Source of the DNA: Candidatus Xianfuyuplasma coldseepsis
GTDB lineage: Bacteria > Bacillota_I > Bacilli_A > Izemoplasmatales > Izemoplasmataceae
Assembly: GCF_014023125.1 (NCBI RefSeq)
Contig: NZ_CP048914.1
Coordinates: forward strand, 434,001 to 498,000
Reading direction: 5' to 3'
DNA: 64,000 nucleotides
In this document: one piece after another, positions 1 to 64,000 of the stretch
How positions within the stretch are numbered: the stretch's first letter is position 1
How the letters are laid out: each line of letters starts with the position of its first letter
Program-made: the position numbers and the translations under genes
The notes under the pieces: model-generated
The model's input: the letters and a program-made list of their open reading frames with translations, nothing else
Databases searched by the model: none
What the model was told of the DNA's origin: nothing

Positions 1-1451
1 TTTGAGCGGTCTAACTCGTAATCCGCAACCAAATCGTCGACGCCTTGCTTGAAGAGCAATGCGGTGGCTTCAAAGTTGATTCGAGCGCTGCGATTATCTA
101 AATTATAGGTTCCACATGAAGCGATATTGTCATCGATGATGAATACTTTGGCATGGGTGAACGTATCGGGATAGGTATAGATTTTGATACCTTCAGCAAG
201 GAGTTCCTCAAAGAAGCTTCTCGTAATTTCATAAATGTACTTTTTATCGGGTTTTCCCGGGACTATAATCGATACTTCAACGCCACCTCGTGCGGCTATT
301 ATGAGCGAGGTAACCAGTTCGTGGTCAAGTGCCATATAGGGGGTCATGATTTTGATTGATTGTTTCGCGTTATTAATCATTTTCACATAGACGTTACGGA
401 TTGGGGGATATTTAAAATCAGGTCCACTGGGAATAATTTGAATCATTCCTCCTTCATGGATAAGGGGGGCATCATAGTACCGTTTGTCTTGAATGAACTC
501 TTCTGTTGCATAGTACCAATCTCTGGCAAATAGTGCGGTAAGGGAGTTTAGTACATGACCTTCTAAAAGTAATTGCGTATCGCGAAATGGAGGATACTTG
601 CGTGATTTATTCCAGTATTCATCAGCTAAGTTCATTCCCCCAATGAATCCTTTTGTACCATCGATAATTGTGATTTTGCGATGGTTACGGTAATTCACCC
701 TGGTATCAAAGAATCCAAACTGGATTGGATCGATCTTGGCGATGGTGACACCACTAGCGGCCAATGATTGAATGTATTTCTTGTGCAGAAATACACTACC
801 AACGGCATCGTATAACAATTTTACTTCGACGCCTTCGTTTGCTTTTTTAGCAAGAATATCAAGGATTCGTTTACCGGTTGTATCGGTACGGATGATAAAA
901 AACTGCATGAAGATAAAGGATTCCGCCTCTTGCAACGCTTGTATTAAGGTGGGATAGAATCGATCACCATTCTTTAGAACGGTTGCTTTAGAATCATTTA
1001 AATAGGCATGATGTTTGGTCATATTAAAAGCGGTCTTGTAGATATCGGTAACTTCTGAATCAATATCTTGATACTCATAGAGTTCAAAATCGGTTGTGGG
1101 TTCGTGGACAAGATACCGACCGTCCATGGCAAGTGGATGATCGTGGTATCGATTACTTTCACGGTAATCCCGTCCAAAGGTAAGAAACAAGAATAGTCCA
1201 GTGAAAGGTTCGACAGCAAGTAGAATCAACCACGGTAGTTTCGAGATGGAGTATTCACTCTTGATTACAATTCGAATCCAAATTAATAAGGCTAAGAAGG
1301 TTGTGGAATAGCGAAAGGTCACATTAAAAAATTCGGTGACAATGAATTCCTCGTTAAAAATACGGATGGCAAATTCAAATCCGATACGTGATAAGATAGC
1401 GATTACCAAGATAATGGTAACCCACAGATTACGTTTAAAACTGAAATTCAT
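1..1451 (-). CDS. cls: Cardiolipin synthase (phospholipase D family), C-terminal end cut by window edge
   Basis: Makes cardiolipin from two phosphatidylglycerols at the membrane. Translating the minus strand from the ATG at 1449-1451 (ribosome site AAGGAGGTG just upstream) gives an open frame of about 483 codons that runs off the window. Two hydrophobic segments lie within the first 80 residues. They are followed by the first PLD motif (NYRNHRKITIIDG, about positions 664-702) and the second (THAKVFIIDD, about 125-155), each with the His-Lys-Asp triad. Only the last few tens of residues are missing by family comparison. It is separated from the upstream coiled-coil gene by a strong terminator, so it probably has its own promoter. 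The double-HKD order with N-terminal membrane anchors makes the family call secure. Confidence 0.93.
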   Translation of the reverse strand, partial: MNFSFKRNLWVTIILVIAILSRIGFEFAIRIFNEEFIVTEFFNVTFRYSTTFLALLIWIRIVIKSEYSISKLPWLILLAVEPFTGLFLFLTFGRDYRESNRYHDHPLAMDGRYLVHEPTTDFELYEYQDIDSEVTDIYKTAFNMTKHHAYLNDSKATVLKNGDRFYPTLIQALQEAESFIFMQFFIIRTDTTGKRILDILAKKANEGVEVKLLYDAVGSVFLHKKYIQSLAASGVTIAKIDPIQFGFFDTRVNYRNHRKITIIDGTKGFIGGMNLADEYWNKSRKYPPFRDTQLLLEGHVLNSLTALFARDWYYATEEFIQDKRYYDAPLIHEGGMIQIIPSGPDFKYPPIRNVYVKMINNAKQSIKIMTPYMALDHELVTSLIIAARGGVEVSIIVPGKPDKKYIYEITRSFFEELLAEGIKIYTYPDTFTHAKVFIIDDNIASCGTYNLDNRSARINFEATALLFKQGVDDLVADYELDRS

Positions 1452-1464
1452 AGGACACCTCCTT

Positions 1465-1492
1465 GGAGAAAAACAGGACTCCGAAGAGTCCT
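1465..1492 (-). terminator. Rho-independent terminator of the coiled-coil gene
   Basis: On the minus strand AGGACTC, a TTCG tetraloop and GAGTCCT form a perfect 7-bp stem followed by GTTTTT. It lies between the coiled-coil gene and cls. Confidence 0.85.
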
Positions 1493-1498
1493 ATTCAA

Positions 1499-4153
1499 TT
1501 ACTGTGTCATAGTTTCAAGTAAGGTTTGGTGTTCTGCTTCGATTTTTGTGTAGGCTTCTTTGAGACGAACATCGGAGTCTTTCTTGACTCGTTTTTGTTC
1601 TGATTCCAACAAGGATGAGGATGCTTGTTTGCGTTTTTTCACATCCGCGGTTACTTGATTGTAATCAGCCACTTGAGTTTGCAAAGTTGTATTGATTTGA
1701 TTAAGTTCTTGATTGAGAGCTTGGTCGAGGTCATTTTTCTTACTGGTAAGTGTGTTGTTCCCAGCAGCAATGGCTTCATTCGCAACGGCCTTGATGGCTG
1801 CAACCGCTTCTTCAACTGCTTGTTTCACGGCTTCGACACGGGCTTCTTCAGTTTGCACTTTCGATTTAACTTCAGCAAGGAACGCTTGTTCTTCTTGTTG
1901 TAGTTGTTGTTTGTCTTCCTCGAGTTGTTGCAATAACAACTCACGTGAACGTTCCATGACGGTCGCGGCTTGTTGTTTACGTTTGTCTTCAATCGCTAGT
2001 TGCTGATCAAGATAAGATTTGTGCATCGAGGATTGTTGTTCCCGTCGTGAAGCGAGTTGTAATCCGAATTGATTAAAGGCGGATGTAATATGGTCGAGAT
2101 TGGTTTTTGCAAGAGCTAACTCAGCTGCACTGTGTTCTTTTAATACCGTTAGGTGATCCGTGATATCCTTCGTTGCAGCTTGATGCAACTCGCGAATATC
2201 TTTCACGGCTTTGTCCTTGCGATCTAAGACATCAGCCAACCCATCTTGATAGGGTCCAACAAGCGTTTCGAGTTCACGTTCACGATGTGCTTTTTCATCG
2301 GTGAACGCTTGTTTCTTACGTTGGTAGGTGGATTCCAATTGTTTTCTTTCTTTGCGGTCTTGAAGGGTTGTCAACGAATCAATTTGAGCTTGGAGTTCCA
2401 ACAACTCTTTTTCATTTTGCTCGACAAACGCATTAAATGCATCTTGTTTATCACCGGCAATATCTTGAATTTGTTCTTCGTAGAACGATGCTTCTAAAGT
2501 AAATTCAGCATCCACTTTTTCTTCGAGAAGTTTATAGGTTTTATCGAGTTCTATTTGCGATGATTCATAGACCTCCATTTTGAGGGCTAAGCGATTGTTT
2601 ACTTCTGCTGTTTCATACGCAAGAATATCTTCCACTCGTTTCGTATATAACGGTGATAATTGTTCTTGATAAGCGACAAACTCTTCTTGTAGAGCGTTGT
2701 TGCGTTTATCTTGAACATGGTGATGTTCTGCTTGTTTATCGGCTTCTAGAACGGCTTTCTTATTCGTATATTCAATGTCTAAAAGGTCTGCTTCATTTGC
2801 GAGTGTACGAATCGTTTCATCGCGTCTTTTTTCAGAAAGTTTGACGGCTTTATGTTGTTCCAATTCCAAGAACAGTTTGGCCTTAACTTGTTCTTCAGCC
2901 GTTAACTTAACCTCTTCGATAGCGGTATCTCGCGCTTGAACATATTCGGCGTTGAGAAGATCTTGTTGTAATTCTTCTTTGGCAATAGCCAAATCTTTTT
3001 CATAGAGTACTTGTTCTTGTTTTTCACGGATTTGAGCAAAGCTACTGTTAAACTTGTTCAGTTCGTCAGCACGGTCTTGTTCAAAGTCCAATTTGACTTG
3101 TTCCAAGTCGTTATTATGAGCAAACTGAAGTTGATCAATATCGAGTTGTTTGTCTTCTTTATATTTCGCAAATTCCTTTTGCAGATCTTCTAAGTCTTGA
3201 ACAAATTCTTTCATGAACTTGGTACGATAGTCGATCGATTCTTTTTTCTTTTTGTCGTAATTTTTCTCTAATACAATTAAGTCTTTATCGGCTTCTTTTC
3301 GGAATTTAGCAATGTCTTTCTTATGTTGTTTTGCCGAACGGTTGTCATTTTCAGCAATGGCGCGTTGTAAATGTTTTTCCCGAACTTGAATCCGTTTATC
3401 TACAGCATCTTTGATGCTTTGATGTTTGCGATCAAATTCACTTTTGTCATACTCCATCTTTTCATCAATTTCAGCAAGTTCTTCTTCATAGACGGTTTTC
3501 TTGGTGACGACTTTTTTGGTGTGTGCATCTTGTTCTTTCTTAATTTGCTCATGAATGGATTCTACTTTTTTGTTAAACGATTCTTGAAGTTTTGCTAGTT
3601 TAGTTTTCTCTTTTTCAAGTAGGGTTTCTACCTTTGCTTCATATTTCGCTTTTAAATCATTAATTTTTTGGTCGAAAGACGCTTGGTCTTTCCCACTTTT
3701 TTCATTAATGGCTTCAATATTCTTTACAGATGCATCAAGATTTTTTTGCAATTCTTTCTCGAGTGATTTCAACGCTTTTTGATGGTCTTTTTCGGACGCT
3801 AAAACTTGTTTTTCATGATCGGTGATTGCGGCTTCTAATTCACGTTGATGTTTCTCGATTTCTTGAACACACAAATCAATGGCTTGTTGTTTTTGACTGT
3901 CTAGTTTTTGGAGCGCTTCTTTTAATTCTTTCTCGAGCACACTAAGATCCGATTTGAATGATGCCTCGATTATTTTATCTTCTTGATCTAATTCCTTGAT
4001 TGTTTTTTTATACGCTGTTTCTAAGGCTTTGGTATCTTTCTTAAATGCTTCAAGTAGTTTCTTGGCATTATCATAAACGTTTAATTCCTCTTTTGTGACG
4101 GAACTAAACTGTTTTTCAACGATTTTTTGCAGTTCTTCTTTTGTTCTTGGCAT
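1499..4153 (-). CDS. Large coiled-coil protein (884 aa), unknown function
   Basis: Not assignable to a named family. Nearly the whole 884 residues are highly charged (Lys/Glu/Gln/Asp rich), with heptad-like spacing of Leu/Ile/Val and almost no Pro or Gly, which indicates one long alpha-helical coiled coil. There is no signal peptide, membrane segment or Walker motif, so it is not an SMC ATPase. It is predicted to be a cytoplasmic rod or filament. It has its own promoter (4184-4212), a good ribosome site (AAGGAGGAATATTC before ATG) and a terminator on each side. It lies directly downstream of the MreB operon on the same strand. A structural partner of the MreB filaments is a reasonable guess from position, but nothing in the sequence proves it. 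Confidence 0.8.
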   Translation of the reverse strand: MPRTKEELQKIVEKQFSSVTKEELNVYDNAKKLLEAFKKDTKALETAYKKTIKELDQEDKIIEASFKSDLSVLEKELKEALQKLDSQKQQAIDLCVQEIEKHQRELEAAITDHEKQVLASEKDHQKALKSLEKELQKNLDASVKNIEAINEKSGKDQASFDQKINDLKAKYEAKVETLLEKEKTKLAKLQESFNKKVESIHEQIKKEQDAHTKKVVTKKTVYEEELAEIDEKMEYDKSEFDRKHQSIKDAVDKRIQVREKHLQRAIAENDNRSAKQHKKDIAKFRKEADKDLIVLEKNYDKKKKESIDYRTKFMKEFVQDLEDLQKEFAKYKEDKQLDIDQLQFAHNNDLEQVKLDFEQDRADELNKFNSSFAQIREKQEQVLYEKDLAIAKEELQQDLLNAEYVQARDTAIEEVKLTAEEQVKAKLFLELEQHKAVKLSEKRRDETIRTLANEADLLDIEYTNKKAVLEADKQAEHHHVQDKRNNALQEEFVAYQEQLSPLYTKRVEDILAYETAEVNNRLALKMEVYESSQIELDKTYKLLEEKVDAEFTLEASFYEEQIQDIAGDKQDAFNAFVEQNEKELLELQAQIDSLTTLQDRKERKQLESTYQRKKQAFTDEKAHRERELETLVGPYQDGLADVLDRKDKAVKDIRELHQAATKDITDHLTVLKEHSAAELALAKTNLDHITSAFNQFGLQLASRREQQSSMHKSYLDQQLAIEDKRKQQAATVMERSRELLLQQLEEDKQQLQQEEQAFLAEVKSKVQTEEARVEAVKQAVEEAVAAIKAVANEAIAAGNNTLTSKKNDLDQALNQELNQINTTLQTQVADYNQVTADVKKRKQASSSLLESEQKRVKKDSDVRLKEAYTKIEAEHQTLLETMTQ

Positions 4154-4183
4154 GAATATTCCTCCTTATTAACCCTTATTATT

Positions 4184-4212
4184 ATTGTACCATACTGAAA
4201 CATAAATGACAG
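4184..4212 (-). promoter_or_regulatory. Promoter of the coiled-coil gene
   Basis: On the minus strand, -35 CTGTCA (4207-4212), a 17-bp spacer and -10 TACAAT (4184-4189), about 30 bp before the start codon. The -10 is good and the -35 is moderate (4 of 6). Confidence 0.5.
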
Positions 4213-4236
4213 TATTAAATCATAAAAATTCTATGT

Positions 4237-4263
4237 AAAAAGAAAGGAACTTACGTCCCTTTC
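4237..4263 (-). terminator. Terminator of the MreB/EAL operon
   Basis: Minus strand: GAAAGGGA, a 6-nt loop and TTCCTTTC (8 bp with one G-U pair), then TTTTT. It lies just beyond the stop of the EAL gene. Confidence 0.75.
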
Positions 4264-4269
4264 CATACT

Positions 4270-5712
4270 TTACTCAAGGATACTACGATGATATTTATTC
4301 AAGAATCCACGGATTCTCATATCGTTTAGAGGTGGGGTGATGTAGTACCCTTGAATATAATTTACTTGTAATTCTTTGGCAAGTTCCAATTGAATCTTAT
4401 TCTCAACTCCTTTCGCCATGATTTTGTATCCGAGAACTTGCGATAGTTTTATGATTAATTTGTAAAATTTGATTCGGTCGATATCGTCTTCAGTGGTTGG
4501 GAGGAGATGACGATCGAGTTTTAATGTGTCAATCGGCATCCGACTTAACAACTCTAGGATTTGATTGTTTGCCTGAAATGCATCCATTGCAACACTGAAC
4601 CCAGCGTCTTTCAACTTGACGATAACATCGAGGGTATCGAGATTTGACATCTCGTGCTCCGAGATATCGATTTCGATGTTACTTGGGTTAATACCATAGG
4701 TTTGAGCAAGTTTAATTAGTGAGGATGCATGGAGGTAGTTCAGTGTTTGCATACCGACGTTTATTGTCATCTTGAAGTCGTCGTCAATCAGATCATCTTG
4801 TAACCATTTTTGGTAACTTTGAAAGGATTTTGTGATAATCGTTTGATCGAGTTGTTCAAACAAGTTTTTTTCCATAGCTACTTGTTTAAATTTGGCGGCT
4901 TCAATAATGCGATACTCATTCTTTTCCCAACGGAGTAGACTTTCACAGCCGATGACTTTCATTGTACCGGGGTGAATAATCGGTAGAAAATACGGTACAA
5001 TTTCATCGTATTCCAATCCCTTTTCGAGCTCTTGATTGAACTCATCCATATCGGTTTTGATCAACCGCGTTTCTTCGGTTGCAACAAGGTAGTTCACTGT
5101 TGTTTGTTTAGCTTGTAGCATCGTGAAATACGCGAGCTGAATCATGTCGGTAATCGTGTTGTAATCACCGCGGATTCCCATCGATCCCGTTCCTGCTTTG
5201 AGTTTGATATGATAGAAGACATCGGGACGTTCGCCAGTAAATTTATGACTGGAGAGTTTACGATAGACATAAGCAAGCATCCGTTGTTGTTCTTCATTCC
5301 GTAATCGTTGGTTAATGACGGTTGTATGTTGAAATTCATGCACAATGACAAACTGGTGGGTGTTGTATAAGTAGACACGTTGGGCAAATAGTTTTTGCAG
5401 GATGTGGTGTACGTCATGGACCAATCGATCATGTAAGGTCATGTCATAGAACTGACTAAAGGTAGAGAGATTGGTGATTTCTAGGAACATGACGTAGTAA
5501 TTGTGCATGTCTTTATTCATGTATTTCCGTTTGATTTTGTTTTTGACAATGACGAGTTTGATATCTTCGTTGACACGGATTTGAATGATGACAAGAACGA
5601 TACCGAGGATGCTGAGGATCATCATCATGAGGTTATCTGTGAGGATGGAGTTGATGACGATCCAGAACAATACCACGAGAAGGCCAAGATAGACCTTACG
5701 GTTTTTAATCAT
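4270..5712 (-). CDS. Membrane-anchored degenerate GGDEF-EAL protein
   Basis: 480 aa: two membrane helices in the first 50 residues, a GGDEF-fold region (about 65-215) and an EAL domain (about 225-475). The GGDEF signature is replaced by NTHQF, so it cannot be a cyclase. In the EAL domain the first motif is kept as ESLLRW, and the Asn (TINVG), Lys (LKLDR) and QGY motifs remain. However DDFG reads DAFQ, AEGVE reads AKGVE and LEITE reads IDISE, so metal-binding and catalytic acids are lost. It is most likely a c-di-GMP-binding or purely structural effector, not a phosphodiesterase. The start is 3 nt after the preceding mreB stop with a weak ribosome site, suggesting translational coupling. It is the last gene of the riboswitch-controlled MreB operon. 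Confidence 0.85.
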   Translation of the reverse strand: MIKNRKVYLGLLVVLFWIVINSILTDNLMMMILSILGIVLVIIQIRVNEDIKLVIVKNKIKRKYMNKDMHNYYVMFLEITNLSTFSQFYDMTLHDRLVHDVHHILQKLFAQRVYLYNTHQFVIVHEFQHTTVINQRLRNEEQQRMLAYVYRKLSSHKFTGERPDVFYHIKLKAGTGSMGIRGDYNTITDMIQLAYFTMLQAKQTTVNYLVATEETRLIKTDMDEFNQELEKGLEYDEIVPYFLPIIHPGTMKVIGCESLLRWEKNEYRIIEAAKFKQVAMEKNLFEQLDQTIITKSFQSYQKWLQDDLIDDDFKMTINVGMQTLNYLHASSLIKLAQTYGINPSNIEIDISEHEMSNLDTLDVIVKLKDAGFSVAMDAFQANNQILELLSRMPIDTLKLDRHLLPTTEDDIDRIKFYKLIIKLSQVLGYKIMAKGVENKIQLELAKELQVNYIQGYYITPPLNDMRIRGFLNKYHRSILE

Positions 5713-5715
5713 GGA

Positions 5716-6741
5716 TTAATCAACGGGTTTCACGTAGTAATTTCCTCGATTTTGCAGTAGTACTTTCGTTCCTTCCACAATCGCAGTAAGTGGGTTTTTG
5801 GCGATGTGAACATCCAGTCCGATTTCGTTGAATAGAAATTCATCTACACCATCGATAAGGGCACAGCCACCGTTGACAAGCATTCCACTTTTAATAATAT
5901 CTGCGGATAACTCTGGTGGGGTGTTTTGCAACACTTTAAGAACAGCATTGGCAATGGCACGGAACGGTTCGACAAAGATGTCTCGAACTTCTGTTTGCGT
6001 TACCGTAATGCGTCGTGGTAAACCGGTGACAATGTCGCGTCCGTTGGCATAGGTTTCTTTCTCTTCAACTATTTCTTGCCGCAACGTTCCGATTTCTTCT
6101 TTGATACGTTGCGCGGTTTTCTTACCGATTAGTATTCCTTTTTCATACTGTAAGTAATTAATGATTTCTTGATCTAAGTAATTCCCGGCGATGCGAATCG
6201 ATTCACTCACAACAATGTCTCCTAGACTGAGGACACCGATGTCGGTGGACCCTCCGCCAATATCAATTACCATGGATCCGACACTATCGTATATATCAAG
6301 ACCAGCGCCAATGCCTCCGGCTTTGACTTCTTCTTCGATAAAGACGTCCGGTACGCCAAGATTATGGGCGAGATCAATGAGGGCATCGCGTTCAATCTGG
6401 GTCACTTCACTTGGACAACAGATGAGCAATGTCGACGTTTGTAAATTCACATCGATCGTTTCCGCTTTATGAACAGCGATTTCAATCAATTTCTTCGCCG
6501 CATCCATATCGCTAATAACCCCTTGATTCAAAGGACTAACGATTTTAATACCATGATGGCCACGGCCGATCATACGGGCCGCGTTAAAGCCGGTTGCGAT
6601 GACATCGTTGGATGCGTATTCCATCGCGATAACACTTGGTTCATTAAAGATGATTCCTTCACCATCAACATAGACGAGTAGGTTCGCGGTACCGAGATCG
6701 ACGCCGATTTTGATGTATTTTTTATTGGTTTTATTAGCCAC
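5716..6741 (-). CDS. mreB: MreB paralogue 3 (actin-like cytoskeletal ATPase)
   Basis: 341 aa actin-fold protein that should polymerise into membrane-associated filaments. Visible motifs are phosphate-1 GVDLGTANLLVY, the interdomain FIEEEVKAG..GAG region, phosphate-2 DIGGGSTDIGVLS and the adenosine motif NGGCALIDGV. The family length is about 340 aa, so it is complete. I place the start at the GTG at 6739-6741, because the in-frame GTG at 6750 lies inside the ribosome site GAGGTG. It lies 12 nt after mreB paralogue 2 and 3 nt before the EAL gene. Of the three copies it carries the most changes (GGGS for GGGT, NGGC for TGGG), which suggests specialisation. Confidence 0.92.
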   Translation of the reverse strand: MANKTNKKYIKIGVDLGTANLLVYVDGEGIIFNEPSVIAMEYASNDVIATGFNAARMIGRGHHGIKIVSPLNQGVISDMDAAKKLIEIAVHKAETIDVNLQTSTLLICCPSEVTQIERDALIDLAHNLGVPDVFIEEEVKAGGIGAGLDIYDSVGSMVIDIGGGSTDIGVLSLGDIVVSESIRIAGNYLDQEIINYLQYEKGILIGKKTAQRIKEEIGTLRQEIVEEKETYANGRDIVTGLPRRITVTQTEVRDIFVEPFRAIANAVLKVLQNTPPELSADIIKSGMLVNGGCALIDGVDEFLFNEIGLDVHIAKNPLTAIVEGTKVLLQNRGNYYVKPVD

Positions 6742-6753
6742 AATAATCACCTC

Positions 6754-7767
6754 TTATAGTTTCAATGGATTCACTAAATAATCACCGCGATTTTTTAGTA
6801 AATACTTGGAGCCTTCCGCTACACATGTAAGCGGATTATGGACAACTTTTACCGGTACTTTGATGCGATCACTGATGTATTCCTCGACACCTTTGATTAG
6901 ACTTCCACCACCGGTTAGATAGATTCCATGTTCGAAAATATCAGCCGATAATTCCGGTGGAGTGTCCTTTAAGACTGCAGAAATGAGTTTGACGACTTCA
7001 TCGTAGGTCGGTTCTAGTACTTGTTTGACATCGGTACTAGAAATATCAACCCATTTTGGAATACCACGGACAATGTCACGTCCGGCGTAGCGATTCACTT
7101 TTAATTTTGCGTCTTTGCGCAAATCAGCAAGTTCAATTTTGGCGTTTTCACTTGTCAACTCCCCAATTTCAACTTTGTCGTTTTGTTTGACGAGTTTGGC
7201 GAGCTCGGTGTCGATGTAATTTCCTGCCATGCGGATCGTCCGGGATAACACAATATCTCCAAAGGATAATACACCGACATCCGTTGTACCCCCGCCGATG
7301 TCAACCATCATGATCCCTTTTGATTGAAAGATATCGAGGTTGGCACCCAGAGCAGCTGCCTTGATTTCTTCATCGATTAAGACATCGGAAATACCCATGT
7401 TCATGGCCAGTTCACTGATGATGTCTCGTTCGATTTTGGTAACCTCACTTGGACAACACATCACACAAGAGGTGTTTGTCAAATCTTTTTCGGTCAGGTT
7501 TTCCACTTCCTGTAATACATATGTTAGTAATGCCTTGGCGGCTTTCATATCACTGATGACACCACTTTTTAGTGGCTTAATCACACTGATTTTATCATGT
7601 ACTTTTCCCAGCATTTTGTGAGCGTCTTTACCAGCTGCAACAATCTGGCCACTCTCACGATCAAAGGCAATCACGCTAGGTTCATTAAAGATGATTCCTT
7701 TTTTCTCGAGGAACACCAGTAAATTTGCGGTACCGAGATCAATACCTAATCCATATTTTTCTGCCAT
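6754..7767 (-). CDS. mreB: MreB paralogue 2 (actin-like cytoskeletal ATPase)
   Basis: 337 aa. Motifs: GIDLGTANLLVF near the N-terminus, IDEEIKAAALGAN, DIGGGTTDVGVLS at about residue 165, and TGGGSLIKGV near 290. All phosphate-binding loops look intact. The pattern EEEIKAA/EEEVKAG and the Asp in GGGTTD resemble MreBs of Spiroplasma and related wall-poor bacteria more than the IEEPxAAAIG form of rod-shaped walled bacteria. The ribosome site GGAGGGACCTTT precedes ATG. It is the middle gene of three tandem copies, 11 nt after copy 1. No mreC, mreD, rodA or pbp gene accompanies the cluster. Confidence 0.93.
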   Translation of the reverse strand: MAEKYGLGIDLGTANLLVFLEKKGIIFNEPSVIAFDRESGQIVAAGKDAHKMLGKVHDKISVIKPLKSGVISDMKAAKALLTYVLQEVENLTEKDLTNTSCVMCCPSEVTKIERDIISELAMNMGISDVLIDEEIKAAALGANLDIFQSKGIMMVDIGGGTTDVGVLSFGDIVLSRTIRMAGNYIDTELAKLVKQNDKVEIGELTSENAKIELADLRKDAKLKVNRYAGRDIVRGIPKWVDISSTDVKQVLEPTYDEVVKLISAVLKDTPPELSADIFEHGIYLTGGGSLIKGVEEYISDRIKVPVKVVHNPLTCVAEGSKYLLKNRGDYLVNPLKL

Positions 7768-7778
7768 AAAGGTCCCTC

Positions 7779-8810
7779 CTAAAACTCACCAAAGTAGTGG
7801 TTTTTATTGATTTTTAACAATTTCTTCGTTCCGTCTACCACATCGGTTAACGGGGTCGGAGAAATATGAACCTCTACATTGGTTGCCTGTTCGATATAGT
7901 CTTTGATGCCTTTGATTTTTGCGCCACCACCGGTGACGATGATGCCATTATCAACCAAGTCACCCGCAAGTTCTGGGGGCGTGGTTTCAAGCGTTGCAAT
8001 TAGTGTTGCTTTTACGGCTTCGAATGCATCCAATAGAATCGTCCGAATTTCTGATGCTTCGAGTGTTACTTTCTTGGGTAACCCACTGACGAGATCACGT
8101 CCCATGACGTCGAATGTCAGTGGTTTACCTGATTCGTCTTTGGGCATGTCCCCCGTTAAACTAGCCAGCGCAATTTTAGCTTTTTCAGCCGTTTGGGGTC
8201 CAATTTCAAGTTTGTGTTTCTCTTTGACATAATCACTAATTTGTTTATCAAAGTAATCCCCAGCTACTTTGATACTTTTCGATAGGACGACGTCACCTAA
8301 ACTTAGAACACCGAAATCGGTTGTTCCACCACCAAGGTCGACAACAAGATGTCCACTTGGGGTGTAGATGTCCACACCACTACCAATCGCTGCTGCTTTG
8401 ATTTCCTCATCAATTTTGGTATCGTCTATACCAAGCTCTTCACCGAGCTGCAAAATCGCAGCTTTTTCGGTTTCGGTGATTTCGGATGGGATACAAATCA
8501 ACAACTTGTTAATTTGTTGTGAACTGTTCACGAATAGTTGATCAAATGTAAAATTTAAGATCTCGCGAATCATGCTCACATCACTGATGACACCACCTTG
8601 CAGTGGTTTCACCACTTCAACTTTGTCGTGTACCTTACCAACCAGTTCGGCTGCATCAAATCCGACAGATACAACTTGTTTCGTTGCCTTGTCAACAGCA
8701 ATGTAGGATGGTTCGTTGAAGATCGTTCCTCGTCCTTCGACATAAATTAGAAGGTTTGAGGTTCCGAGATCCACGCCAACGTTGAATGATCCTTTTGGTT
8801 TCTCACTCAT
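7779..8810 (-). CDS. mreB: MreB paralogue 1 (first gene of the riboswitch-controlled operon)
   Basis: 343 aa MreB with GVDLGTSNLLIY at residues 11-22, IDEEIKAAAIGSG, DLGGGTTDFGVLS near 165 and TGGGAKIKGI near 300. It carries a short extra N-terminal tail (MSEKPKGSFN) and a roughly 10-residue insertion around residue 230 relative to copy 2. The ribosome site is GAGGAGGATTTT before ATG. The 5' leader of about 210 nt contains a c-di-GMP-I aptamer (8937-9024) and an intrinsic terminator (8844-8873), so this gene and the three behind it should be switched by the second messenger. Confidence 0.94.
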   Translation of the reverse strand: MSEKPKGSFNVGVDLGTSNLLIYVEGRGTIFNEPSYIAVDKATKQVVSVGFDAAELVGKVHDKVEVVKPLQGGVISDVSMIREILNFTFDQLFVNSSQQINKLLICIPSEITETEKAAILQLGEELGIDDTKIDEEIKAAAIGSGVDIYTPSGHLVVDLGGGTTDFGVLSLGDVVLSKSIKVAGDYFDKQISDYVKEKHKLEIGPQTAEKAKIALASLTGDMPKDESGKPLTFDVMGRDLVSGLPKKVTLEASEIRTILLDAFEAVKATLIATLETTPPELAGDLVDNGIIVTGGGAKIKGIKDYIEQATNVEVHISPTPLTDVVDGTKKLLKINKNHYFGEF

Positions 8811-8843
8811 AAAATCCTCCTCTTAAGTATGGTGGTATAAGCT

Positions 8844-8873
8844 AAATAAAAACGCCCTTCATTCGAAGGACGT
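8844..8873 (-). terminator. Riboswitch-associated terminator in the mreB leader
   Basis: Minus strand: ACGTCCTTC, loop GAAT, GAAGGGCGT (9 bp with one G-U pair) followed by TTTTTATTT. It lies between the aptamer and the first mreB start codon, the usual place for an expression platform. A partly competing hairpin can form from GAAG..CGT ATA ACG..CTTC just upstream. Confidence 0.85.
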
Positions 8874-8936
8874 TATACGCTTCACAATATACAGAAAAAG
8901 ATTATTTGCTTAAATAAACCAAATAGTCTCCCTTAT

Positions 8937-9024
8937 AAATATTGCGGTTCAGCCAGCATAGTATTTACCGTAGCTCTGGAACTTTGCGTCTACAAGTTTC
9001 CCTGTATTTGCCCTTTGAATATTT
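8937..9024 (-). promoter_or_regulatory. Cyclic di-GMP-I (GEMM-I) riboswitch upstream of the mreB operon
   Basis: Read on the minus strand this matches the GEMM-I aptamer. AAGGGCAAA is followed by a P2 stem TACAGG/CTTGTA closed by a GAAA tetraloop, then GACGCAAAG. A P3 stem (CCAGAGC..GCTGG) carries the receptor-like CTACGG/CTATG segment, and the aptamer ends GGCTGAACCGC. A flanking P1 of 7 bp can form between 9018-9024 and 8937-8943 (AAATATT/AATATTT). The residue equivalent to the ligand-contacting G20 is G, as expected for c-di-GMP. A TTGATA box at 9045-9050 is a candidate -35, but the exact start of transcription is not resolved. Whether ligand turns the operon on or off is not clear by eye: CAATAT at 8939-8944 can alternatively pair with ATATTG at 8885-8890. 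Confidence 0.92.
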
Positions 9025-9092
9025 ATCTTATACTACCAAAAGTCTATCAAGTCCTTTCCAAAAGAAAAAGGTCATATATGACCCTTTCGATT

Positions 9093-10016
9093 TTACACAA
9101 TGGCTGCATCGCACCATACAAGGATTTCCTCGTATGTTATATTTTTGTTTATTTCGTTTAGAACTTCATGACGAGCGTTCTCAATGAGTTTGAGTGTTAG
9201 GTTTGTATATCCGTGTCCGTTATACAACTCATAGATTGTTTTGACACCTTCACCCATCTCACCAACAGGATCTTCGATACCACTGATAAAGAGAATCGGG
9301 ATGTCTTTGGTGCGCATAATTAAACTGGACTTATTGACAGTTGCCAATGCGCCGATAAATTCTTTATAGAATTGTGCGCTATAGGCGTAACCACAAAGTG
9401 GATCTTCAATGTACTGATCGACAATTGATTCATCGTGGGTTAACCAATCAAATGGTGTTCGTGGATTTTCATAGGTCGCGATCAATGGTTTATTCACAAC
9501 ACCGGCAAGAAATGGACTGCGTTTTTTTCCTTTGAAGAGTCCAATAATATTGGCCAGGGTCTTGGGTACAAATGCTTTCATCGGTGTCATCACAGGAACG
9601 GTTCCCATAATGATGGCCGCTTGTGGTACCAAGGGATTTTTCGCAATGAACTCACGGGCAATTACGCTTCCCATGGAGTGTCCCATAATAATCAACTTCT
9701 TACCCGGAAAATCTTTCAGGATTTTTCGCGATACACTGTAGCAGTCATCCAATACATCGTACCACGTATCGGTGGATTCAAAAATACCATAGCCATCTTC
9801 TTCGGTTACACTTTCACCATGTTTGCGATGATCATGGGCATACAGTGCGTATCCATGATCTGCCATAAACTGCATAAAGGGAATATAGCGATTTTTATGT
9901 TCGCCCATTCCGTGGAAAATTTGGATGATTGCTTTCGGGTCTTTTTTCGGCAGTACACATATGCCTTTTAACGTAAGATTATTTTTACCTTTTACTTCAA
10001 ATTGTTCTAGTGTCAT
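9093..10016 (-). CDS. Alpha/beta hydrolase, lysophospholipase / monoacylglycerol lipase type
   Basis: 307 aa cytoplasmic serine hydrolase. An oxyanion-loop motif IFHGMGEHKNRY lies near residue 33, the nucleophile elbow GHSMGS near 112, an acid in SGIEDPVGE near 245 and the catalytic His in ARHEVLNE near 285. This is the arrangement of the PldB/monoglyceride lipase group (also called serine aminopeptidase S33), which releases fatty acids from monoacyl lipids. The start overlaps the stop of pcp by 4 nt (ATGA), so the two form an operon. The substrate cannot be fixed from sequence. Confidence 0.85.
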   Translation of the reverse strand: MTLEQFEVKGKNNLTLKGICVLPKKDPKAIIQIFHGMGEHKNRYIPFMQFMADHGYALYAHDHRKHGESVTEEDGYGIFESTDTWYDVLDDCYSVSRKILKDFPGKKLIIMGHSMGSVIAREFIAKNPLVPQAAIIMGTVPVMTPMKAFVPKTLANIIGLFKGKKRSPFLAGVVNKPLIATYENPRTPFDWLTHDESIVDQYIEDPLCGYAYSAQFYKEFIGALATVNKSSLIMRTKDIPILFISGIEDPVGEMGEGVKTIYELYNGHGYTNLTLKLIENARHEVLNEINKNITYEEILVWCDAAIV

Positions 10017-10627
10017 AATCCCATTTCCTTTCGTATCGTGACTTTAATACATAACATAATTCCATTATATATGGTTTCTAAGGGGAGACTGAATGCCTCC
10101 TTTGGTTTGTTTTGTTCATCCATGAAAGGTACATGAATAAACCCGGCTTTTGCTAATTTACTTTTTTGTTTTAAATAATGCATTGTGTGATAGAACACAT
10201 TGTTACAGACATAGAGTCCCGCTGTGTTTGATATCTTGCAGGGAATATCCTTTGCTTCTAACTCTGTGACAAATGAATCGATTGGCAAGGTGGAAAAATA
10301 AGCATTTTCTCCACTTTCTATAATGGATTGATTCTGTGGTTTACGTCCATCGTTATCGGGGTGTTTCGAATCGTTTCTATTGATCGCGATTCGTTCAGGG
10401 GCAATCGCCGTTCGTCCTCCCGCAAGTCCAAGCATGATGATAATCTCTGGATCAACCGTATCAATGGCATGTTTAAGTGGTTCAAAACAGGTATCAAAAC
10501 GTACTGGTAACTCAAGCGGAATGACTCGATGACCATCGATTGATGATGGTAGCATCGATAGGATTTTCTTCGTCGGGTTTTGATCATTCGATAAGAACGA
10601 CCCAAAACCCGTGATAACGATGTTCAT
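10013..10627 (-). CDS. pcp: Pyroglutamyl-peptidase I
   Basis: 204 aa cysteine peptidase of family C15 that removes N-terminal pyroglutamate from peptides in the cytoplasm. Start MNIVITGFGSF is typical. The catalytic triad is visible: Glu in APERIAIN (about residue 81), Cys in GLYVCNNVFY (about 145) and His in GFIHVPF (about 167). Family length is about 205-215, so it is complete. It is the first gene of a two-gene operon with the downstream lipase-like hydrolase. Confidence 0.95.
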   Translation of the reverse strand: MNIVITGFGSFLSNDQNPTKKILSMLPSSIDGHRVIPLELPVRFDTCFEPLKHAIDTVDPEIIIMLGLAGGRTAIAPERIAINRNDSKHPDNDGRKPQNQSIIESGENAYFSTLPIDSFVTELEAKDIPCKISNTAGLYVCNNVFYHTMHYLKQKSKLAKAGFIHVPFMDEQNKPKEAFSLPLETIYNGIMLCIKVTIRKEMGL

Positions 10628-10666
10628 TGTACCACCTGCCTTATGGTTTGATTATAACACTAATTC

Positions 10667-10700
10667 AAAAAAAAAGGAACAACTCAGCAGTTTGTTCCTT
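10667..10700 (-). terminator. Terminator of the 135-aa gene
   Basis: Minus strand: AAGGAACAA, an 8-nt loop, TTGTTCCTT, then a run of nine T. It overlaps the last codons of the 135-aa gene. Confidence 0.8.
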
Positions 10701-11091
10701 GTGATTTTAACCATGGTACAATCGATTGTTTTGTGGGAAGGATTGTGAGGTCATGAGCGTCGAGTGATGTTGTAATATCAACCACTTCCGATTCGTTGAT
10801 GTATTTTAAGATTTTGTAGGGACTGTTTTTAAAGACCACGATGGGATTTTGTAATTTCAGAAACTCGTTCATCTTAATTGTTTTTACCGAACGGGTAACA
10901 AAACGAGCCCCTTGTATGGCACCGGATTTAATATTCCAGATATATTTGCTGTTGATCGTAACCAAATGCGAACGAGATGTTGGTAAGACCAACACATGGT
11001 ATGTCAAATTATCCTTTGTGATCTGATAGGTGTAGGTGCCAAAGTACTTCCGTTTCACATGATATCCTAAGGCTTGTAATTGATCTTTCAT
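10684..11091 (-). CDS. Hypothetical protein (135 aa)
   Basis: I do not recognise it. It is a soluble, basic, mixed alpha/beta protein with no signal peptide or membrane segment. A central segment (NIKSGAIQGARFVTRSVK) and a following hydrophobic strand PIVVFKN suggest a small compact domain, possibly nuclease- or NERD-like, but no catalytic set is evident. The ribosome site AAGGAGGACACA precedes ATG. It is bounded by terminators on both sides, so it is a single-gene unit. Confidence 0.7.
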   Translation of the reverse strand: MKDQLQALGYHVKRKYFGTYTYQITKDNLTYHVLVLPTSRSHLVTINSKYIWNIKSGAIQGARFVTRSVKTIKMNEFLKLQNPIVVFKNSPYKILKYINESEVVDITTSLDAHDLTILPTKQSIVPWLKSQGTNC

Positions 11092-11106
11092 TGTGTCCTC
11101 CTTATG

Positions 11107-11131
11107 AAAAACACCACATGGGATGTGGTGT
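11107..11131 (-). terminator. Terminator of the 116-aa gene
   Basis: Minus strand: ACACCACAT, loop CCC, ATGTGGTGT (9 bp), then TTTTT, immediately after the stop codon. Confidence 0.85.
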
Positions 11132-11481
11132 TAGCAAAGTCCGTTTAGTTGACAGATGTCGATGATGTACTTCTTATGACTCACAAAAATAACAATGGCT
11201 TCTTTGAGTAATTGATATTCCCCTTTGTGAAGATAGTATCCATTGTGACTGAGGTTTTCGACAAATCCTTTTTTCAGTTCTTCGTAGGAAATGCCTTGAA
11301 TGTGTTCCAATGTTGATTTGTGATCATCGGCAAAATAGTATTCCCACGAGAAGGTTTTTTCGTCATCGGTGTATTTGAGTTCCAAACAATCTTGTTCACC
11401 ATCAAACCCTTCCATGATTCGATATTCGATTTGTCCTCGATCTTTGTAGCGCAGTGTTTCTACAACAGCACGATTTTTCAT
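11131..11481 (-). CDS. Hypothetical protein (116 aa)
   Basis: Family unknown. A small acidic soluble protein with many aromatic residues (WEYYF, HNGYYLH). It reads as a beta-rich N-terminal half followed by a helix and a Cys-containing tail (DICQLNGLC). I start at the ATG at 11479-11481 because the upstream in-frame ATG overlaps the ribosome site GAAAGGA. It is a single-gene unit with its own terminator. Confidence 0.7.
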   Translation of the reverse strand: MKNRAVVETLRYKDRGQIEYRIMEGFDGEQDCLELKYTDDEKTFSWEYYFADDHKSTLEHIQGISYEELKKGFVENLSHNGYYLHKGEYQLLKEAIVIFVSHKKYIIDICQLNGLC

Positions 11482-11545
11482 ACGACACATCCTTTCATAC
11501 GTCTTGTATCTATTATTATACTATATTTTTTGGTTTCTTGTATCA

Positions 11546-12379
11546 TTACAGTCGACTTTTTTTTAGAAGATTTAGAAATGCATCCAAGTCGTCACCTTCG
11601 ATATAGATATCCCCGATATCTCCGTGTTTGGAGTCATTCTTAATTCCATGAAAATCCGATCCACCAGTGATGATCATTCCCCGTGAGGTAGCAAGCTCGG
11701 TAAAGAACGCTTCTTCCCCATCTTTATTGCGATAGTATGTCGCCTCTAGGCCATCGTAATCATGGGTGAGAACCGCTTCTTTTATGTGTGGTTTTAGTAG
11801 TGTGGGATGAGCCAAAACAACGACACAGTTGAATTTCCGAAGCAATTGAATCCCATCGGAAAGTGGTAATTCAACACTGGGTTCGTAGGCTTTACAATGA
11901 TCGCCAATCAGTTCATCAAACACCCGGTCGTGATTATAATCTGGGTACCGATCGATAATCGCTTTGGCAATATGGGGACGGGCAATAATACCCTGTGCGT
12001 TTTGATATACTTCATCGTATGTAATATAAATATTGTGATAGTCTTTTAGTTTCGCAATAATCCGTTTTGCTCGTTTTTCACGTTTGGTTTTGATGTCTTT
12101 GTAGTACGCCAACATCGTTGGGTGATGATAGGAATCATCACGAAAGTAACCAAGTACATGGACGCTTTTTCCTTGATAGAGGGTGGATAATTCTATTCCA
12201 GGGATAACTTCAATACCAATTTGATGTCCATATTCCACCATCGCATCAACATCACCAACGGTGTCATGATCGGTAATGGCAATATAATCCATTCCCGCTT
12301 GTTGTGCTCGTTTGATGACAGTTTTCGGATCCAATCGTCCATCCGAATAGGTTGTATGCATATGTAAATCCGCCTTCAT
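11546..12379 (-). CDS. PHP-domain phosphoesterase (RNase AM / nucleoside 3',5'-bisphosphatase-like)
   Basis: 277 aa metal-dependent phosphoesterase of the polymerase-and-histidinol-phosphatase superfamily. Metal ligands are visible in order: HMHTTYSDG (residues 5-13), ITDHDT (about 38), GIELS (about 63), RPHIAKA, LAHP (about 195) and GSDFHG (about 252). The helical insertion around residues 90-190 is typical of YciV/TrpH-type enzymes that degrade 3',5'-bisphosphonucleotides or trim RNA 5' ends. The ATG at 12377-12379 is preferred over an in-frame TTG one codon earlier, with ribosome site GAGGTGG. Confidence 0.88.
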   Translation of the reverse strand: MKADLHMHTTYSDGRLDPKTVIKRAQQAGMDYIAITDHDTVGDVDAMVEYGHQIGIEVIPGIELSTLYQGKSVHVLGYFRDDSYHHPTMLAYYKDIKTKREKRAKRIIAKLKDYHNIYITYDEVYQNAQGIIARPHIAKAIIDRYPDYNHDRVFDELIGDHCKAYEPSVELPLSDGIQLLRKFNCVVVLAHPTLLKPHIKEAVLTHDYDGLEATYYRNKDGEEAFFTELATSRGMIITGGSDFHGIKNDSKHGDIGDIYIEGDDLDAFLNLLKKSRL

Positions 12380-12464
12380 CAAACCACCTCGTTTCCGACC
12401 CTATTATATCAAAACAAACGGAAAATCAACAAACATTTACAACAGGAATTACAGGTTCTAGTGA

Positions 12465-12470
12465 TATAAT
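12465..12470 (+). promoter_or_regulatory. Extended -10 promoter of the amidase gene
   Basis: TGA-TATAAT is a perfect -10 with the TGN extension, 27 bp before the start codon. No convincing -35 is present, which suits an extended -10 promoter. Confidence 0.5.
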
Positions 12471-12497
12471 AAAAGTAACACATAATGGAGGTGGCGT

Positions 12498-13898
12498 ATG
12501 AACCTGTTACAAATGACGATTCCAGAACTACAAATCGCAATGAACGAAGGACGTTTAACCGCTCATGAGTTAACGTTGTTTTATTTGAAGCGAATTGCAT
12601 CAATTGATCATGGAGATCCGAAATACAACAGTGTTTTCATGGTAAATCCCGATGCGTTGAATCAAGCGAAAGTGCTTGATTTAGAGCGCCAACAAGGAAC
12701 CGAGCGATCGATGATGCATGGGATTCCGGTGTTACTCAAAGATAACATCAATACCGGGGATAAACAAACCACCACAGCTGGGGCGAGAATCTTGGCGAAT
12801 CACTATGCGAAAGAGGATTCGTTTCTTGTCCAGAATCTACGTCAGCAAGGAGCCATCATTTTGGGTAAAACCAATCTGACGGAACTTGCTTGTTTTAAAA
12901 CCTTTACCGGTGTCAATGGCTTTTCCAGTCTTGCTGGGTATGTTCTATGCCCCTGGAATATCGAGGAAGACCCCAGTGGAAGTTCCACGGGTAGTGCGGT
13001 AAGTATGGCTCTAAAATTAGCACCTGTGGCCATTGGAACGGAAACAGGTGGAAGCATTATGTCTCCTTCGAAAAAGAATGGTGTTGTCGGGTTAAAACCA
13101 ACGATTGGATTGGTCTCACGTAGTGGGATTGTACCGATTTCCTCGACACTGGATACAGCTGGACCGATGGGACCTTCAGTCGCCAACGTTGCGGCACTAC
13201 TAAGCAGTATGAAAACCAATGATCCGAGTGACCCAGTAACCTTAACGCATTCGCATAATAATATCGATTATACCGTTTTCTTAGATACCAAAGAAGTGAA
13301 ACGAATCGGTATCGATAAGAAGCAATATGAAAAAGTATCTGAAGATGAGCAACACGTATTTGATGCAACCTGTAAAAAACTAGAAAATCTTGGGTATGAA
13401 CTGGTGGAGATGGAGTTACCTGAGGTGAAACAAATCTATCCGATTATGAAGTATGAGTTTAAAACGATGATCAATAAATACTTCAGTGATGAGGGTCTCG
13501 ACATTACATTAGAAGGTATGATTAAGTACAATCAAAACAATGAAAAAGACAATTTGAAATACGGTCAAGATGTCTTGCTAGAAGCACAATATCAAACCAG
13601 TGGAAAACTAGTGGAACAAGAGTACATCAATGCACTTCAAGAACGTATTGATGTAACCAAAGCAGTGCATGACATCTTCAAGAAACACAAGCTTGATATA
13701 GTGTACGTACTACCCTATACCAGCATTGGTCCCGAGTGTGGATTCCCAACCTTGTCGATTCCCCTAGGACTGGATTCGAAGGGGATGCCGATCGGTAGTT
13801 ACTTCATGGCGAATCATTTTGAAGAAGGGCGCTTAATTGAAGTCGGACATCGTTTGGAACAAACGCTCAATTTACAACTAAATCCATTAAAAAAATAA
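12498..13898 (+). CDS. Amidase (amidase-signature family)
   Basis: 466 aa. The catalytic Ser-cisSer-Lys set is visible: Lys in PVLLKDNINT (about 80), and the Ser-rich loop DPSGSSTGSA followed by GTETGGSIMSPS with the nucleophile Ser (about 160-190). It hydrolyses an amide, but the substrate is unknown. The context lacks gatB/gatC, so it is not clearly the Glu-tRNA amidotransferase A subunit. The ribosome site GGAGGTGGCGT precedes ATG, and a terminator follows directly. Confidence 0.9.
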   Translation: MNLLQMTIPELQIAMNEGRLTAHELTLFYLKRIASIDHGDPKYNSVFMVNPDALNQAKVLDLERQQGTERSMMHGIPVLLKDNINTGDKQTTTAGARILANHYAKEDSFLVQNLRQQGAIILGKTNLTELACFKTFTGVNGFSSLAGYVLCPWNIEEDPSGSSTGSAVSMALKLAPVAIGTETGGSIMSPSKKNGVVGLKPTIGLVSRSGIVPISSTLDTAGPMGPSVANVAALLSSMKTNDPSDPVTLTHSHNNIDYTVFLDTKEVKRIGIDKKQYEKVSEDEQHVFDATCKKLENLGYELVEMELPEVKQIYPIMKYEFKTMINKYFSDEGLDITLEGMIKYNQNNEKDNLKYGQDVLLEAQYQTSGKLVEQEYINALQERIDVTKAVHDIFKKHKLDIVYVLPYTSIGPECGFPTLSIPLGLDSKGMPIGSYFMANHFEEGRLIEVGHRLEQTLNLQLNPLKK

Positions 13899-13921
13899 CT
13901 CATTAATTGAGTTATTTTTTT
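13894..13921 (+). terminator. Terminator of the amidase gene
   Basis: AATAACTCA, loop TTAAT, then TGAGTTATT followed by a T run. Confidence 0.8.
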
Positions 13922-14132
13922 ATCTAATGTGTTCCAGAAAACTTCTTCTTCAATCATATTGTGATAAGTGGGAAATGAATGGAACGACGATTTAGGTTTA
14001 ACGTTTTTAGTTTTGTCAAGTGATTATGATAACCTAGGTTCACTTTTTCTTTTTTAACAAATCCCTATGTCAAGACTGTTTTTACCATTTATCGTACAGT
14101 ATAATTAGGTATAAGGAGAAAGGTGGTGGAAT
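13922..14132. other. Left flank / left end of the TnpB element
   Basis: About 210 bp with no coding potential and no TnpA remnant. AGGTTCAC at 14036-14043 is repeated exactly at 15341-15348 beyond tnpB, so the mobile segment may be about 14044-15348 with TTCAC as the target-adjacent motif. A TATAAT box (at about 14100) lies before the tnpB ribosome site. The left boundary is an inference. Confidence 0.4.
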
Positions 14133-15287
14133 ATGTCTACTATTACAAGAGGATATGTGTATCGCATCAAACCTAGTAAGCAACAGAAAGATCTCATTGA
14201 GAAAACATTTGGGTGTACTCGACAAATGTGGAATGTATTACTATCAGAACGTGAGACAATCTATGAGATGTTTCGTGAGTATCCGGGATTACTACAATCA
14301 CATTCTTACACAAATCCCGGAGCACTAAAGCATTTTTATGAATATATGTATGAAGTGGATTCCCAAGCACTCACTACAGCATGGTTGAATCAGAAGAACG
14401 CATTCACAAACTTCTTCAAGGGAACTCATGAGAAACCACGAATGAAATCGAGACATAATCCAGTACAGTCCTATACAACTCACACCATAAGCAACAATAT
14501 CCGACTAGAAGGTAAGAAATTAAAGTTACCAAAACTGGGATGGGTTAAGATGAAACTACATCGTCCTTTACCAGAGACATCCATCATAAAAGCAGCAACC
14601 ATAAAACGTGAAGCAGGGAAATATTATGTCTCCCTTCGCATCCAGTATGAACAAGAAACACCAACTATAAAACGAAACAGTATCATTGGTTTAGACTTTT
14701 CATTACGACATCTCTATGTCGGAAGTGATGGCACCTATGGCGAATACCCTATGTACTTCAAGAACTCTCTCGATAAATTAGCTAGAGCTCAACGAGTTCT
14801 ATCACGCAGAAAGAAAGGTTCACATCGATGGGAAATCCAGAAACGACAAGTACAACGGATCCATCAACACATCAAGAATCAACGGAACGATTTTCTACAC
14901 AAGGCATCACGATATCTCGTAAGCAAATATGATATGATATGTATTGAAGATTTAGATTTACAAGAAATAGCGAAAACCAAGCATTTCCGTAAGTCCATCT
15001 CCGATACATCGTATGGAACCTTTACAAGATATCTAGAGTATAAAACAAAAGATGAGGGAAAAACCCTCATCAAGATTAACAAGTATTATCCATCTAGCAA
15101 AACCTGTAGTGTATGTGATGATTATCATGATATACCACTCTCACAAAGAGAATATACATGCGATTGTGGAAACCAGATGGACAGAGACCTGAATGCCGCA
15201 ATCAACATTGCGACACAAGGTCTATCTGAATATTTACATAAAGAGTATGGGACAGACTCGATCGCTCGGTCCATTTACGCGCACTAG
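14133..15287 (+). CDS. tnpB: TnpB, RNA-guided nuclease of an IS200/IS605-type element
   Basis: 384 aa. The N-terminal helix-turn-helix-like region starts with the family phrase YRIKPSKQQ. The RuvC acidic residues appear intact: Asp188 in IGLDFSL, Glu272 in CIEDLDL and Asp352 in DRDLNAAINI. Between the last two is a four-Cys zinc finger (CSVC and CDCG). Full family length with no frameshift suggests an active protein. No tnpA transposase accompanies it, so the element resembles the solo-TnpB (IS1341-like) group and could move only with a TnpA supplied elsewhere. The guide RNA should start within the 3' part of the gene and run through the right-end hairpin into flanking DNA. Confidence 0.93.
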   Translation: MSTITRGYVYRIKPSKQQKDLIEKTFGCTRQMWNVLLSERETIYEMFREYPGLLQSHSYTNPGALKHFYEYMYEVDSQALTTAWLNQKNAFTNFFKGTHEKPRMKSRHNPVQSYTTHTISNNIRLEGKKLKLPKLGWVKMKLHRPLPETSIIKAATIKREAGKYYVSLRIQYEQETPTIKRNSIIGLDFSLRHLYVGSDGTYGEYPMYFKNSLDKLARAQRVLSRRKKGSHRWEIQKRQVQRIHQHIKNQRNDFLHKASRYLVSKYDMICIEDLDLQEIAKTKHFRKSISDTSYGTFTRYLEYKTKDEGKTLIKINKYYPSSKTCSVCDDYHDIPLSQREYTCDCGNQMDRDLNAAINIATQGLSEYLHKEYGTDSIARSIYAH

Positions 15288-15348
15288 TGTGCATTACCCG
15301 AGAAGCTCCCACTTCATATCATCGATTAAGTGGTGGGAGCAGGTTCAC
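15288..15348 (+). mobile_element. Right end of the TnpB element and omega-RNA scaffold 3' end
   Basis: GCTCCCACTT at 15305-15314 pairs with AAGTGGTGGGAGC (ending at 15340), giving the long right-end hairpin typical of these elements. The segment ends AGGTTCAC, a copy of the left-flank motif. The following bases, from about 15349 into the DUF445 gene, would be the guide if the end is at 15348. Confidence 0.65.
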
Positions 15349-15944
15349 ACGAATAGTGTAACAACGTATTGCAAAACTCCAATGATCATTCCGAGGAATA
15401 GTCCGAAGATTTCAACAAAGCGTAATTCCTTTTTCATTAATCCAAAGATGATACGTTCGAACTCGATAAAATCGAGTGAATCAATACGGTCTTTAACAAT
15501 TTCGCGAATATTGAGATTGTTCATGCCTTCATCTTTTAATTTCTCGATCAGTTCATCGAAGATTTTGTCGCCTTCTTTGTCGAGTATTTTTTGGATTAAT
15601 CCCTTGGGGTTATCCCCCATAAACATTTTAACCATTGGTGGAATCATCTCGGCAACGCGATCAATTAATAATTCTTTGATCGTTGTTTTTAACTGTTCGA
15701 TTTTTTCGGGATTGAGGAGTTTATCCATAATCACTTCTTTGCTTAACAGTTCCTGTTCGATAGTATCAGCGAGTGAAATGGCCATTTGATCTTTTCGTTT
15801 TGGGAATACACCTTGTAAGGTGAACAGTCCCAAATTCACTGGATTGACGGGGCGGAATAACATTCTAATCGCGACTTTATTGGTAATGTATCCAATAAAT
15901 CCTCCAATAATAATGAGTAATAGTAAGCGGATTAATTCATCCAT
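15345..15944 (-). CDS. DUF445 (YheB-like) membrane protein
   Basis: 199 aa. An N-terminal membrane helix precedes the family phrase GYITNKVAIRMLFRP, a long helical region (about 50-165) and a C-terminal membrane helix (FGLFLGMIIGVLQYVV). This matches the short form of the DUF445 family, whose function is unknown. The stop lies inside the AGGTTCAC right end of the TnpB element, so insertion may have replaced the last residues, but the final membrane helix is complete. Two in-frame starts (15950 and 15944) are possible. Confidence 0.8.
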   Translation of the reverse strand: MDELIRLLLLIIIGGFIGYITNKVAIRMLFRPVNPVNLGLFTLQGVFPKRKDQMAISLADTIEQELLSKEVIMDKLLNPEKIEQLKTTIKELLIDRVAEMIPPMVKMFMGDNPKGLIQKILDKEGDKIFDELIEKLKDEGMNNLNIREIVKDRIDSLDFIEFERIIFGLMKKELRFVEIFGLFLGMIIGVLQYVVTLFV

Positions 15945-15973
15945 TGTCATCACGTCCTTTGTTGGTTGGAGTA

Positions 15974-17110
15974 TTAACGATCGTTTTGACGTCGTTTTAA
16001 GTTTTTATGTTTCGCTTTATCCAAATACATATTGTTGTCGGCTTCAATCATCAATGTTTCAATCGTACAACTTGTTGGTTGTTGACAGTAACTGACACCC
16101 ATACTGAATTTGGCTTCTTTGATGTAGTTGTTTTTACTCGATTTCATGTGGTTTGATATGTTTTTACGTATCAGTTCGATTCGTCCTTTGTTGACGCCTG
16201 CAGTAACCACGATGAATTCGTCACCACCATATCGAGCGACAATGTCTTTGCGTTCAAAGACTTGTTTTAAGATTGTTGCCATTTCAATTAACGCCTTGTC
16301 CCCAGATGTATGACCGTAGGTATCGTTCAATTGTTTGAAGTCATCCATGTCCATCATGATGATGGTGAAGGGATGACGTCGTCGCATCAGACCTTTCATG
16401 TAATCTTCTGCCCGAACACGCGTATGGATTCCCGTTAGATAATCGAGGGACGATGAGGTCGTCTCAAATAACAAATAGGAGAATAAAATGGCCATGGCTG
16501 TCGATGGCCAGATTAAGGTTAGTCCCAAATACTGAATTTGAATAACACCGGCAACAAGCGGTAAAATCAAGAACATCATCACGCCGATGATAAAGTTGGA
16601 TGTCAAGCGTTTTTGTTCGTTCAAGACCATCACTAAGACAAAGATATAGACGACATACGACAGGACAACTCCTGTCCAAATACCGGGGAGACGAGAATAG
16701 ATATTGTCATCACTCACCACAAACAAGATTGGGGTGAAGAGATTGATGATACCTAATATCGATGTAATGACAACGGGGGCGAAATAGAACCATGCGTTTT
16801 TCTTGAGTCGTTGTTCGTTATTAAATAGGACATAGTCAATATAAAGCGCCCAGATTCCTACAATTAGGGTACTAAGCATGGTAAAAACCGTATTGAAAAA
16901 GACATTGGCACGATAGTTTGTAATACCAGGAAGACCATCGTAGATCCAACTGTGAATTTCTAGTACTAGCATCAAAATCGCGGTTAAGATCAAGATTCGA
17001 AACAGACGCCCACGCAGGGTGTGTAGTTCATGTTTCGAATAGATGACAATTAATAATGATGCTAATAAAATGATGGAAAAAATGTTTAAATCATAAAAGG
17101 TTACATCCAT
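15974..17110 (-). CDS. Membrane diguanylate cyclase (GGDEF)
   Basis: 378 aa. About seven membrane helices (residues 8-215) form a sensory membrane domain of unknown input. A GGDEF domain follows (about 220-375), with the exact catalytic signature RYGGDEF near residue 297 and the substrate-binding DMDDFKQLNDTYGH near 255. It should make c-di-GMP from two GTP at the inner face of the membrane. The product-inhibition RxxD site is not conserved (ERKD at that place). This is the only intact c-di-GMP synthase in the window and the obvious source of ligand for the GEMM-I RNAs. Ribosome site GAGGTGATTCG. Confidence 0.94.
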   Translation of the reverse strand: MDVTFYDLNIFSIILLASLLIVIYSKHELHTLRGRLFRILILTAILMLVLEIHSWIYDGLPGITNYRANVFFNTVFTMLSTLIVGIWALYIDYVLFNNEQRLKKNAWFYFAPVVITSILGIINLFTPILFVVSDDNIYSRLPGIWTGVVLSYVVYIFVLVMVLNEQKRLTSNFIIGVMMFLILPLVAGVIQIQYLGLTLIWPSTAMAILFSYLLFETTSSSLDYLTGIHTRVRAEDYMKGLMRRRHPFTIIMMDMDDFKQLNDTYGHTSGDKALIEMATILKQVFERKDIVARYGGDEFIVVTAGVNKGRIELIRKNISNHMKSSKNNYIKEAKFSMGVSYCQQPTSCTIETLMIEADNNMYLDKAKHKNLKRRQNDR

Positions 17111-17127
17111 CGAATCACCTCAATTTC

Positions 17128-17385
17128 TTAGGTCAATAGTCGTTTGTTTCGATAGTACAGTAGTAAGTCAATAAAGACCATGCAAAAGTTAACAAAGTAT
17201 AGAACAATCACAAAATCCATATGGAAAAAGTATTTGTGTAGCATCCCAAATAAATACCCACTTAAGATGATATATAGAAATAGTACGCTTTTTCCTTCAA
17301 TGCTTTTACTGGTGATGCTTTTATAGATGGAAGTCGGCCAAGCAGCGCCAAAACAAACCAACATCAAAATTTCAAATGGACTCAT
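17128..17385 (-). CDS. Small PQ-loop-like membrane protein (85 aa)
   Basis: Three membrane helices. The first contains the PQ-loop-like phrase AAWPTSIYKSITSKS at the end of helix 1, as in single-repeat SemiSWEET/PQ-loop proteins that dimerise into small-molecule transporters. The transported molecule is unknown. It lies 17 nt upstream of the diguanylate cyclase start and 8 nt downstream of the acyltransferase stop, so the three probably share a transcript. Ribosome site GGAGTTTTT. Confidence 0.65.
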   Translation of the reverse strand: MSPFEILMLVCFGAAWPTSIYKSITSKSIEGKSVLFLYIILSGYLFGMLHKYFFHMDFVIVLYFVNFCMVFIDLLLYYRNKRLLT

Positions 17386-17393
17386 AAAAACTC

Positions 17394-18542
17394 CTAATAT
17401 TTTTCTTGTACAGCACGTAAAAAGCTGCTGACGTATTTGTGGGTTTTGATTAAATAATGCTTGGTTCCGACATTAAAGTTGAAATCACGACGCAAGGTAA
17501 TGATTGGCGTTTTAATATCGTTACAATCAATGATTTCGTTGTAGTCGCCTTCAAGGATGAACTGGTGATCTTTGTAGGTAATGGTCCCTTCTCCTAGTTG
17601 TTCGTATTCAAAGGTGTCATCATCAACAAGTTGCATCGTACAAGGAGAGGTAATCACTTGACGGCGTAAATCTTGATCAAATTGTCGTTGCCAGTGATCC
17701 CATTCAACGGTGTTGTCAAAGGTAAATCCTTCGATAAATCCATACTTATTGACATGTCCTTTTGTATGACAGTGGTTACACCAAATCTCATTGCCTTTGG
17801 TTTCAATCGCACTGAATGATTGACACTCAGGACAAACATAGAGAATGTTTTCTAATCCTTCTGCTAGTTCCTTACCAGGATGGGGAATCATCACTTGGCG
17901 TTGATACTCATAATCGTTGTGGTACAACCGATCGTTGATGATTGTACTAATTTCTTGCAATGATAAATCTTTAACTTTATCTTTGGGTATCGCAATATCA
18001 TAGGTTAGATCAATCCGACGATTCTTCCGCTTTCCAGTTGCCCATCGAGGTTTTGAGAGATACCCACCTTTGAAGTGTACTGTAACAACGTCGATTTTGA
18101 GTTTCTTAATCAGTTTCATCGTTGATTCTTCGATGTAGGTTGTCTCACCGTTAAACGTTGTATTTCCTTCAGGAAAGATACAGATGGGGTAGCCTCGCCG
18201 TACCGCTCCGATTAACTCACGGGCACTGCGAATATCACTTGCGCTCTTCGTTTTGGGAATGGCATGAGCGATTTTGGATAATAAGAACTTTGTCGGTTGT
18301 TTGACAAACAAGTTATGTGACGCAATAATAAATGGTTGTTTTTTGATCGGTAGTGGTACATGGACCACATCAAACATAAAGGTATGGTTCCCTAATAGCA
18401 CATATGGTTCCTTCCGTTTTGGATCAAAGCCGCCATGAAAATGATATGTTGATTTCATGTCAAATTTCATCCAGATATGGACAAGTGGTTTTAATATCGC
18501 CATACGACGATCTTGGCGTTTGTCTAGTTTTGATTTTTCCAT
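17394..18542 (-). CDS. PlsC-type acyltransferase with C-terminal zinc ribbon
   Basis: 382 aa. The acyltransferase block has NHTFMFD (NHx4D, about residue 52) and FPEGNTTFNGE (about 120), the motifs of 1-acylglycerol-3-phosphate acyltransferases that build phosphatidic acid. After about residue 215 there is a zinc-ribbon-like CxxC..CxxC segment (VCPEC..WCNHC), and a beta-rich tail follows. The tail is unusual compared with PlsC (about 240 aa) but is seen in a Firmicutes subgroup. The true acyl acceptor is uncertain. Confidence 0.85.
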   Translation of the reverse strand: MEKSKLDKRQDRRMAILKPLVHIWMKFDMKSTYHFHGGFDPKRKEPYVLLGNHTFMFDVVHVPLPIKKQPFIIASHNLFVKQPTKFLLSKIAHAIPKTKSASDIRSARELIGAVRRGYPICIFPEGNTTFNGETTYIEESTMKLIKKLKIDVVTVHFKGGYLSKPRWATGKRKNRRIDLTYDIAIPKDKVKDLSLQEISTIINDRLYHNDYEYQRQVMIPHPGKELAEGLENILYVCPECQSFSAIETKGNEIWCNHCHTKGHVNKYGFIEGFTFDNTVEWDHWQRQFDQDLRRQVITSPCTMQLVDDDTFEYEQLGEGTITYKDHQFILEGDYNEIIDCNDIKTPIITLRRDFNFNVGTKHYLIKTHKYVSSFLRAVQEKY

Positions 18543-18583
18543 AAGTGTGCTCCTGAAATGAATTGTTTTTATTGTATCATACT

Positions 18584-19030
18584 TTATTCATTTGTACCAA
18601 AAAAATCATCGATTGCTTGTTTGTGATCAACTGCACCAATCTCTGGTAATTCACTGTATTTGAAGTACTTCAGATCAAGGGTCTCGTCTCCATCAATAGT
18701 CAAACTTCCTCTGCTTACTTGAGCGTGATACACAAAGCAGATTACGTGTGCTTGATCGCCATTTGGCCAGACTTTGTTGCGATTGTAGTAGGGGCCTAAT
18801 AACCGATCAATTGTGATGTGTAGTCCGGTTTCTTCAAAGACTTCACGGACACATGTTTCTTCCAATGTTTCACCGAGTTCCATGATGCCACCCGGCAACC
18901 CCCATGTGTGATCATCCCCACGCAGTTGGAGTAAAATGCGATGGTTGTGATCGGTAATGATTGCGGCTGCGGCATTCAGTACAATCTTGTTGGTTCCAAC
19001 AAGAGATCGGATATAGGTAATGTAATCCAT
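18584..19030 (-). CDS. Nudix hydrolase (MutT family)
   Basis: 148 aa. The Nudix box GGIMELGETLEETCVREVFEETG is complete, at about residues 52-74. It hydrolyses a nucleoside diphosphate derivative, but the substrate is not readable. The ATG at 19028-19030, preceded by AAGGAG, is chosen. A longer in-frame start would only be the antisense of the neighbouring acetyltransferase. It is the last gene of a three-gene operon. Confidence 0.88.
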   Translation of the reverse strand: MDYITYIRSLVGTNKIVLNAAAAIITDHNHRILLQLRGDDHTWGLPGGIMELGETLEETCVREVFEETGLHITIDRLLGPYYNRNKVWPNGDQAHVICFVYHAQVSRGSLTIDGDETLDLKYFKYSELPEIGAVDHKQAIDDFFGTNE

Positions 19031-19031
19031 G

Positions 19032-19553
19032 TTATAACTCCTTCTCCAGCTGAATATCATAGGGTTCATGTTCGTAAATGGACTGAATGATATGCTTTGC
19101 AAGGGTGCAACCAATCGCTTGATAGAACTGCTGTGCTTCAACGCTGGGATGGGTACTGATATATAGTTTTGTCCCCCCGAGTTTCTTGGCGGCGTGTTCA
19201 AGTTCTTGAAAGAGTTTCTTCCCTATTCCTTTGTTACGGTATGGACGCGATACGTGAATATAGGGTAAATGAATGTACATGTCATCGTATAGATGGGGTT
19301 CTAGATTGCCAAAGGCAATGACTTGTTCGCCATCTTTCACAACGATGACAACGCCACCTCGCAAGGTACAATCGTGTAAGTACGTCGCGATATCTTCTAG
19401 CTTGTCCTTGTCCCATGATTCGATGAAATGAAGGTCTTTGATATCGAGTTTGTTTTCATTCATATAATATACTTGTGTCGTTTCCATATAGCGATCAAAA
19501 CCATATAATAGCGTTTGATCAATATCGTCTTTTGAGAGTTGAATCATGTTCAT
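19032..19553 (-). CDS. GNAT N-acetyltransferase
   Basis: 173 aa. The acetyl-CoA-binding loop is VSRPYRNKGIGKKLF (about residue 100), followed by the helix and LYISTHPSVEAQQFYQAIGC. The substrate is unknown. It overlaps the preceding Nudix gene by 4 nt and the next Nudix start is 1 nt after its stop, so the three are co-translated. Ribosome site GGAGGTATCGCAC. Confidence 0.88.
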   Translation of the reverse strand: MNMIQLSKDDIDQTLLYGFDRYMETTQVYYMNENKLDIKDLHFIESWDKDKLEDIATYLHDCTLRGGVVIVVKDGEQVIAFGNLEPHLYDDMYIHLPYIHVSRPYRNKGIGKKLFQELEHAAKKLGGTKLYISTHPSVEAQQFYQAIGCTLAKHIIQSIYEHEPYDIQLEKEL

Positions 19554-20089
19554 GTGCGATACCTCCGGAGATATTCTTGTAAAGCAATAATCGTTTTTGC
19601 ATCGGTGATTTTGTTGGTTTTTAGGAGATGCTCTACTTCTTCTTGATCGCAGATAAAATATTCGATGAACTCATCATCATCGGATTCGATTGGGTTATCT
19701 ACTGGATAAATGTCATAGGCGAAAAAGAGTTCAATTAATTCGTTGCTATATCCGAGACAATTATGGATATCAATAAATTTTTCATACCGTTTTGCCTGAT
19801 ACCCGGTTTCTTCTTCGAGTTCTCTTGTAACACAGTCCAATCCTGATTCATCTGGCGAATCTTTTTTACCTGCGGGAATCTCAATGGTTACCTTGTGGAT
19901 GGGATAGCGAAACTGCTTGATTAAGAGTACCTTGTGGTTATTTGTTATCGGTAATACTGCAGCAGCTCCTGGGTGTTCGATGTAGATTCTAGTACTTTTT
20001 TTATTGTTTGGTAACAACACTTCATCCTCATACAAATCCATAAAGAAGCACGAATAGATTTTGTTGTGTGATTGTTGTTGTTCGTTCAT
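19550..20089 (-). CDS. nudF: ADP-ribose pyrophosphatase (NudF-type Nudix)
   Basis: 179 aa. The long N-terminal beta domain typical of ADP-ribose pyrophosphatases is followed by IPAGKKD and the Nudix box with RELEEETGY (about 95-117). It cleaves ADP-ribose to AMP and ribose-5-phosphate. It is the first gene of an operon with the GNAT and MutT-like genes. Ribosome site GGAGGTGTTGGT. Confidence 0.85.
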   Translation of the reverse strand: MNEQQQSHNKIYSCFFMDLYEDEVLLPNNKKSTRIYIEHPGAAAVLPITNNHKVLLIKQFRYPIHKVTIEIPAGKKDSPDESGLDCVTRELEEETGYQAKRYEKFIDIHNCLGYSNELIELFFAYDIYPVDNPIESDDDEFIEYFICDQEEVEHLLKTNKITDAKTIIALQEYLRRYRT

Positions 20090-20116
20090 ACCAACACCTC
20101 CTTTATTTCATTATAC

Positions 20117-20145
20117 AAAAAAAACTGTGTATTGAATATACACAG
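20117..20145 (-). terminator. Terminator of the DUF554 gene
   Basis: Minus strand: CTGTGTAT, loop ATTCA, ATACACAG, then eight T, directly after the stop. Confidence 0.85.
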
Positions 20146-20146
20146 T

Positions 20147-20854
20147 CTAAAATATCCATTGAATCACATCTTGAACATAGGGCAATATCAGAAAGTAGAC
20201 TACGGGAATAAAGATTGCTGGTAGTAAATCACCGACATGAATCTTTTTGATATCGAGAAGGGTAATCCCAATGCCCATAATAATCACATTCCCAACAGCA
20301 TCCATTTCCGTTGTAAGTTCATTGATTAATAACGGTTCTAGTTGGATACCCAGTAAGACAATTGCTCCCTGATAAATCAAGACAGGGATAGCTGAGAATA
20401 TCACGCCATACCCGAGAGTTGCGGTGAAGATGATCGCAGTGACACCATCTAAGATGGATTTCACAAACAACGTGGAATAATCCTGATGTACACCAGCTTG
20501 AATACTACCTAAAATCGCCATGGCACCAACACAGTAGATCAGCGAAGCCGTCACAAATCCTTTGGCGAAGGAGCCTTCTTCACGACTGAACTTGTCTTCA
20601 ATCTTCGTCCCTAAATCATCGAGACGTTTCTCAATTTGAATCAATGCTCCAATGGTACCACCAATAGCAAGTGAAATCACAAGCAACAAGACGTTGTTTG
20701 TTTGCATCGCCCCCATCATTCCAATGACGATAACACTAAGACCAATCCCTTGCATAATCACGCGTTTGACATGGTTGGGAATTCCTTTTTTTAATAACAA
20801 GCCAATCAAACCGCCAATGACGATGGCTGCGACATTAACAAGTACTGCGAGCAT
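20147..20854 (-). CDS. DUF554 (YdfK-type) membrane protein
   Basis: 235 aa with about seven membrane helices. The N-terminal phrase NVAAIVIGGLIGLLLKKGIP and the later GAMAILGSIQAG are characteristic of the DUF554 family, whose function is unknown. The ATG at 20852-20854, with ribosome site GAGGTG, is used. It is transcribed divergently from the small acetyltransferase at 20955. Confidence 0.88.
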   Translation of the reverse strand: MLAVLVNVAAIVIGGLIGLLLKKGIPNHVKRVIMQGIGLSVIVIGMMGAMQTNNVLLLVISLAIGGTIGALIQIEKRLDDLGTKIEDKFSREEGSFAKGFVTASLIYCVGAMAILGSIQAGVHQDYSTLFVKSILDGVTAIIFTATLGYGVIFSAIPVLIYQGAIVLLGIQLEPLLINELTTEMDAVGNVIIMGIGITLLDIKKIHVGDLLPAIFIPVVYFLILPYVQDVIQWIF

Positions 20855-20954
20855 AGATACCACCTCAACTTCTTAAAGAGAATTATATCACAAAACACTT
20901 TGTTTTCAAACCAGAGTTTTATATAGTATAATACAAGTAATAGGAGGTATGAAT

Positions 20955-21233
20955 ATGGAAATCAAACGTGGAAAAGGTAAATTTTATATCGGTGAATCAG
21001 AACAAGATTTTATTGCCCATATTACATTTAAAAATGGAGGAAACAATGTCATCATTGTCGATCACACCTTTGTCGATCCATCCTTACGAGGTCAAGGAAT
21101 CGCCGCAAAGTTAATGAAAAAAGTTGTTGATATGGCGCGTGAGGAAAACTTAAAAGTTGTCCCAGTGTGTTCGTATGCTGTGACTGCTTTTAAACGCAAC
21201 AAAGACTATCAAGACGTCTTATTAAACAAATAA
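20955..21233 (+). CDS. Small GNAT-like N-acetyltransferase (YjdJ/Gcn5-related type, 92 aa)
   Basis: Single compact acetyl-CoA-binding domain. VDPSLRGQGIAAKLM is the CoA loop, and VVPVCSYAVTAFKRNKDY is the family-specific end. These proteins acetylate small molecules or protein side chains of unknown identity. The second ATG (20955) is chosen because AGGAGG lies 7 nt before it. The stop overlaps the start of the next gene. Confidence 0.88.
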   Translation: MEIKRGKGKFYIGESEQDFIAHITFKNGGNNVIIVDHTFVDPSLRGQGIAAKLMKKVVDMAREENLKVVPVCSYAVTAFKRNKDYQDVLLNK

Positions 21234-21550
21234 TGAAGGAATATGTCTACAAATTAATCTTGGTTGATCGACTGTTTGTCGAAGACAATTGGACGGACGA
21301 AGATGAAGCGATTATTGGTCGTCATTTTGCTCACTTGCAAAGCTTGCAAAAAAACAATCAACTGATTCTTGCAGGAAAAACGGCGGGATTAGACAACAAT
21401 ACGTATGGACTTGTATTGTTTACTGCCAAGGATGACAAAGACGCAGAAGCGATCATGAACCGTGATCCCGCGATTGTTGAAGGGATCATGACGGGCACAT
21501 TACAGGAATACAACGTCGCATTATTCAATCCGACATACAAAAAGGAATGA
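21233..21550 (+). CDS. YciI-like protein
   Basis: 105 aa ferredoxin-like fold. A His in GRHFAHLQSL and the Asp-Pro in NRDPAIVEGIM fit the YciI family, which is related to muconolactone isomerases and of unknown function. It starts in the TAATG overlap with the acetyltransferase gene (translational coupling). Its TGA stop shows that TGA is not read as Trp here. Confidence 0.85.
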   Translation: MKEYVYKLILVDRLFVEDNWTDEDEAIIGRHFAHLQSLQKNNQLILAGKTAGLDNNTYGLVLFTAKDDKDAEAIMNRDPAIVEGIMTGTLQEYNVALFNPTYKKE

Positions 21551-21567
21551 CCGAGTCATTCCTTTTT
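21539..21567. terminator. Bidirectional terminator between the YciI and pfk genes
   Basis: AAAGGAATGA, loop CCGAG, TCATTCCTTT with A and T runs on both sides, placed between convergent genes. Confidence 0.85.
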
Positions 21568-21568
21568 G

Positions 21569-22804
21569 TTATTCCACAGTGTTCACTTGTAATGTAGAAA
21601 ACTGTTGCAAACCATTCTTAAATTTCGGGGTATTGTGACCTTTGATTAATGGCAATGCATAATCGATAAATTCCTGGGTTACACCATTTCCATCTTCATT
21701 AATCATTGTCTTGGGGATGGTACGTTCGACATTGGCGATTTCACTTAATGGATGTTTCCCATATTTAATTTTGTATTCATCACCTTTGACGCGAGTCATG
21801 GTCACCATGACACCATGTTCACCTTTGACAGCATACCGTACAGCCCGGCGTCCCACTTCAATCGCTTCATCAACATCGACTTGGCTTTGCATATGCGCAG
21901 CGGCACGTTGTGTTGTCCCAAGTTCAATTGTTCGGGATGATATCCGCATTTCACTGTTTAAGATATTGGATAGTTTGGAACTGACACCACCCAGTTGGAA
22001 ATGGCCAAAGGCATCTTTTAGACCACTACTGGATCCGATTAAGATTCCTTCTTCATTGATTAACCCTTCACTAACAGCAATCAAGCATTGATGGTTAGCC
22101 CCATATACCCGACGTACATCAGCCTTGAATTTTTCAATTGAGAATGGAACTTCGGGTAGGTAGATTAAGTCCGGTCCGTATCCTGTAACCGAAGCCAAGC
22201 TTGCGGCAGCAGTTAACCATCCGGCGTGGCGTCCCATAATTTCTACGATTGTGACTTTTCCTTTGGGATAGGCCAACATATCATAAGCTACTTCTTGCAT
22301 CGTATTGGCCACGTATTTTGCAGCGCTTCCGTATCCTGGGGTATGGTCGGTAAACGGTAGATCATTATCGATCGTTTTTGGGATTCCGACAACAACGATA
22401 TCATAATCAACGTGTTTCATATATTCCGCAATTTTATAACAGGTATCCATTGAATCATTTCCACCATTGTATAGGAAATAACGGATATTGTATTTACGGA
22501 AAATGTATAACAACCGGATATAGTCGGTTTCATCTTGTTTGAAATCCAGCATTTTATAACGCACACTACCGAATGCACTTCCGGGGGTATGCTTCAAGAA
22601 CTCAATGTGATCGGGATCTTGTTTGGTCATCGCAAAAAACTCTTCGTTAAGCGCACCTTGAATCCCATGACGCATAACGTAGACTTCTTCAATTTCGTCC
22701 GTATTCTTAATGGCTTCAGTGATGACTCCATATGCCGAAGCATTGATGACACTGGTTGGTCCACCGGATTGGCCATATAGTAAGTTACCTTTTAATTTAC
22801 TCAT
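21569..22804 (-). CDS. pfp: Phosphofructokinase, pyrophosphate-dependent type
   Basis: 411 aa, longer than the 320-aa ATP-PFK of Bacillus. Phosphate loop GQSGGPTSVINAS at the start, NGGNDSMDT where ATP enzymes have GGDGS, the PKTIDNDLPFTDH motif (about 145) and MGRHAGWL (about 195). The Asp-Ser at GGNDS and the Asn in PKTIDND favour use of pyrophosphate over ATP. It converts fructose-6-phosphate and PPi to fructose-1,6-bisphosphate. The ATG at 22802-22804 (AGGAG 8 nt upstream) is preferred to an in-frame GTG. It is monocistronic. Confidence 0.88.
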   Translation of the reverse strand: MSKLKGNLLYGQSGGPTSVINASAYGVITEAIKNTDEIEEVYVMRHGIQGALNEEFFAMTKQDPDHIEFLKHTPGSAFGSVRYKMLDFKQDETDYIRLLYIFRKYNIRYFLYNGGNDSMDTCYKIAEYMKHVDYDIVVVGIPKTIDNDLPFTDHTPGYGSAAKYVANTMQEVAYDMLAYPKGKVTIVEIMGRHAGWLTAAASLASVTGYGPDLIYLPEVPFSIEKFKADVRRVYGANHQCLIAVSEGLINEEGILIGSSSGLKDAFGHFQLGGVSSKLSNILNSEMRISSRTIELGTTQRAAAHMQSQVDVDEAIEVGRRAVRYAVKGEHGVMVTMTRVKGDEYKIKYGKHPLSEIANVERTIPKTMINEDGNGVTQEFIDYALPLIKGHNTPKFKNGLQQFSTLQVNTVE

Positions 22805-22888
22805 TCGTATCACTCCTAAAAAATCTCTACATTTCTATATTATCATAAACGTGTAATTTTCAAATACAAAATCGAAAAAAACCACAAA

Positions 22889-22902
22889 CGTTTTCGAAAA
22901 CG
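22889..22902. repeat. 14-bp perfect palindrome downstream of the MFS gene
   Basis: CGTTTTCGAAAACG is its own reverse complement and is followed on the minus strand by a T-rich stretch. It could be a weak terminator for the MFS gene or a protein-binding site upstream of pfp. Confidence 0.4.
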
Positions 22903-22909
22903 AACATTG

Positions 22910-24145
22910 TTACACTCGTGAAGTACGTTGAAATTGGGAGAATAGATAAATCGATACCATGACAATCCCGACTAAGAGAAACGTTACACCAAACGAAAAT
23001 TGATCGCTGAGGTATCCCAAAATCGGTGCGAACACAATAATGAAAATCGACGTTAATTGGGAATCAATGGATAACACGCTCGCCCGTCTTGCGGGATCCG
23101 CATGATCGCCAATGATTTCAACCATTAATGGTTTCCGAATATTGAGTAATACATAGAGGAGAATAAATCCAATGAACACCACGAGAATATTCGCAACAAA
23201 GAGCCCAATCATAATCGATACAACTCCGCTTAGAATCCACATCAAATTGGTTAAGAAATCGTGATTCGAAAAACGAAGTAGCAGATAGGCATACCGCGAG
23301 GATATCGCACTGATGAAGAAGATGATCGCATACATGATTGCAGCGTAGATCTCGACATGTTCTGCAGCACTAAATCCTTCAAATAGTAAGATTGTTAATG
23401 GGATGGACACCAAAATCAACTGAATAAAATCTTTTAAAATTTTGAATCCCGCCATATAACTTGAGGACCGCAATAAAATCCGTCGCATCGGTTTATCATG
23501 CATCACATAGCGTAAGGTTTCTTTGGTTTCATATGCAAATTCACGCATTGTGAAGGTGTCACTTCGCTTGTCGTTTAATTCATTGGGATAACTCAGAATC
23601 AATAGAATATCCATTAGATAGGGAATAATCGCCAAAAAGAATAAAAACTTTAACTCGGGAATTGCAATCACCAAATAAATCGTGAACAAACTCGATATCA
23701 TTGAACCAATCATCGAAAAGGAACGCGTTTTCCCATAGGTTTTACTCTTTTCATCACTGCGATTATGTTGATCTAAATAAAGCAATATCATCGCTTTATG
23801 CGTTCCACTGCGAAACGCTTCTCCCAGGCCAAACAAAATCATTGCAATAATAAATACGCCAAACGTTGTTCCTATCGCAAAGATGAAAAAACTAATGATG
23901 TAAAAGATGAAACATAGGATCAATTCGGTTTTCTTTCCATACCGATCGGCAAAGACACCAGATGGTACTTCAAACACGTAAATGATGAGCTCTCGAATCG
24001 AATAAAGCAATCCAATTTGAAACGTACTGATTTGATTACTGGCAAGATATATCAATAAAACCGGGTCAAAGAACCGGAGGTTTTTAAAGAATCCATAAAA
24101 GCCAAACTTAGTAATCTGGCGCTTGTATGAAGGGGAATATTCCAT
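22910..24145 (-). CDS. MFS transporter (12 membrane helices)
   Basis: 411 aa. The conserved loop after helix 2 reads GVFADRYGKKTELI, matching the MFS motif A (GxxxDRxGR), with six plus six predicted helices and a longer central loop around residue 195. Sequence style resembles the YxlH/macrolide-efflux-like group, but the cargo is unknown. The ATG at 24143-24145 with AGGTG upstream is chosen over an upstream in-frame start. Confidence 0.85.
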   Translation of the reverse strand: MEYSPSYKRQITKFGFYGFFKNLRFFDPVLLIYLASNQISTFQIGLLYSIRELIIYVFEVPSGVFADRYGKKTELILCFIFYIISFFIFAIGTTFGVFIIAMILFGLGEAFRSGTHKAMILLYLDQHNRSDEKSKTYGKTRSFSMIGSMISSLFTIYLVIAIPELKFLFFLAIIPYLMDILLILSYPNELNDKRSDTFTMREFAYETKETLRYVMHDKPMRRILLRSSSYMAGFKILKDFIQLILVSIPLTILLFEGFSAAEHVEIYAAIMYAIIFFISAISSRYAYLLLRFSNHDFLTNLMWILSGVVSIMIGLFVANILVVFIGFILLYVLLNIRKPLMVEIIGDHADPARRASVLSIDSQLTSIFIIVFAPILGYLSDQFSFGVTFLLVGIVMVSIYLFSQFQRTSRV

Positions 24146-24197
24146 TGTATCACCTATCTCTATTATAGTACGGAAAACAAATTTTACCAGTCGCAAT

Positions 24198-24226
24198 TAA
24201 AAACGTGTAGCGAAAAGGCTACACGT
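24198..24226 (-). terminator. Terminator after the flavodoxin/membrane-protein pair
   Basis: Minus strand: ACGTGTAGC, loop, GCTACACGT, then TTTTTAATT. Confidence 0.8.
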
Positions 24227-24244
24227 TTATTTGTTAGAAGTAAA

Positions 24245-24838
24245 TTATTGAAATTTTTCGGAATTAAATTGCGAAATCTGATCGATTCGTTCGGCGACTT
24301 TCGATAAGGAATCGTCAATGTTGTTGAATTTAAATTTATACACCACACCATGGGGCATCGGCCGAACCATTACAAAGCATTGTTGATAATCACCATCAAT
24401 GAATTTATCACGACGACGACGCTTGATTTCTCCATAACCGATAAATAGATCTTCGTTAATTTCAAGGGCAATTTCTTTATTCGCAGCTCCTGCTAATAAC
24501 CCTTTATATACGATGTGATCATCATAGAAACAAAGAAGTCCTTCTTCTTTTACAAACGTACCACTTACCATCAATGAAACATTAAGATGTGGAACTTGTT
24601 CCTCAAAGTTCTTTGTTTTACGCAAAACTCCTTTGGTTTGTAACCACAGGATTCCATACGATAACACAAACAATAATATAAACACGACAAGGAATGTGAC
24701 GAAGGCTGCACCAATTTGGCCACTAAATAACACGACGATAAACAATACAAATGATAACACAAAACTATAGAACAATGGACGACGTAAAATCAATTCTTTC
24801 TTTACTTTTTCATAGGCTTCAAATGGAACTAAATTCAT
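24245..24838 (-). CDS. Two-helix membrane protein, unknown function
   Basis: 197 aa. Two adjacent membrane helices (about residues 22-65) are followed by a cytoplasmic beta-rich domain containing a basic patch (EIKRRRRDK), perhaps a PH-like bacterial fold. I do not recognise a family. It starts in a 4-nt ATGA overlap with the flavodoxin stop and with AGGAGGAAACGGT as ribosome site, so the two proteins are made together. Confidence 0.7.
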   Translation of the reverse strand: MNLVPFEAYEKVKKELILRRPLFYSFVLSFVLFIVVLFSGQIGAAFVTFLVVFILLFVLSYGILWLQTKGVLRKTKNFEEQVPHLNVSLMVSGTFVKEEGLLCFYDDHIVYKGLLAGAANKEIALEINEDLFIGYGEIKRRRRDKFIDGDYQQCFVMVRPMPHGVVYKFKFNNIDDSLSKVAERIDQISQFNSEKFQ

Positions 24839-25308
24839 ACCGTTTCCTCCTTCGATCGACAGATCATTGTTACCCATTTTCTGACATCTTCTTCAATGGT
24901 ATCCACTAGTGGTCCTTCACTATCTTTGACACAAAATTCACCACTTGGCAATCGCACATTTAATTTCTTTTTGCGTGCGATTTTCTCAAGCGTATCATTG
25001 CTGTAGCCAAACCACTTCATCATCTTGTGAACAAATCCTTGCTCGATGGTTGTAGGATCTACACGCGTATCAAAAAAAGCAATCATTCTTGTAGATTCAT
25101 TACCAAATGACTTCACCAAATTAACAATTGGCTTGGTTGGTCGAAACGCTCTCGTTGGCGATCCGATAATAACCATGTCGTATCCTATAACCGAATGAAC
25201 ATTATTAACATGCTGTAACTCTGCATCCGCACCACAGTGTTGTTGAATCATTTTTGCAACCTTTTCTGTATTCCCAAAGAACGTCGCATAAACAATCAAG
25301 ATTTTCAT
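24835..25308 (-). CDS. Flavodoxin-domain protein
   Basis: 157 aa. The FMN phosphate loop is YATFFGNTEKVAK (residues 7-19), with IIGSPTRAFRPT (about 58) and FFDTRV (about 90) as the second and third FMN-contact loops. It resembles short flavodoxin-like electron carriers or protoporphyrinogen-oxidase-like flavodoxins. The partner is unknown. The ATG at 25306-25308 with GGAGGTGGTAGG upstream is used. Confidence 0.85.
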   Translation of the reverse strand: MKILIVYATFFGNTEKVAKMIQQHCGADAELQHVNNVHSVIGYDMVIIGSPTRAFRPTKPIVNLVKSFGNESTRMIAFFDTRVDPTTIEQGFVHKMMKWFGYSNDTLEKIARKKKLNVRLPSGEFCVKDSEGPLVDTIEEDVRKWVTMICRSKEETV

Positions 25309-25338
25309 CCTACCACCTCCACTTCTATTGTACAAAAG

Positions 25339-25364
25339 AAAAAAAGGATTTTCATCCTTTTTTT
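25339..25364. terminator. Terminator at the end of the antiporter gene
   Basis: AAAAAAGGAT, TTTC loop, ATCCTTTTTTT, symmetrical in both directions and overlapping the last codons of the antiporter gene. Confidence 0.75.
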
Positions 25365-26530
25365 AAAAATCGTTTGTGCGTTATATCGATTCCAATCGCT
25401 CCAATTGGTGCGGTAATGATGATACTTAAGACAGCGATGGCCAAGATTAATTCACCATGGGGTACGCCCATTTCAAGTGGAATTGCACCAATTGCTGCTT
25501 GTACGGTCGCTTTCGGAAGATAGGAAATCCCACTGAATAATCGCTCTTTTTGGTTGAGGGTCGTTCCCAATAAACACACTTGTGTTCCACCAAAACGAAA
25601 CAGCAACTCGATGAATAACAATAGCAACGCAATCCCTCCTGCGGTAAAGGCCAACTCGATATCCACAGCTGCCCCGACCAAAATGAATAAGAGGAGTTCG
25701 GCAAAGACCCAAACGCGATTAAACTTATCACGCAGTCGTAACGCTCGTTCTTCCGATTGATTCAAGAAGGTAATACCAATCACCATCATTGACAGTAAAG
25801 CACTGAATGGAACAACGGTATTGATTGGTTCTTCATAGACGTATAAGAATAACGATACCCCTAAGATCACCAGTACTTTAATCGTATCACGAACACGGAA
25901 TACCGCGAAGAAGGCAGCAAGTCCGACACCAATTACAATCCCGATCACAATCCCAATGACGATTGCAACAGGTACCATCATCATACTAACAAAGGAAAAG
26001 TCGCCACTTTGATACATCCCTAAAAACGAAGCGAAAAGAACAATGACATAAATATCATCAACACTCGCACTGGCCATAATCAATTGGGGGATCTTTTTGT
26101 TTTGGCCATAGTCTTGTTCCATTAATGCAATCATTTTTGGAACGACAACTGCGGGACTAACGGCGGCTAAAACACTTCCTAAAATCGCAGCCTCCATATA
26201 GCTAATATCAAAGAGTAAGGGGGCGAAAATGACAACGGCGATTAATTCCAATGTCGCCGGAATAAACGACATCAGCAAAGCCGGTCTTCCGATTTTCTTG
26301 AGGTCTTGAATGTCGAGTGAGAGACCTGCACGTAGTAAGATTACAGCTAGGGCAATCCGTCGCAAATCGGAACTCACGGTCAAAATCTCATCACTGATTA
26401 AATTAAACACAAATGGTCCCAGTAAAATACCAGTAAGGATCATTCCGATAAAACCAGGTAGTTTAAATTTCGTAAACAACTCTCCTAAAAGAATTCCAAT
26501 GGTAAACATTAAGGCAATACTTAGTAACAT
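25352..26530 (-). CDS. Monovalent cation:proton antiporter (CPA family)
   Basis: 392 aa with about 12 membrane helices. The N-terminal phrase GELFTKFKLPGFIGMILTG, the broken-helix region VSPAVVVPKM (about 125) and ASASVDDIYVIVLF with an Asp pair (about 150) match Na+/H+ or K+/H+ antiporters. It exchanges cations for protons at the membrane. The absence of a C-terminal TrkA domain separates it from the long KefB type. Which ion moves is not determinable. Confidence 0.88.
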   Translation of the reverse strand: MLLSIALMFTIGILLGELFTKFKLPGFIGMILTGILLGPFVFNLISDEILTVSSDLRRIALAVILLRAGLSLDIQDLKKIGRPALLMSFIPATLELIAVVIFAPLLFDISYMEAAILGSVLAAVSPAVVVPKMIALMEQDYGQNKKIPQLIMASASVDDIYVIVLFASFLGMYQSGDFSFVSMMMVPVAIVIGIVIGIVIGVGLAAFFAVFRVRDTIKVLVILGVSLFLYVYEEPINTVVPFSALLSMMVIGITFLNQSEERALRLRDKFNRVWVFAELLLFILVGAAVDIELAFTAGGIALLLLFIELLFRFGGTQVCLLGTTLNQKERLFSGISYLPKATVQAAIGAIPLEMGVPHGELILAIAVLSIIITAPIGAIGIDITHKRFLKKG

Positions 26531-26553
26531 GATTCAACCTCCTCAAAAACGAA

Positions 26554-27525
26554 TTATTCGGTTTCAGTCGTTTTTGAACGAATAAACAGAGCTAATAATA
26601 CGAGGGACGTACCTACCCCAATCACATGGGATACGATATACAGTAATTTATAATTTACGCCAATAATGCCGGGTAACGACACCACAAGTAAGATGTTCTC
26701 AATCCCAAACAAGACAGCACTTGCACTCCCGATAACAGCGCCAACTAACAAGATTGGAATGTACATATGAGGGCGTTTCAAAGCAATTGGCAACGACGTT
26801 TCGGTTAAGCCAAACAAACTCCCAATGACAAGCCACTTGATGTTTCCTCGTTCTGTAGTAGTGTAATATTTTTTAAAGAGTAATAAACTACACAATATCA
26901 CCATCGGTGGAATAACAACACTTACCATAAGAGGACCGGTAATGTGATAATACCCATCGGTATAAAATTGAACAGCAAACCCAAATGATAACTTATTAAA
27001 AGGTCCCCCTAAATCAATCGTATTTAACATTGCTAAGATGACGACAATCAATAATGTTTCCTCAGTACCAATATGGGCCACATACGTGTTCACTTGATCG
27101 AGTAGAAACACGATTGGTGGAGCAATGAGATACGTCATCAATACATAGGTCATTGCAGTAATAAGTAATAGGGTAATCACTCCCTTAATATCATACAAAT
27201 GCGGCTTCTTATCGCGAAAGAAATGAGTACTAGCATAGAGATAACTATACCCCAAGATTAACCCGGCAAAAATTCCACCAAAGATACCTACACCAAGCGG
27301 ATTGATCAAGATCCCAATCAAGAGTCCAGAAGGAAGTAATATCCACGGTTTAATCGCGTGAGCAATCGCTGCGGTTAAGAGTGGAACAATCGTCCATAGA
27401 ATCCACGTTGGGACATCACCTAAGGACACCAGATTGGTGTCAATCGCCAAACTAATCGAATACAAGATAATAACGGGAACAACAATTCGAAAGGCAGCGA
27501 TAATCGGATCAAAAATCTTGTTCAT
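26554..27525 (-). CDS. PTS fructose-type EIIC-like membrane protein, no EIIA/EIIB attached
   Basis: 323 aa with about nine membrane helices. IDLGGPFNKLSF (about 160) and GLTETSLPIALKRP (about 230) correspond to the EIIC motifs DxGGPxNKxA and GxTEGAIPFA of fructose-family PTS permeases. The substrate-side Gly-Ala-Ile is altered to Thr-Ser-Leu, and no phosphorylation domains are present here. It may be a sugar channel-like permease using a distant EIIB, or a repurposed transporter. It overlaps the DUF523 gene by 17 nt. Confidence 0.7.
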   Translation of the reverse strand: MNKIFDPIIAAFRIVVPVIILYSISLAIDTNLVSLGDVPTWILWTIVPLLTAAIAHAIKPWILLPSGLLIGILINPLGVGIFGGIFAGLILGYSYLYASTHFFRDKKPHLYDIKGVITLLLITAMTYVLMTYLIAPPIVFLLDQVNTYVAHIGTEETLLIVVILAMLNTIDLGGPFNKLSFGFAVQFYTDGYYHITGPLMVSVVIPPMVILCSLLLFKKYYTTTERGNIKWLVIGSLFGLTETSLPIALKRPHMYIPILLVGAVIGSASAVLFGIENILLVVSLPGIIGVNYKLLYIVSHVIGVGTSLVLLALFIRSKTTETE

Positions 27526-27949
27526 AATAGTCCTTGATATACTCCTCAATCGTGATGACACGAATGCCGTGTTGTTCCAATAACGACGTCGTGATTCCTT
27601 GTCCTTCGATTAACCGTCCAGAAAAGGTTCCATCGTATACTTGTTTCGAACCGCAAGATGGACTGCGCGCTTGTAATATAGCGATAGTGACATGATTCTC
27701 TTTTGCAATTTTCAGTGTTTTTTGCGCACCGTTCATAAAAAAATGTGTGACATCTTCTCCGGTTTTACTGAAGACGCTGTCACCAACAATTTCAGACGGA
27801 ATCCGCGGAACTGTCATCCCCCCTAAGACTTCGGGACATACGGGGATGGCGAGGTTGTGATCAACAAGTTGTTTCGCTACTTCATGGAAGTTATCGTTAC
27901 CATCGTATTTTACTTGTTCACCGATGAGACAGGCACTAATCAAATACAT
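27509..27949 (-). CDS. DUF523 family protein
   Basis: 146 aa. The start YLISACLIG with its Cys, CPEVLGGMTVPR (about 40), and ARSPSCGSKQVYDGTF (about 95) with a Ser-Pro-Ser-Cys-Gly motif define the DUF523 (YbbK-like) family. The conserved cysteines suggest thiol or metal chemistry, but the function is unknown. The ATG at 27947-27949 has AGGAG upstream. It is co-transcribed with the YczE-like and EIIC-like genes. Confidence 0.88.
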   Translation of the reverse strand: MYLISACLIGEQVKYDGNDNFHEVAKQLVDHNLAIPVCPEVLGGMTVPRIPSEIVGDSVFSKTGEDVTHFFMNGAQKTLKIAKENHVTIAILQARSPSCGSKQVYDGTFSGRLIEGQGITTSLLEQHGIRVITIEEYIKDYYEQDF

Positions 27950-27959
27950 CGAACTCCTC

Positions 27960-28571
27960 CTACAAATACCGAATAACGTATCGATCATACAGACCCATAA
28001 TCGATCCACCTAAGACAATCGTAAGCACGGTTCCAATGCCAATATTGGTGATCCCGCCACTTAGCAATCCAAAGATAACCGCAACGAGAAAAGCACAGCC
28101 ATACGCGACGTAGGTACCAATGATTACATTGTGAAACACATCTTGCTGCAATACCCGTAAGAAGACATCCATCGGATGAACAGCAGTATTAATATAGAGA
28201 TGAATCGAAATCGAGAATAACAACACCAACATCCCGATGATGTTCACTAGTAAACGCATCGAAAACGACCAACTTGACATATCGGGTAACATCACGATAA
28301 ACATGTCCATGATCGTACTAAATGAAACCAAAAAAACCAATGAGAAAAAGATCTCATAAAGGATTACTTTTTTATGAATAATGATCGCAATGATGAAAAA
28401 GACGATACTCACGATCATAAATGCCAAGCCTGGTGTGATCGCATCGGATATGGCGCTGACATTTGCAGCAGCACTACCCCATGCACTCATCCCAATCGTA
28501 CTCTCATACATCATCGCACTCCCTAGTCCATTCCCCAATACAGCGATGATCAGATAGATGAATTTTCGCAT
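27960..28571 (-). CDS. YczE/YitT-type membrane protein
   Basis: 203 aa with five to six membrane helices. NGLGSAMMYESTIGMSAWGSAAANVS near the N-terminus corresponds to the YczE-family pattern (GxGxAL...lGxxPWdvl). Function is unknown. It is the first gene of a three-gene operon (this gene, DUF523, EIIC-like) with ribosome site GAGGTGATATAG. Confidence 0.75.
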   Translation of the reverse strand: MRKFIYLIIAVLGNGLGSAMMYESTIGMSAWGSAAANVSAISDAITPGLAFMIVSIVFFIIAIIIHKKVILYEIFFSLVFLVSFSTIMDMFIVMLPDMSSWSFSMRLLVNIIGMLVLLFSISIHLYINTAVHPMDVFLRVLQQDVFHNVIIGTYVAYGCAFLVAVIFGLLSGGITNIGIGTVLTIVLGGSIMGLYDRYVIRYL

Positions 28572-28605
28572 CTATATCACCTCAGTTCAATTGTACCATA
28601 TATAT

Positions 28606-29601
28606 TTATTTTCTAAGTATCTTCTTATCGACAACTTCCAGTATTTGGATTGCGTTTAATGCGGCCCCTTTTCGGATATTATCCGCACTGCAAAACATAT
28701 GCAGGAGACACGGGTTATACAAATCTTTACGAATCCGGCCAACCACAATCGCATCTTGATTGGCTGCGAATAAAGGCATCGGATATTGTTGTTGTTCTGG
28801 ATCATCAATCACTTCAATTCCTGGTGTTGCATGCAACTGCTCACGCAATCGTTCAAGATCGGGTTCCTTTATGAGTTCGATGATCATCGACACGCTATGA
28901 GCATGCTTCACCGGCACACGCACGCACGTTGCGGATACAGCAAGATCGGGTTTGTGTAGAATCTTTTGTGTTTCTTGAATCATCTTGTGCTCTTCAAAGG
29001 TAAAATTGGTCGATTCAAATCGATCAATTTGCGGAATCACATTGTTGTAAATTGGGTAGGGGTAGAGCTGTGGAGATTCTCCTTCAGCGGTTCGGTCGAA
29101 ATCATCAATTCCTTGTTGTCCACTACCACTCACGGCTTGATAGGTTGTATAATCCACTCGTTTGATATCCCATAGGTGTTGCACAACAGTCAAAGGAACA
29201 ACGGATTGTATCGTCGAACAGTTCGGATTGGCGATAATGCCTTGGTGCTGAAGTACATCGTCTGGATTCACTTCAGGTACCACAAGCGGTACCTGGGGAT
29301 CCATACGAAACGCCGAACTATTATCAATCACAACCGCCCCAATCGATACAAAATCACGAGCAAAGGTTGTACTTACTGTGCTACCGGCACTAAAAAGAGC
29401 AATATCAATATCTTTATCGATGATATTTGCTGTGGTTGTCTCCATCACGGTATAGGATTGATCTTGAAATGTGACAACCGTTCCCGCACTACGCTTTGAT
29501 GCATATAGATACAACCGATCAATGGAAATATTTCGTTCATCGAGAATTTGGAGAAAGGTTCTTCCCACAAGTCCCGTTGCACCAACAATTGCAATATTCA
29601 T
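28606..29601 (-). CDS. asd: Aspartate-semialdehyde dehydrogenase
   Basis: 331 aa. NADP loop GATGLVGRTFL, the catalytic Cys in NPNCSTIQ (about 128), and SGSGQQGIDD with RVPVKHAHSVS (catalytic His about 240). It reduces aspartyl phosphate to aspartate semialdehyde, the branch point to lysine/DAP, threonine and methionine. It is divergent from the DAP-pathway deacetylase and aminotransferase genes, so this is a small lysine/DAP locus. No lysine riboswitch is visible in the 156-bp divergent region. Confidence 0.95.
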   Translation of the reverse strand: MNIAIVGATGLVGRTFLQILDERNISIDRLYLYASKRSAGTVVTFQDQSYTVMETTTANIIDKDIDIALFSAGSTVSTTFARDFVSIGAVVIDNSSAFRMDPQVPLVVPEVNPDDVLQHQGIIANPNCSTIQSVVPLTVVQHLWDIKRVDYTTYQAVSGSGQQGIDDFDRTAEGESPQLYPYPIYNNVIPQIDRFESTNFTFEEHKMIQETQKILHKPDLAVSATCVRVPVKHAHSVSMIIELIKEPDLERLREQLHATPGIEVIDDPEQQQYPMPLFAANQDAIVVGRIRKDLYNPCLLHMFCSADNIRKGAALNAIQILEVVDKKILRK

Positions 29602-29757
29602 CCAACCACTCCTTAAATGTTCGGTATCTTGACCTTATGATATCACTGATTTTAGGGTTCTGTAAAGTTCTCTTGTGACAATCTTTTCGCAAACTGTACA
29701 TAATTTTGTGTTGCACCGTTTCACGTTATGGTATATTTTAAGTATAAGGTGATCAAA

Positions 29758-30894
29758 ATGACAAACAAACTACAACAATTTCGGGAAGATTTACACCAGA
29801 TTCCCGAAACCAGTTTTACGGAATTTAAAACGCAAGCATACCTACAAAAAGCTCTACAAGCTATGGGCTACCAACCACAAGTTATTGCAACAACAGGACT
29901 CTATGTTTATCTGGATCAAGGACATTCTACATCAATTGCATTTCGGACGGATATTGACGCATTACCAGTACACGAAGAAACCGGTGTCGGTTTTGCTTCT
30001 ACGCATGATGGATATATGCATGCCTGTGGCCATGACGGTCACATGGCAATGATGCTTGGGGTTGCTGATTACTTACAAGCCAAACTAGATCAACTCCAAA
30101 AGAACGTGCTTCTGATTTTTCAACCCGCAGAAGAGTCCATTGGTGGTGCCAAGCAAATCGTGGATACTGGTTTACTGGAACAATGTCACGTGGAAGCCAT
30201 CTTTGGTATTCATTTGTTTCCCGAGATTGAAGAAGGTATAATCGCTTCAAAACCGGGTCCTTTTATGGCGATGGCGAATGAAGTGAATGTCACTGTTATC
30301 GGTACTAGTGCCCATGGTGCAATGCCTCATAAAGGCGTTGATGCGAATATTATTTTGGCAAAATTACTCGTTGATTTTGAGACGATACAAACACGGATGA
30401 TTTCACCGCTACAACCGACCATCATGACGTTTGGCCATATTCAAGGCGGCCATGTTCGAAATCAAATCAGTGATCGAGCGATTATGGAAGGCACGATTCG
30501 TTCGTTTGACAAGACCGTACAAGAACAGATGGTCCAAGCGATGAATCAGTTCGCTAGACATTATGAACAACTCTATGGTTGTACAATTACAATTGACGTA
30601 AACGATGGATACTTACCCGTCATCAACGATGAACATCTCTATCAAACATGGAAAGACGCATTATACGAGTTTCCACTACACGAATTCAAACAACCGTTTA
30701 TGATTGCCGAAGACTTTTCGTTCTATGGTGAGGTTGTTCCCAGTGTATTCTTCTTTGTAGGAGCAAAAAACGACAAACAAGGTTTTACATATTCCCTCCA
30801 TCATCCGAAGTTTAACTTTAATCCTCAGGTCTTACAAGTTGGTCTTAAAGCCTATCAAACACTCCTTAAGAAACTAGGTGTCCTACATGAGTAA
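29758..30894 (+). CDS. dapL: M20 amidohydrolase, probable N-acetyldiaminopimelate deacetylase
   Basis: 378 aa M20D peptidase-fold hydrolase. The metal-binding residues are visible in RTDIDALPV (about 72), HACGHDGHMAMM (about 93), FQPAEES (about 128) and the late His in YSLHHPKFNF (about 350). M20D enzymes remove acyl groups from amino acids. The neighbours asd and a matching aminotransferase favour N-acetyl-LL-DAP deacetylase over hippurate or indole-acetyl hydrolases. The ATG at 29758 with AAGGTG upstream is chosen. It overlaps the next gene by 8 nt. Confidence 0.85.
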   Translation: MTNKLQQFREDLHQIPETSFTEFKTQAYLQKALQAMGYQPQVIATTGLYVYLDQGHSTSIAFRTDIDALPVHEETGVGFASTHDGYMHACGHDGHMAMMLGVADYLQAKLDQLQKNVLLIFQPAEESIGGAKQIVDTGLLEQCHVEAIFGIHLFPEIEEGIIASKPGPFMAMANEVNVTVIGTSAHGAMPHKGVDANIILAKLLVDFETIQTRMISPLQPTIMTFGHIQGGHVRNQISDRAIMEGTIRSFDKTVQEQMVQAMNQFARHYEQLYGCTITIDVNDGYLPVINDEHLYQTWKDALYEFPLHEFKQPFMIAEDFSFYGEVVPSVFFFVGAKNDKQGFTYSLHHPKFNFNPQVLQVGLKAYQTLLKKLGVLHE

Positions 30895-32017
30895 ATTCAT
30901 CAAACAAGAGGTACAAGAGATTGCGATTAGCGGAATTCGCCAGTTTAATCAAAAAGCCGAAGACGTTGAAGGCGTGATTAAACTGACGCTCGGTGAACTC
31001 GATTTCAACACGTTTGATCATATTAAAGAAGGGGTATCGTGGGCAGCCGAACATAACAAAACTCGCTATACGCCAAACGCTGGATTGGACGCATTACGTA
31101 AAAAAATATCCTATCGCTATGAACACTATAATGCGGAAGAAGTCATCGTTACCGTGGGAACAACCGAAGGAATCAGTATCATCGTCAAGTCCTGTATCGG
31201 GAAAGGCGATGAAGTCATTATCCCGACACCAGGTTATGTTGGGTATGAACCATTAATCAAAATTGAACAAGCCACAGTTCGCGAAATTGATCTCAGTACA
31301 AGTGATTTTCGAATCACCAAAGAACAACTAGAAACCGCATATAATGAAAACACCAAAGCGATCCTAATTACCAATCCCAATAATCCAACAGGAAAAGTAT
31401 TAACGATGACGGAAATGGACTACATCAAAGACTTCGTTCTCAAATATGATCTTCTACTAATTGTCGATGAAGTCTACAGTGAAATTGTCTTTGATGGTAC
31501 CTTTACATCCTTCAGTGTTTATTCGGAATTAAAGGACAATATGGTGTTGTTGGACGGATTCAGTAAATCCCATGCGATGACTGGGTTTCGGATTGGCTAC
31601 ATTGTCGCTGATATTTTAATGATACGTCAACTGCTAAAAACACATCAATATAGCGTTACTAGCGCAACATCACTATCCCAATATGCAGCTTTAGCAGCCA
31701 AGGATGAGGACAGTCTGTTCTTGGTACAAGAATTACGCAAACGACGAGATTTTCTCTGTCAAGAACTCGACCGTTTAGGGCTTGCTTATGTCTATCCCGA
31801 AGGGGCGTTTTATGTATTTGTGAACATCGCTGAATACAGCAGTTCCTCCATCGCATTTTGTGAACGATTGCTCTATACCTATAAAGTGGCTACAATCCCT
31901 GGTGAGTCGTTTTTAGGTCATCACAATGATTACATCCGCATCTCCTATGCACTACCTCTAGAAGAACTGGCCGAGGCGATGAAACGAATTGAATCATTTC
32001 TAAAAGAAAAACGCTGA
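30887..32017 (+). CDS. patA: PLP aminotransferase class I/II, probable N-acetyl-LL-DAP aminotransferase
   Basis: 376 aa. TPNAGLDALR, ITNPNNPTGKV (about 165), VDEVYSEIVF (about 198) and the PLP Lys in DGFSKSHAMTGFRIGY (about 230) define a fold-type I aminotransferase close to PatA/AspB. With the overlapping deacetylase gene and asd it fits the acetylase branch of DAP/lysine synthesis. The first step genes (dapA, dapB, dapH) are not in the window. Confidence 0.87.
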   Translation: MSKFIKQEVQEIAISGIRQFNQKAEDVEGVIKLTLGELDFNTFDHIKEGVSWAAEHNKTRYTPNAGLDALRKKISYRYEHYNAEEVIVTVGTTEGISIIVKSCIGKGDEVIIPTPGYVGYEPLIKIEQATVREIDLSTSDFRITKEQLETAYNENTKAILITNPNNPTGKVLTMTEMDYIKDFVLKYDLLLIVDEVYSEIVFDGTFTSFSVYSELKDNMVLLDGFSKSHAMTGFRIGYIVADILMIRQLLKTHQYSVTSATSLSQYAALAAKDEDSLFLVQELRKRRDFLCQELDRLGLAYVYPEGAFYVFVNIAEYSSSSIAFCERLLYTYKVATIPGESFLGHHNDYIRISYALPLEELAEAMKRIESFLKEKR

Positions 32018-32034
32018 GTTCAGCGTTTTTTTTA
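32004..32034. terminator. Bidirectional terminator after patA / the SDR gene
   Basis: AAAACGCTGA, short loop, TCAGCGTTTT with flanking A and T runs between convergent genes. Confidence 0.85.
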
Positions 32035-32949
32035 GAATGTGAATGGAGCGTATGTGACTTCGAGACTATAGTCCCATAACTGTTGCTGCAGATTGCGATT
32101 ATGTGATCGTTTTGTCGAGGTGCAAACTACTGGAGCACCTTTTACTCCAAAGAGTTTATCAGGGCCATAGAATTGTCCGTTTTGAGCCATTGGATCAACC
32201 GCAGCACGAACACCGGGTAAACTTCCTTGATACGCACTTTGAGTAAACTTATTGGTGAGTGCGTGGAAGGCTTTGTAAACTCCGCGTTCATAGATATGAT
32301 TGCCCAGATTGGTGGATGAAATACCGGGATGAGCCGCAAGAACTTTAACTGATAAACCCGCTTGTTCTACGTTATTAGCCAAATGGTACGTGAATAATAA
32401 ATTCTCTAACTTACTGCGTCCATAGGCTAAAAATGGGACATATCCTTTTTTGTTTTTGTATTGTAAGTTCTTGAAGTTCATTGTACCAAAGCGATGGGCA
32501 ATACTACTGATATTGACAATTCGCGGATCATTGCTTTGTTTCAATAAATCAAACAATAAACTTGTTAATAGAAAATGACCAAAATGATTGATTCCTTGTT
32601 GTTGTTCAAGTCCATCCGCGGTTTCACGGTATGGGGTCATCATAATCCCAGCATTATTAAGTAAGATATCAATGGTTTGATAGCGTTTATGTAGTTCATC
32701 ACTGAACTTGTGTATGGATGAAAAACTTGCTAAATCGAGCGCAATAATGACTAGTTTTGCGGTCGGAACATCCTGTTTGATTGTATCGAATGCTGCCTCG
32801 GCTTTTTCCCGATTACGACAGGCCATAATGACTTCAGCATTCTTCTTTGCAAACAATCGTGTTGCTTCATATCCAATACCGGAGTTTGCTCCTGTTACGA
32901 CGATTACTTTTCCGGACAAATCCGGCATATCTTGTTCGGTCCATTTCAT
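32032..32949 (-). CDS. Short-chain dehydrogenase/reductase (retinol dehydrogenase-like)
   Basis: 305 aa. Cofactor motif TGANSGIGYEA (about 18), NNAGIM (about 93), the catalytic Ser in NISSIAHRFG (about 143) and YGRSKLENL (Tyr-x3-Lys, about 172). It is an NAD(P)-dependent oxidoreductase of the larger SDR subgroup that resembles animal retinol/WW-domain oxidoreductases. Natural substrate unknown. Monocistronic. Confidence 0.88.
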   Translation of the reverse strand: MKWTEQDMPDLSGKVIVVTGANSGIGYEATRLFAKKNAEVIMACRNREKAEAAFDTIKQDVPTAKLVIIALDLASFSSIHKFSDELHKRYQTIDILLNNAGIMMTPYRETADGLEQQQGINHFGHFLLTSLLFDLLKQSNDPRIVNISSIAHRFGTMNFKNLQYKNKKGYVPFLAYGRSKLENLLFTYHLANNVEQAGLSVKVLAAHPGISSTNLGNHIYERGVYKAFHALTNKFTQSAYQGSLPGVRAAVDPMAQNGQFYGPDKLFGVKGAPVVCTSTKRSHNRNLQQQLWDYSLEVTYAPFTF

Positions 32950-33035
32950 ACGATAACCTCCTAATTTTCCACTATATCATATCATTATTTTTTTCACTTT
33001 GCTAGTGGTATACTATGAAAGAGGAGGTGATGCAT

Positions 33036-33968
33036 ATGAGAGTCTATATTTCCTTTGGCTTACCGATTGTATTATTAACCATTGCATTTTGGTTTATCAT
33101 CCGACAATATCGGATCATGTTTATCAATTGGCACAAGGAATTAAGTGTCAAAAAGATTGCCTTGTACAGTGGCCAAATCATTGTCAAAACAGTTGTCGTA
33201 TTACTGTTAATCATCTTAATTCATAATCGATTCCACGAAGATCAATTACTGGAAGTATTGTTGTTTGTTGGTTTGCTGTTTACGTTTGCGATTGTCCAAT
33301 CAGCGTATTCATTCAGTGGTTTTGTCGCACGCATTCATTATATCTATCGTTACGCAAGCACGTTTTTCAAACGTCATTCAGAGACGGCAAATGAGATGAA
33401 AGACAAATACCAAGGAACGATTAAATCGAGTTATTCCTATCTAATTAAGCTACTGATTCTCATTGCGTTCATTATTACCTTCTTGCCCAACATTACTTTG
33501 TTTGTGCTGTCTAATGTGGTGTATGTCATTGTCATTATTGGATTGCTATTGATCGCCGCATTACTGAACAATGTGATTTACTTTGGATTAACGACACTAA
33601 TTATTTTCCAATACGATCCAGCAAGTATTTCACTTGTCGATGCCAATTACTTGGTGATGTCGGTTTCATTTATCGTACTCGCGATTGGATTTATCGTGGA
33701 AACCCGAATGGATAATCGAATGTTCTTTATCAAGGCGGTAAAAACGGTGAAATCCTTCAAGTTTTATTTAGGCTATGAGATGGTGTATGAATCCAATTCA
33801 ATTATCATCTATCAAAATGTCATTAATCATTATTACTACTTCTATTATCGGATTACCGGACTCGTGATTGTGTATGACTCCTTGATGGATTTACGAGAAA
33901 CCAAGTTCTTAACGTATAAAATGATTCAAAAAGGAACGCAGTACTTGCGAGCAAACGAAGAACTTTAA
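33036..33968 (+). CDS. Multi-helix membrane protein, unknown function
   Basis: 310 aa. About seven membrane helices are grouped as a pair near the N-terminus, a pair around residues 60-100 and three between 140 and 230. A soluble C-terminal tail of about 80 residues is rich in Tyr (NHYYYFYYRI). I do not recognise a family. The ATG at 33036 with GAGGAGGTG upstream is used. It lies upstream of the small iron-sulfur-like protein and ppx-ppk but is separated by a new ribosome site and about 58 bp. Confidence 0.7.
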   Translation: MRVYISFGLPIVLLTIAFWFIIRQYRIMFINWHKELSVKKIALYSGQIIVKTVVVLLLIILIHNRFHEDQLLEVLLFVGLLFTFAIVQSAYSFSGFVARIHYIYRYASTFFKRHSETANEMKDKYQGTIKSSYSYLIKLLILIAFIITFLPNITLFVLSNVVYVIVIIGLLLIAALLNNVIYFGLTTLIIFQYDPASISLVDANYLVMSVSFIVLAIGFIVETRMDNRMFFIKAVKTVKSFKFYLGYEMVYESNSIIIYQNVINHYYYFYYRITGLVIVYDSLMDLRETKFLTYKMIQKGTQYLRANEEL

Positions 33969-34026
33969 GCAGATTTACAGTGTCTATAAATGGATTATGA
34001 TATACTACAGTTAAGTAGGTGAAAAC

Positions 34027-34224
34027 ATGGGTAAAAAGACTAAGGAAGAATACATCTGTTCGTGCTTCATGATCACAAAAAATGATGTCAAGGAGCATAT
34101 TCAAAATGGCGTCTTAAAATATAAAGACTTACAGAAACTGACAAACATTGGAACCGAGTGTTCCAGTTGTAAGACCAAAACAAAAAAGAAATTTAAAAAA
34201 TATCGAGAAAAACTAAGCGCTTAG
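34027..34224 (+). CDS. BFD-like [2Fe-2S] mini-protein
   Basis: 65 aa. Four cysteines are arranged CxC near residue 11 and CxxC near residue 47, with the helical segment between them (VKEHIQNGVLKYKDLQKLT). This matches the BFD-like [2Fe-2S]-binding fold found in bacterioferritin-associated ferredoxin and NirB. Highly basic C-terminal tail (KTKKKFKKYREK). It stands alone with its own terminator just before ppx. The partner is unknown. Confidence 0.8.
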   Translation: MGKKTKEEYICSCFMITKNDVKEHIQNGVLKYKDLQKLTNIGTECSSCKTKTKKKFKKYREKLSA

Positions 34225-34238
34225 ATTTTGCGCTTTTT
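34215..34238 (+). terminator. Terminator after the BFD-like gene
   Basis: AAGCGC, loop, GCGCTT followed by TTTTT. It overlaps the stop codon. Confidence 0.7.
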
Positions 34239-34270
34239 TTGTTATAATAGGGTTAGAAGGATGTGATTGG

Positions 34271-35176
34271 ATGCGACAAATTGGTATTGTCGATATCGGT
34301 AGTAATACCGTACGACTTTGTATCTATCGAGTAGGAAAGGGGCCTAATTATAACTTGGAGTTGAATCAAAAAGAATCCGTACGACTTCGAAATTACGTTG
34401 AGAATAATCGATTAAGTGAAACTGGGATTGAGAAATTACGCCGGATTCTACGTGTTTATACCGCCATATTGGATAAAGACGATATTGTTGAGGTAAAGTA
34501 TTTTGCAACCCAAACAATTCGAATGGTGGACAATCAACAAGAGATCTTAGATGCGATGAACGCGGAATTTGGAATCACAATAGATGTCTTTAACGAAGAG
34601 GAAGAATCATTGTTTGGTTTTCGTGGGATGAATACCTTTTTGGTACATGAGGACGAGGGTTTGTATGTCGACCTTGGTGGAGGAAGTATGGAAATTGTCC
34701 ACTTTCAAGGAGACGATCCGATTGAATACTACTGTTTTGATTTTGGTAGTATCGTCCTGAGAAGTATCATCGATCATGCGATTCCAACCGATGATGAAAT
34801 TGCCTATCTACGCTCGTTCTTATTTGGAAAGTTCGAGGAAGTTCCCTGGTTACGCAATCTGCGGAAACCATTGATTGTTGTCGGTGGTAGTTCACGAAAT
34901 TTGGTCCGTATCGATGCCTTTTTAACTCGACGAAAAGATGCGACCCACGGGTACCGTCTTGGCTTGCGGGAAATCACTCGCATTCGCAAAATACTAATGT
35001 TACTAACGTTGGAGGAAATCCAAAACATTGATGGGTTCACCCCATCACGTGCAGATATCATCATTCCTTCGATTTATGTATTTGAAACACTATTCCGTTA
35101 CATTCAAGCCGACTACTACGTCTGTAGTCGTACAGGTCTTCGTGAAGGCGTTTTATTGGATATGATTGGAGGATAA
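34271..35176 (+). CDS. ppx: Ppx/GppA exopolyphosphatase
   Basis: 301 aa actin-like phosphatase domain. Phosphate loop DIGSNTVRLCIY (residues 7-18), ATQTIR (about 80), the catalytic Glu region FNEEEESLFGF (about 115), and DLGGGSMEIVHF (about 138). It lacks the C-terminal HD domain of long Ppx, as do the short Firmicutes forms. It releases phosphate from polyphosphate or hydrolyses pppGpp. It lies 2 nt before ppk, forming a synthesis/degradation pair. Confidence 0.92.
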   Translation: MRQIGIVDIGSNTVRLCIYRVGKGPNYNLELNQKESVRLRNYVENNRLSETGIEKLRRILRVYTAILDKDDIVEVKYFATQTIRMVDNQQEILDAMNAEFGITIDVFNEEEESLFGFRGMNTFLVHEDEGLYVDLGGGSMEIVHFQGDDPIEYYCFDFGSIVLRSIIDHAIPTDDEIAYLRSFLFGKFEEVPWLRNLRKPLIVVGGSSRNLVRIDAFLTRRKDATHGYRLGLREITRIRKILMLLTLEEIQNIDGFTPSRADIIIPSIYVFETLFRYIQADYYVCSRTGLREGVLLDMIGG

Positions 35177-35178
35177 CT

Positions 35179-37194
35179 ATGTCGTTTACACCACAATATT
35201 CCGGTCGTGAGTTAAGCTGGTTACAGTTCAATAAACGCGTGTTGGAAGAAGCGATAGATTCGAAGAATCCGCTTCTAGAACAACTGCGCTTTTTAGCGAT
35301 TTTTGCTTCCAACTTGGATGAGTATTTTATGATCCGGATATCCGGAATGAAAAGCCAAGTGGATATTGGCTTGTCTACCCCTGATAAAAAGACGGGTTAT
35401 ATGGCGAGTGAATATTTGAATAAAATGCTGAAGAAATCCAAACAATTGATATCGATGCAGTATGAGATCTATCAACAACGTCTGGAGGAACTAAACACCT
35501 ATATCAAGTTTGTACCGTTTGACGAGTTATCGAAGAAAAAACAAGATAAGATGAATCGCTATTTTAAAAATATTATTTATCCGATCTTAACACCGATTCG
35601 TTTTAGTTCGTACATGCCATTTCCATTGTTACCGAATTTAAGTGTCTACTTAATCTCCAAACTACAAGATGCAAAAGGGGATATTCACTACAGTGTTGTG
35701 ACGGTACCAAAGAATGTGGAGCGCGTTGTTCATGTAAAGAAAGATCACTTCATTCTATTAGAAGACTTAATCGTCAATAATATTTCTTATCTCTATCCGG
35801 GACTAGATGTACTAGAAGTGTATCCCTTCCGGATAACACGGGACTTTGATATTGAATTTGACGATCAATCGGATGATTTTGCAAAGAGTGTCATGAGTGA
35901 ATTAAAAAATCGGAAACGCGGCGACGCGGTCCGATTGGAGATCAGTAATCAAGCAAGTCCAGAGGTTCTCTCGTTCTTAAAAGAGAATTTGGATATTCAT
36001 AAGAAATTTATCATCCCGATTGACGGCCCGATTGATTTAACGTTTTTACATGAACTACACGATAAAATACAAACACGAGTTGGTGGTTTGTCGTTTGTCC
36101 CCATTCCACCGATAAATCCCCGAGCATTCTCTACCGATGAATCAATGTTTGATACCTTGCGTAAGAAGGATGTGTTGCTGTTTCACCCCCACCATTCTTA
36201 TGAACCCATTATCCGGTTAATAAAAGAAGCGTGTGAAGATCCACTTGTCGTTGCAATCAAACAAACCATCTATCGCACAAACAAGGATTCTCGCATCATG
36301 GAGTACTTGGTGAAAGCCGCAGAAAGCGGTAAACAAGTGACGGTACTCTTTGAACTACGAGCACGTTTTGATGAGGAAAACAATCTGTACTGGGGTACGG
36401 TATTGGAGCGAGCTGGAGCTCACGTTATCTATGGGGTTCCGAATTTAAAAACCCATTCCAAAGTACTGTTGATTGTGCGTAAGGACAAAAACACATTGGA
36501 GCGTTTTGTTCATTTTGGAACTGGTAATTACAACGAAGACAATGCGAAGATTTATACCGATGCGTCGTATTTCTCCTCGAAAAAGTTGATTGGTAGTGAT
36601 GCCACCCACTTCTTCAATTACATTAGTTCCTATTCGCAAAAGCCACGTTATAAACGATTGGTCGCGTCACCGAATTCCATTCGGGATATGATTTTTGACA
36701 GAATCGATCAAGAAATCGCGAATCAAGAAACCAATCAAAACGGTCGAATCATATTCAAAGTCAATTCGATTACCGATGTGAAGATGATCAATAAACTGTA
36801 TGAAGCGTCGCAAAAAGGCGTTCAAATAGATTTGATTGCTCGTGGTATTTGTTGTTTGGTCCCTCAAGTGGAAGGACTTAGTGAAAACATACATGTTCGA
36901 TCGATCGTTGGTCGCTATTTAGAACATATGCGCATCTATTACTTCCATAACAACGATAAACCGCAAGTCTATTTAGCCAGTGCCGACTTGATGACACGGA
37001 ATATGGAAACCCGGATTGAACTTGCGCTACCGATTTATGATCCCGTTTCGAAGAAAAAAATTATTCAGTTATTGCATCTACAACTAGAGGACAATGTCAA
37101 AGCCCGGGAAAATATTGAAGGGCATTACGATTATGTGAAACAGAAGACTCCTGTTGTGGATTCGCAGTTGGAACTATATCATATTTTAAAATAA
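35179..37194 (+). CDS. ppk: Polyphosphate kinase 1
   Basis: 671 aa, the normal PPK1 length. N domain start SGRELSWLQFNKRVLEEA, FASNLDEYFMIRI, and the middle FHPHHSYEP and IKQTIYRTN motifs. The autophosphorylated His is in PNLKTHSKVLLI (about 430), and a second PLD-like His region follows in the C-terminal part. It polymerises ATP gamma-phosphate into polyphosphate at the membrane. Ribosome site GGAGGATAACT. It is translated directly after ppx. Confidence 0.96.
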   Translation: MSFTPQYSGRELSWLQFNKRVLEEAIDSKNPLLEQLRFLAIFASNLDEYFMIRISGMKSQVDIGLSTPDKKTGYMASEYLNKMLKKSKQLISMQYEIYQQRLEELNTYIKFVPFDELSKKKQDKMNRYFKNIIYPILTPIRFSSYMPFPLLPNLSVYLISKLQDAKGDIHYSVVTVPKNVERVVHVKKDHFILLEDLIVNNISYLYPGLDVLEVYPFRITRDFDIEFDDQSDDFAKSVMSELKNRKRGDAVRLEISNQASPEVLSFLKENLDIHKKFIIPIDGPIDLTFLHELHDKIQTRVGGLSFVPIPPINPRAFSTDESMFDTLRKKDVLLFHPHHSYEPIIRLIKEACEDPLVVAIKQTIYRTNKDSRIMEYLVKAAESGKQVTVLFELRARFDEENNLYWGTVLERAGAHVIYGVPNLKTHSKVLLIVRKDKNTLERFVHFGTGNYNEDNAKIYTDASYFSSKKLIGSDATHFFNYISSYSQKPRYKRLVASPNSIRDMIFDRIDQEIANQETNQNGRIIFKVNSITDVKMINKLYEASQKGVQIDLIARGICCLVPQVEGLSENIHVRSIVGRYLEHMRIYYFHNNDKPQVYLASADLMTRNMETRIELALPIYDPVSKKKIIQLLHLQLEDNVKARENIEGHYDYVKQKTPVVDSQLELYHILK

Positions 37195-37198
37195 TAAA

Positions 37199-37226
37199 AA
37201 AGAGGTAGATTTTCTACCTCTTTTTG
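37199..37226. terminator. Bidirectional terminator between ppk and rplY
   Basis: AAAGAGGTAGA, TTTTC loop, TACCTCTTTTT between convergent genes. Confidence 0.85.
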
Positions 37227-37231
37227 GTTGA

Positions 37232-37840
37232 TTACTCTTCGTCTTCTGTTGCTTCTGGGTCTTCCCAACCTGCTAATGGATCATTATCAACTTCATCAGT
37301 TGCTTCCACTTCTTCAGCTATGGTTGCTAAGTTGGCAACGATTTGTTTCGGGTCATTTAACACGGCTAATCCTTCTGGTAATACAACGTCTTCTACATGA
37401 ATTGCATCCACGTCTTTAAGGACACTTAAATCCACATCAATACTACTAACACCTTTACCAACTTTGTATTCTACTTCGAGTTCAGTTAAGTTTGTTGCAA
37501 TGACTTGTCCACTTTCGCGTACAGCATCTTTGTTCAAGAAGTTCAGAGATACAGCAGCACTGATGGTATCATCTGCAGAAACTTTCATGAAATCAACATG
37601 AATCGTTTTATAGTTGGAAAGATAATCGGATTGATAGTCTTTAATATAAACTAAATGTTTATCCTTTCCTAAGGTTACTTCAAACGTCATCGATGTACCG
37701 TATTTTGCCATCGCTTTGCGGAGATCTTGATACTCTACTTGAATCGGTGTTGGATCAATACCATGTCCGTAAATGACGCCTGGAACTTGGTCGTTGTCGC
37801 GGATTTCTTTGACCTTACCTTGTCGTTCTAATAGCTTCAT
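37232..37840 (-). CDS. rplY: 50S ribosomal protein L25 (CTC/TL5 form)
   Basis: 202 aa: 5S-rRNA-binding N-terminal domain (GVIYGHGIDPTPIQVEY) and the second beta domain typical of the long CTC form (about 95-185), ending in a very acidic tail (EATEDEE). It binds 5S rRNA in the large ribosomal subunit and is linked to general stress in Bacillus. Monocistronic with its own ribosome site (AAGGAGTGTAATTT). Confidence 0.94.
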   Translation of the reverse strand: MKLLERQGKVKEIRDNDQVPGVIYGHGIDPTPIQVEYQDLRKAMAKYGTSMTFEVTLGKDKHLVYIKDYQSDYLSNYKTIHVDFMKVSADDTISAAVSLNFLNKDAVRESGQVIATNLTELEVEYKVGKGVSSIDVDLSVLKDVDAIHVEDVVLPEGLAVLNDPKQIVANLATIAEEVEATDEVDNDPLAGWEDPEATEDEE

Positions 37841-37904
37841 AAATTACACTCCTTTTTAAAATTCTCATATATTATACCACAAAGGGTTTAAAAATGCTAC
37901 ACTG

Positions 37905-39038
37905 TTACAACGGTGGACGGGGACCGTAATATTGATAGTACCACACTTCGATTCGACCGTTGTATAATTTCCGTCTTCGATCAGCTTTTTTGCCATAGTA
38001 TTGTTCAAACTTTTGAAATGAAGTTAAAAAGTATAAACTAGCTGTTTGATATGGGGAAAATACTTGTTTCATCGTTTTGGTTAAGGAAATAATGGCACCT
38101 TCATCCATTAAGCGTTCCCCATACGGTGGATTGGATATCACTATTGGATAAGGTTGATCGATGACGATATCTTTGATATCCGATACACTGAACGTGATAC
38201 AATCATCAACACCTGCTTCGATGGCATTTTCTTCCGCCTTGTGTAGATTCTCCTCTGATATATCAGAGGCATAGATGTGGATATCACTATCGTAATCAAT
38301 GGCTTGATATGCTTTTTTTGTTTCCTCTTTTATGATGTCATTGGGAATGATATCCCATGCTTTAAAAGCAAAATCTCGATTCAAACCAGGAGCGATATTA
38401 CGACCAATCATCGCCGCTTCTATGGGGATGGTCCCGGATCCACAAAACGTATCATATAGCACGCGATCCTTATTCCAATAACTAAGTTGAATTAGGGCAG
38501 CAGCAAGGGTTTCTTTTAGCGGTGCTTCCACAGTTTCAACGCGGTATCCTCGTTTATGTAATCCTGTTCCGGAGGTATCTATTGTGATTGTAGCAATGTC
38601 TTTTAATAACGATACCTGTATTGAGTAAGTGGGTCCATCTTCTTTCAACCAATGTACTTTATGGGCAAACATTAATTTATCCACGATTGCTTTTTTGACA
38701 ATCTTCTGACAGTCGGAAATACTAAAGAGTTTGGATTTCACACTTTTCCCATTGACAATAGTCGTTCCATTCTTAGGAATAATCGATGGCCAGGAAAGCC
38801 GTTTGGTTTGATCGTATAGTTGATCAAATGTTGTTGCTTTAAATTCGCCAATGACCCATAAGACACGATCGGCAGTGCGCAACCATAAATTGGTTTTGAC
38901 AATATCACGATAGGTTCCGTTAAAAAGAACTCTGCCGTTGTCGACAGAAATGATGTCATATCCCAATTGTTCCAATTCTCTTTTTACAACACTTTCTAAG
39001 CCAAATGTAGCGGTTGCTAATAGTGTTAATGTCTCCAT
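37905..39038 (-). CDS. rlmL: THUMP-domain rRNA (guanine-N2) methyltransferase, RlmL-like
   Basis: 377 aa. N-terminal ferredoxin-like/THUMP domain (residues 1-160) and a Rossmann methyltransferase domain with FCGSGTIPIEAAMIG (SAM loop, about 195) and ISNPPYGERL (catalytic NPPY, about 305). This is the YpsC/RlmL-N group that methylates N2 of a guanosine in 23S rRNA. The ATG at 39036-39038 with GGGTGATACG upstream is used. Earlier descriptions of such genes as N6-adenine DNA methylases are probably wrong. Confidence 0.88.
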   Translation of the reverse strand: METLTLLATATFGLESVVKRELEQLGYDIISVDNGRVLFNGTYRDIVKTNLWLRTADRVLWVIGEFKATTFDQLYDQTKRLSWPSIIPKNGTTIVNGKSVKSKLFSISDCQKIVKKAIVDKLMFAHKVHWLKEDGPTYSIQVSLLKDIATITIDTSGTGLHKRGYRVETVEAPLKETLAAALIQLSYWNKDRVLYDTFCGSGTIPIEAAMIGRNIAPGLNRDFAFKAWDIIPNDIIKEETKKAYQAIDYDSDIHIYASDISEENLHKAEENAIEAGVDDCITFSVSDIKDIVIDQPYPIVISNPPYGERLMDEGAIISLTKTMKQVFSPYQTASLYFLTSFQKFEQYYGKKADRRRKLYNGRIEVWYYQYYGPRPPL

Positions 39039-39141
39039 CGTATCACCCAGTCTAAGAGTAGCATATTTATAAGTCTTTGTTAAGCATATTAATTCGTTTG
39101 TATGCAAATTAACGCTATAATAAAATAAAGAGGTGATGTCA

Positions 39142-39330
39142 ATGAAGAAAAATGTCGGAAAAACCGATAGTTACATCCGCTATGGACTTGGACTGGTATT
39201 TATCGTCCTCGCCATCGTATGGCAATGGTGGATGGTAATTCCTGCCGTCTTGGCGATTGCAACAGGATACCTAGGAACATGTGGTCTGTATTCATTATTT
39301 GGAATCAATACGTGCAAGGTAAAAGACTAA
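39142..39330 (+). CDS. DUF2892 / YgaP-tail membrane protein
   Basis: 62 aa. Two membrane helices. The start KNVGKTDSYIRYGLGLVF and the CGLYSLFGINTC end (two Cys) are typical of DUF2892, often fused to rhodanese domains but free-standing here. Function unknown; thiol or sulfide related by family association. The ATG at 39142 is chosen because AAGAGGTG lies 6 nt upstream. Confidence 0.88.
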   Translation: MKKNVGKTDSYIRYGLGLVFIVLAIVWQWWMVIPAVLAIATGYLGTCGLYSLFGINTCKVKD

Positions 39331-39358
39331 AAAAGAACAACTTAGTTGTTCTTTTTTT
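39329..39358. terminator. Bidirectional terminator
   Basis: AAAGAACAAC, TTA loop, GTTGTTCTTT flanked by A and T runs, between convergent genes. Confidence 0.85.
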
Positions 39359-39920
39359 GTGCGTATTGATCGAATTCATCACGTAGTAGAATAAATCGTT
39401 TTACAGACTCTTGATCGTTATAGGGCTCCACTTGAACGGTTTCCGTATTGACAACCGCATCGTATTCGCCAAGTAAGGTATCGAGTAATAAGAAATATCC
39501 ATGAACATAGCGGTTATCGTCTTTGGTATACCCATTGATATAAATTTCTAGTTGCAGTGGAAATTCATCATTTTGGATTGTATAGTATATGTCTTCATAT
39601 TCTAAATATAGATTATCTAAATCGATGGCTTGATCGGCTTGATTGGTGCGAGGTCGTAAGGGAACGATGCGCCATCGTTCATAGGATGGGGCAAGATTAC
39701 AAAGTGTAAATACGGTTTCAAAAAGTGACATGTCGCCATCGGCACTAATGATTAATTCATACTGTCCATCTACTTGTTCAAAAGGAATGTCAAACACTAA
39801 GCCTTCGTCCACTTTGAGTAGTTCCTCGTGGATTAAGAGACTGTATTCCTCTGGTTGAGATTCTAGGTTGTGATAGATTTCTTCTTCCATCAATGTGAAG
39901 TAGTTCCAAAACGCTGTCAT
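39342..39920 (-). CDS. Hypothetical acidic protein (192 aa)
   Basis: Family not recognised. An acidic soluble alpha/beta protein rich in Glu and Asp, with DIPFEQVDGQYELIISADG near residue 45 and VPLRPRTNQ in the middle. No cysteine cluster or membrane segment. The start at 39918-39920 lies 2 nt beyond the Nudix stop, with only a weak ribosome site, so translation is probably coupled. Last gene of the mutY operon. Confidence 0.65.
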   Translation of the reverse strand: MTAFWNYFTLMEEEIYHNLESQPEEYSLLIHEELLKVDEGLVFDIPFEQVDGQYELIISADGDMSLFETVFTLCNLAPSYERWRIVPLRPRTNQADQAIDLDNLYLEYEDIYYTIQNDEFPLQLEIYINGYTKDDNRYVHGYFLLLDTLLGEYDAVVNTETVQVEPYNDQESVKRFILLRDEFDQYAQKKNN

Positions 39921-39921
39921 C

Positions 39922-40338
39922 TTAGTTGTCAAAAATCTCACCTCGTATCTCATGATAAATCTGAACCATATGTCCAATATTTCCTTCCCCAGCATAGAGA
40001 TCCGAATCAAAAAAGTTTTCATTGATTGAGACCCATGTTAATGGATGCACTTCTTCAACTAATGTAACAGAATGTTTCAAACGTCCAATAAATACATTCA
40101 TTGACATCTTGATTGGGTGCCAAAGGAAATCCAAATACGGATACAATGTTATCTCGTCTCTGGTAATACCGGTCTCTTCAAAAAGTTCTCGGTACGCACT
40201 ATTAATAATCACTTCTCCATCATCTATCTTCCCGCCAACTAAGTTGTATTTTCCCTTATATGGATCGGACTGACGATGACACATTAAGATATGCTGTTCC
40301 GAAGGATCGAGTACCATAATTAAGTTATATCTACGCAT
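39922..40338 (-). CDS. Nudix hydrolase (MutT-like)
   Basis: 138 aa. Nudix box GGKIDDGEVIINSAYRELFEETG at about residues 36-58 is intact. Placed in an operon behind mutY, it may clean the nucleotide pool of oxidised precursors such as 8-oxo-dGTP, which would fit a MutY/MutT pairing (inference). The ATG at 40336-40338 is preferred to the in-frame GTG one codon upstream. Confidence 0.88.
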   Translation of the reverse strand: MRRYNLIMVLDPSEQHILMCHRQSDPYKGKYNLVGGKIDDGEVIINSAYRELFEETGITRDEITLYPYLDFLWHPIKMSMNVFIGRLKHSVTLVEEVHPLTWVSINENFFDSDLYAGEGNIGHMVQIYHEIRGEIFDN

Positions 40339-40340
40339 CA

Positions 40341-40706
40341 CTATCTCCCCTCATTTTTTGAGGAGGATTGTTCTTTTACAGTGACTGTATAATACAAAAC
40401 AAACTCAATAATGATTCCATATAACCCACCCACTAAGAAGCCAGTGAGATCGACGAAACCACTTGTACTATAGAAGATTAATGAGATCAACAATCCGATA
40501 ATTACACCTCGAATTGGAATGCGCCATAGGATTGTGCACGCAGGAATTAGTCCGAATACAACCCCCATTAACAACCGATTAAACCAGAACCAAAATAAGA
40601 ACGAGTTGGATAGTGTTCCACCAAAACGAACGTTCGCACCAACGATGCAAAACACCCCTAAAATTGCTCCAGTAATTGCACCAATAAGGATTCTTTTTTT
40701 ATTCAT
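40341..40706 (-). CDS. Small four-helix membrane protein (121 aa)
   Basis: Unknown family. Four predicted membrane helices with glycine-rich faces (GAITGAILGVFCIVG, GVVFGLIPA). It overlaps the 3' end of mutY by 8 nt and ends 2 nt before the Nudix start codon, so it is inside the mutY operon. Confidence 0.75.
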   Translation of the reverse strand: MNKKRILIGAITGAILGVFCIVGANVRFGGTLSNSFLFWFWFNRLLMGVVFGLIPACTILWRIPIRGVIIGLLISLIFYSTSGFVDLTGFLVGGLYGIIIEFVLYYTVTVKEQSSSKNEGR

Positions 40707-41733
40707 GATGACCTCCTAAGATATATGATTTAAATGCTTTAAACGCAGTAGGAATTGAGTAGGTCTCTTCCATCTCTTTTCGAGTGACAAACAAGCCTTC
40801 AATTTGCTCACTTAATGTAACATGATATCCTGTCATATGCCACTCTAAATGTGAGAAAATATGTGTGCTAGATTTCAGTTTTTTTACGGTTTTGATACCC
40901 TTAAGAACGAGTTTGATATCGTTAAGAGCTAACTTTCCTTCAAAATTTGGAAATTGATAGAGGGATGCCAACAGACCTTTTTCGGGTCTTTTTTCAATCA
41001 AATATCGACCGTTATATTTGACAACTAGTACTGTTATATTTTTGATTTTTCTTTTCGTTTTTTGTTGTTTTATAGGAATTACATCCGTTAGATTTTGATG
41101 GTATGCTTGACAGTATTTTTGAAGTGGACACTGAGTGCAATCTGGAGCACCATTTGGTTTGCACACAGTTGCACCTATTTCCATCAATGCTTGATTAAAA
41201 TCACCCACTCGCGACTCGGGTAAAAGGTACTCTACCGTCTCTTTAATGAGACGTTTTGTTTTAGGATCTTTAATATTGTTTTTGTTGGCTGTAATTCGTG
41301 CGAAAACACGTAACACATTTCCATCAACGGCCGTATATGGTTGATCAAAAGCAATCGATGCGATCGCTCCGGATGTATAGGGTCCTATCCCTGGTAAGGA
41401 TTGCAATTCCTCTACTCTTTGAGGTATGACTCCGTCATAATCATTGACGATTTTGATGGCTGCTTTTTTTAAGTTCGATGCCCGGGAATAATATCCTAGA
41501 CCTTCCCATAATTTATGCAAGATGTCATCATCTAGTGTTGCTAAATCACGTACTGTTGGAACGTTTGAAATGAACCTTTCAAAATAAGGAATAACGGTCT
41601 CTACTCGGGTTTGTTGTAACATGATTTCACTAATCCAGACATGGTATGGATCAGGATTGTCACGCCATGGTAAAATCCGTTTTTGATGATCATACCAGGA
41701 TAGTAACTCTTGTTGAAATTCAATAGGATTCAT
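40699..41733 (-). CDS. mutY: A/G-specific adenine DNA glycosylase
   Basis: 344 aa. HhH-GPD domain with the catalytic acid region MLQQTRVETVIPYF (about 40) and LPGIGPYTSGAIASIAFDQPYTAVDGNV (Asp about 138). A four-Cys [4Fe-4S] loop CKPNGAPDCTQCPLQKYC (about 190) follows, and then a C-terminal Nudix-like domain that recognises 8-oxoG. It removes adenine mispaired with 8-oxoguanine. It heads a four-gene operon. Confidence 0.95.
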   Translation of the reverse strand: MNPIEFQQELLSWYDHQKRILPWRDNPDPYHVWISEIMLQQTRVETVIPYFERFISNVPTVRDLATLDDDILHKLWEGLGYYSRASNLKKAAIKIVNDYDGVIPQRVEELQSLPGIGPYTSGAIASIAFDQPYTAVDGNVLRVFARITANKNNIKDPKTKRLIKETVEYLLPESRVGDFNQALMEIGATVCKPNGAPDCTQCPLQKYCQAYHQNLTDVIPIKQQKTKRKIKNITVLVVKYNGRYLIEKRPEKGLLASLYQFPNFEGKLALNDIKLVLKGIKTVKKLKSSTHIFSHLEWHMTGYHVTLSEQIEGLFVTRKEMEETYSIPTAFKAFKSYILGGHHE

Positions 41734-41781
41734 GAAAACACCTCACTTCTATTGTATCAAACATACGGCTCTTTCAAGAAT

Positions 41782-41808
41782 AAAAAACTCAACATTTCTG
41801 TTGAGTTA
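41782..41808 (-). terminator. Terminator of the lactate permease gene
   Basis: Minus strand: AACTCAAC, loop AGAAAT, GTTGAGTT, then T run. Confidence 0.85.
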
Positions 41809-43374
41809 AAATAGGATAAATGCTGCAAGTCCTGCTAAGAGCCCATAGAGGATTGCTGGGATAATTGTTTTTTTAATAATGGTTCCTTCTTGTCCTACAG
41901 TATTGACAACCGTTGATACACTGACAACATTATGAACACAAATCATGTTCCCAGCGGCACCACCGAGAACTTGTAACCCCAGTATTAATTCTGGGTTTAA
42001 GGCATATTGTTGTGCAATCTGATACTGCACTGGGCTAAAGGTGAGTGTACTTACGGTCGCACTACCAGTGATAAATGAACCGAGTTCTCCGACGAATGGC
42101 GCAAGGAATATCCAGATTCCATTTAAGCGTTCACCGAGGAAAGTCGCAAGATAGATGGGCATACTGTCGATATCGGATAGATTGATTCCACTGTTGCTGA
42201 AGATTTGTACTAACGCAAGTGTGGGGATTAATGCTAAGGCAGCTCCTTTGACGGTGTTAAAACTGATTAGTCCTGCGTCTTTAATATTCTTCGTCGAAGC
42301 ACGTTGGATAAATACGGCAAGAATCGCTGAGACAATCAAGATGAATCCTGGTGAGTAGAGAAGTTCTAAACTACTACTTACTCCATCCACACCTAAAATT
42401 GTATTGTAAGATAGATCAATAAATGTTTTAAAAAAGGTTTTAACTCCAGGGATGATCCGTGACACAATCAATAACAAAATAACAATTCCATATGGTAACC
42501 ATGCTCGGACAAGTGACATATCACTGTGAGCAATTTCCTCTACTTCTTGTTTGGCATTTATCCACGCATGTTTCGGAATGAGTATTTTGTATTTAATCGA
42601 GAGGGTGGCAAGGACTAGAGTTGTAATCGAACTAACAATGGTAACAAACTCATATCCTAATACTCGCAAGGTTACAAACGCAATGGATGTATAGAGTAAA
42701 CCTATGAACAACGTCCAAGGTACGATTTCAAGATAATCCTTTTTCGTGGTATTTTTAGAGAAAAACGTTAGTAACATAAAGACGACAATCGTCGGCATAA
42801 ATAGTCCACTGAGAAAGTCGACACTGGTGATATACGCTCCAACTTGATTAAAGAACTCTGCGGTGGTGTCGATATTTCCAAGTCCGATTTGAATCGGTGT
42901 TCCTACCGCAGCAAATGGTACGGGGACACTGTTGGAAACAAGTGCTAAGGTCGCAGCTGCGATTGGTGAAAAGCCAAGTGCCACCATCAGTGGTGCAACC
43001 ACTACGGCTGGGGTACCAAATCCAGCGACTCCTTCAATAATCGCTCCAAATAAAAACGCAATTAAGATTGCTTGTAATCTCATATCGGTTGTAAGGGCAT
43101 TAAAGCCATGATTAATTCGATCCACAGCGCCGTTTTTCTTTAAAATATTCATCATGAAGATCGCACCGAATAGAATAATCAATATACCGAATGCTTTATG
43201 TAAGCCTTGGAGAATCGAAGCCCCAAGGACAACGATGTCCATATCCCAGACGAAAAAGGCACTTAGTAATACAATTAAAAATGTAATTGTCATTCCTAAA
43301 CGGGCACTCATCTTTAATAATACAAGAAATATAAAGGGTAAAATAATCGGTAAAAATGCAACGATAATGTTCAT
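41806..43374 (-). CDS. lctP: L-lactate permease (LctP family)
   Basis: 522 aa with about 13-14 membrane helices. Family phrases: IIEGVAGFGTPAVVVAPLM (about 115), LVSNSVPVPFAAVGTP (about 145) and the C-terminal ITGSATVSTLTFSPVQ and QVLGGAAGNMICVHNVVS. It takes up lactate or glycolate with protons. The ATG at 43372-43374 is preferred to an upstream in-frame start, with GAGGAGTGAT as ribosome site. No lactate dehydrogenase lies next to it. Confidence 0.93.
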   Translation of the reverse strand: MNIIVAFLPIILPFIFLVLLKMSARLGMTITFLIVLLSAFFVWDMDIVVLGASILQGLHKAFGILIILFGAIFMMNILKKNGAVDRINHGFNALTTDMRLQAILIAFLFGAIIEGVAGFGTPAVVVAPLMVALGFSPIAAATLALVSNSVPVPFAAVGTPIQIGLGNIDTTAEFFNQVGAYITSVDFLSGLFMPTIVVFMLLTFFSKNTTKKDYLEIVPWTLFIGLLYTSIAFVTLRVLGYEFVTIVSSITTLVLATLSIKYKILIPKHAWINAKQEVEEIAHSDMSLVRAWLPYGIVILLLIVSRIIPGVKTFFKTFIDLSYNTILGVDGVSSSLELLYSPGFILIVSAILAVFIQRASTKNIKDAGLISFNTVKGAALALIPTLALVQIFSNSGINLSDIDSMPIYLATFLGERLNGIWIFLAPFVGELGSFITGSATVSTLTFSPVQYQIAQQYALNPELILGLQVLGGAAGNMICVHNVVSVSTVVNTVGQEGTIIKKTIIPAILYGLLAGLAAFILF

Positions 43375-43448
43375 ATCATCACTCCTCACGGACATTATAT
43401 CATGGTTTTTTAAAAATGTATGTGGATGTACGATGAAAACGGATATCA

Positions 43449-43468
43449 AAAAAGCCCTTTCGGACTTT
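43449..43468 (-). terminator. Terminator downstream of tRNA-Ser
   Basis: Minus strand: AAGTCC, loop GAAA, GGGCTT (with one G-U) followed by TTTT. Confidence 0.7.
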
Positions 43469-43479
43469 TCATTTTTATA

Positions 43480-43570
43480 TGGCGGAGGAAAAGGGATTTG
43501 AACCCTTGCGCCGTGTTACCGACCTACTCGTGTTCGAGACGAGTCCCTTCAGCCACTTGGGTATTCCTCC
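43480..43570 (-). tRNA. tRNA-Ser (anticodon CGA)
   Basis: Cloverleaf on the minus strand: acceptor GGAGGAA/TTCCTCC, discriminator G and encoded CCA. The anticodon loop CTCGAAC in a CTCGT/ACGAG stem gives CGA (reads UCG). The long variable arm (AGGTCGGTAACACGGC) marks a class II tRNA, and the T-loop is GTTCAAATC. Confidence 0.95.
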
Positions 43571-43579
43571 TACATTATG

Positions 43580-44074
43580 TTATGACTTACGGTGGCCATG
43601 GCCACCAGTTCCTGTCATTTGTTTATGAACTTGATTCTCTTGATCTATATGATACGCTTGTCCCGGTCCAACAATGAAGTTTCCATTGATAATGGTACAC
43701 TCCATCATCACGAAGTCCATACTAAATAATAACTCTGCCATTTCACCAAATTTATCAATGAACAAGTCTGCGATGTGTTTGTCGTCAACCTTTTGACAAC
43801 TTGTAAGATACGACAACCGTCGACGGAAAAAGATATTCTTTGTCGATTTCTCATCTTCAATCATCATAATATTTATCGTCGGATTGTCGACAATGTTTTT
43901 GTAATGTTGCGCAATGGTACTAATCAAAATATAGATTGTACTATTTGCCATAACAAATGGTGCATAGGAACTATACGGTGTCTTTTGATCTTTAATGGAT
44001 GCAATGGTTACAGATTGAAACAACGATGGAAACTGTTCGAGTAATAATTGTATATTCTCTAAAGTAGTAGCCAT
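43580..44074 (-). CDS. HugZ/HutZ-like heme-utilisation protein (split-barrel fold)
   Basis: 164 aa. SSYAPFVM (about 35), ILISTIAQHYKNI (about 50) and MMIEDEKSTKNIFFRRRL (about 70) match the HugZ family of pyridoxamine-phosphate-oxidase-fold heme-degrading enzymes. The His-rich C-terminal tail (GGHGHRKS) fits the position where HugZ supplies a heme-binding His. It is therefore a candidate heme oxygenase for iron release. A simple FMN-binding split-barrel protein is the alternative. No heme transporter lies nearby. Confidence 0.72.
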   Translation of the reverse strand: MATTLENIQLLLEQFPSLFQSVTIASIKDQKTPYSSYAPFVMANSTIYILISTIAQHYKNIVDNPTINIMMIEDEKSTKNIFFRRRLSYLTSCQKVDDKHIADLFIDKFGEMAELLFSMDFVMMECTIINGNFIVGPGQAYHIDQENQVHKQMTGTGGHGHRKS

Positions 44075-44156
44075 AATAAAACCTCCATTCCTACTATTAT
44101 TTTACCATAGAAATAGAGGCGTTTTACATGAAAGTGCTTATTAAGAGTCCTCTATT

Positions 44157-44621
44157 CTAGATGACAATCATACCCATCATATATAGATAAACTAATAAAA
44201 TGAGTCCTCTTGTAGCGGCATAACCAACCAGTAATAAAATCCGATTTGATGGAATCAATTCCGTAGCATCAAAGGGAACAATAGCTAATGTATAGGTGGT
44301 TGGTAGAAAGATTCCAAAGAAGACACCCCATTGATACATACTATCGGAGATTAAGAATGCTGTAACTAATGCGATGATGTATAGCCCGACCAAAACGAGT
44401 GGTTCTGTGACACGGGATAATCCAACTTCAATTGGCGAAACAAAGGCAAACGCCATCATCGCTATAACTGTTGATAGAATTAATAATGAAAATAGGACAA
44501 CCACATTAAACTCATTGTATGGTTGAATTTGTAACACTATATAGATATCAATTGCAATTGATACCACAATCGCAATGACACGTAAAATTTGTTTTGTAAG
44601 TTGCTTCTTTAAGAGTTTCAT
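44157..44621 (-). CDS. Five-helix membrane protein, unknown function
   Basis: 154 aa. Five predicted membrane helices after a short basic N-terminus (KLLKKQLTKQILR). No motif I recognise. It carries its own ribosome site (GGAGGTTCGCAG) and stands alone. Confidence 0.7.
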   Translation of the reverse strand: MKLLKKQLTKQILRVIAIVVSIAIDIYIVLQIQPYNEFNVVVLFSLLILSTVIAMMAFAFVSPIEVGLSRVTEPLVLVGLYIIALVTAFLISDSMYQWGVFFGIFLPTTYTLAIVPFDATELIPSNRILLLVGYAATRGLILLVYLYMMGMIVI

Positions 44622-44719
44622 CTGCGAACCTCCAGTTCAAGTATATCCCTATTATACTATTTAACCAGTGGAATACAAAATGAAATATGTTATAATTATA
44701 TATAGGAAGGAGTGATTAT

Positions 44720-45241
44720 ATGGCATTTATCGGGGGACCAAACAATTCTCAGCATAATACCGTTGGAAGATTCTTTATCCAAGCAGAACTGGATCGGGAA
44801 TCGGGAGGACCGTTAAGTAAACCACAAATCAATGTTCCAATCATAGGGTGGCTCTTAGAGTTGATTTTCCCATCCAAGAAATCACCAAGAAATGTCTATA
44901 ATGGTTGGGAATTAAAACGGAAACAGAATCAGTATGTGTTTACATTTTATATCATTGTTTACTTATTCTTTAATGATGACGATGTGATAACTGCAGTCGA
45001 ACAAGAGCGGATTCGAAAACTGATTAAGAAAACAAATGGGATTCTTACAGAAGAACACTACAATCAAATTAGGGAATTCAGTGTCAAAACTATTCGATTA
45101 GATGATGTTCTCACATTTATCAAAGAACATGGTTATCCCACGGAGTTTGTATTAGACACCCTGAAACAAGTTCGGGTTTTATTGAACAATGATCCAGTCT
45201 ATGAATCGTTATTGAAGCAACTAGAGCAAACTGTAATATAA
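44720..45241 (+). CDS. Hypothetical protein (173 aa)
   Basis: Unknown family. The N-terminal part is Gly/Asn/Pro rich (MAFIGGPNNSQHNT), with a hydrophobic stretch (YVFTFYIIVYLFF, about 75) that may be a buried helix. A helical C-terminal region follows (about 90-170) and resembles tellurite-resistance TerB-like helices in style, though I cannot prove it. Ribosome site GGAAGGAGTGATT. Confidence 0.65.
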   Translation: MAFIGGPNNSQHNTVGRFFIQAELDRESGGPLSKPQINVPIIGWLLELIFPSKKSPRNVYNGWELKRKQNQYVFTFYIIVYLFFNDDDVITAVEQERIRKLIKKTNGILTEEHYNQIREFSVKTIRLDDVLTFIKEHGYPTEFVLDTLKQVRVLLNNDPVYESLLKQLEQTVI

Positions 45242-45242
45242 T

Positions 45243-45285
45243 AAAAAAAGCGAATTTCGTTATTGAAATTCGCTTTATTTTTTTT
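45243..45285. terminator. Terminator between the 173-aa gene and tRNA-Leu
   Basis: AAAGCGAATTTC, GTTATT loop, GAAATTCGCTTT followed by an A/T run on either side. Confidence 0.9.
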
Positions 45286-45288
45286 GTC

Positions 45289-45373
45289 TGGTGCGGTTGA
45301 TGGGATTTGAACCCACACGTCCGTTGGACACTACCCCCTCAAGGTAGCGCGTCTGCCATTCCGCCACAACCGC
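45289..45373 (-). tRNA. tRNA-Leu (anticodon GAG)
   Basis: Minus-strand cloverleaf: acceptor GCGGTTG/CAACCGC, discriminator A, encoded CCA. The anticodon loop TTGAGGG in CTACC/GGTAG gives GAG (reads CUC/CUU). Class II variable arm (TGTCCAACGGAC), T-loop GTTCAAATC. Confidence 0.95.
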
Positions 45374-45426
45374 TTTTGTCTATTATATATTCTAACACAA
45401 AAGAATAAAAAGAAAAGTGAAAAACC

Positions 45427-45451
45427 AAAAAAAAGGACCAAAGTCCTTTTT
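45427..45451 (-). terminator. Terminator of the amino-acid ABC operon
   Basis: Minus strand: AAAGGAC, loop TTTG, GTCCTTT, then T run. Confidence 0.8.
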
Positions 45452-46154
45452 AACGTACACGGTGCATAAATGCTTTTAATTCATCTGTTTTAGGATTGTC
45501 TAAAATAGATGGTTCCCCATGTTCTTTGATGTATCCATCGTCCATAAAGATGACGTAATCCGCAAAGTCTTTGACAAAGCTCATCACATGCGTAACAAAT
45601 ATGAATTGCTTCCCAAAACCTTTTAGTTCTTCCACTGCGGTTAAAACTTCATGGGTTAAGATTGGATCTAAGGCACTCGTTGGTTCATCTAAGAATACGA
45701 CATCGGGATTAATACTTAACGCACGGGCAATACTCGCACGTTGTGCTTGTCCCCCGGAGACGTGTTTTGGAAGTTTATCCATTTGATCTTCAAGGTGCAA
45801 CAATGTTAAATGCTGTTCGGCGATTTGGTTTGCTTCCTCTTTTTCGATATCTCTTGTTTTTTCTAAGATCAGTGTTATGTTTCGTTTTAAGGTTAAATGC
45901 GGAAATAGATTGTGACTTTGAAAAACAAAACCAACTTGCTTCTTGTATACTGGATCTTGTACATAAAAGTCATCAATGAAAATATCTCCTGAGGTAGGAA
46001 CTTCAATTCCACTCATCAATCGAATTAATGTGGATTTCCCAGATCCAGATACTCCGATAATGGCGATTGAGTTGTATCCTTCCAAACTAAATTCTAGATT
46101 GTGTAATACTTCGACGTTATAGGTATGTGATACGTTGTCTATTTTTAATTTCAT
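45450..46154 (-). CDS. Polar amino acid ABC transporter, ATPase
   Basis: 234 aa. Walker A GVSGSGKST (about 37), Q-loop GFVFQSHNLFPH, signature SGGQAQRASIARAL (about 140) and Walker B VVFLDEPTSALDP (about 163). It powers import through the permease encoded upstream. The ATG at 46152-46154 overlaps the permease stop by 4 nt. It resembles GlnQ/ArtP-type ATPases. Confidence 0.93.
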   Translation of the reverse strand: MKLKIDNVSHTYNVEVLHNLEFSLEGYNSIAIIGVSGSGKSTLIRLMSGIEVPTSGDIFIDDFYVQDPVYKKQVGFVFQSHNLFPHLTLKRNITLILEKTRDIEKEEANQIAEQHLTLLHLEDQMDKLPKHVSGGQAQRASIARALSINPDVVFLDEPTSALDPILTHEVLTAVEELKGFGKQFIFVTHVMSFVKDFADYVIFMDDGYIKEHGEPSILDNPKTDELKAFMHRVR

Positions 46155-46894
46155 AGTGCCCACTTCCGTTCAATCCATTTGGTAAACTGTGACAATGGGA
46201 TCGTAATCAGCAAGTATAATACCCACATTAATACATACCCTTCCACAAAAGCGAAGGTTTTTGATTGAGCGACACGAATCGCATAGAATAGTTCTGTATA
46301 GCTTAATACGTTTAATAGCGCACTCCCTTTGATAATTAAGGAAAAATTATTCATCATCGGTGGCATTAATATCCGAACGACTTGAGGAATAATAATGTAA
46401 CGGTATTTTTGATACGAGGTAAATCCAAATAAATCCATGGCTAAGTATTGTTCTTCACCAATACTCGCAATGGCTGATTTATAAACGTTTTTCATATACG
46501 GTGTCATGTAGACGATAAGTCCCGTGATACCGAGTAAATTTCGATTGTAGTTATTAAATGCAGGTCCGATCAGGAATGCCATCACGATGATGAGTACTAA
46601 GAGAGGAGTCCCATAAATAATTTCGGTAAAAACATCGGTTAAGGCAACAAGATACTTGACCTTGGATACACTTAGTAAATAAAAAATGAATCCTAATATT
46701 AAACTCCCAAGTAGGGTAATTATGGATACAAGTATAGTATTATAGATTCCTGTTGTAATGAGGTTTTGATACGGTTCAAAGGATGAGATGTCAAAGGAAC
46801 TGGATTGTAGCAATACGACAGTTGCAACAAATGCTGCAACTGTCAATACTGCTAAAAGATACGATATAATATTACTCGTTGATGTAGAATTCAA
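46151..46894 (-). CDS. Polar amino acid ABC transporter, permease
   Basis: 247 aa with five to six membrane helices. The HisM-type region is FTEIIYGTPLLVLIIVM, followed by the EAA-like loop SIGEEQYLAMDLFGFTSYQKYRYIIIPQ (about 145). The start is a TTG at 46892-46894 inside the 3' end of the binding-protein gene (23-nt overlap), with AGGA about 10 nt upstream. The alternative is an internal start. Confidence 0.88.
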   Translation of the reverse strand: MNSTSTSNIISYLLAVLTVAAFVATVVLLQSSSFDISSFEPYQNLITTGIYNTILVSIITLLGSLILGFIFYLLSVSKVKYLVALTDVFTEIIYGTPLLVLIIVMAFLIGPAFNNYNRNLLGITGLIVYMTPYMKNVYKSAIASIGEEQYLAMDLFGFTSYQKYRYIIIPQVVRILMPPMMNNFSLIIKGSALLNVLSYTELFYAIRVAQSKTFAFVEGYVLMWVLYLLITIPLSQFTKWIERKWAL

Positions 46895-47681
46895 GACCGT
46901 AGCGTCCTAGATTTTCTAATATAATTGCATCCCAATCCGTAGCTAATGTGTCATATAACCCATCTTCATCATCAAACGTAGCGATAAAATCATTTGCTTG
47001 TTCAAGAAGTTCAGAGTTTCCTTCTTTTACTGCCATACCTATTGGGCTTGATACAAAGGCATCCCATAATACAATCGTATCATCTGGATTTGCGTTATAT
47101 CCGTTAACAACGGGATTGGCACTCATTAGAAGAATGTCTGCGGTTCCTTGAGCAACGGATTCAATCGCGGTACTTAACTCGGTTGCTTCCGTTACTGTTT
47201 TACCATAGGATTCTGGAATGGTTACCGATACTTGGGTCGCAATACCAACATATCTTGTTGATTCAATTGCTAGAATTTCCTCAATCGTTGAATCTTCAGT
47301 AATTCCATTCGTCGCTGCAAAATCCGCATTTACCAATGAGATGATTTTGAAGTAAAAATATGGGTTACTGAAATCGACTTCTTTCTCGCGTTCCTCTGTA
47401 ATACTCATTGATGCAATTGCAATGTCCAATTCACCAGAATCTAAGGCTGGGATAATTGCACCGAAATCGGTATTTACGATTTCCACTTCACGTCCTAAGA
47501 ACTCTCCAAACGCCAATGCGATATCGACACTAATTCCTTCGGGATTATTGTCCGTATCTACGGTTTCAAATGGTGGATAACGTAAGTCCATTCCAACCCG
47601 CAACACATCATCACTATTCTTGCATGCACTTAGTACAAACACGAATGCGATTACACTAAGTGATAGTAGTACTTTTTTCAT
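46872..47681 (-). CDS. Amino acid ABC transporter, substrate-binding lipoprotein
   Basis: 269 aa. Signal peptide with lipobox LSAC (Cys at about residue 20). The periplasmic-binding-protein class 3 fold is shown by VGMDLRYPPFETVDTDNNPEGISVDIA and SITEEREKEVDFSNPYF. It binds a polar amino acid outside the membrane and delivers it to the permease. The ATG at 47679-47681 has GGAGGAC upstream. Specificity is not readable, as the usual Arg of the ligand carboxylate site is not obvious. Confidence 0.92.
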   Translation of the reverse strand: MKKVLLSLSVIAFVFVLSACKNSDDVLRVGMDLRYPPFETVDTDNNPEGISVDIALAFGEFLGREVEIVNTDFGAIIPALDSGELDIAIASMSITEEREKEVDFSNPYFYFKIISLVNADFAATNGITEDSTIEEILAIESTRYVGIATQVSVTIPESYGKTVTEATELSTAIESVAQGTADILLMSANPVVNGYNANPDDTIVLWDAFVSSPIGMAVKEGNSELLEQANDFIATFDDEDGLYDTLATDWDAIILENLGRYGLEFYINE

Positions 47682-47756
47682 ATTTTTTTGTCCTCCTCTA
47701 AAATACTTATAATTATTATAAATAATATGGGATAATATCACAATTAATATGCGATA

Positions 47757-48587
47757 TTATTCCCAACGACGTGGATCCCCTTTGATGGTATCCAAAAATG
47801 CCATATCATCTGCTGCAATCTCAAAATCAACATCCCCATTCTCGATAATGCGGTGTTCATGTGTTGATTTTGGTAGTGGTGCGGTTCCTTTTTGAAGTAG
47901 GTATCGAATACAAATTTGTGCCGTTGATTTATTGTATTTTTTGGCAACGTTTTGAATGTCTTTGTTGTCAAGTAAGTACCCAATGCCTAGTGGTGAATAG
48001 GCTTCAATAAAGATATTCTTTTGATTGCAATATTCGATTGTCTTCGATTGATCGAGTCCGATGAAATACCCGATTTGATTCACATGCGGTACAATATCGG
48101 TATTATCTAAGATGTTTTTGATGTGATTCGGATCAAAGTTTGATACACCGATCGCTCGAATTTTACCAGCTTTGTAAAACTCTTCCATGGCTTTCCACGC
48201 TTCGACATTACCTTCGTCACAGTTTTTTCCCATTTCACTCCATGGCCAAGGTGCGTGAATTAGGAATAAATCAAGATAATCAAAGCCGAGTTTTTCCAGT
48301 GTTTCTTCAAAGGCTTTTTTCGCACCTTCATAGGTCTTAATGTGAGATTCTAATTTTGATGTAATGAAAATTTCTTCTCGTGGAATTCCTGAATCACGAA
48401 CTGCTCGCCCAACACTTTCCTCGTTTTGATAACCTTCAGCTGTATCAATATGACGATATCCGTTTTTAAGTGCTAGTAATACTGCATTATAGGCTTCATC
48501 ACCTGGCTTGCTTTGCCAGGTACCAAGTCCAATTTTAGGAATTTTTACCCCATTACTCAGTGTGTATGTCTCTTGTAGAATATTCAT
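47757..48587 (-). CDS. Aldo/keto reductase
   Basis: 276 aa TIM barrel. GYRHIDTAEGYQNEESVGRA (catalytic Asp and Tyr, about 45-60), the Lys in FITSKLESH (about 78) and His in DLFLIHAPWPW (about 112), then IGVSNFDPNHI. It reduces aldehydes and ketones with NADPH (YvgN/2,5-diketogluconate reductase type). Monocistronic. Confidence 0.93.
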   Translation of the reverse strand: MNILQETYTLSNGVKIPKIGLGTWQSKPGDEAYNAVLLALKNGYRHIDTAEGYQNEESVGRAVRDSGIPREEIFITSKLESHIKTYEGAKKAFEETLEKLGFDYLDLFLIHAPWPWSEMGKNCDEGNVEAWKAMEEFYKAGKIRAIGVSNFDPNHIKNILDNTDIVPHVNQIGYFIGLDQSKTIEYCNQKNIFIEAYSPLGIGYLLDNKDIQNVAKKYNKSTAQICIRYLLQKGTAPLPKSTHEHRIIENGDVDFEIAADDMAFLDTIKGDPRRWE

Positions 48588-48782
48588 TTATTGATCTCCT
48601 TTTTCTATATATATGTATATACTAAATACAATGTAATTGTCTATTTATATTTTATCATACTCGATTCTAAATAACTGTTGATGTACTAATAAATATGATG
48701 CGGTTCAAGATTGATTATTATGTTCATATCAATAGGTTCATTTTTCTACATATGATAAAATCATACTATAAGGAGGATTCCA

Positions 48783-49178
48783 ATGAATATAAAAAATATC
48801 CGGACATTTATACCAAGTAAAGATTTTGAAGTGTCTAAGAGATTTTACGAAGATCTTGGTTTTGAGATTCAATGGGAAGGTGAAGATTTAATCATTTTCG
48901 GTACCAAAGAGCAAAATTTCTTTCTCCAAAAATACTACGTTGAAGAATGGGCTAATAATTTTATGCTGCAAATGCATGTGGATGATTTAGATGCATTATA
49001 TGACATTTGTGATGCAGTAATTAAACGGTATGAAGGTACCAAAATTAAGCCTATCTTTGAGGCAGACTATGGTCGCACCTTTCATATATTAGACCCTGCA
49101 GGCGTACTGTGGCATATGACACAAGTGACAAAACCAGTGGAAAACGAACAAGATTTACTGTGTGATGATCCTCAATAA
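48783..49178 (+). CDS. VOC-family protein (glyoxalase/bleomycin-resistance fold)
   Basis: 131 aa. N-terminal VOC repeat IRTFIPSKDFEVSKRFYEDLGF and the late FHILDPAGVLWHMTQ. Members bind small molecules or metals. Residues for glyoxalase I activity are not obvious, so a binding or resistance protein is possible. Ribosome site AAGGAGGATTCCA. Confidence 0.82.
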   Translation: MNIKNIRTFIPSKDFEVSKRFYEDLGFEIQWEGEDLIIFGTKEQNFFLQKYYVEEWANNFMLQMHVDDLDALYDICDAVIKRYEGTKIKPIFEADYGRTFHILDPAGVLWHMTQVTKPVENEQDLLCDDPQ

Positions 49179-49202
49179 AAAAAGCACAATGTGCTTTTTT
49201 AT
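49177..49202. terminator. Bidirectional terminator between the VOC gene and sodA
   Basis: AAAAAGCAC, AAT loop, GTGCTTTTT between convergent genes. Confidence 0.8.
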
Positions 49203-49798
49203 TTTGCGAAATATTCAGATACTTGTTTCCAATTGACAACATTCCAGAAATTGGAGATGTAGTCTGGACGACGGTTTTGATAGTTTAGATAGTACGCATG
49301 TTCCCATACGTCTAGTCCAAGAATTGGTTTTCCGTATGCAAATGGAGCATCTTGGTTCGGGGTTGATACAACTGCTAATGTTCCATCTTCTTTTTTCACT
49401 AACCAAGCCCAACCACTACCAAATCGAGTTGCTGCAGCTTTAGTAAATGCATCTTTAAACTCATCAAATGAACCAAATGATGCATCAATCGCTTTTAAAA
49501 GTTCTGCAGATGCTTCGGTTTTTTCTGGAGTTAAGATGGTCCAGAATAAACGGTGATTGAAGTATCCTCCACCATTGTTAATGACACCTTGGCGCTTTTC
49601 TTCTGGTACGAGGTTTAAATTACGTAGAACATCTTCTACATCTTTTGCTAATAAGTCGTCATGTCCTTCAAGTGCTTTTAGATACTTGTTAATATAGCCC
49701 TGATGATGTTTAGTATGATGTATTTCCATCGTTTTAGCATCGATATAAGGTTCCAAAGCATCATAGGCAAATGCTAATTCAGGTAATGTGTGTTTCAT
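49199..49798 (-). CDS. sodA: Superoxide dismutase (Fe/Mn)
   Basis: 199 aa. Metal ligands in [12 protein letters not shown] (first His), YFNHRLFW (second His), and [19 protein letters not shown] (Asp and His). NHRLFW instead of the common NHSLFW is a small variation. It converts superoxide to oxygen and peroxide in the cytoplasm, which shows that the organism meets oxygen. Monocistronic. Confidence 0.96.
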
Positions 49799-50049
49799 TG
49801 AAATAATCTCTCCTTTATTATTTATAATTTTTACAATTATATTATCTCATATTGTTATTCAAATTGCACAGAATATGCTTTTGAATTCTCCTACATTCAT
49901 AAGGATTTTTTCTTTCTTTTTATAGATAATATAAATAAAACGCACTGTTGATACGCTTACATCGAGAAATTCCAAATAATCCCGAAAATTACTATGGATA
50001 TTTTTTGAAAAAGTGGTAAAATAGGGTTATATAAAAATAAGGAGGATTT

Positions 50050-51078
50050 ATGAAAAAATTATTATTAGTTTTCGTTGCTGCATTTGCTGTATTCACATTG
50101 AGTGCATGTAATGGTGAGGAAGAGGTAAAAGATTATTCAGACCAAACATTGGTTGTATACTTTGTACCTTCACGTCCTGCAGATCAAATCTTAGAAATTA
50201 CTGCACCGTTAGAAGACCTTTTAGCTGATGAATTAGAAGCATTAGGATTCCCAGTTGGTGGAGTAGAAGTTAAAGTTTCATCTACGTATGAAGCTGCTGG
50301 TGAAGCATTACTTGGAGGAACTGGAGACATCGCGTTCTTACCTGGTGGTACTTATGTAGCGTACAAAGATGTTGCTGACAGCCCAGTAGAAGTTATCTTA
50401 GCTGCTACACGTGGTGGTCTTTCAAAAGACAGCTTAGTTGCGAAAGACTGGAATGATGGAAAAGCTACAGATAGCTATCCTGGATTCCAAGTTGCTTACT
50501 ACAAAGGATTAATCATTGCTGGTCCAAGTACTGCTGGTGTTGCACTTGCTGCAAAAGTTAATGCTGGTACCGAATTAGTATGGGATGACGTTAAAGACTT
50601 GAACTGGTGTGTACGTTCTGCTACATCATCAAGTGGATACATCTATCCAGCTATCTGGTTACAAGAAAACTTTGATGGTAAAACATTTGCAGACATTACT
50701 GGTACTGTAACTACAACTGGTGGATACGGAGACAGTATGTCAAGTTTAGCTACTGAAACTTGTGACGTTGCTACATTCTATGCAGATGCACGTAGAGATT
50801 ATGCGGACGAATGGGAAACAGATTATGAAAAAACTGACATTTGGACTGAAACAAACGTTGTTGGTGTTACTTCAAATATCATGAATGATACCATTTCCGT
50901 AAGTACTGTAAATCTTGATGCTGACATCATTGAAGCTATTTCTCAAGCATTCATCAACATCGCTGGTACGTTAGAGGGACAAGGAGTTATGACTGTATAC
51001 TCTCACCAAGGATATATCGTCGTCGATGATTCCGATTACGACCCAGCAAGAGCCGCAGCTGAATTAGCAGCTGAATAG
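50050..51078 (+). CDS. phnD: Phosphonate/phosphate-type ABC transporter, binding lipoprotein
   Basis: 342 aa. Signal peptide with lipobox LSAC, then the PhnD fold: YFVPSRPADQILEI, VSSTYEAAGEALLGGTGDIAFLPGGTYVAYK (about 90) and the late SHQGYIVVDDSDYDP. It captures a phosphorus oxyanion (phosphonate, phosphite or phosphate) outside the cell. Rich in codons of highly expressed genes. A terminator-like hairpin separates it from phnC, so the binding protein is probably made in excess over the permease. Confidence 0.9.
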   Translation: MKKLLLVFVAAFAVFTLSACNGEEEVKDYSDQTLVVYFVPSRPADQILEITAPLEDLLADELEALGFPVGGVEVKVSSTYEAAGEALLGGTGDIAFLPGGTYVAYKDVADSPVEVILAATRGGLSKDSLVAKDWNDGKATDSYPGFQVAYYKGLIIAGPSTAGVALAAKVNAGTELVWDDVKDLNWCVRSATSSSGYIYPAIWLQENFDGKTFADITGTVTTTGGYGDSMSSLATETCDVATFYADARRDYADEWETDYEKTDIWTETNVVGVTSNIMNDTISVSTVNLDADIIEAISQAFINIAGTLEGQGVMTVYSHQGYIVVDDSDYDPARAAAELAAE

Positions 51079-51087
51079 TAACCATTT

Positions 51088-51121
51088 ATAAAAAAGGCTT
51101 GTCGATGACAGGCCTTTTTTT
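51088..51121 (+). terminator. Hairpin between phnD and phnC (partial terminator)
   Basis: AAAGGCTTGTC, loop GAT(G), ACAGGCCTTT, then T run. It lies inside the operon, so it probably attenuates transcription into phnC. Confidence 0.75.
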
Positions 51122-51141
51122 CACAAAAGGAGAGATCACTT

Positions 51142-51927
51142 ATGATCCGATTTCAAAATGTAGGAAAAATATATCCCAACGGTGTAGAGGCATTAAAGGA
51201 TGTCACGTTGGATATTCAACAAGGTGAGTTTGTCGCAATCATTGGATTGAGTGGTGCAGGTAAATCAACATTGATTCGCCTAATCAACAAAATGCACGAT
51301 ATTACATCTGGAACATTAATTGTCAATGATACGAATGTAGATGATACCCTGCGTGGTCGTGAACTTCGGAAATTCCGTCGTGGAATTGGAATGATATTCC
51401 AATCATTCAACTTAATTTTACGGACCACAGTATTGAAGAATGTATTGGCAGCACGTGTTGCTGAGATGGGCACTTTACGAACATTTGTTGGTGCCTATAC
51501 AAAAGAAGATAAAATCAATGCATTGTCCGCATTGGAACAACTTGGTATCTTAGAAAAAGCATACAACCGTGCCGATCAATTATCCGGAGGGCAAATGCAA
51601 CGTGTTGCATTAGCTCGTACAATCGCTCAGAATCCAAAAATTATCTTAGCCGATGAACCTGTTGCCTCATTAGACCCTATCACTGCAAATCAAGTTATGG
51701 CAGATTTTAAAAAAGTAAATACAGAGTTAAACATTACGGTAATCGCAAATATGCACCATGTCGACATGGCGTTAAAATATGCAGACCGTGTTATTGGTAT
51801 TAATAATGGGGAAATAGTTTACGATGGACCATCTTCAAAAGTAACAAACGATTTACTCAAAATGGTGTATGGTCGTGAGTTAACCGATGATGATATCCTG
51901 ACTGACGAAATGATAATGGATCAATAG
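51142..51927 (+). CDS. phnC: Phosphonate-type ABC transporter, ATPase
   Basis: 261 aa. Walker A GLSGAGKST (about 36), Q-loop IFQSFNL, signature SGGQMQRVALARTI (about 150), Walker B ILADEPVASLDP, and the PhnC-specific NLILRTTVLKNVLAAR region. Energises import together with the two PhnE permeases. Ribosome site AAAGGAGAGATCACTT. Confidence 0.94.
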   Translation: MIRFQNVGKIYPNGVEALKDVTLDIQQGEFVAIIGLSGAGKSTLIRLINKMHDITSGTLIVNDTNVDDTLRGRELRKFRRGIGMIFQSFNLILRTTVLKNVLAARVAEMGTLRTFVGAYTKEDKINALSALEQLGILEKAYNRADQLSGGQMQRVALARTIAQNPKIILADEPVASLDPITANQVMADFKKVNTELNITVIANMHHVDMALKYADRVIGINNGEIVYDGPSSKVTNDLLKMVYGRELTDDDILTDEMIMDQ

Positions 51928-51930
51928 TTC

Positions 51931-52779
51931 ATGAAAAAGTTTCTTGATTATATTCGTCAAATTTTTGCACCAGACCCCATTGTTACGGATCAAAACACGA
52001 CCGTTCTTCCGCCAAAACCAATATTACCCTATGTATTAATTGCGTTTGCTGCAATTTTATATGGAGCAGCCGTATTTACTGATTTTTCACTAATCACACT
52101 AATTACCCGATTATTCAACTTCAAACTCGGTCCAGTATCGTATCTCAAACGATTCTTCCCACCTGCTTGGGATTACTGGCCCAAAGTAATCGATCCGATT
52201 CTAGAAACGATTCAAATGTCGTTCTTAGGAAGTCTGATTGGTTCTGTTTTGGCATTACCAGTAGCGTACTTGGCAAGTCAAAACCTTACCAAAAGCAAAG
52301 CTGTCGTATGGATCATTCGTATATTCTTATCCATTTTACGGACCTTACCCATCCTGATATATGGGGTATTCTTTAAAATGATTTTCTTTCCTGGGGCTTT
52401 ACCAGGAACCATTGCAATTGCGTTATTTACATTCAGTATCGTTTCAAAAATGTTATACGAACGAATTGAAGTATTAGACTTAGGTGCATATCATGCGATA
52501 CAATCGACAGGTGCTTCCAAAGTAAAAGCATTCTTCGTTGCATTGATGCCTGAGATTTACCCAATCTTTTTCTCGATTAGTTTATATGCCTTTGAAATCA
52601 ATATTCGTTATGCTGCCATCTTAGGATACGTTGGTGCCGGTGGTATTGGATTTGATTTGGATTTAGCCTTAAAAGATATTCGAAACAACGACCGTACCTT
52701 AGTCATTCTTGTCTTTATCTTTGTAACTGTCATTCTCATTGAAAATACATCACGGTATCTGAGAAGGAGGTTGGGATAA
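51931..52779 (+). CDS. phnE: Phosphonate-type ABC permease 1
   Basis: 282 aa with six membrane helices. A long N-terminal cytoplasmic tail precedes the core. The PhnE signature region is IEVLDLGAYHAIQSTGASKVKAFFVALMPEIYP (EAA loop), then YAAILGYVGAGGIGFDL. It overlaps the next permease gene by 1 nt (TAATG). Two different PhnE proteins probably form a heterodimeric channel. Confidence 0.93.
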   Translation: MKKFLDYIRQIFAPDPIVTDQNTTVLPPKPILPYVLIAFAAILYGAAVFTDFSLITLITRLFNFKLGPVSYLKRFFPPAWDYWPKVIDPILETIQMSFLGSLIGSVLALPVAYLASQNLTKSKAVVWIIRIFLSILRTLPILIYGVFFKMIFFPGALPGTIAIALFTFSIVSKMLYERIEVLDLGAYHAIQSTGASKVKAFFVALMPEIYPIFFSISLYAFEINIRYAAILGYVGAGGIGFDLDLALKDIRNNDRTLVILVFIFVTVILIENTSRYLRRRLG

Positions 52780-53651
52780 TGAAGATGCAACCGAATGCAA
52801 GCTCTGCGGTTCTTGAAACCTATGAAAATGCACCACGAAAATATTGGGCAAAAATCATTGCTTTTGTAATCGTTTTTTCCTTAGCTGCCTGGAGTTTTGA
52901 TGCCATTAACTTTGGTGGTATCAATAATGTTGGATTTAGTGTTGTCCGTAATATTTTACGGTACTTTGTAAATCCAAACTATAAAATGAAATTTGATCCT
53001 GAGGCAATCAACTACATTCAGAAGTACTTCTTCTCATGGGAACGATATGCCGTTCCATATTTAATGGTTGAGACCATCATGATCGCTATTCTAGGTACAT
53101 TCCTAGGTGCCATAATCTCCATTCCATTCGCCTTCCTATCCAGTAAGAATATTACCGGTGAAAAAGGATCTTGGTTTGGAGCAACCCTAATCACGATGAT
53201 TCGTACAGTCCCAATCTTTGTTTGGGGGATCGTCTTTATCCGTGTTCAAGGTGGAGCAATGGCGGGGGTCTTAGCAATTTCTGTATCGAGTATCGGAATG
53301 ATCTCTAAATTATATATCGAAGTTATCGAAGATATCGATACCGGAATATTAGAAGCATTGGATTCAACCGGAGCGACAACATTTCAAAAGATTCGTTTTG
53401 GAATCATCCCACAGTTAACTGCAAGTTTCTTATCGACAGCAATTTATCGATTTGAAATCAACGTTAAAAACGCAGCGATCCTGGGAATGGTTGGTGCCGG
53501 TGGAATCGGGTTTACATTAATTGACGCCCTAGGTAGTTTCAACTTCCCAATTGTAGCAGTATGTCTTTGGGGAATTATACCTGTTGTGCTCGCTATCGAA
53601 TACTTATCTACCTGGTTACGTAGTAAACTCGCACAAAGCGAACGTTCTTAA
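52779..53651 (+). CDS. phnE2: Phosphonate-type ABC permease 2
   Basis: 290 aa, a paralogue of the preceding permease with the matching EAA loop (IEDIDTGILEALDSTGATTFQKIRFGIIPQ) and NAAILGMVGAGGIGFTL. Last gene of the phnDCEE operon. No C-P lyase or phosphonatase genes follow, so the cargo may be phosphate or phosphite. Confidence 0.93.
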   Translation: MKMQPNASSAVLETYENAPRKYWAKIIAFVIVFSLAAWSFDAINFGGINNVGFSVVRNILRYFVNPNYKMKFDPEAINYIQKYFFSWERYAVPYLMVETIMIAILGTFLGAIISIPFAFLSSKNITGEKGSWFGATLITMIRTVPIFVWGIVFIRVQGGAMAGVLAISVSSIGMISKLYIEVIEDIDTGILEALDSTGATTFQKIRFGIIPQLTASFLSTAIYRFEINVKNAAILGMVGAGGIGFTLIDALGSFNFPIVAVCLWGIIPVVLAIEYLSTWLRSKLAQSERS

Positions 53652-53658
53652 TAAAAAT

Positions 53659-53686
53659 AAAAAAGTGCCTCGGCACTTTTTTTTTA
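53659..53686. terminator. Terminator of the phn operon
   Basis: AAAAAGTGCC, TC loop, GGCACTTTTT followed by a long T run. It is convergent with the FMN reductase gene. Confidence 0.85.
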
Positions 53687-54220
53687 TTTTTGTCGCAACG
53701 CGTTTGTCCATGCAAGTACTTGAGTCATCATTGTATTTAGATTTGTTTGATGTAGTGGTTGTGGTTTGAACTGTGAACCTTGTTCAAAATCGGTAAACAA
53801 TGATAGTAATACTTGTGTACGAACTGGTGCAATTTGCAATTCTGTTAAGATGTTTTTTAGATGTTCTGCTGCTCTAGCTCCACCGGCAGATCCATAACTG
53901 ACAATTCCCGCTACTTTGTTTGCCCAAGGGTCACGGGCACTATCCAATGCATTTTTTAAAGCTCCTGGAATACTGTGATTGTATTCTGCGGTAACAAAAA
54001 TGAATCCATCAAGCTGTTCTAACTTTTGATTCCATCGCACAACATTATCCATGTTTGATGATGTTCCTAAAAACGGTAAATCATAATCTTTAATATCTAT
54101 TAATTCAATGTTTGCTGCATCACTGTTCTTTAGATTTTCAACGACCCATGAACCAACTTGTGGACTTACACGCCCTTCTCTTGTACTACCTAAAATAACG
54201 CCAATATTTACTTTTTTCAT
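53684..54220 (-). CDS. NADPH-dependent FMN reductase / azoreductase-like
   Basis: 178 aa flavodoxin-fold enzyme. ILGSTREGRVSPQV (FMN phosphate loop, residues 8-21), VTAEYNHSIPGALKNALD (about 75) and VSYGSAGGARAAEHL (about 108). It reduces flavins, quinones or azo compounds with NADPH. The ATG at 54218-54220 is used, with AAGGAG 7 nt upstream. It lies 19 nt downstream of the VOC dioxygenase gene and probably in the same quinone-stress operon. Confidence 0.88.
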   Translation of the reverse strand: MKKVNIGVILGSTREGRVSPQVGSWVVENLKNSDAANIELIDIKDYDLPFLGTSSNMDNVVRWNQKLEQLDGFIFVTAEYNHSIPGALKNALDSARDPWANKVAGIVSYGSAGGARAAEHLKNILTELQIAPVRTQVLLSLFTDFEQGSQFKPQPLHQTNLNTMMTQVLAWTNALRQK

Positions 54221-54239
54221 ATTCATTCTCCTTGTTTTT

Positions 54240-55079
54240 TTATATGGATGTAATATATACTCGGATGCCAATTGGATCCGTAATATAGCGGGTTGGTTTC
54301 CGCTCAAGAGTATCTAAGCCGTTTACTTTGATACCCTTGAGCGATAGTTTTTGATATATGTTATCAGGCATTGAAATCGTATACGATGCAATTCCTGGTT
54401 GTGAACTATCATATTCTTCAAGGCGATGACTTCCCCATGAATTTACGGCAATATGATGATGGTATCCTTGATAAGATAGAAACTTCGCCGATCCTAAATC
54501 AACTGTTTTTTGAAATCCGAGTGTAGAATAAAATGATTCAACTTTATCTAGATTTTTCGCTCGTAGATGAAGGTGTCCAATCTGAATTTCTTCCTCTTGT
54601 GGATTCCACTTGTTAGTATCAAGTGCTAATAATTCATCAACATCTAGCGGATATGTTCCCATGTGAATTGTGTGATTCTTGTCGTACCATGTGTCATCAC
54701 TTGTATCCGCATATACCTCAATACCGTTGCCTTCTGGATCGGTGAAATACATAGCCTTACTGACATGATGATCACTTGCTCCATAAATAGGAGTGCCTCG
54801 ATTAATATTGTAATGAAGCCATCTGGATAATGATGGTAGGGAAGAAAGGAGAAACGCGATGTGGTATAAACCCGCGCTGTTTCGTAATGGATTATTATTG
54901 GTTTTCGTTAGGGTAATCCGAGGCACTCCATTGGAACCTAATACGGTATGATGTAAATCCGCTTCTATTTGTTGCAAGCCAATCACCTGCTGATAGAAGT
55001 TTGACATTAATTGTAATTGTTGAACGTGTAATTCTACATGTGTTATATGTGGTACTTCTTGTGTATGATAGTTTGACAT
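54240..55079 (-). CDS. Two-repeat VOC protein, catechol-2,3-dioxygenase-like (CatE type)
   Basis: 279 aa built of two VOC repeats (about 12-130 and 155-275). HITHVELHVQQLQLMSNFYQ, DPEGNGIEVYADTSD and HLHLRAKNLDKVESFYSTLGF, plus YHHHIAVNSW, are typical of CatE/YfiE ring-cleavage dioxygenases that remove catechols. Metal-binding His and Glu are present. It is divergent from the HxlR-type regulator, with an operator at its transcription start (55092-55104). Promoter at 55108-55136. Confidence 0.87.
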   Translation of the reverse strand: MSNYHTQEVPHITHVELHVQQLQLMSNFYQQVIGLQQIEADLHHTVLGSNGVPRITLTKTNNNPLRNSAGLYHIAFLLSSLPSLSRWLHYNINRGTPIYGASDHHVSKAMYFTDPEGNGIEVYADTSDDTWYDKNHTIHMGTYPLDVDELLALDTNKWNPQEEEIQIGHLHLRAKNLDKVESFYSTLGFQKTVDLGSAKFLSYQGYHHHIAVNSWGSHRLEEYDSSQPGIASYTISMPDNIYQKLSLKGIKVNGLDTLERKPTRYITDPIGIRVYITSI

Positions 55080-55091
55080 AATATCCTCCAC

Positions 55092-55104
55092 TTACTTTTC
55101 GTAA
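55092..55104. promoter_or_regulatory. Operator TTAC-N5-GTAA for a YodB/CatR-like regulator
   Basis: TTACTTTTCGTAA is an inverted repeat TTAC-N5-GTAA, the box described for the Bacillus quinone sensors YodB and CatR. It overlaps the expected start of transcription of the dioxygenase/FMN-reductase operon, next to the gene for an HxlR-type regulator. Confidence 0.7.
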
Positions 55105-55107
55105 CCT

Positions 55108-55136
55108 ATTATATATTCCACACTTAATAATGTAAA
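55108..55136 (-). promoter_or_regulatory. Promoter of the CatE-like gene
   Basis: Minus strand -35 TTTACA (55131-55136), 17-bp spacer, perfect -10 TATAAT (55108-55113). Confidence 0.8.
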
Positions 55137-55141
55137 GTGAT

Positions 55142-55169
55142 TTGCTTATTTATTGAAATCGTGTATACT
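55142..55169 (+). promoter_or_regulatory. Promoter of the HxlR-type regulator gene
   Basis: -35 TTGCTT (55142-55147), 16-bp spacer, -10 TATACT (55164-55169). Confidence 0.5.
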
Positions 55170-55186
55170 ATGAATGAGGTGATACT

Positions 55187-55492
55187 ATGATTGATCCAAT
55201 TTGCCCGAAGTTCGAACAAGCTGCAACCCTACTCGGAAAGAAATGGGTTGGACTGATTATTCATCAACTTCTCATCGGACCGAAACGATTTAATGAATTA
55301 GAAACCGAAATTAAAATTAGTGGTAAAATGTTATCTGATCGTTTAAAAGATTTAGAACAGCAAGGTATAGTGAAACGTAATGTCTATAACGAGATACCAG
55401 TTCGAATCGAATATGAACTAACTGAAAAAGGAAAATCTTTAAATCCAATTATGAACGAGCTTACAACGTGGGCAGAACGATGGTTTGAGTAA
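55187..55492 (+). CDS. HxlR-family regulator, YodB/CatR-like redox sensor
   Basis: 101 aa winged helix: LLGKKWVGLIIHQLL, recognition helix ISGKMLSDRLKDLEQQGIV, wing ending YELTEKG. A single Cys at position 6 (DPICPKF) is placed as in YodB (MCPK), where thiol modification by quinones releases DNA. Together with the adjacent CatE-like dioxygenase, FMN reductase and the TTAC-N5-GTAA operator, this is probably the repressor of a quinone/catechol-stress module. Ribosome site GAGGTGATACT. Confidence 0.9.
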   Translation: MIDPICPKFEQAATLLGKKWVGLIIHQLLIGPKRFNELETEIKISGKMLSDRLKDLEQQGIVKRNVYNEIPVRIEYELTEKGKSLNPIMNELTTWAERWFE

Positions 55493-55514
55493 CATCCGTT
55501 CTACGGATGTTTTT
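55489..55514 (+). terminator. Terminator of the HxlR-type gene
   Basis: ACATCCGT, TCT loop, ACGGATGT then TTTTT. Confidence 0.85.
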
Positions 55515-55834
55515 TATGAACTGTAAACATTAAAATATGACTATTCTATAAATATTTTGAATACAAACTTAATTACAATGCATTTCAAATTAAAATTTAA
55601 CAAAATAAAGCGTTAAATCGTTGGCTTTAAAAGGTTCAAAAACCAAAATTATCTATCCTGATTACAATAATCGTAATCGGATGTCAAGAAAATTGACCAC
55701 TAGCTATATTTCACTCAAATACTTTAAGACACATAATACTTTTGAGGGCTTAATAGTATAAAATGTTATGTTTAGATAGCCAAAACAGCAAATATTAAAT
55801 AAATATTAAATATTGACTAATGTTTGTGAAACTG
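55515..55834. other. Non-coding AT-rich region upstream of the TasA-like promoter
   Basis: About 320 bp with no plausible gene. It contains an inverted repeat GATTAC-N7-GTAATC (55660-55678). It also holds two head-to-tail copies of AAATATTAAAT (55790-55800 and 55801-55811) just upstream of the strong promoter, which could be an UP element or regulator site. Confidence 0.5.
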
Positions 55835-55863
55835 TTGACACCAGTATTTATATACTGTATAAT
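55835..55863 (+). promoter_or_regulatory. Consensus promoter of the TasA-like fibre operon
   Basis: Perfect TTGACA (55835-55840), 17-bp spacer, perfect TATAAT (55858-55863). Transcription should start near 55870, just before the riboswitch. Confidence 0.92.
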
Positions 55864-55891
55864 TCAAACAGATTGGGGTACTATCCCAACT

Positions 55892-55967
55892 CATGAAAAA
55901 AGCACTCTTGGAGAAATCCATGATTCGCAAAACTATAGGGCCTGTAAAATGGCAGCCAGTTACCATG
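55892..55967 (+). promoter_or_regulatory. GEMM-I riboswitch upstream of the TasA-like operon
   Basis: AAAAAAGCAC, then a P2 stem closed by a GAAA loop (TTGGA/TCCA region), the core TTCGCAAAAC, the tetraloop-receptor segment TATAGGGCC..ATGGCAGCC and the end AGTTACC. This follows the GEMM-I (c-di-GMP-I) aptamer layout found in Clostridia. At the position equivalent to ligand-contacting G20 of the Vibrio Vc2 aptamer I read A (AAAGC instead of GGGC). Such A20 variants include c-di-GMP, cGAMP and mixed sensors, so the ligand is slightly uncertain. The leader has a small hairpin TTGGG..CCCAA before the aptamer. Confidence 0.88.
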
Positions 55968-56023
55968 AATATCCATTGGTAATTGGCATTTTTTAATACC
56001 AGTGGACAACACTGGTATTTTTG
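55955..56023 (+). promoter_or_regulatory. Expression platform with three competing hairpins
   Basis: The aptamer end GCCAGTTACC (55955-55964) is fully complementary to GGTAATTGGC (55978-55987), which is followed by T6. CCATTGGTA (55973-55981) is complementary to TACCAGTGG (55997-56005). TACCAGTG (55997-56004) also pairs with CACTGGTA (56010-56017), followed by TTTTTGTTTT as a strong terminator. Ligand-bound aptamer should hold GCCAGTTACC, free the CCATTGGTA anti-terminator and allow read-through, so this is a predicted ON switch. Confidence 0.8.
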
Positions 56024-56041
56024 TTTTAAGAAGGTGATAAT

Positions 56042-56632
56042 TTGATAAGCCGTAAAACGATACAAATGGCAATAATCTCATTTCTTCTTGTAGGATTGAT
56101 ATTTACAACATCATCCGCCTATGCATACTGGCAATCTGTCACTGTTACGGAAGACATTGAAATCGTAACCATCGGACAACCGATTGAAATTCTGGTTACA
56201 GACATAAATGAGGAGATGGATTTAAATCTTGTTCCAAGCGGATATGCACTGGCCGTAGGTGATGTTGAGATTATTGAACTTACCTATGAAGTAGGAGTAT
56301 CGAGAGAACTCCTAAATACTGTCAACTTGCATGTGTTCGCAAAAGATGTTCTTATTAATGACGAAGATACATACAGTAACTTAGTAGATATCAAAATCAT
56401 GGGATACGATGATCACGCAATACTCGATTTATACAACGACGATATCACAATTGTATTACAAGTTCGCCTAATCGAACCGATTGATGCGGAAGAAGCCGCA
56501 GAACTAGGATTGGATGAAGCACTTGTAAACGTGGAAGACTCCGTTCAAGCATACGAGGACATTCGAGGACAAACAATAACCTTCAGCCTTGGATTTGAAC
56601 TGGAACAAAAGACCGATGAGGTCACTGAATAA
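56042..56632 (+). CDS. TasA/camelysin-like secreted fibre protein A
   Basis: 196 aa. N-terminal signal (RKTIQMAIISFLLVGLIF..SAYAYW) ending in the AYAYW motif of SipW-processed proteins. A beta-rich body follows with LVPSGYALAVGDVEIIELTYEVGV (about 60) and an acidic C-terminus (EDSVQAYEDI). It should be exported, trimmed by the SipW-type peptidases encoded downstream and assembled into extracellular fibres or sheath. The TTG start at 56042 (AAGGTG upstream) is needed to include the basic start of the signal. First gene of the riboswitch-controlled fibre operon and homologous to the 59101-59616 product. Confidence 0.82.
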   Translation: MISRKTIQMAIISFLLVGLIFTTSSAYAYWQSVTVTEDIEIVTIGQPIEILVTDINEEMDLNLVPSGYALAVGDVEIIELTYEVGVSRELLNTVNLHVFAKDVLINDEDTYSNLVDIKIMGYDDHAILDLYNDDITIVLQVRLIEPIDAEEAAELGLDEALVNVEDSVQAYEDIRGQTITFSLGFELEQKTDEVTE

Positions 56633-56700
56633 GTTAATAAAATTAGAAATAATTTATTAAATAAAATAATGATAATAAAATTGGATAAGGAGAATAAAAA

Positions 56701-57285
56701 ATGAAATCAAGAAAATTAGGAATCGCTTTATTAGCAATGTTAGCAATCGTAGTAACAACTGGTACATTCGCATACTGGGCAGGCGCAGTTGTCGCACCTA
56801 CAGGTGGAGATACAACAACTGGAACTGTAACTGTTGGTACAGGTGCAGACGTAACGACATCATTTGTATTAAACAATACCGTCGCAAGTGGTGGACAATT
56901 AGTTCCATCTGGACAATCCGGAAATAGCCAAGGCACACCAGTTGAATTTGTAGATTTAAGTTACACTGTACAATGGACTGAAGATGGAGATCAATTGCTT
57001 GGTACTTCTACTACTGCCAATATCACTGCTACACCATCTGTTGCAATGGTTGAAGATGATGGTTTAACCGCTATTACAAACCAAACAATTTTAGACTTGG
57101 TAGTTATTACACCAAATGTAAGTAACCCTAGCACCATTACATTGGATGCAGCTGCTTCTACATTTGCTTGGACTGTTACTTTAACTGAACCCGCAAATTC
57201 TGCGGATTATGCTGTTGTTCAAGGTGCAACCATTACAATTACGTTTACCTATTCATTAGACACTATCGCAACAACTGATAACTAG
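56701..57285 (+). CDS. TasA-like major fibre protein B
   Basis: 194 aa. Signal RKLGIALLAMLAIVVTTGTFAYWAG with the canonical FAYW SipW site. The mature part is Thr/Val/Gly/Ala rich and poor in charge, repeating TTTGTVTVGTGADV-like strands, which is typical of beta-rich filament subunits. LVPSGQSGNSQG echoes the LVPSG motif of proteins A and D. Good ribosome site (AAGGAGAATAAAAA) and high-expression codon use suggest the main structural subunit. 68 nt downstream of gene A without terminator. Confidence 0.8.
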   Translation: MKSRKLGIALLAMLAIVVTTGTFAYWAGAVVAPTGGDTTTGTVTVGTGADVTTSFVLNNTVASGGQLVPSGQSGNSQGTPVEFVDLSYTVQWTEDGDQLLGTSTTANITATPSVAMVEDDGLTAITNQTILDLVVITPNVSNPSTITLDAAASTFAWTVTLTEPANSADYAVVQGATITITFTYSLDTIATTDN

Positions 57286-57331
57286 AAATCCCTTAATTAC
57301 TACTACATTATAATAGAATTGAGGTGAGATC

Positions 57332-57637
57332 ATGGATATCAAACGAGTAATTAAAAAAGTAGCGATCATGACGTTCATGATCTTTACTATTTCAAGTGTC
57401 ACAGATAATACTTTTGCGTATTGGACGACAAATGTATTAGGTCCTGCTGATGGAACCACCACTGGTACTGTGCTTGTTGGAACATGGACTACGGTTAGTC
57501 CTTACGACCCCAATACAAGCTATAATATTGGTGATCTTGTTGAAAACAACGGAATTACTTATGAGGCCAAAAAGTCAGGTTTATTAAAAGAACCTGGTGT
57601 GGAAACTGGTTGGAAGTCTGAATGGACACAGTTGTAA
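57332..57637 (+). CDS. SipW-dependent small protein with carbohydrate-binding-like tail
   Basis: 101 aa. Signal with FAYW (residues 28-31), a linker that copies the GTTTGTVLVGTW segment of fibre protein B, and a 45-residue C-terminal module. That module is SPYDPNTSYNIGDLV, then GITYEAKKSG and a W-rich end WKSEWTQL, which follows the chitin-binding (CBM5/12) pattern (Y..GD.V...G..Y.A...W). It may be a fibre-tip adhesin that attaches to polysaccharide. Ribosome site GAGGTGAGATC. Confidence 0.75.
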   Translation: MDIKRVIKKVAIMTFMIFTISSVTDNTFAYWTTNVLGPADGTTTGTVLVGTWTTVSPYDPNTSYNIGDLVENNGITYEAKKSGLLKEPGVETGWKSEWTQL

Positions 57638-57643
57638 TAAAAT

Positions 57644-57670
57644 AAAGGCACGAGGATTTTCGTGCCTATT
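57644..57670 (+). terminator. Weak terminator / attenuator before the first sipW
   Basis: GGCACG, loop, CGTGCC then TATTTATTT. Probably lets part of the transcription continue into the peptidase gene. Confidence 0.55.
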
Positions 57671-57721
57671 TATTTATCTTGTGATATAATTATTTGTAAG
57701 GATACTAAAAAGGAGCTCGCT

Positions 57722-58297
57722 ATGAAGAACGAAGCCTTGAAAGAGAACATAAAATTAATAGGGTCGATGATTATCATCGGTATCTTGTTGTTGTACATAA
57801 CCTTTCAATTGTTTATACCTGATATGACGGTACGTGTCTTTGGGTTTAAACCATATGGTGTCTTAACACAAAGTATGGAACCTGTGATTGATCGCGGCGA
57901 TCTAGTTGTCGTTCGTCAGTTTGAGTTGGATGATGCTGAAGTTGGCGATATTATTACATTCCGAACTGTACTTCCTGAAACCGGAACCGAAGAGATTGTT
58001 ACCCACTATATTTACTCCATAACAGAAACGGGAGGAAACACGGTAATTAAGACCAATCGTTACTTTGATGAAGACGATACACCGTTTGCCGATACCTGGA
58101 TTCTAACTGAAGATCAAGTCGTTGGTGCATATTGGTTCCACATCCCATATCTAGGTTATATCACACAGTTTGTCCGTTCACCATTTGGAATCGCAGCTGT
58201 TATTGTTAATATAGGTGTTATTACTGCCATTGTTATCCTAATAAAAAAAGGAAAACCTGAAGAACAGCAGAAAGTTGAAGATACCAAAGAAGAATAG
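57722..58297 (+). CDS. sipW: SipW-type signal peptidase I (first copy)
   Basis: 191 aa. One N-terminal and one C-terminal membrane helix. The catalytic Ser is in LTQSMEPVIDRGDLVVVR (about 58), and the usual bacterial Lys is replaced by His in IVTHYIYSI (about 100), as in endoplasmic-reticulum-type and SipW peptidases. It should cleave the AYW-type signals of the neighbouring fibre proteins at the outer membrane face. The ATG at 57722 has AAGGAGCTCGCT upstream. Confidence 0.92.
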   Translation: MKNEALKENIKLIGSMIIIGILLLYITFQLFIPDMTVRVFGFKPYGVLTQSMEPVIDRGDLVVVRQFELDDAEVGDIITFRTVLPETGTEEIVTHYIYSITETGGNTVIKTNRYFDEDDTPFADTWILTEDQVVGAYWFHIPYLGYITQFVRSPFGIAAVIVNIGVITAIVILIKKGKPEEQQKVEDTKEE

Positions 58298-58369
58298 CAC
58301 AAACTAGTAAGAATCACGAATAGAAATTATATTCATAATAAATTTCAGAAAAATTATTACAAGCAAAAT

Positions 58370-58416
58370 AAAGCAGCTGATCTAACAAGTATCAAAAGTG
58401 ATCACTGCTTTTTTAG
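58370..58416 (+). terminator. Terminator between the two sipW genes
   Basis: AAAGCAG-C-TGATC, long loop, GATCA-CTGCTTT then TTT: a bulged 12-bp stem. Confidence 0.65.
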
Positions 58417-58463
58417 AACCATACACAATAGAAATCATGAAGCAATTGAAAGGAGGTTCGACA

Positions 58464-59039
58464 ATGAAACTAGTTATGAAATTGATATCCTATGGGGTTT
58501 CAGCTGCATTAATCCTTTATATTGGAATCACCTTACTCGCGCCACAACTCACTATGGATATTTTTGGATTTCGTAGTTTTATAGTGGTATCTCCGAGTAT
58601 GGTTCCTGATATCAATGTGTATGATATGATTTTTATTACAGACGTTGAAGAATCCGATTTAGAAATTGATGATATCATTACCTTTTCGGTCTATATTCCG
58701 GAAGTCGATCAAGTTAGTTTTGTTACCCATTACATCGGTGATATTCAAACGCAAACCGGAGACGACACGATATACAAAACCCATGGTGCGAATTTTGAAG
58801 AGGGTGATTCTTTTGATGACTGGGAAGACAAAGATGGAAATCCAATTGATATAACCTTTGACGATATTGAAGGAGAATATCAATTCAAAATCCCGTATGT
58901 TGGGTATCTAGTTACGATGCTGCGGGATCCAATATTTTTAGGACTACTCGCAATCAACGGGACCATCATTTACTTCTTAGTAAAGACTGTAAAGAAGACC
59001 TTTCTCAATAAAGACAATGAAAAAAAGGAATCTGAATAA
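58464..59039 (+). CDS. sipW2: SipW-type signal peptidase I (second copy)
   Basis: 191 aa. The same layout as copy 1, with catalytic Ser in VVSPSMVPDINVYD and His in SFVTHYIGDI, and terminal membrane helices. The extracellular loop differs strongly from copy 1, so the two may prefer different substrates. It follows an intergenic stretch of 166 bp with a terminator, so it may have an own promoter. Ribosome site AAGGAGGTTCGACA. Confidence 0.9.
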   Translation: MKLVMKLISYGVSAALILYIGITLLAPQLTMDIFGFRSFIVVSPSMVPDINVYDMIFITDVEESDLEIDDIITFSVYIPEVDQVSFVTHYIGDIQTQTGDDTIYKTHGANFEEGDSFDDWEDKDGNPIDITFDDIEGEYQFKIPYVGYLVTMLRDPIFLGLLAINGTIIYFLVKTVKKTFLNKDNEKKESE

Positions 59040-59055
59040 GATTCCTTTTTTTATA
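59022..59055. terminator. Terminator after the second sipW
   Basis: AAAAGGAATCT, GAATA loop, AGATTCCTTTT with T run, overlapping the stop codon. Confidence 0.85.
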
Positions 59056-59100
59056 TTTTGATACCCCTCGCAATGAATTAGATATAGTTAAGAGCGAATG

Positions 59101-59616
59101 TTAGGATACATTCATTGCGAAGAAATATACTTCAAATGCTAGTTGTTCACCAACGATTTGTTGGTACAGTTCATACGTTCCAGGTAGTTCCATAGATACT
59201 TGGACAGTAACATCCACAACTTGTGCTGTGTCGACACCACTAAACATATGTTCATAGTATTCCAGTGTTTCGACTACCGTTGTAGAAATATCAAAATGGA
59301 ATACTTGTTCTAAATCTTCTTGAGCTACATTACTATTGGAAAATAGTAAATCTTCAATAAGAACTTGAAGCTCCATTCCCTCTTTAACGATGACTTGATA
59401 GCCGTATTCAATATAATATACATCATTCTCACCAAGGATAACACCTTGTGGTACTAGGGATTGTCCCGGTTCACCAACAAGTTGTTGTTCAACGATGTAA
59501 AAGTCTCCTGCCTCATCAATGTACAAGTCATCATTTGATTCCACTTGTGCATAGACTGCAGTCGAACTTGTAAAAACAAAAAAGACCAAAACTACACGTA
59601 GCAATATGTTTTTCAT
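59101..59616 (-). CDS. TasA-like secreted protein D (riboswitch-controlled, convergent copy)
   Basis: 171 aa. Signal peptide KNILLRVVLVFFVFTSSTAVYA cut at VYA-Q, which is a normal signal peptidase I site lacking the FAYW motif. The body shares LVPQGVILGENDVYYIEYGYQV with LVPSGYALAVGDVEIIELTYEV of fibre protein A and is acidic, so it is a paralogue, possibly an anchor or accessory subunit. The ATG at 59614-59616 is used (GGGAG 8 nt upstream). It has its own promoter (59762-59790) and GEMM-I riboswitch. Confidence 0.78.
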   Translation of the reverse strand: MKNILLRVVLVFFVFTSSTAVYAQVESNDDLYIDEAGDFYIVEQQLVGEPGQSLVPQGVILGENDVYYIEYGYQVIVKEGMELQVLIEDLLFSNSNVAQEDLEQVFHFDISTTVVETLEYYEHMFSGVDTAQVVDVTVQVSMELPGTYELYQQIVGEQLAFEVYFFAMNVS

Positions 59617-59640
59617 ATTCATCTCTCCCATGGGGGTATT

Positions 59641-59718
59641 CATCAGGCAACTGGCTATCTCGTTGAGACCCTTTAGCTTTCCGTCCCAGGATCGCTCCTG
59701 GTTTGGCTTTATCAAATG
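59641..59718 (-). promoter_or_regulatory. GEMM-I riboswitch upstream of fibre protein D
   Basis: Minus strand: GATAAAGCCAAA, perfect P2 stem CCAGGA/TCCTGG closed by a GCGA (GNRA) tetraloop, core GACGGAAAGC, P3 segment TAAAGGGTCTC..GAGATAGCC, end AGTTGCC. The position equivalent to G20 is G. Core pair 21-46 is C-G here, where the other two RNAs have G-C (CC..CGG against GC..CGC), a compensatory change that supports the fold. No terminator follows. The ribosome site GGGAG is only about 12 nt beyond the aptamer and can pair in CCC-CAT-GGG, so control is probably translational. Confidence 0.85.
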
Positions 59719-59761
59719 TCACCGCCATAGCAGAATGCTACAGTTTGGACTTGATGCATAT

Positions 59762-59790
59762 ATTATACATCTAACGATGTCAAATGTCAA
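59762..59790 (-). promoter_or_regulatory. Consensus promoter of the riboswitch/protein D unit
   Basis: Minus strand: perfect TTGACA (59785-59790), 17-bp spacer, perfect TATAAT (59762-59767), the same architecture as the promoter at 55835. Confidence 0.9.
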
Positions 59791-59875
59791 TGATGCAAAC
59801 GACAAAAAGTTGTATTTTGTCACTGTCAAAATGGTCGATAATCGTGTTATAATAGCCTTGAAAGGATGATAAAAA

Positions 59876-61111
59876 ATGCCAAAAAAAGAATTGTTAAAGA
59901 AGTTTGCTAAACTATCTGTTGAGATTGGTGCAAACGTTCAAAAAAATCAAGTTGTATGGGTAAGTTCTTCTACCGATAATAACGAACTTGCTCGACTGGT
60001 TGTTGAGGCAGCCTATGAAGCAGGTGCAAAAAGCGTACTGGTAAATTGGTTTGATGACTATGTCACAAAAAGCGGTTATGTTCATCAATCGATTGAAACC
60101 TTGCAAGAAATACCGGAATGGTTGATTGGAAAATATCAACAGTTTATTGACGACGGAGGATGTATAATCAATATTTCCTCACCTGTTCCCGGTCTAAATG
60201 CTGATGTGGATTCAAAAAAATTGCAAGCGAACAGTATTGCTAGAAGCAAAGCCTTTAAATTCTATCAAAATCATATGATGGGTAATAAAGCGCAATGGAC
60301 GATTATAGCAGCTCCGAACCCCGTATGGGCAAAACGTGTTTTTCCAGAACTGGAGGAAGCCGATGCAATTGAGAAATTATGGGATGCAATTTTACAAGCT
60401 TCACGTGTTACGGAAGATAATGATCCTGTACAAGAATGGAATGATCACAACAAACGATTACTATCCCACAATAAGGTCTTGAATGATCATCAGTTCAAAG
60501 AGTTACATTTCACCAATCGTCTTGGTACAGATTTACACGTAGAACTTGTACCACATCATATTTGGGCTGGTGGTGGAGAAAATTCTACTTCTGGTGTCTA
60601 TTTCAATCCAAATATTCCAACCGAAGAGAATTTCACAATGCCAAACAAATTTGGTGTGAATGGAAAAGTTGTTGCAACCAAACCATTAAACTACCAAGGA
60701 AAATTAGTGGAAGACTTCTGGTTTGAATTTAATGATGGTAAAGTTGTTAATTATGATGCGAAAAAAGAATTAGGTGCTTTGAAGAATTTAATTGAATACG
60801 ACGAAGGTTCTAGTTATCTTGGAGAAGTTGCGTTAATTTCCTATGATTCTCCAATCAACAACTCCGGAATTTTATTCTATAATACTTTGTTTGATGAAAA
60901 TGCTTCTTGCCACTTAGCATTAGGTCGTGCCTATCCAATGAATGTCCAAGGTGGAACAGAAATGTCCGAAGAAGAGTTGATTCAAGCGGGTTCTAATCAA
61001 TCGATGGCCCATGTTGATTTCATGTTTGGATCGAGTGATATGAACATTGTTGGTATCAAACAAGATGGTACAAAAGTTCAAATTTTTGAAAAAGGTGACT
61101 TTGTCATTTAG
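59876..61111 (+). CDS. ampS: M29 aminopeptidase (AmpS/aminopeptidase II)
   Basis: 411 aa, the usual family length. N-terminal domain phrase VQKNQVVWVSSSTDNNELARLVVEAAYEAGA. The metal-binding Glu/His region includes NIPTEENFTMPN (about 250), FNDGKVVNYDAKK (about 290) and CHLALGRAYP (about 345). It removes N-terminal residues from peptides in the cytoplasm with cobalt or zinc. Monocistronic with terminator. Confidence 0.93.
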   Translation: MPKKELLKKFAKLSVEIGANVQKNQVVWVSSSTDNNELARLVVEAAYEAGAKSVLVNWFDDYVTKSGYVHQSIETLQEIPEWLIGKYQQFIDDGGCIINISSPVPGLNADVDSKKLQANSIARSKAFKFYQNHMMGNKAQWTIIAAPNPVWAKRVFPELEEADAIEKLWDAILQASRVTEDNDPVQEWNDHNKRLLSHNKVLNDHQFKELHFTNRLGTDLHVELVPHHIWAGGGENSTSGVYFNPNIPTEENFTMPNKFGVNGKVVATKPLNYQGKLVEDFWFEFNDGKVVNYDAKKELGALKNLIEYDEGSSYLGEVALISYDSPINNSGILFYNTLFDENASCHLALGRAYPMNVQGGTEMSEEELIQAGSNQSMAHVDFMFGSSDMNIVGIKQDGTKVQIFEKGDFVI

Positions 61112-61137
61112 GTTGTCGCAAGACAACCTTTTTTTTA
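61110..61137 (+). terminator. Terminator of ampS
   Basis: AGGTTGTC, GCAA loop, GACAACCT then T run. Confidence 0.9.
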
Positions 61138-61179
61138 TGCTGGTTTTTTGATATGATTAGGGTAGAAGGAGGGATTGTA

Positions 61180-61638
61180 TTGGCAGAGATCAAATTTATC
61201 CACAACATGGAAGAATTTCTTGAGTACAATCAAATCATTAAACTATTACGCGATCAAATGGACTACATCGAGTCCCCAAAAACAAATGAAGAAATTATGA
61301 ACACCTTCAAAATGGCATTTCGAAGTGAAACCGCAAAACTCATGGTCCTTCACAAAAATGGACATCCTGTCGGCTTTATCTTTTTCAATATTGCCATTGG
61401 GATGGAAAGTGCTGGGAAGTATATCTGGTTGAATGAAATGCACGTTCATTCGGCGTATCGTGGTAAGGGCTATGGTACACAACTTTTCAACAGGTTAAAA
61501 GATTACTGTGTAGAAAATGGGATTTTACGCATCCTTGGAATGGCTGATGATAGCGAATCACAGACGCTACATTTTTATCAAAACCAAGACTGTAAAACCT
61601 ATCCTCAACAAATATTTTCTTATCATATCAAAAAGTAG
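61180..61638 (+). CDS. GNAT N-acetyltransferase
   Basis: 152 aa. LNEMHVHSAYRGKGYGTQLF (acetyl-CoA loop, about 90) and TLHFYQNQDCKTYP at the end are GNAT features. Substrate unknown. I choose the TTG at 61180 because AAGGAGG lies 7-8 nt before it. The in-frame ATG at 61153 has no ribosome site. Confidence 0.82.
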   Translation: MAEIKFIHNMEEFLEYNQIIKLLRDQMDYIESPKTNEEIMNTFKMAFRSETAKLMVLHKNGHPVGFIFFNIAIGMESAGKYIWLNEMHVHSAYRGKGYGTQLFNRLKDYCVENGILRILGMADDSESQTLHFYQNQDCKTYPQQIFSYHIKK

Positions 61639-61660
61639 GGTGAACCCTACTTTTTTTATT
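61627..61660 (+). terminator. Terminator of the GNAT gene
   Basis: AAAAGTAGGG, TGA loop, ACCCTACTTTT. Confidence 0.85.
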
Positions 61661-61712
61661 GACATAAGTAGATAGATAGTATACTTTAAAAAGAGATAGC
61701 GAGGGGATTTCG

Positions 61713-62882
61713 ATGAAACGAAAAGCAATTATTGTATTGTTTGTTATATATCTTGCCTTTATTGCACTTGGGTTACCGGATGCATTATTAGGATCCGCGT
61801 GGAACTTAACACGAGACGAACTAGGTGTCAGTGTTGGATCCATCGGTATTATTACCTTGATTAGTTATATCTTAACGATGATTGCCACCTACAATGCTCC
61901 CGCTATCCTCAAACATGTTCAAACAAAAACCGTAACCTTCATTAGTATTGTATTATCCAGTCTTGCATTGCTCGCCATTTCCCAAATCAATTCATTCTAT
62001 CAAATTATTTTATTTGCGATACCGCTAGGGATTAGTGCTGGAGCAATTGACATGTCCTTGAATCACTATATTGCTGTCCACTTTAAGGCAAGTCATATGA
62101 GTTACTTACATTCTTTTTATGGTCTTGGTGTAACATTCGGCCCTCTGATAATGGCAAAAACATTAGAAAACAACTCCTGGCGAAATGGATATATTGTTGT
62201 TGGTATCTTATTGCTTGTAATTGCTGTTGCGATGCTACTATCATTTCCCTTTTGGGATGAGGAGACAAAGGAACATCGAGATGAGCATCATACACACCAT
62301 TCACTAAAGAGTATTCTTCAAACCAAAGGTGTTAAACATAGTTTAGCCATATTTCTAATTTATGTTCATATTGAATCCTTGCTTGGTGTCTTCATCGCCA
62401 GTTATGTATACGAAATCAAAGGATTCTCCTATTCGGAAGCTGCTCTTGCTACAATGTCTTATTTCCTTGCTCTAACACTAGGACGAATCATGAGTGGAAT
62501 TCTATCAGATAAACTACATCCGAACATCTTAATTATCAGTGGTGAAATTGTTATGTTACTAGGTAGTTTGTTGTTACTTCTACCACTAAACAATATCTAT
62601 TTAATCTATCTGTTTGTTGGATTAATTGGACTAGGTTCTGGACCTGTGTTCCCAAATATGATGCATATGAATCCTTCCAATTTCGATAAGCAGAAAATGA
62701 GTAAAATTATGAGTCTACAGATGGTAATCGGATACCTAGGTTTCGGCCTTATAACACCTTTAATGGGGCAAGTATTTGATCTAGTATCGATAAATATTTA
62801 TCCTTATATTACAACAATCATGTCATTTGTACTACTGATTATTACCGTTCAACTGATCCAGTTCAAATTACATATCAAATAA
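61713..62882 (+). CDS. MFS transporter (FucP/sugar-permease-like)
   Basis: 389 aa with 12 membrane helices and a His-rich central loop (DEHHTHHS, about 190). The start ALGLPDALLGSAWNL, GISAGAIDMSLNHYIAVHF (about 115) and LHSFYGLGVTFGPL are typical of the FucP/YfkF-type MFS branch. Cargo unknown. The central His cluster might bind a metal. Confidence 0.87.
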   Translation: MKRKAIIVLFVIYLAFIALGLPDALLGSAWNLTRDELGVSVGSIGIITLISYILTMIATYNAPAILKHVQTKTVTFISIVLSSLALLAISQINSFYQIILFAIPLGISAGAIDMSLNHYIAVHFKASHMSYLHSFYGLGVTFGPLIMAKTLENNSWRNGYIVVGILLLVIAVAMLLSFPFWDEETKEHRDEHHTHHSLKSILQTKGVKHSLAIFLIYVHIESLLGVFIASYVYEIKGFSYSEAALATMSYFLALTLGRIMSGILSDKLHPNILIISGEIVMLLGSLLLLLPLNNIYLIYLFVGLIGLGSGPVFPNMMHMNPSNFDKQKMSKIMSLQMVIGYLGFGLITPLMGQVFDLVSINIYPYITTIMSFVLLIITVQLIQFKLHIK

Positions 62883-62912
62883 AAAAGGTAGCAGAAATTC
62901 TGCTACCTTTTA
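62882..62912. terminator. Bidirectional terminator
   Basis: AAAGGTAGCAGA, loop AAT, TCTGCTACCTTT between convergent genes. Confidence 0.9.
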
Positions 62913-62917
62913 TGTTA

Positions 62918-64000
62918 TTAAGGTGTTAAGTAATCGTGTTGTACAATATCAATAAATGTCTGAGTAATGAACAATACATCGGTTCCTGGTTCATAATCTT
63001 CTGGTACTAAAGCTCTAAATGGATTCACTGCAAAACCAGTTGCAAGTGCATAAACTTCATCATATAAAGTAAATCTGGCAATCATTGAATCAGCAATGGT
63101 TCCTTCACTACCACTAGCACCTAAGATTGTTGCTAAGGAGAAGCTTGCACTGGCAAAGTCTCCTTGTCCGAGTGCTGTAACAGCATCCATCAATGCGATA
63201 ATTTCAGTTGCTTTGGTAACCGTCATTCCGTAGAGAGTCTCTTCTGCTTGATCTGGTATTAAGAGCGCTCCACCTTCACTTACGGTGTTTCCACGTAAGA
63301 TGTTATCAATGGTTGCGTGCATTGATCCAGATTCGAACAATGGTGTTTTGTCCGCCATACCAGTAACAAAGCTACTGCTTACACTACCACCAAAGTCGGA
63401 GAATCCGAGCAATTCCAGGGTATCGAGTAAGGCCAGTAATTCGTCTTTCTCAATTTGGGTTGCAGGTATGGTTGCTACGGCAATGGCTTCACGTAAGGCA
63501 AGTGGTACAATCAATGTTGCTGCTCCGACGGTTGCCGTTGTTTCATCTTGAGCAACATTCAATATACTATCAGAAATGGTTGCTTGTAACGAGGCACTGA
63601 GTAAGACCGTTTCAAACTCTGCGTTAAATACGGTTGCGAGGTCAAATGTCATACTACCGAAGTTGGTTAATTGCATTTCATTTAGACCTTCTACAATATA
63701 TTCCATCTCTTGTTCATCAATGTATTCTACACCATCTGCATGGATACCTAAACGTACTGGATCTAGTGTATTCACGTTGATATCTGGTACGATTAGTGCT
63801 CCACCGGTATCTAGTAGTTTACTAGACAGGGTTGCTTGGAAACTATAACTTTTAAGTAATAAATCAATATGGGTAAAGAAATCAGCAATTTGTAAGTCGG
63901 TATTGAAACTATTCATATCGCTTCCTGGAGGTAAGATTGTATTGAATACGTCAATCAAACTTTTCACTTCGGCTTTGATAATGAATTCAGTACCACTAAC
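62918..64000 (-). CDS. C-terminal part of a large repetitive protein, N-terminus outside window
   Basis: The frame is open to the window edge (about 360 residues seen), so the GTG-start version is only a fragment. The sequence is acidic and small-residue rich. It contains repeats of about 110 aa: GALIVPD / ATLIVPL / GALLIPD / RALVPED recur, each with a following helical segment ending LATxxG/NAE and SLQATISDSIL, SMHATIDNIL or TIADSMIA. No membrane anchor is seen at its end. It is probably a large extracellular or surface repeat protein. Function unknown; composition unlike its neighbours. Confidence 0.7.
   Translation of the reverse strand, partial: VSGTEFIIKAEVKSLIDVFNTILPPGSDMNSFNTDLQIADFFTHIDLLLKSYSFQATLSSKLLDTGGALIVPDINVNTLDPVRLGIHADGVEYIDEQEMEYIVEGLNEMQLTNFGSMTFDLATVFNAEFETVLLSASLQATISDSILNVAQDETTATVGAATLIVPLALREAIAVATIPATQIEKDELLALLDTLELLGFSDFGGSVSSSFVTGMADKTPLFESGSMHATIDNILRGNTVSEGGALLIPDQAEETLYGMTVTKATEIIALMDAVTALGQGDFASASFSLATILGASGSEGTIADSMIARFTLYDEVYALATGFAVNPFRALVPEDYEPGTDVLFITQTFIDIVQHDYLTP

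Follow-up and report, generated by a model that had tools for sequence, protein, structure and literature searches.

How can one class I c-di-GMP-type aptamer govern a leader that carries two successive stop signals? This question is raised by the region upstream of the gene at 56042-56632 (+) in the window, the stretch of 64,000 nucleotides analysed here from Candidatus Xianfuyuplasma coldseepsis zrk13, a wall-less cold-seep bacterium that has been cultured (PMC8397711). The zrk13 genome is one contig of 1,958,905 bases, in which four c-di-GMP-I aptamers and 20 GGDEF-domain matches were found. A TTGACA-17-TATAAT promoter lies at 55835-55863 (+), 27 nt upstream of the aptamer; it matches the consensus at 12 of 12 positions and is the only such site in the surrounding kilobase (pattern scan of 55500-56500). 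The leader is predicted to fold with an energy of -44.6 kcal/mol, compared with -28.5 ± 3.4 kcal/mol for shuffled sequences (z = -4.75). Judged from its sequence, it is probably a class I c-di-GMP-type transcriptional ON switch that operates through four mutually exclusive helices, namely the aptamer, A, B and C.

The pairings were examined at the level of individual bases. Hairpin A is formed between 55955-55964 GCCAGUUACC and 55978-55987 GGUAAUUGGC, with 10 bp including one G-U. As it takes 55955-55964 from the aptamer, the bound aptamer and terminator 1 are mutually exclusive. Helix B joins 55973-55981 to 55997-56005 by 9 bp, one of them G-U, and can be extended by one pair to 10 bp (55972-55981 with 55997-56006). 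In hairpin C, 55997-56004 pairs with 56010-56017, and two more pairs extend the stem to 55995-56004 with 56010-56019, followed by a T run. All three pairings of the original prediction are thus present letter for letter, with one G-U in B. Two intrinsic terminators are predicted within a single expression platform, A with its T6 and C with its T run; hairpin C is also the one terminator-like site returned by the pattern scan of 55500-56500, where 0.2 would be expected. A chain of A, B and C of this length arose in 1 of 20,000 dinucleotide shuffles in which the aptamer strand was kept fixed.

Table 1. Features of the leader and of the genes downstream; positions are those of the window.
Feature	Position	Strand	Basis and remarks
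c-di-GMP-I (GEMM-I) aptamer	55891-55967	+	RF01051, 41.2 bits (gathering score 35)
a1, aptamer 3' strand and 5' arm of hairpin A	55955-55964	+	pairs with 55978-55987
Hairpin A, likely terminator 1	55955-55994	+	stem to 55987, one A, T6 (55989-55994); -16.1 kcal/mol
b1, 5' strand of antiterminator B, within loop and 3' arm of hairpin A	55972-55981	+	10 bp with 55997-56006
a2, strand shared by antiterminator B (as its 3' strand) and terminator 2 (as its 5' arm)	55995-56006	+	pairings B and C
Hairpin C, predicted terminator 2	55995-56022	+	10 bp stem, 5 nt loop, U-run
Likely ribosome-binding site AGAAGGTGAT	56030-56036	+	read from sequence; outside hairpins A, B and C
Secreted protein, first gene of the controlled unit, N-terminal AYAYW motif	56042-56632	+	without Pfam or NCBIfam family
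Second secreted protein, TGTFAYW signal motif	56701-57285	+	sequence
Third secreted protein	57332-57637	+	weak CBM_5_12 match below curated cut-off
Signal peptidase I, archaeal/SipW-like	57716-58297	+	PF10502; TIGR02228 above cut-off, SipW model below
Second SipW-like signal peptidase homologue	58461-59039	+	weak matches below cut-offs

The arrangement of these strands suggests how the leader would work. With no ligand bound, the 3' strand of the aptamer would pair with 55978-55987 to give hairpin A, which together with the U6 that follows is probably the first terminator. Hairpin A would also hide the strand needed by helix B, leaving the 5' arm of C available for C to form as a second, backup terminator; the OFF state would consist of A and C, with two stops. 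In the presence of ligand, the aptamer would retain its 3' strand and A could not form. The freed 55972-55981 would then capture the 5' arm of C as it emerges, giving B, and in the resulting ON state, aptamer plus B, polymerase would pass both sites. An ON switch built on a chain of mutually exclusive hairpins had been proposed for this leader, and it is the reading best supported by the sequence. Beyond the switch itself, it appears likely that a conserved helix linking the two intrinsic terminators places both, one after the other, under the control of a single aptamer, the backup stop being released along with the first. Two other modes were considered and rejected: an OFF switch, because the aptamer excludes the first terminator, and control of translation as the main mode, because none of the three hairpins reaches the ribosome-binding site.

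If the three pairings matter for function, they would be expected in relatives, and their absence there had been named as grounds for giving up the idea. Orthologs of the 56042-56632 gene occur in Izemoplasmatales, and more distant ones in Acholeplasmatales (here, metagenome-assembled genomes and isolates labelled Acholeplasmataceae or related Mollicutes). A c-di-GMP-I aptamer is found directly upstream of nearly all of them. In some of the leaders (L039, L042, L043 and L044) a single terminator is present and draws its 5' arm from the aptamer, using the latter's 3' strand, as in the pilM ON switch (PMC9262584); the architecture of hairpin A is the sole terminator in several relatives. Two hairpins follow the aptamer in G002, G008, G029, L078 and L083, besides the window, and in the Acholeplasmatales leaders L084, L085, L089-L094, L098, L099, L101 and L102. 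In these two-hairpin leaders the 3' arm of the first hairpin can pair with the 5' arm of the second terminator. The run of U after A is seen in the window leader, in G008 and in most Acholeplasmatales leaders. Hairpin A is accordingly likely to be a terminator in its own right here, and not in general, since G002, G029 and L078 lack the U-run. Tandem termination in the OFF state, which the original prediction had offered as a possibility, is thereby supported without being universal.

The conservation of helix B was assessed by permutation and by alignment. With each leader paired to its own partner, the summed duplex energy of B was -196.3 kcal/mol, against -117.1 ± 11.5 kcal/mol with permuted partners, and none of 50,000 permutations was as low (n = 13); this figure overstates the significance, because the 13 non-redundant leaders were chosen for having two hairpins, partly after B had been seen, and are related to one another. 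Less open to this selection problem is the alignment A4, which holds 11 Acholeplasmatales leaders aligned by sequence alone. In A4, 90% of the cells of B are paired, compared with at most 44% when the strands are slid; both partners differ in five pairs, a result matched by 1 of 500 shuffles, and none of the 500 attained the covariation score. The same picture, with compensatory changes, is obtained for terminator C on the same columns. As both B and C are held there, the shared strand is constrained to two partners at once. Pairs of C also change on both sides in the orthologous leaders of the Izemoplasmatales alignment A5. In the sister species G002, helix B is CUCAUUGGUA:UAUCAGUGAG, compared with UCCAUUGGUA:UACCAGUGGA in the window, and two pairs have changed on both sides.

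When 269 distinct leaders were scanned uniformly, 86 had a candidate second terminator. A strict coupling test was passed by 20 of the 86; its p cut-off by itself would let through about 2. Most of the 20 coupled leaders are upstream of orthologs of this gene, and in a few the pairing is trivial because it joins the repeats of tandem aptamers. Consensus folding of the Izemoplasmatales leaders (A5) recovered the aptamer and C, and not A and B, because the intervening stretch is misaligned; B was for this reason assessed by permutation and with the Acholeplasmatales leaders of A4. A search for relatives in viral contigs found none. Taken together, A, B and C are kept in relatives, with compensatory changes in B and C.

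The order in which the helices form was followed by ensemble folding at growing transcript length, with the aptamer either free (apo) or locked. In the apo state, hairpin A is complete (1.00) from 55988, and hairpin C appears from 56012, reaching 0.95 from 56020. When the aptamer is locked, B forms from 56000 and stands at 0.94 at 56008-56014. At full length and at equilibrium, C (-22.4 kcal/mol) is favoured over B (-20.0 kcal/mol) with the aptamer still locked, giving 0.91 for C and 0.06 for B, and the same preference is seen in several relatives. Because C exceeds B by about 2 kcal/mol even then, the ON state must be kinetic, and by these computations it is predicted to depend on timing. Along the direct path from B to C the barrier is about 11 kcal/mol; if a prefactor of 1e6 per second is assumed, the rate is about 0.02 per second, and B should outlast the passage of the polymerase. 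The claim that the ligand favours the middle pairing is supported with an amendment: B is conserved and forms first with the aptamer locked, but C prevails over it at equilibrium. For G002 and L084 the prediction is that B prevails at equilibrium too. L078 is an exception: there B is predicted to prevail in the absence of ligand as well.

The advantage of C at equilibrium in the window leader is what an uncoupled dual terminator would show, in which C forms with or without ligand, A alone opens on binding, and the leader's response is weak or absent. A precedent exists in Bc1 of Bacillus thuringiensis, a c-di-GMP-I leader in which T1 unfolds with ligand and T2 stays active (PMC11218506). Such a design would have no need of B, which is nevertheless conserved with compensatory changes; moreover, B forms before C can, has a barrier of some 11 kcal/mol before it on the way to C, and wins at equilibrium in G002 and L084. 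An uncoupled arrangement is hence improbable in this leader. It might also be supposed that hairpin C is the relic of a duplicated terminator and that the complementarity of b1 to a2 is a functionless by-product. The strands of the window leader would allow this, as b1 resembles b2 and a1 resembles a2 in the way a duplication would leave them. A by-product would be expected to decay, and the complementarity is instead kept through differing sequences across lineages, with changes on both sides, which makes a relic very improbable. The reading in which B links the two terminators is preferred to both.

The nature of the ligand bears on the switch separately from the expression platform. P2 and P3 of the aptamer have pairs with changes on both sides in the orthologous leaders (8 leaders), and a GAAA tetraloop is present in its sequence. 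G20 is the usual, non-obligatory base in c-di-GMP aptamers. At the position of Vc2 G20 the window aptamer has A, which differs from the usual G of RF01051 and agrees with the A of cGAMP riboswitches (GEMM-Ib). This A and the low score of the aptamer, above threshold though it is, count against the proposed switch. This position guides the choice between c-di-GMP and cGAMP (PMC9262584, PMC6274999), as a selectivity factor and not as a hard filter (PMC9262584). Among the Izemoplasmatales aptamers collected, that of the window is the sole A20 within its own family; A20 is found in 41 of the 62 aptamers of the sister Izemoplasmatales family f3. Since A20 is that frequent in a sister family, and since the position is no hard filter, the aptamer was taken as a variant inside the Rfam family.

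An A at the selectivity-guiding position is the argument for 3',3'-cGAMP as the ligand (GEMM-Ib type), acting on the expression platform as described above. No maker of cGAMP is apparent in zrk13, however: the canonical Asp is kept in every GGDEF domain with a readable motif, and a search of the genome for an SMODS-type cyclase domain did not find one. The closest orthologous leaders carry G20, and the position affects selectivity only, so that cGAMP is an unlikely ligand. In view of the 20 GGDEF matches, c-di-GMP is likely to be present in the cell. The A at the G20 position makes its identity as ligand less certain, and c-di-GMP is probably, as the most likely candidate, what this aptamer binds. 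In f3, two A20-rich sister genomes also keep the canonical Asp in GGDEF domains with a readable motif.

The product of the first gene of the controlled unit has orthologs of 35-65% identity in relatives. TasA/SipW fibre loci have a gene content resembling the secreted proteins and SipW-type signal peptidase present here. Searches for the identity of a fibre protein gave no Pfam or NCBIfam family and no PDB sequence match; structure models were of low confidence (pLDDT 67 and 69), and pilin-like and cannula structures were matched with Z values no higher than 6.6, which the tool does not count as meaningful. We infer a surface-fibre role for these genes, and the label of a fibre operon is plausible.

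Among characterized systems, the pilM riboswitch of Geobacter metallireducens is a GEMM-I ON switch with cGAMP as ligand (PMC9262584). Its terminator borrows an aptamer strand, so that aptamer and terminator exclude each other as with hairpin A; it differs in its ligand and in having a single terminator without a linking antiterminator. Bc1, compared here by its published description, likewise has a class I aptamer with two intrinsic terminators behind it, the first opened by ligand. Bc1 shows no response because ligand does not undo T2, which masks T1 (PMC11218506). In Bc1 T2 is unreleased, whereas here a conserved antiterminator ties T2 to T1. The leaders L039, L042, L043 and L044 share the aptamer, the gene and the use of the aptamer 3' strand as terminator 5' arm, and lack B and C. 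A literature search on tandem terminators with c-di-GMP riboswitches returned nothing under those words, and Bc1 under 'dual terminator'; as far as the searchable literature shows, a conserved link between two terminators is new.

If the terminators are indeed coupled, a tighter OFF state would be gained without loss of the ON response, by a route that evolution can take. Bc1, the one dual-terminator c-di-GMP riboswitch found in the literature, is unresponsive and provides the contrast. Binding of the signal is predicted to disarm both stops and turn on the secreted-protein genes. The linked leaders stand upstream of one gene family in two orders of wall-less bacteria, and as some of these bacteria are cultured, a direct test is possible. 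The layout could also be copied into synthetic switches.

Several other leaders were noted in the course of this work. In a sister family, 10 leaders (G040:C1:895873, G042:C106:10530 and G044:C1:1291822 among them) have a second two-terminator layout: one aptamer 3' strand serves both terminators, and the second encloses the 3' arm and U-run of the first, paired away inside it. The lineage may have reached two-terminator gating in two ways. Upstream of the same gene as in the window, L079 has two c-di-GMP-I aptamers in a row (3503-3578 and 3822-3897) with their own expression platforms, and L087 has three in a row (3423-3923).

The window holds further aptamers. A second c-di-GMP-I aptamer at 8940-9022 (-), with 62.2 bits a stronger match than that at 55891-55967, lies upstream of three tandem genes at 5716-8810 (-), named MreB-like from their translations though the host is wall-less; similar aptamers are present in relatives. 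A c-di-GMP-I-GGC aptamer (RF03167, 60.6 bits) at 59642-59716 (-) is upstream of a small secreted-protein gene at 59101-59628 (-), which converges on the operon starting at 56042. The leader of this gene has CCCCCAUGGGAGAG adjoining the start codon, which suggests control of translation.
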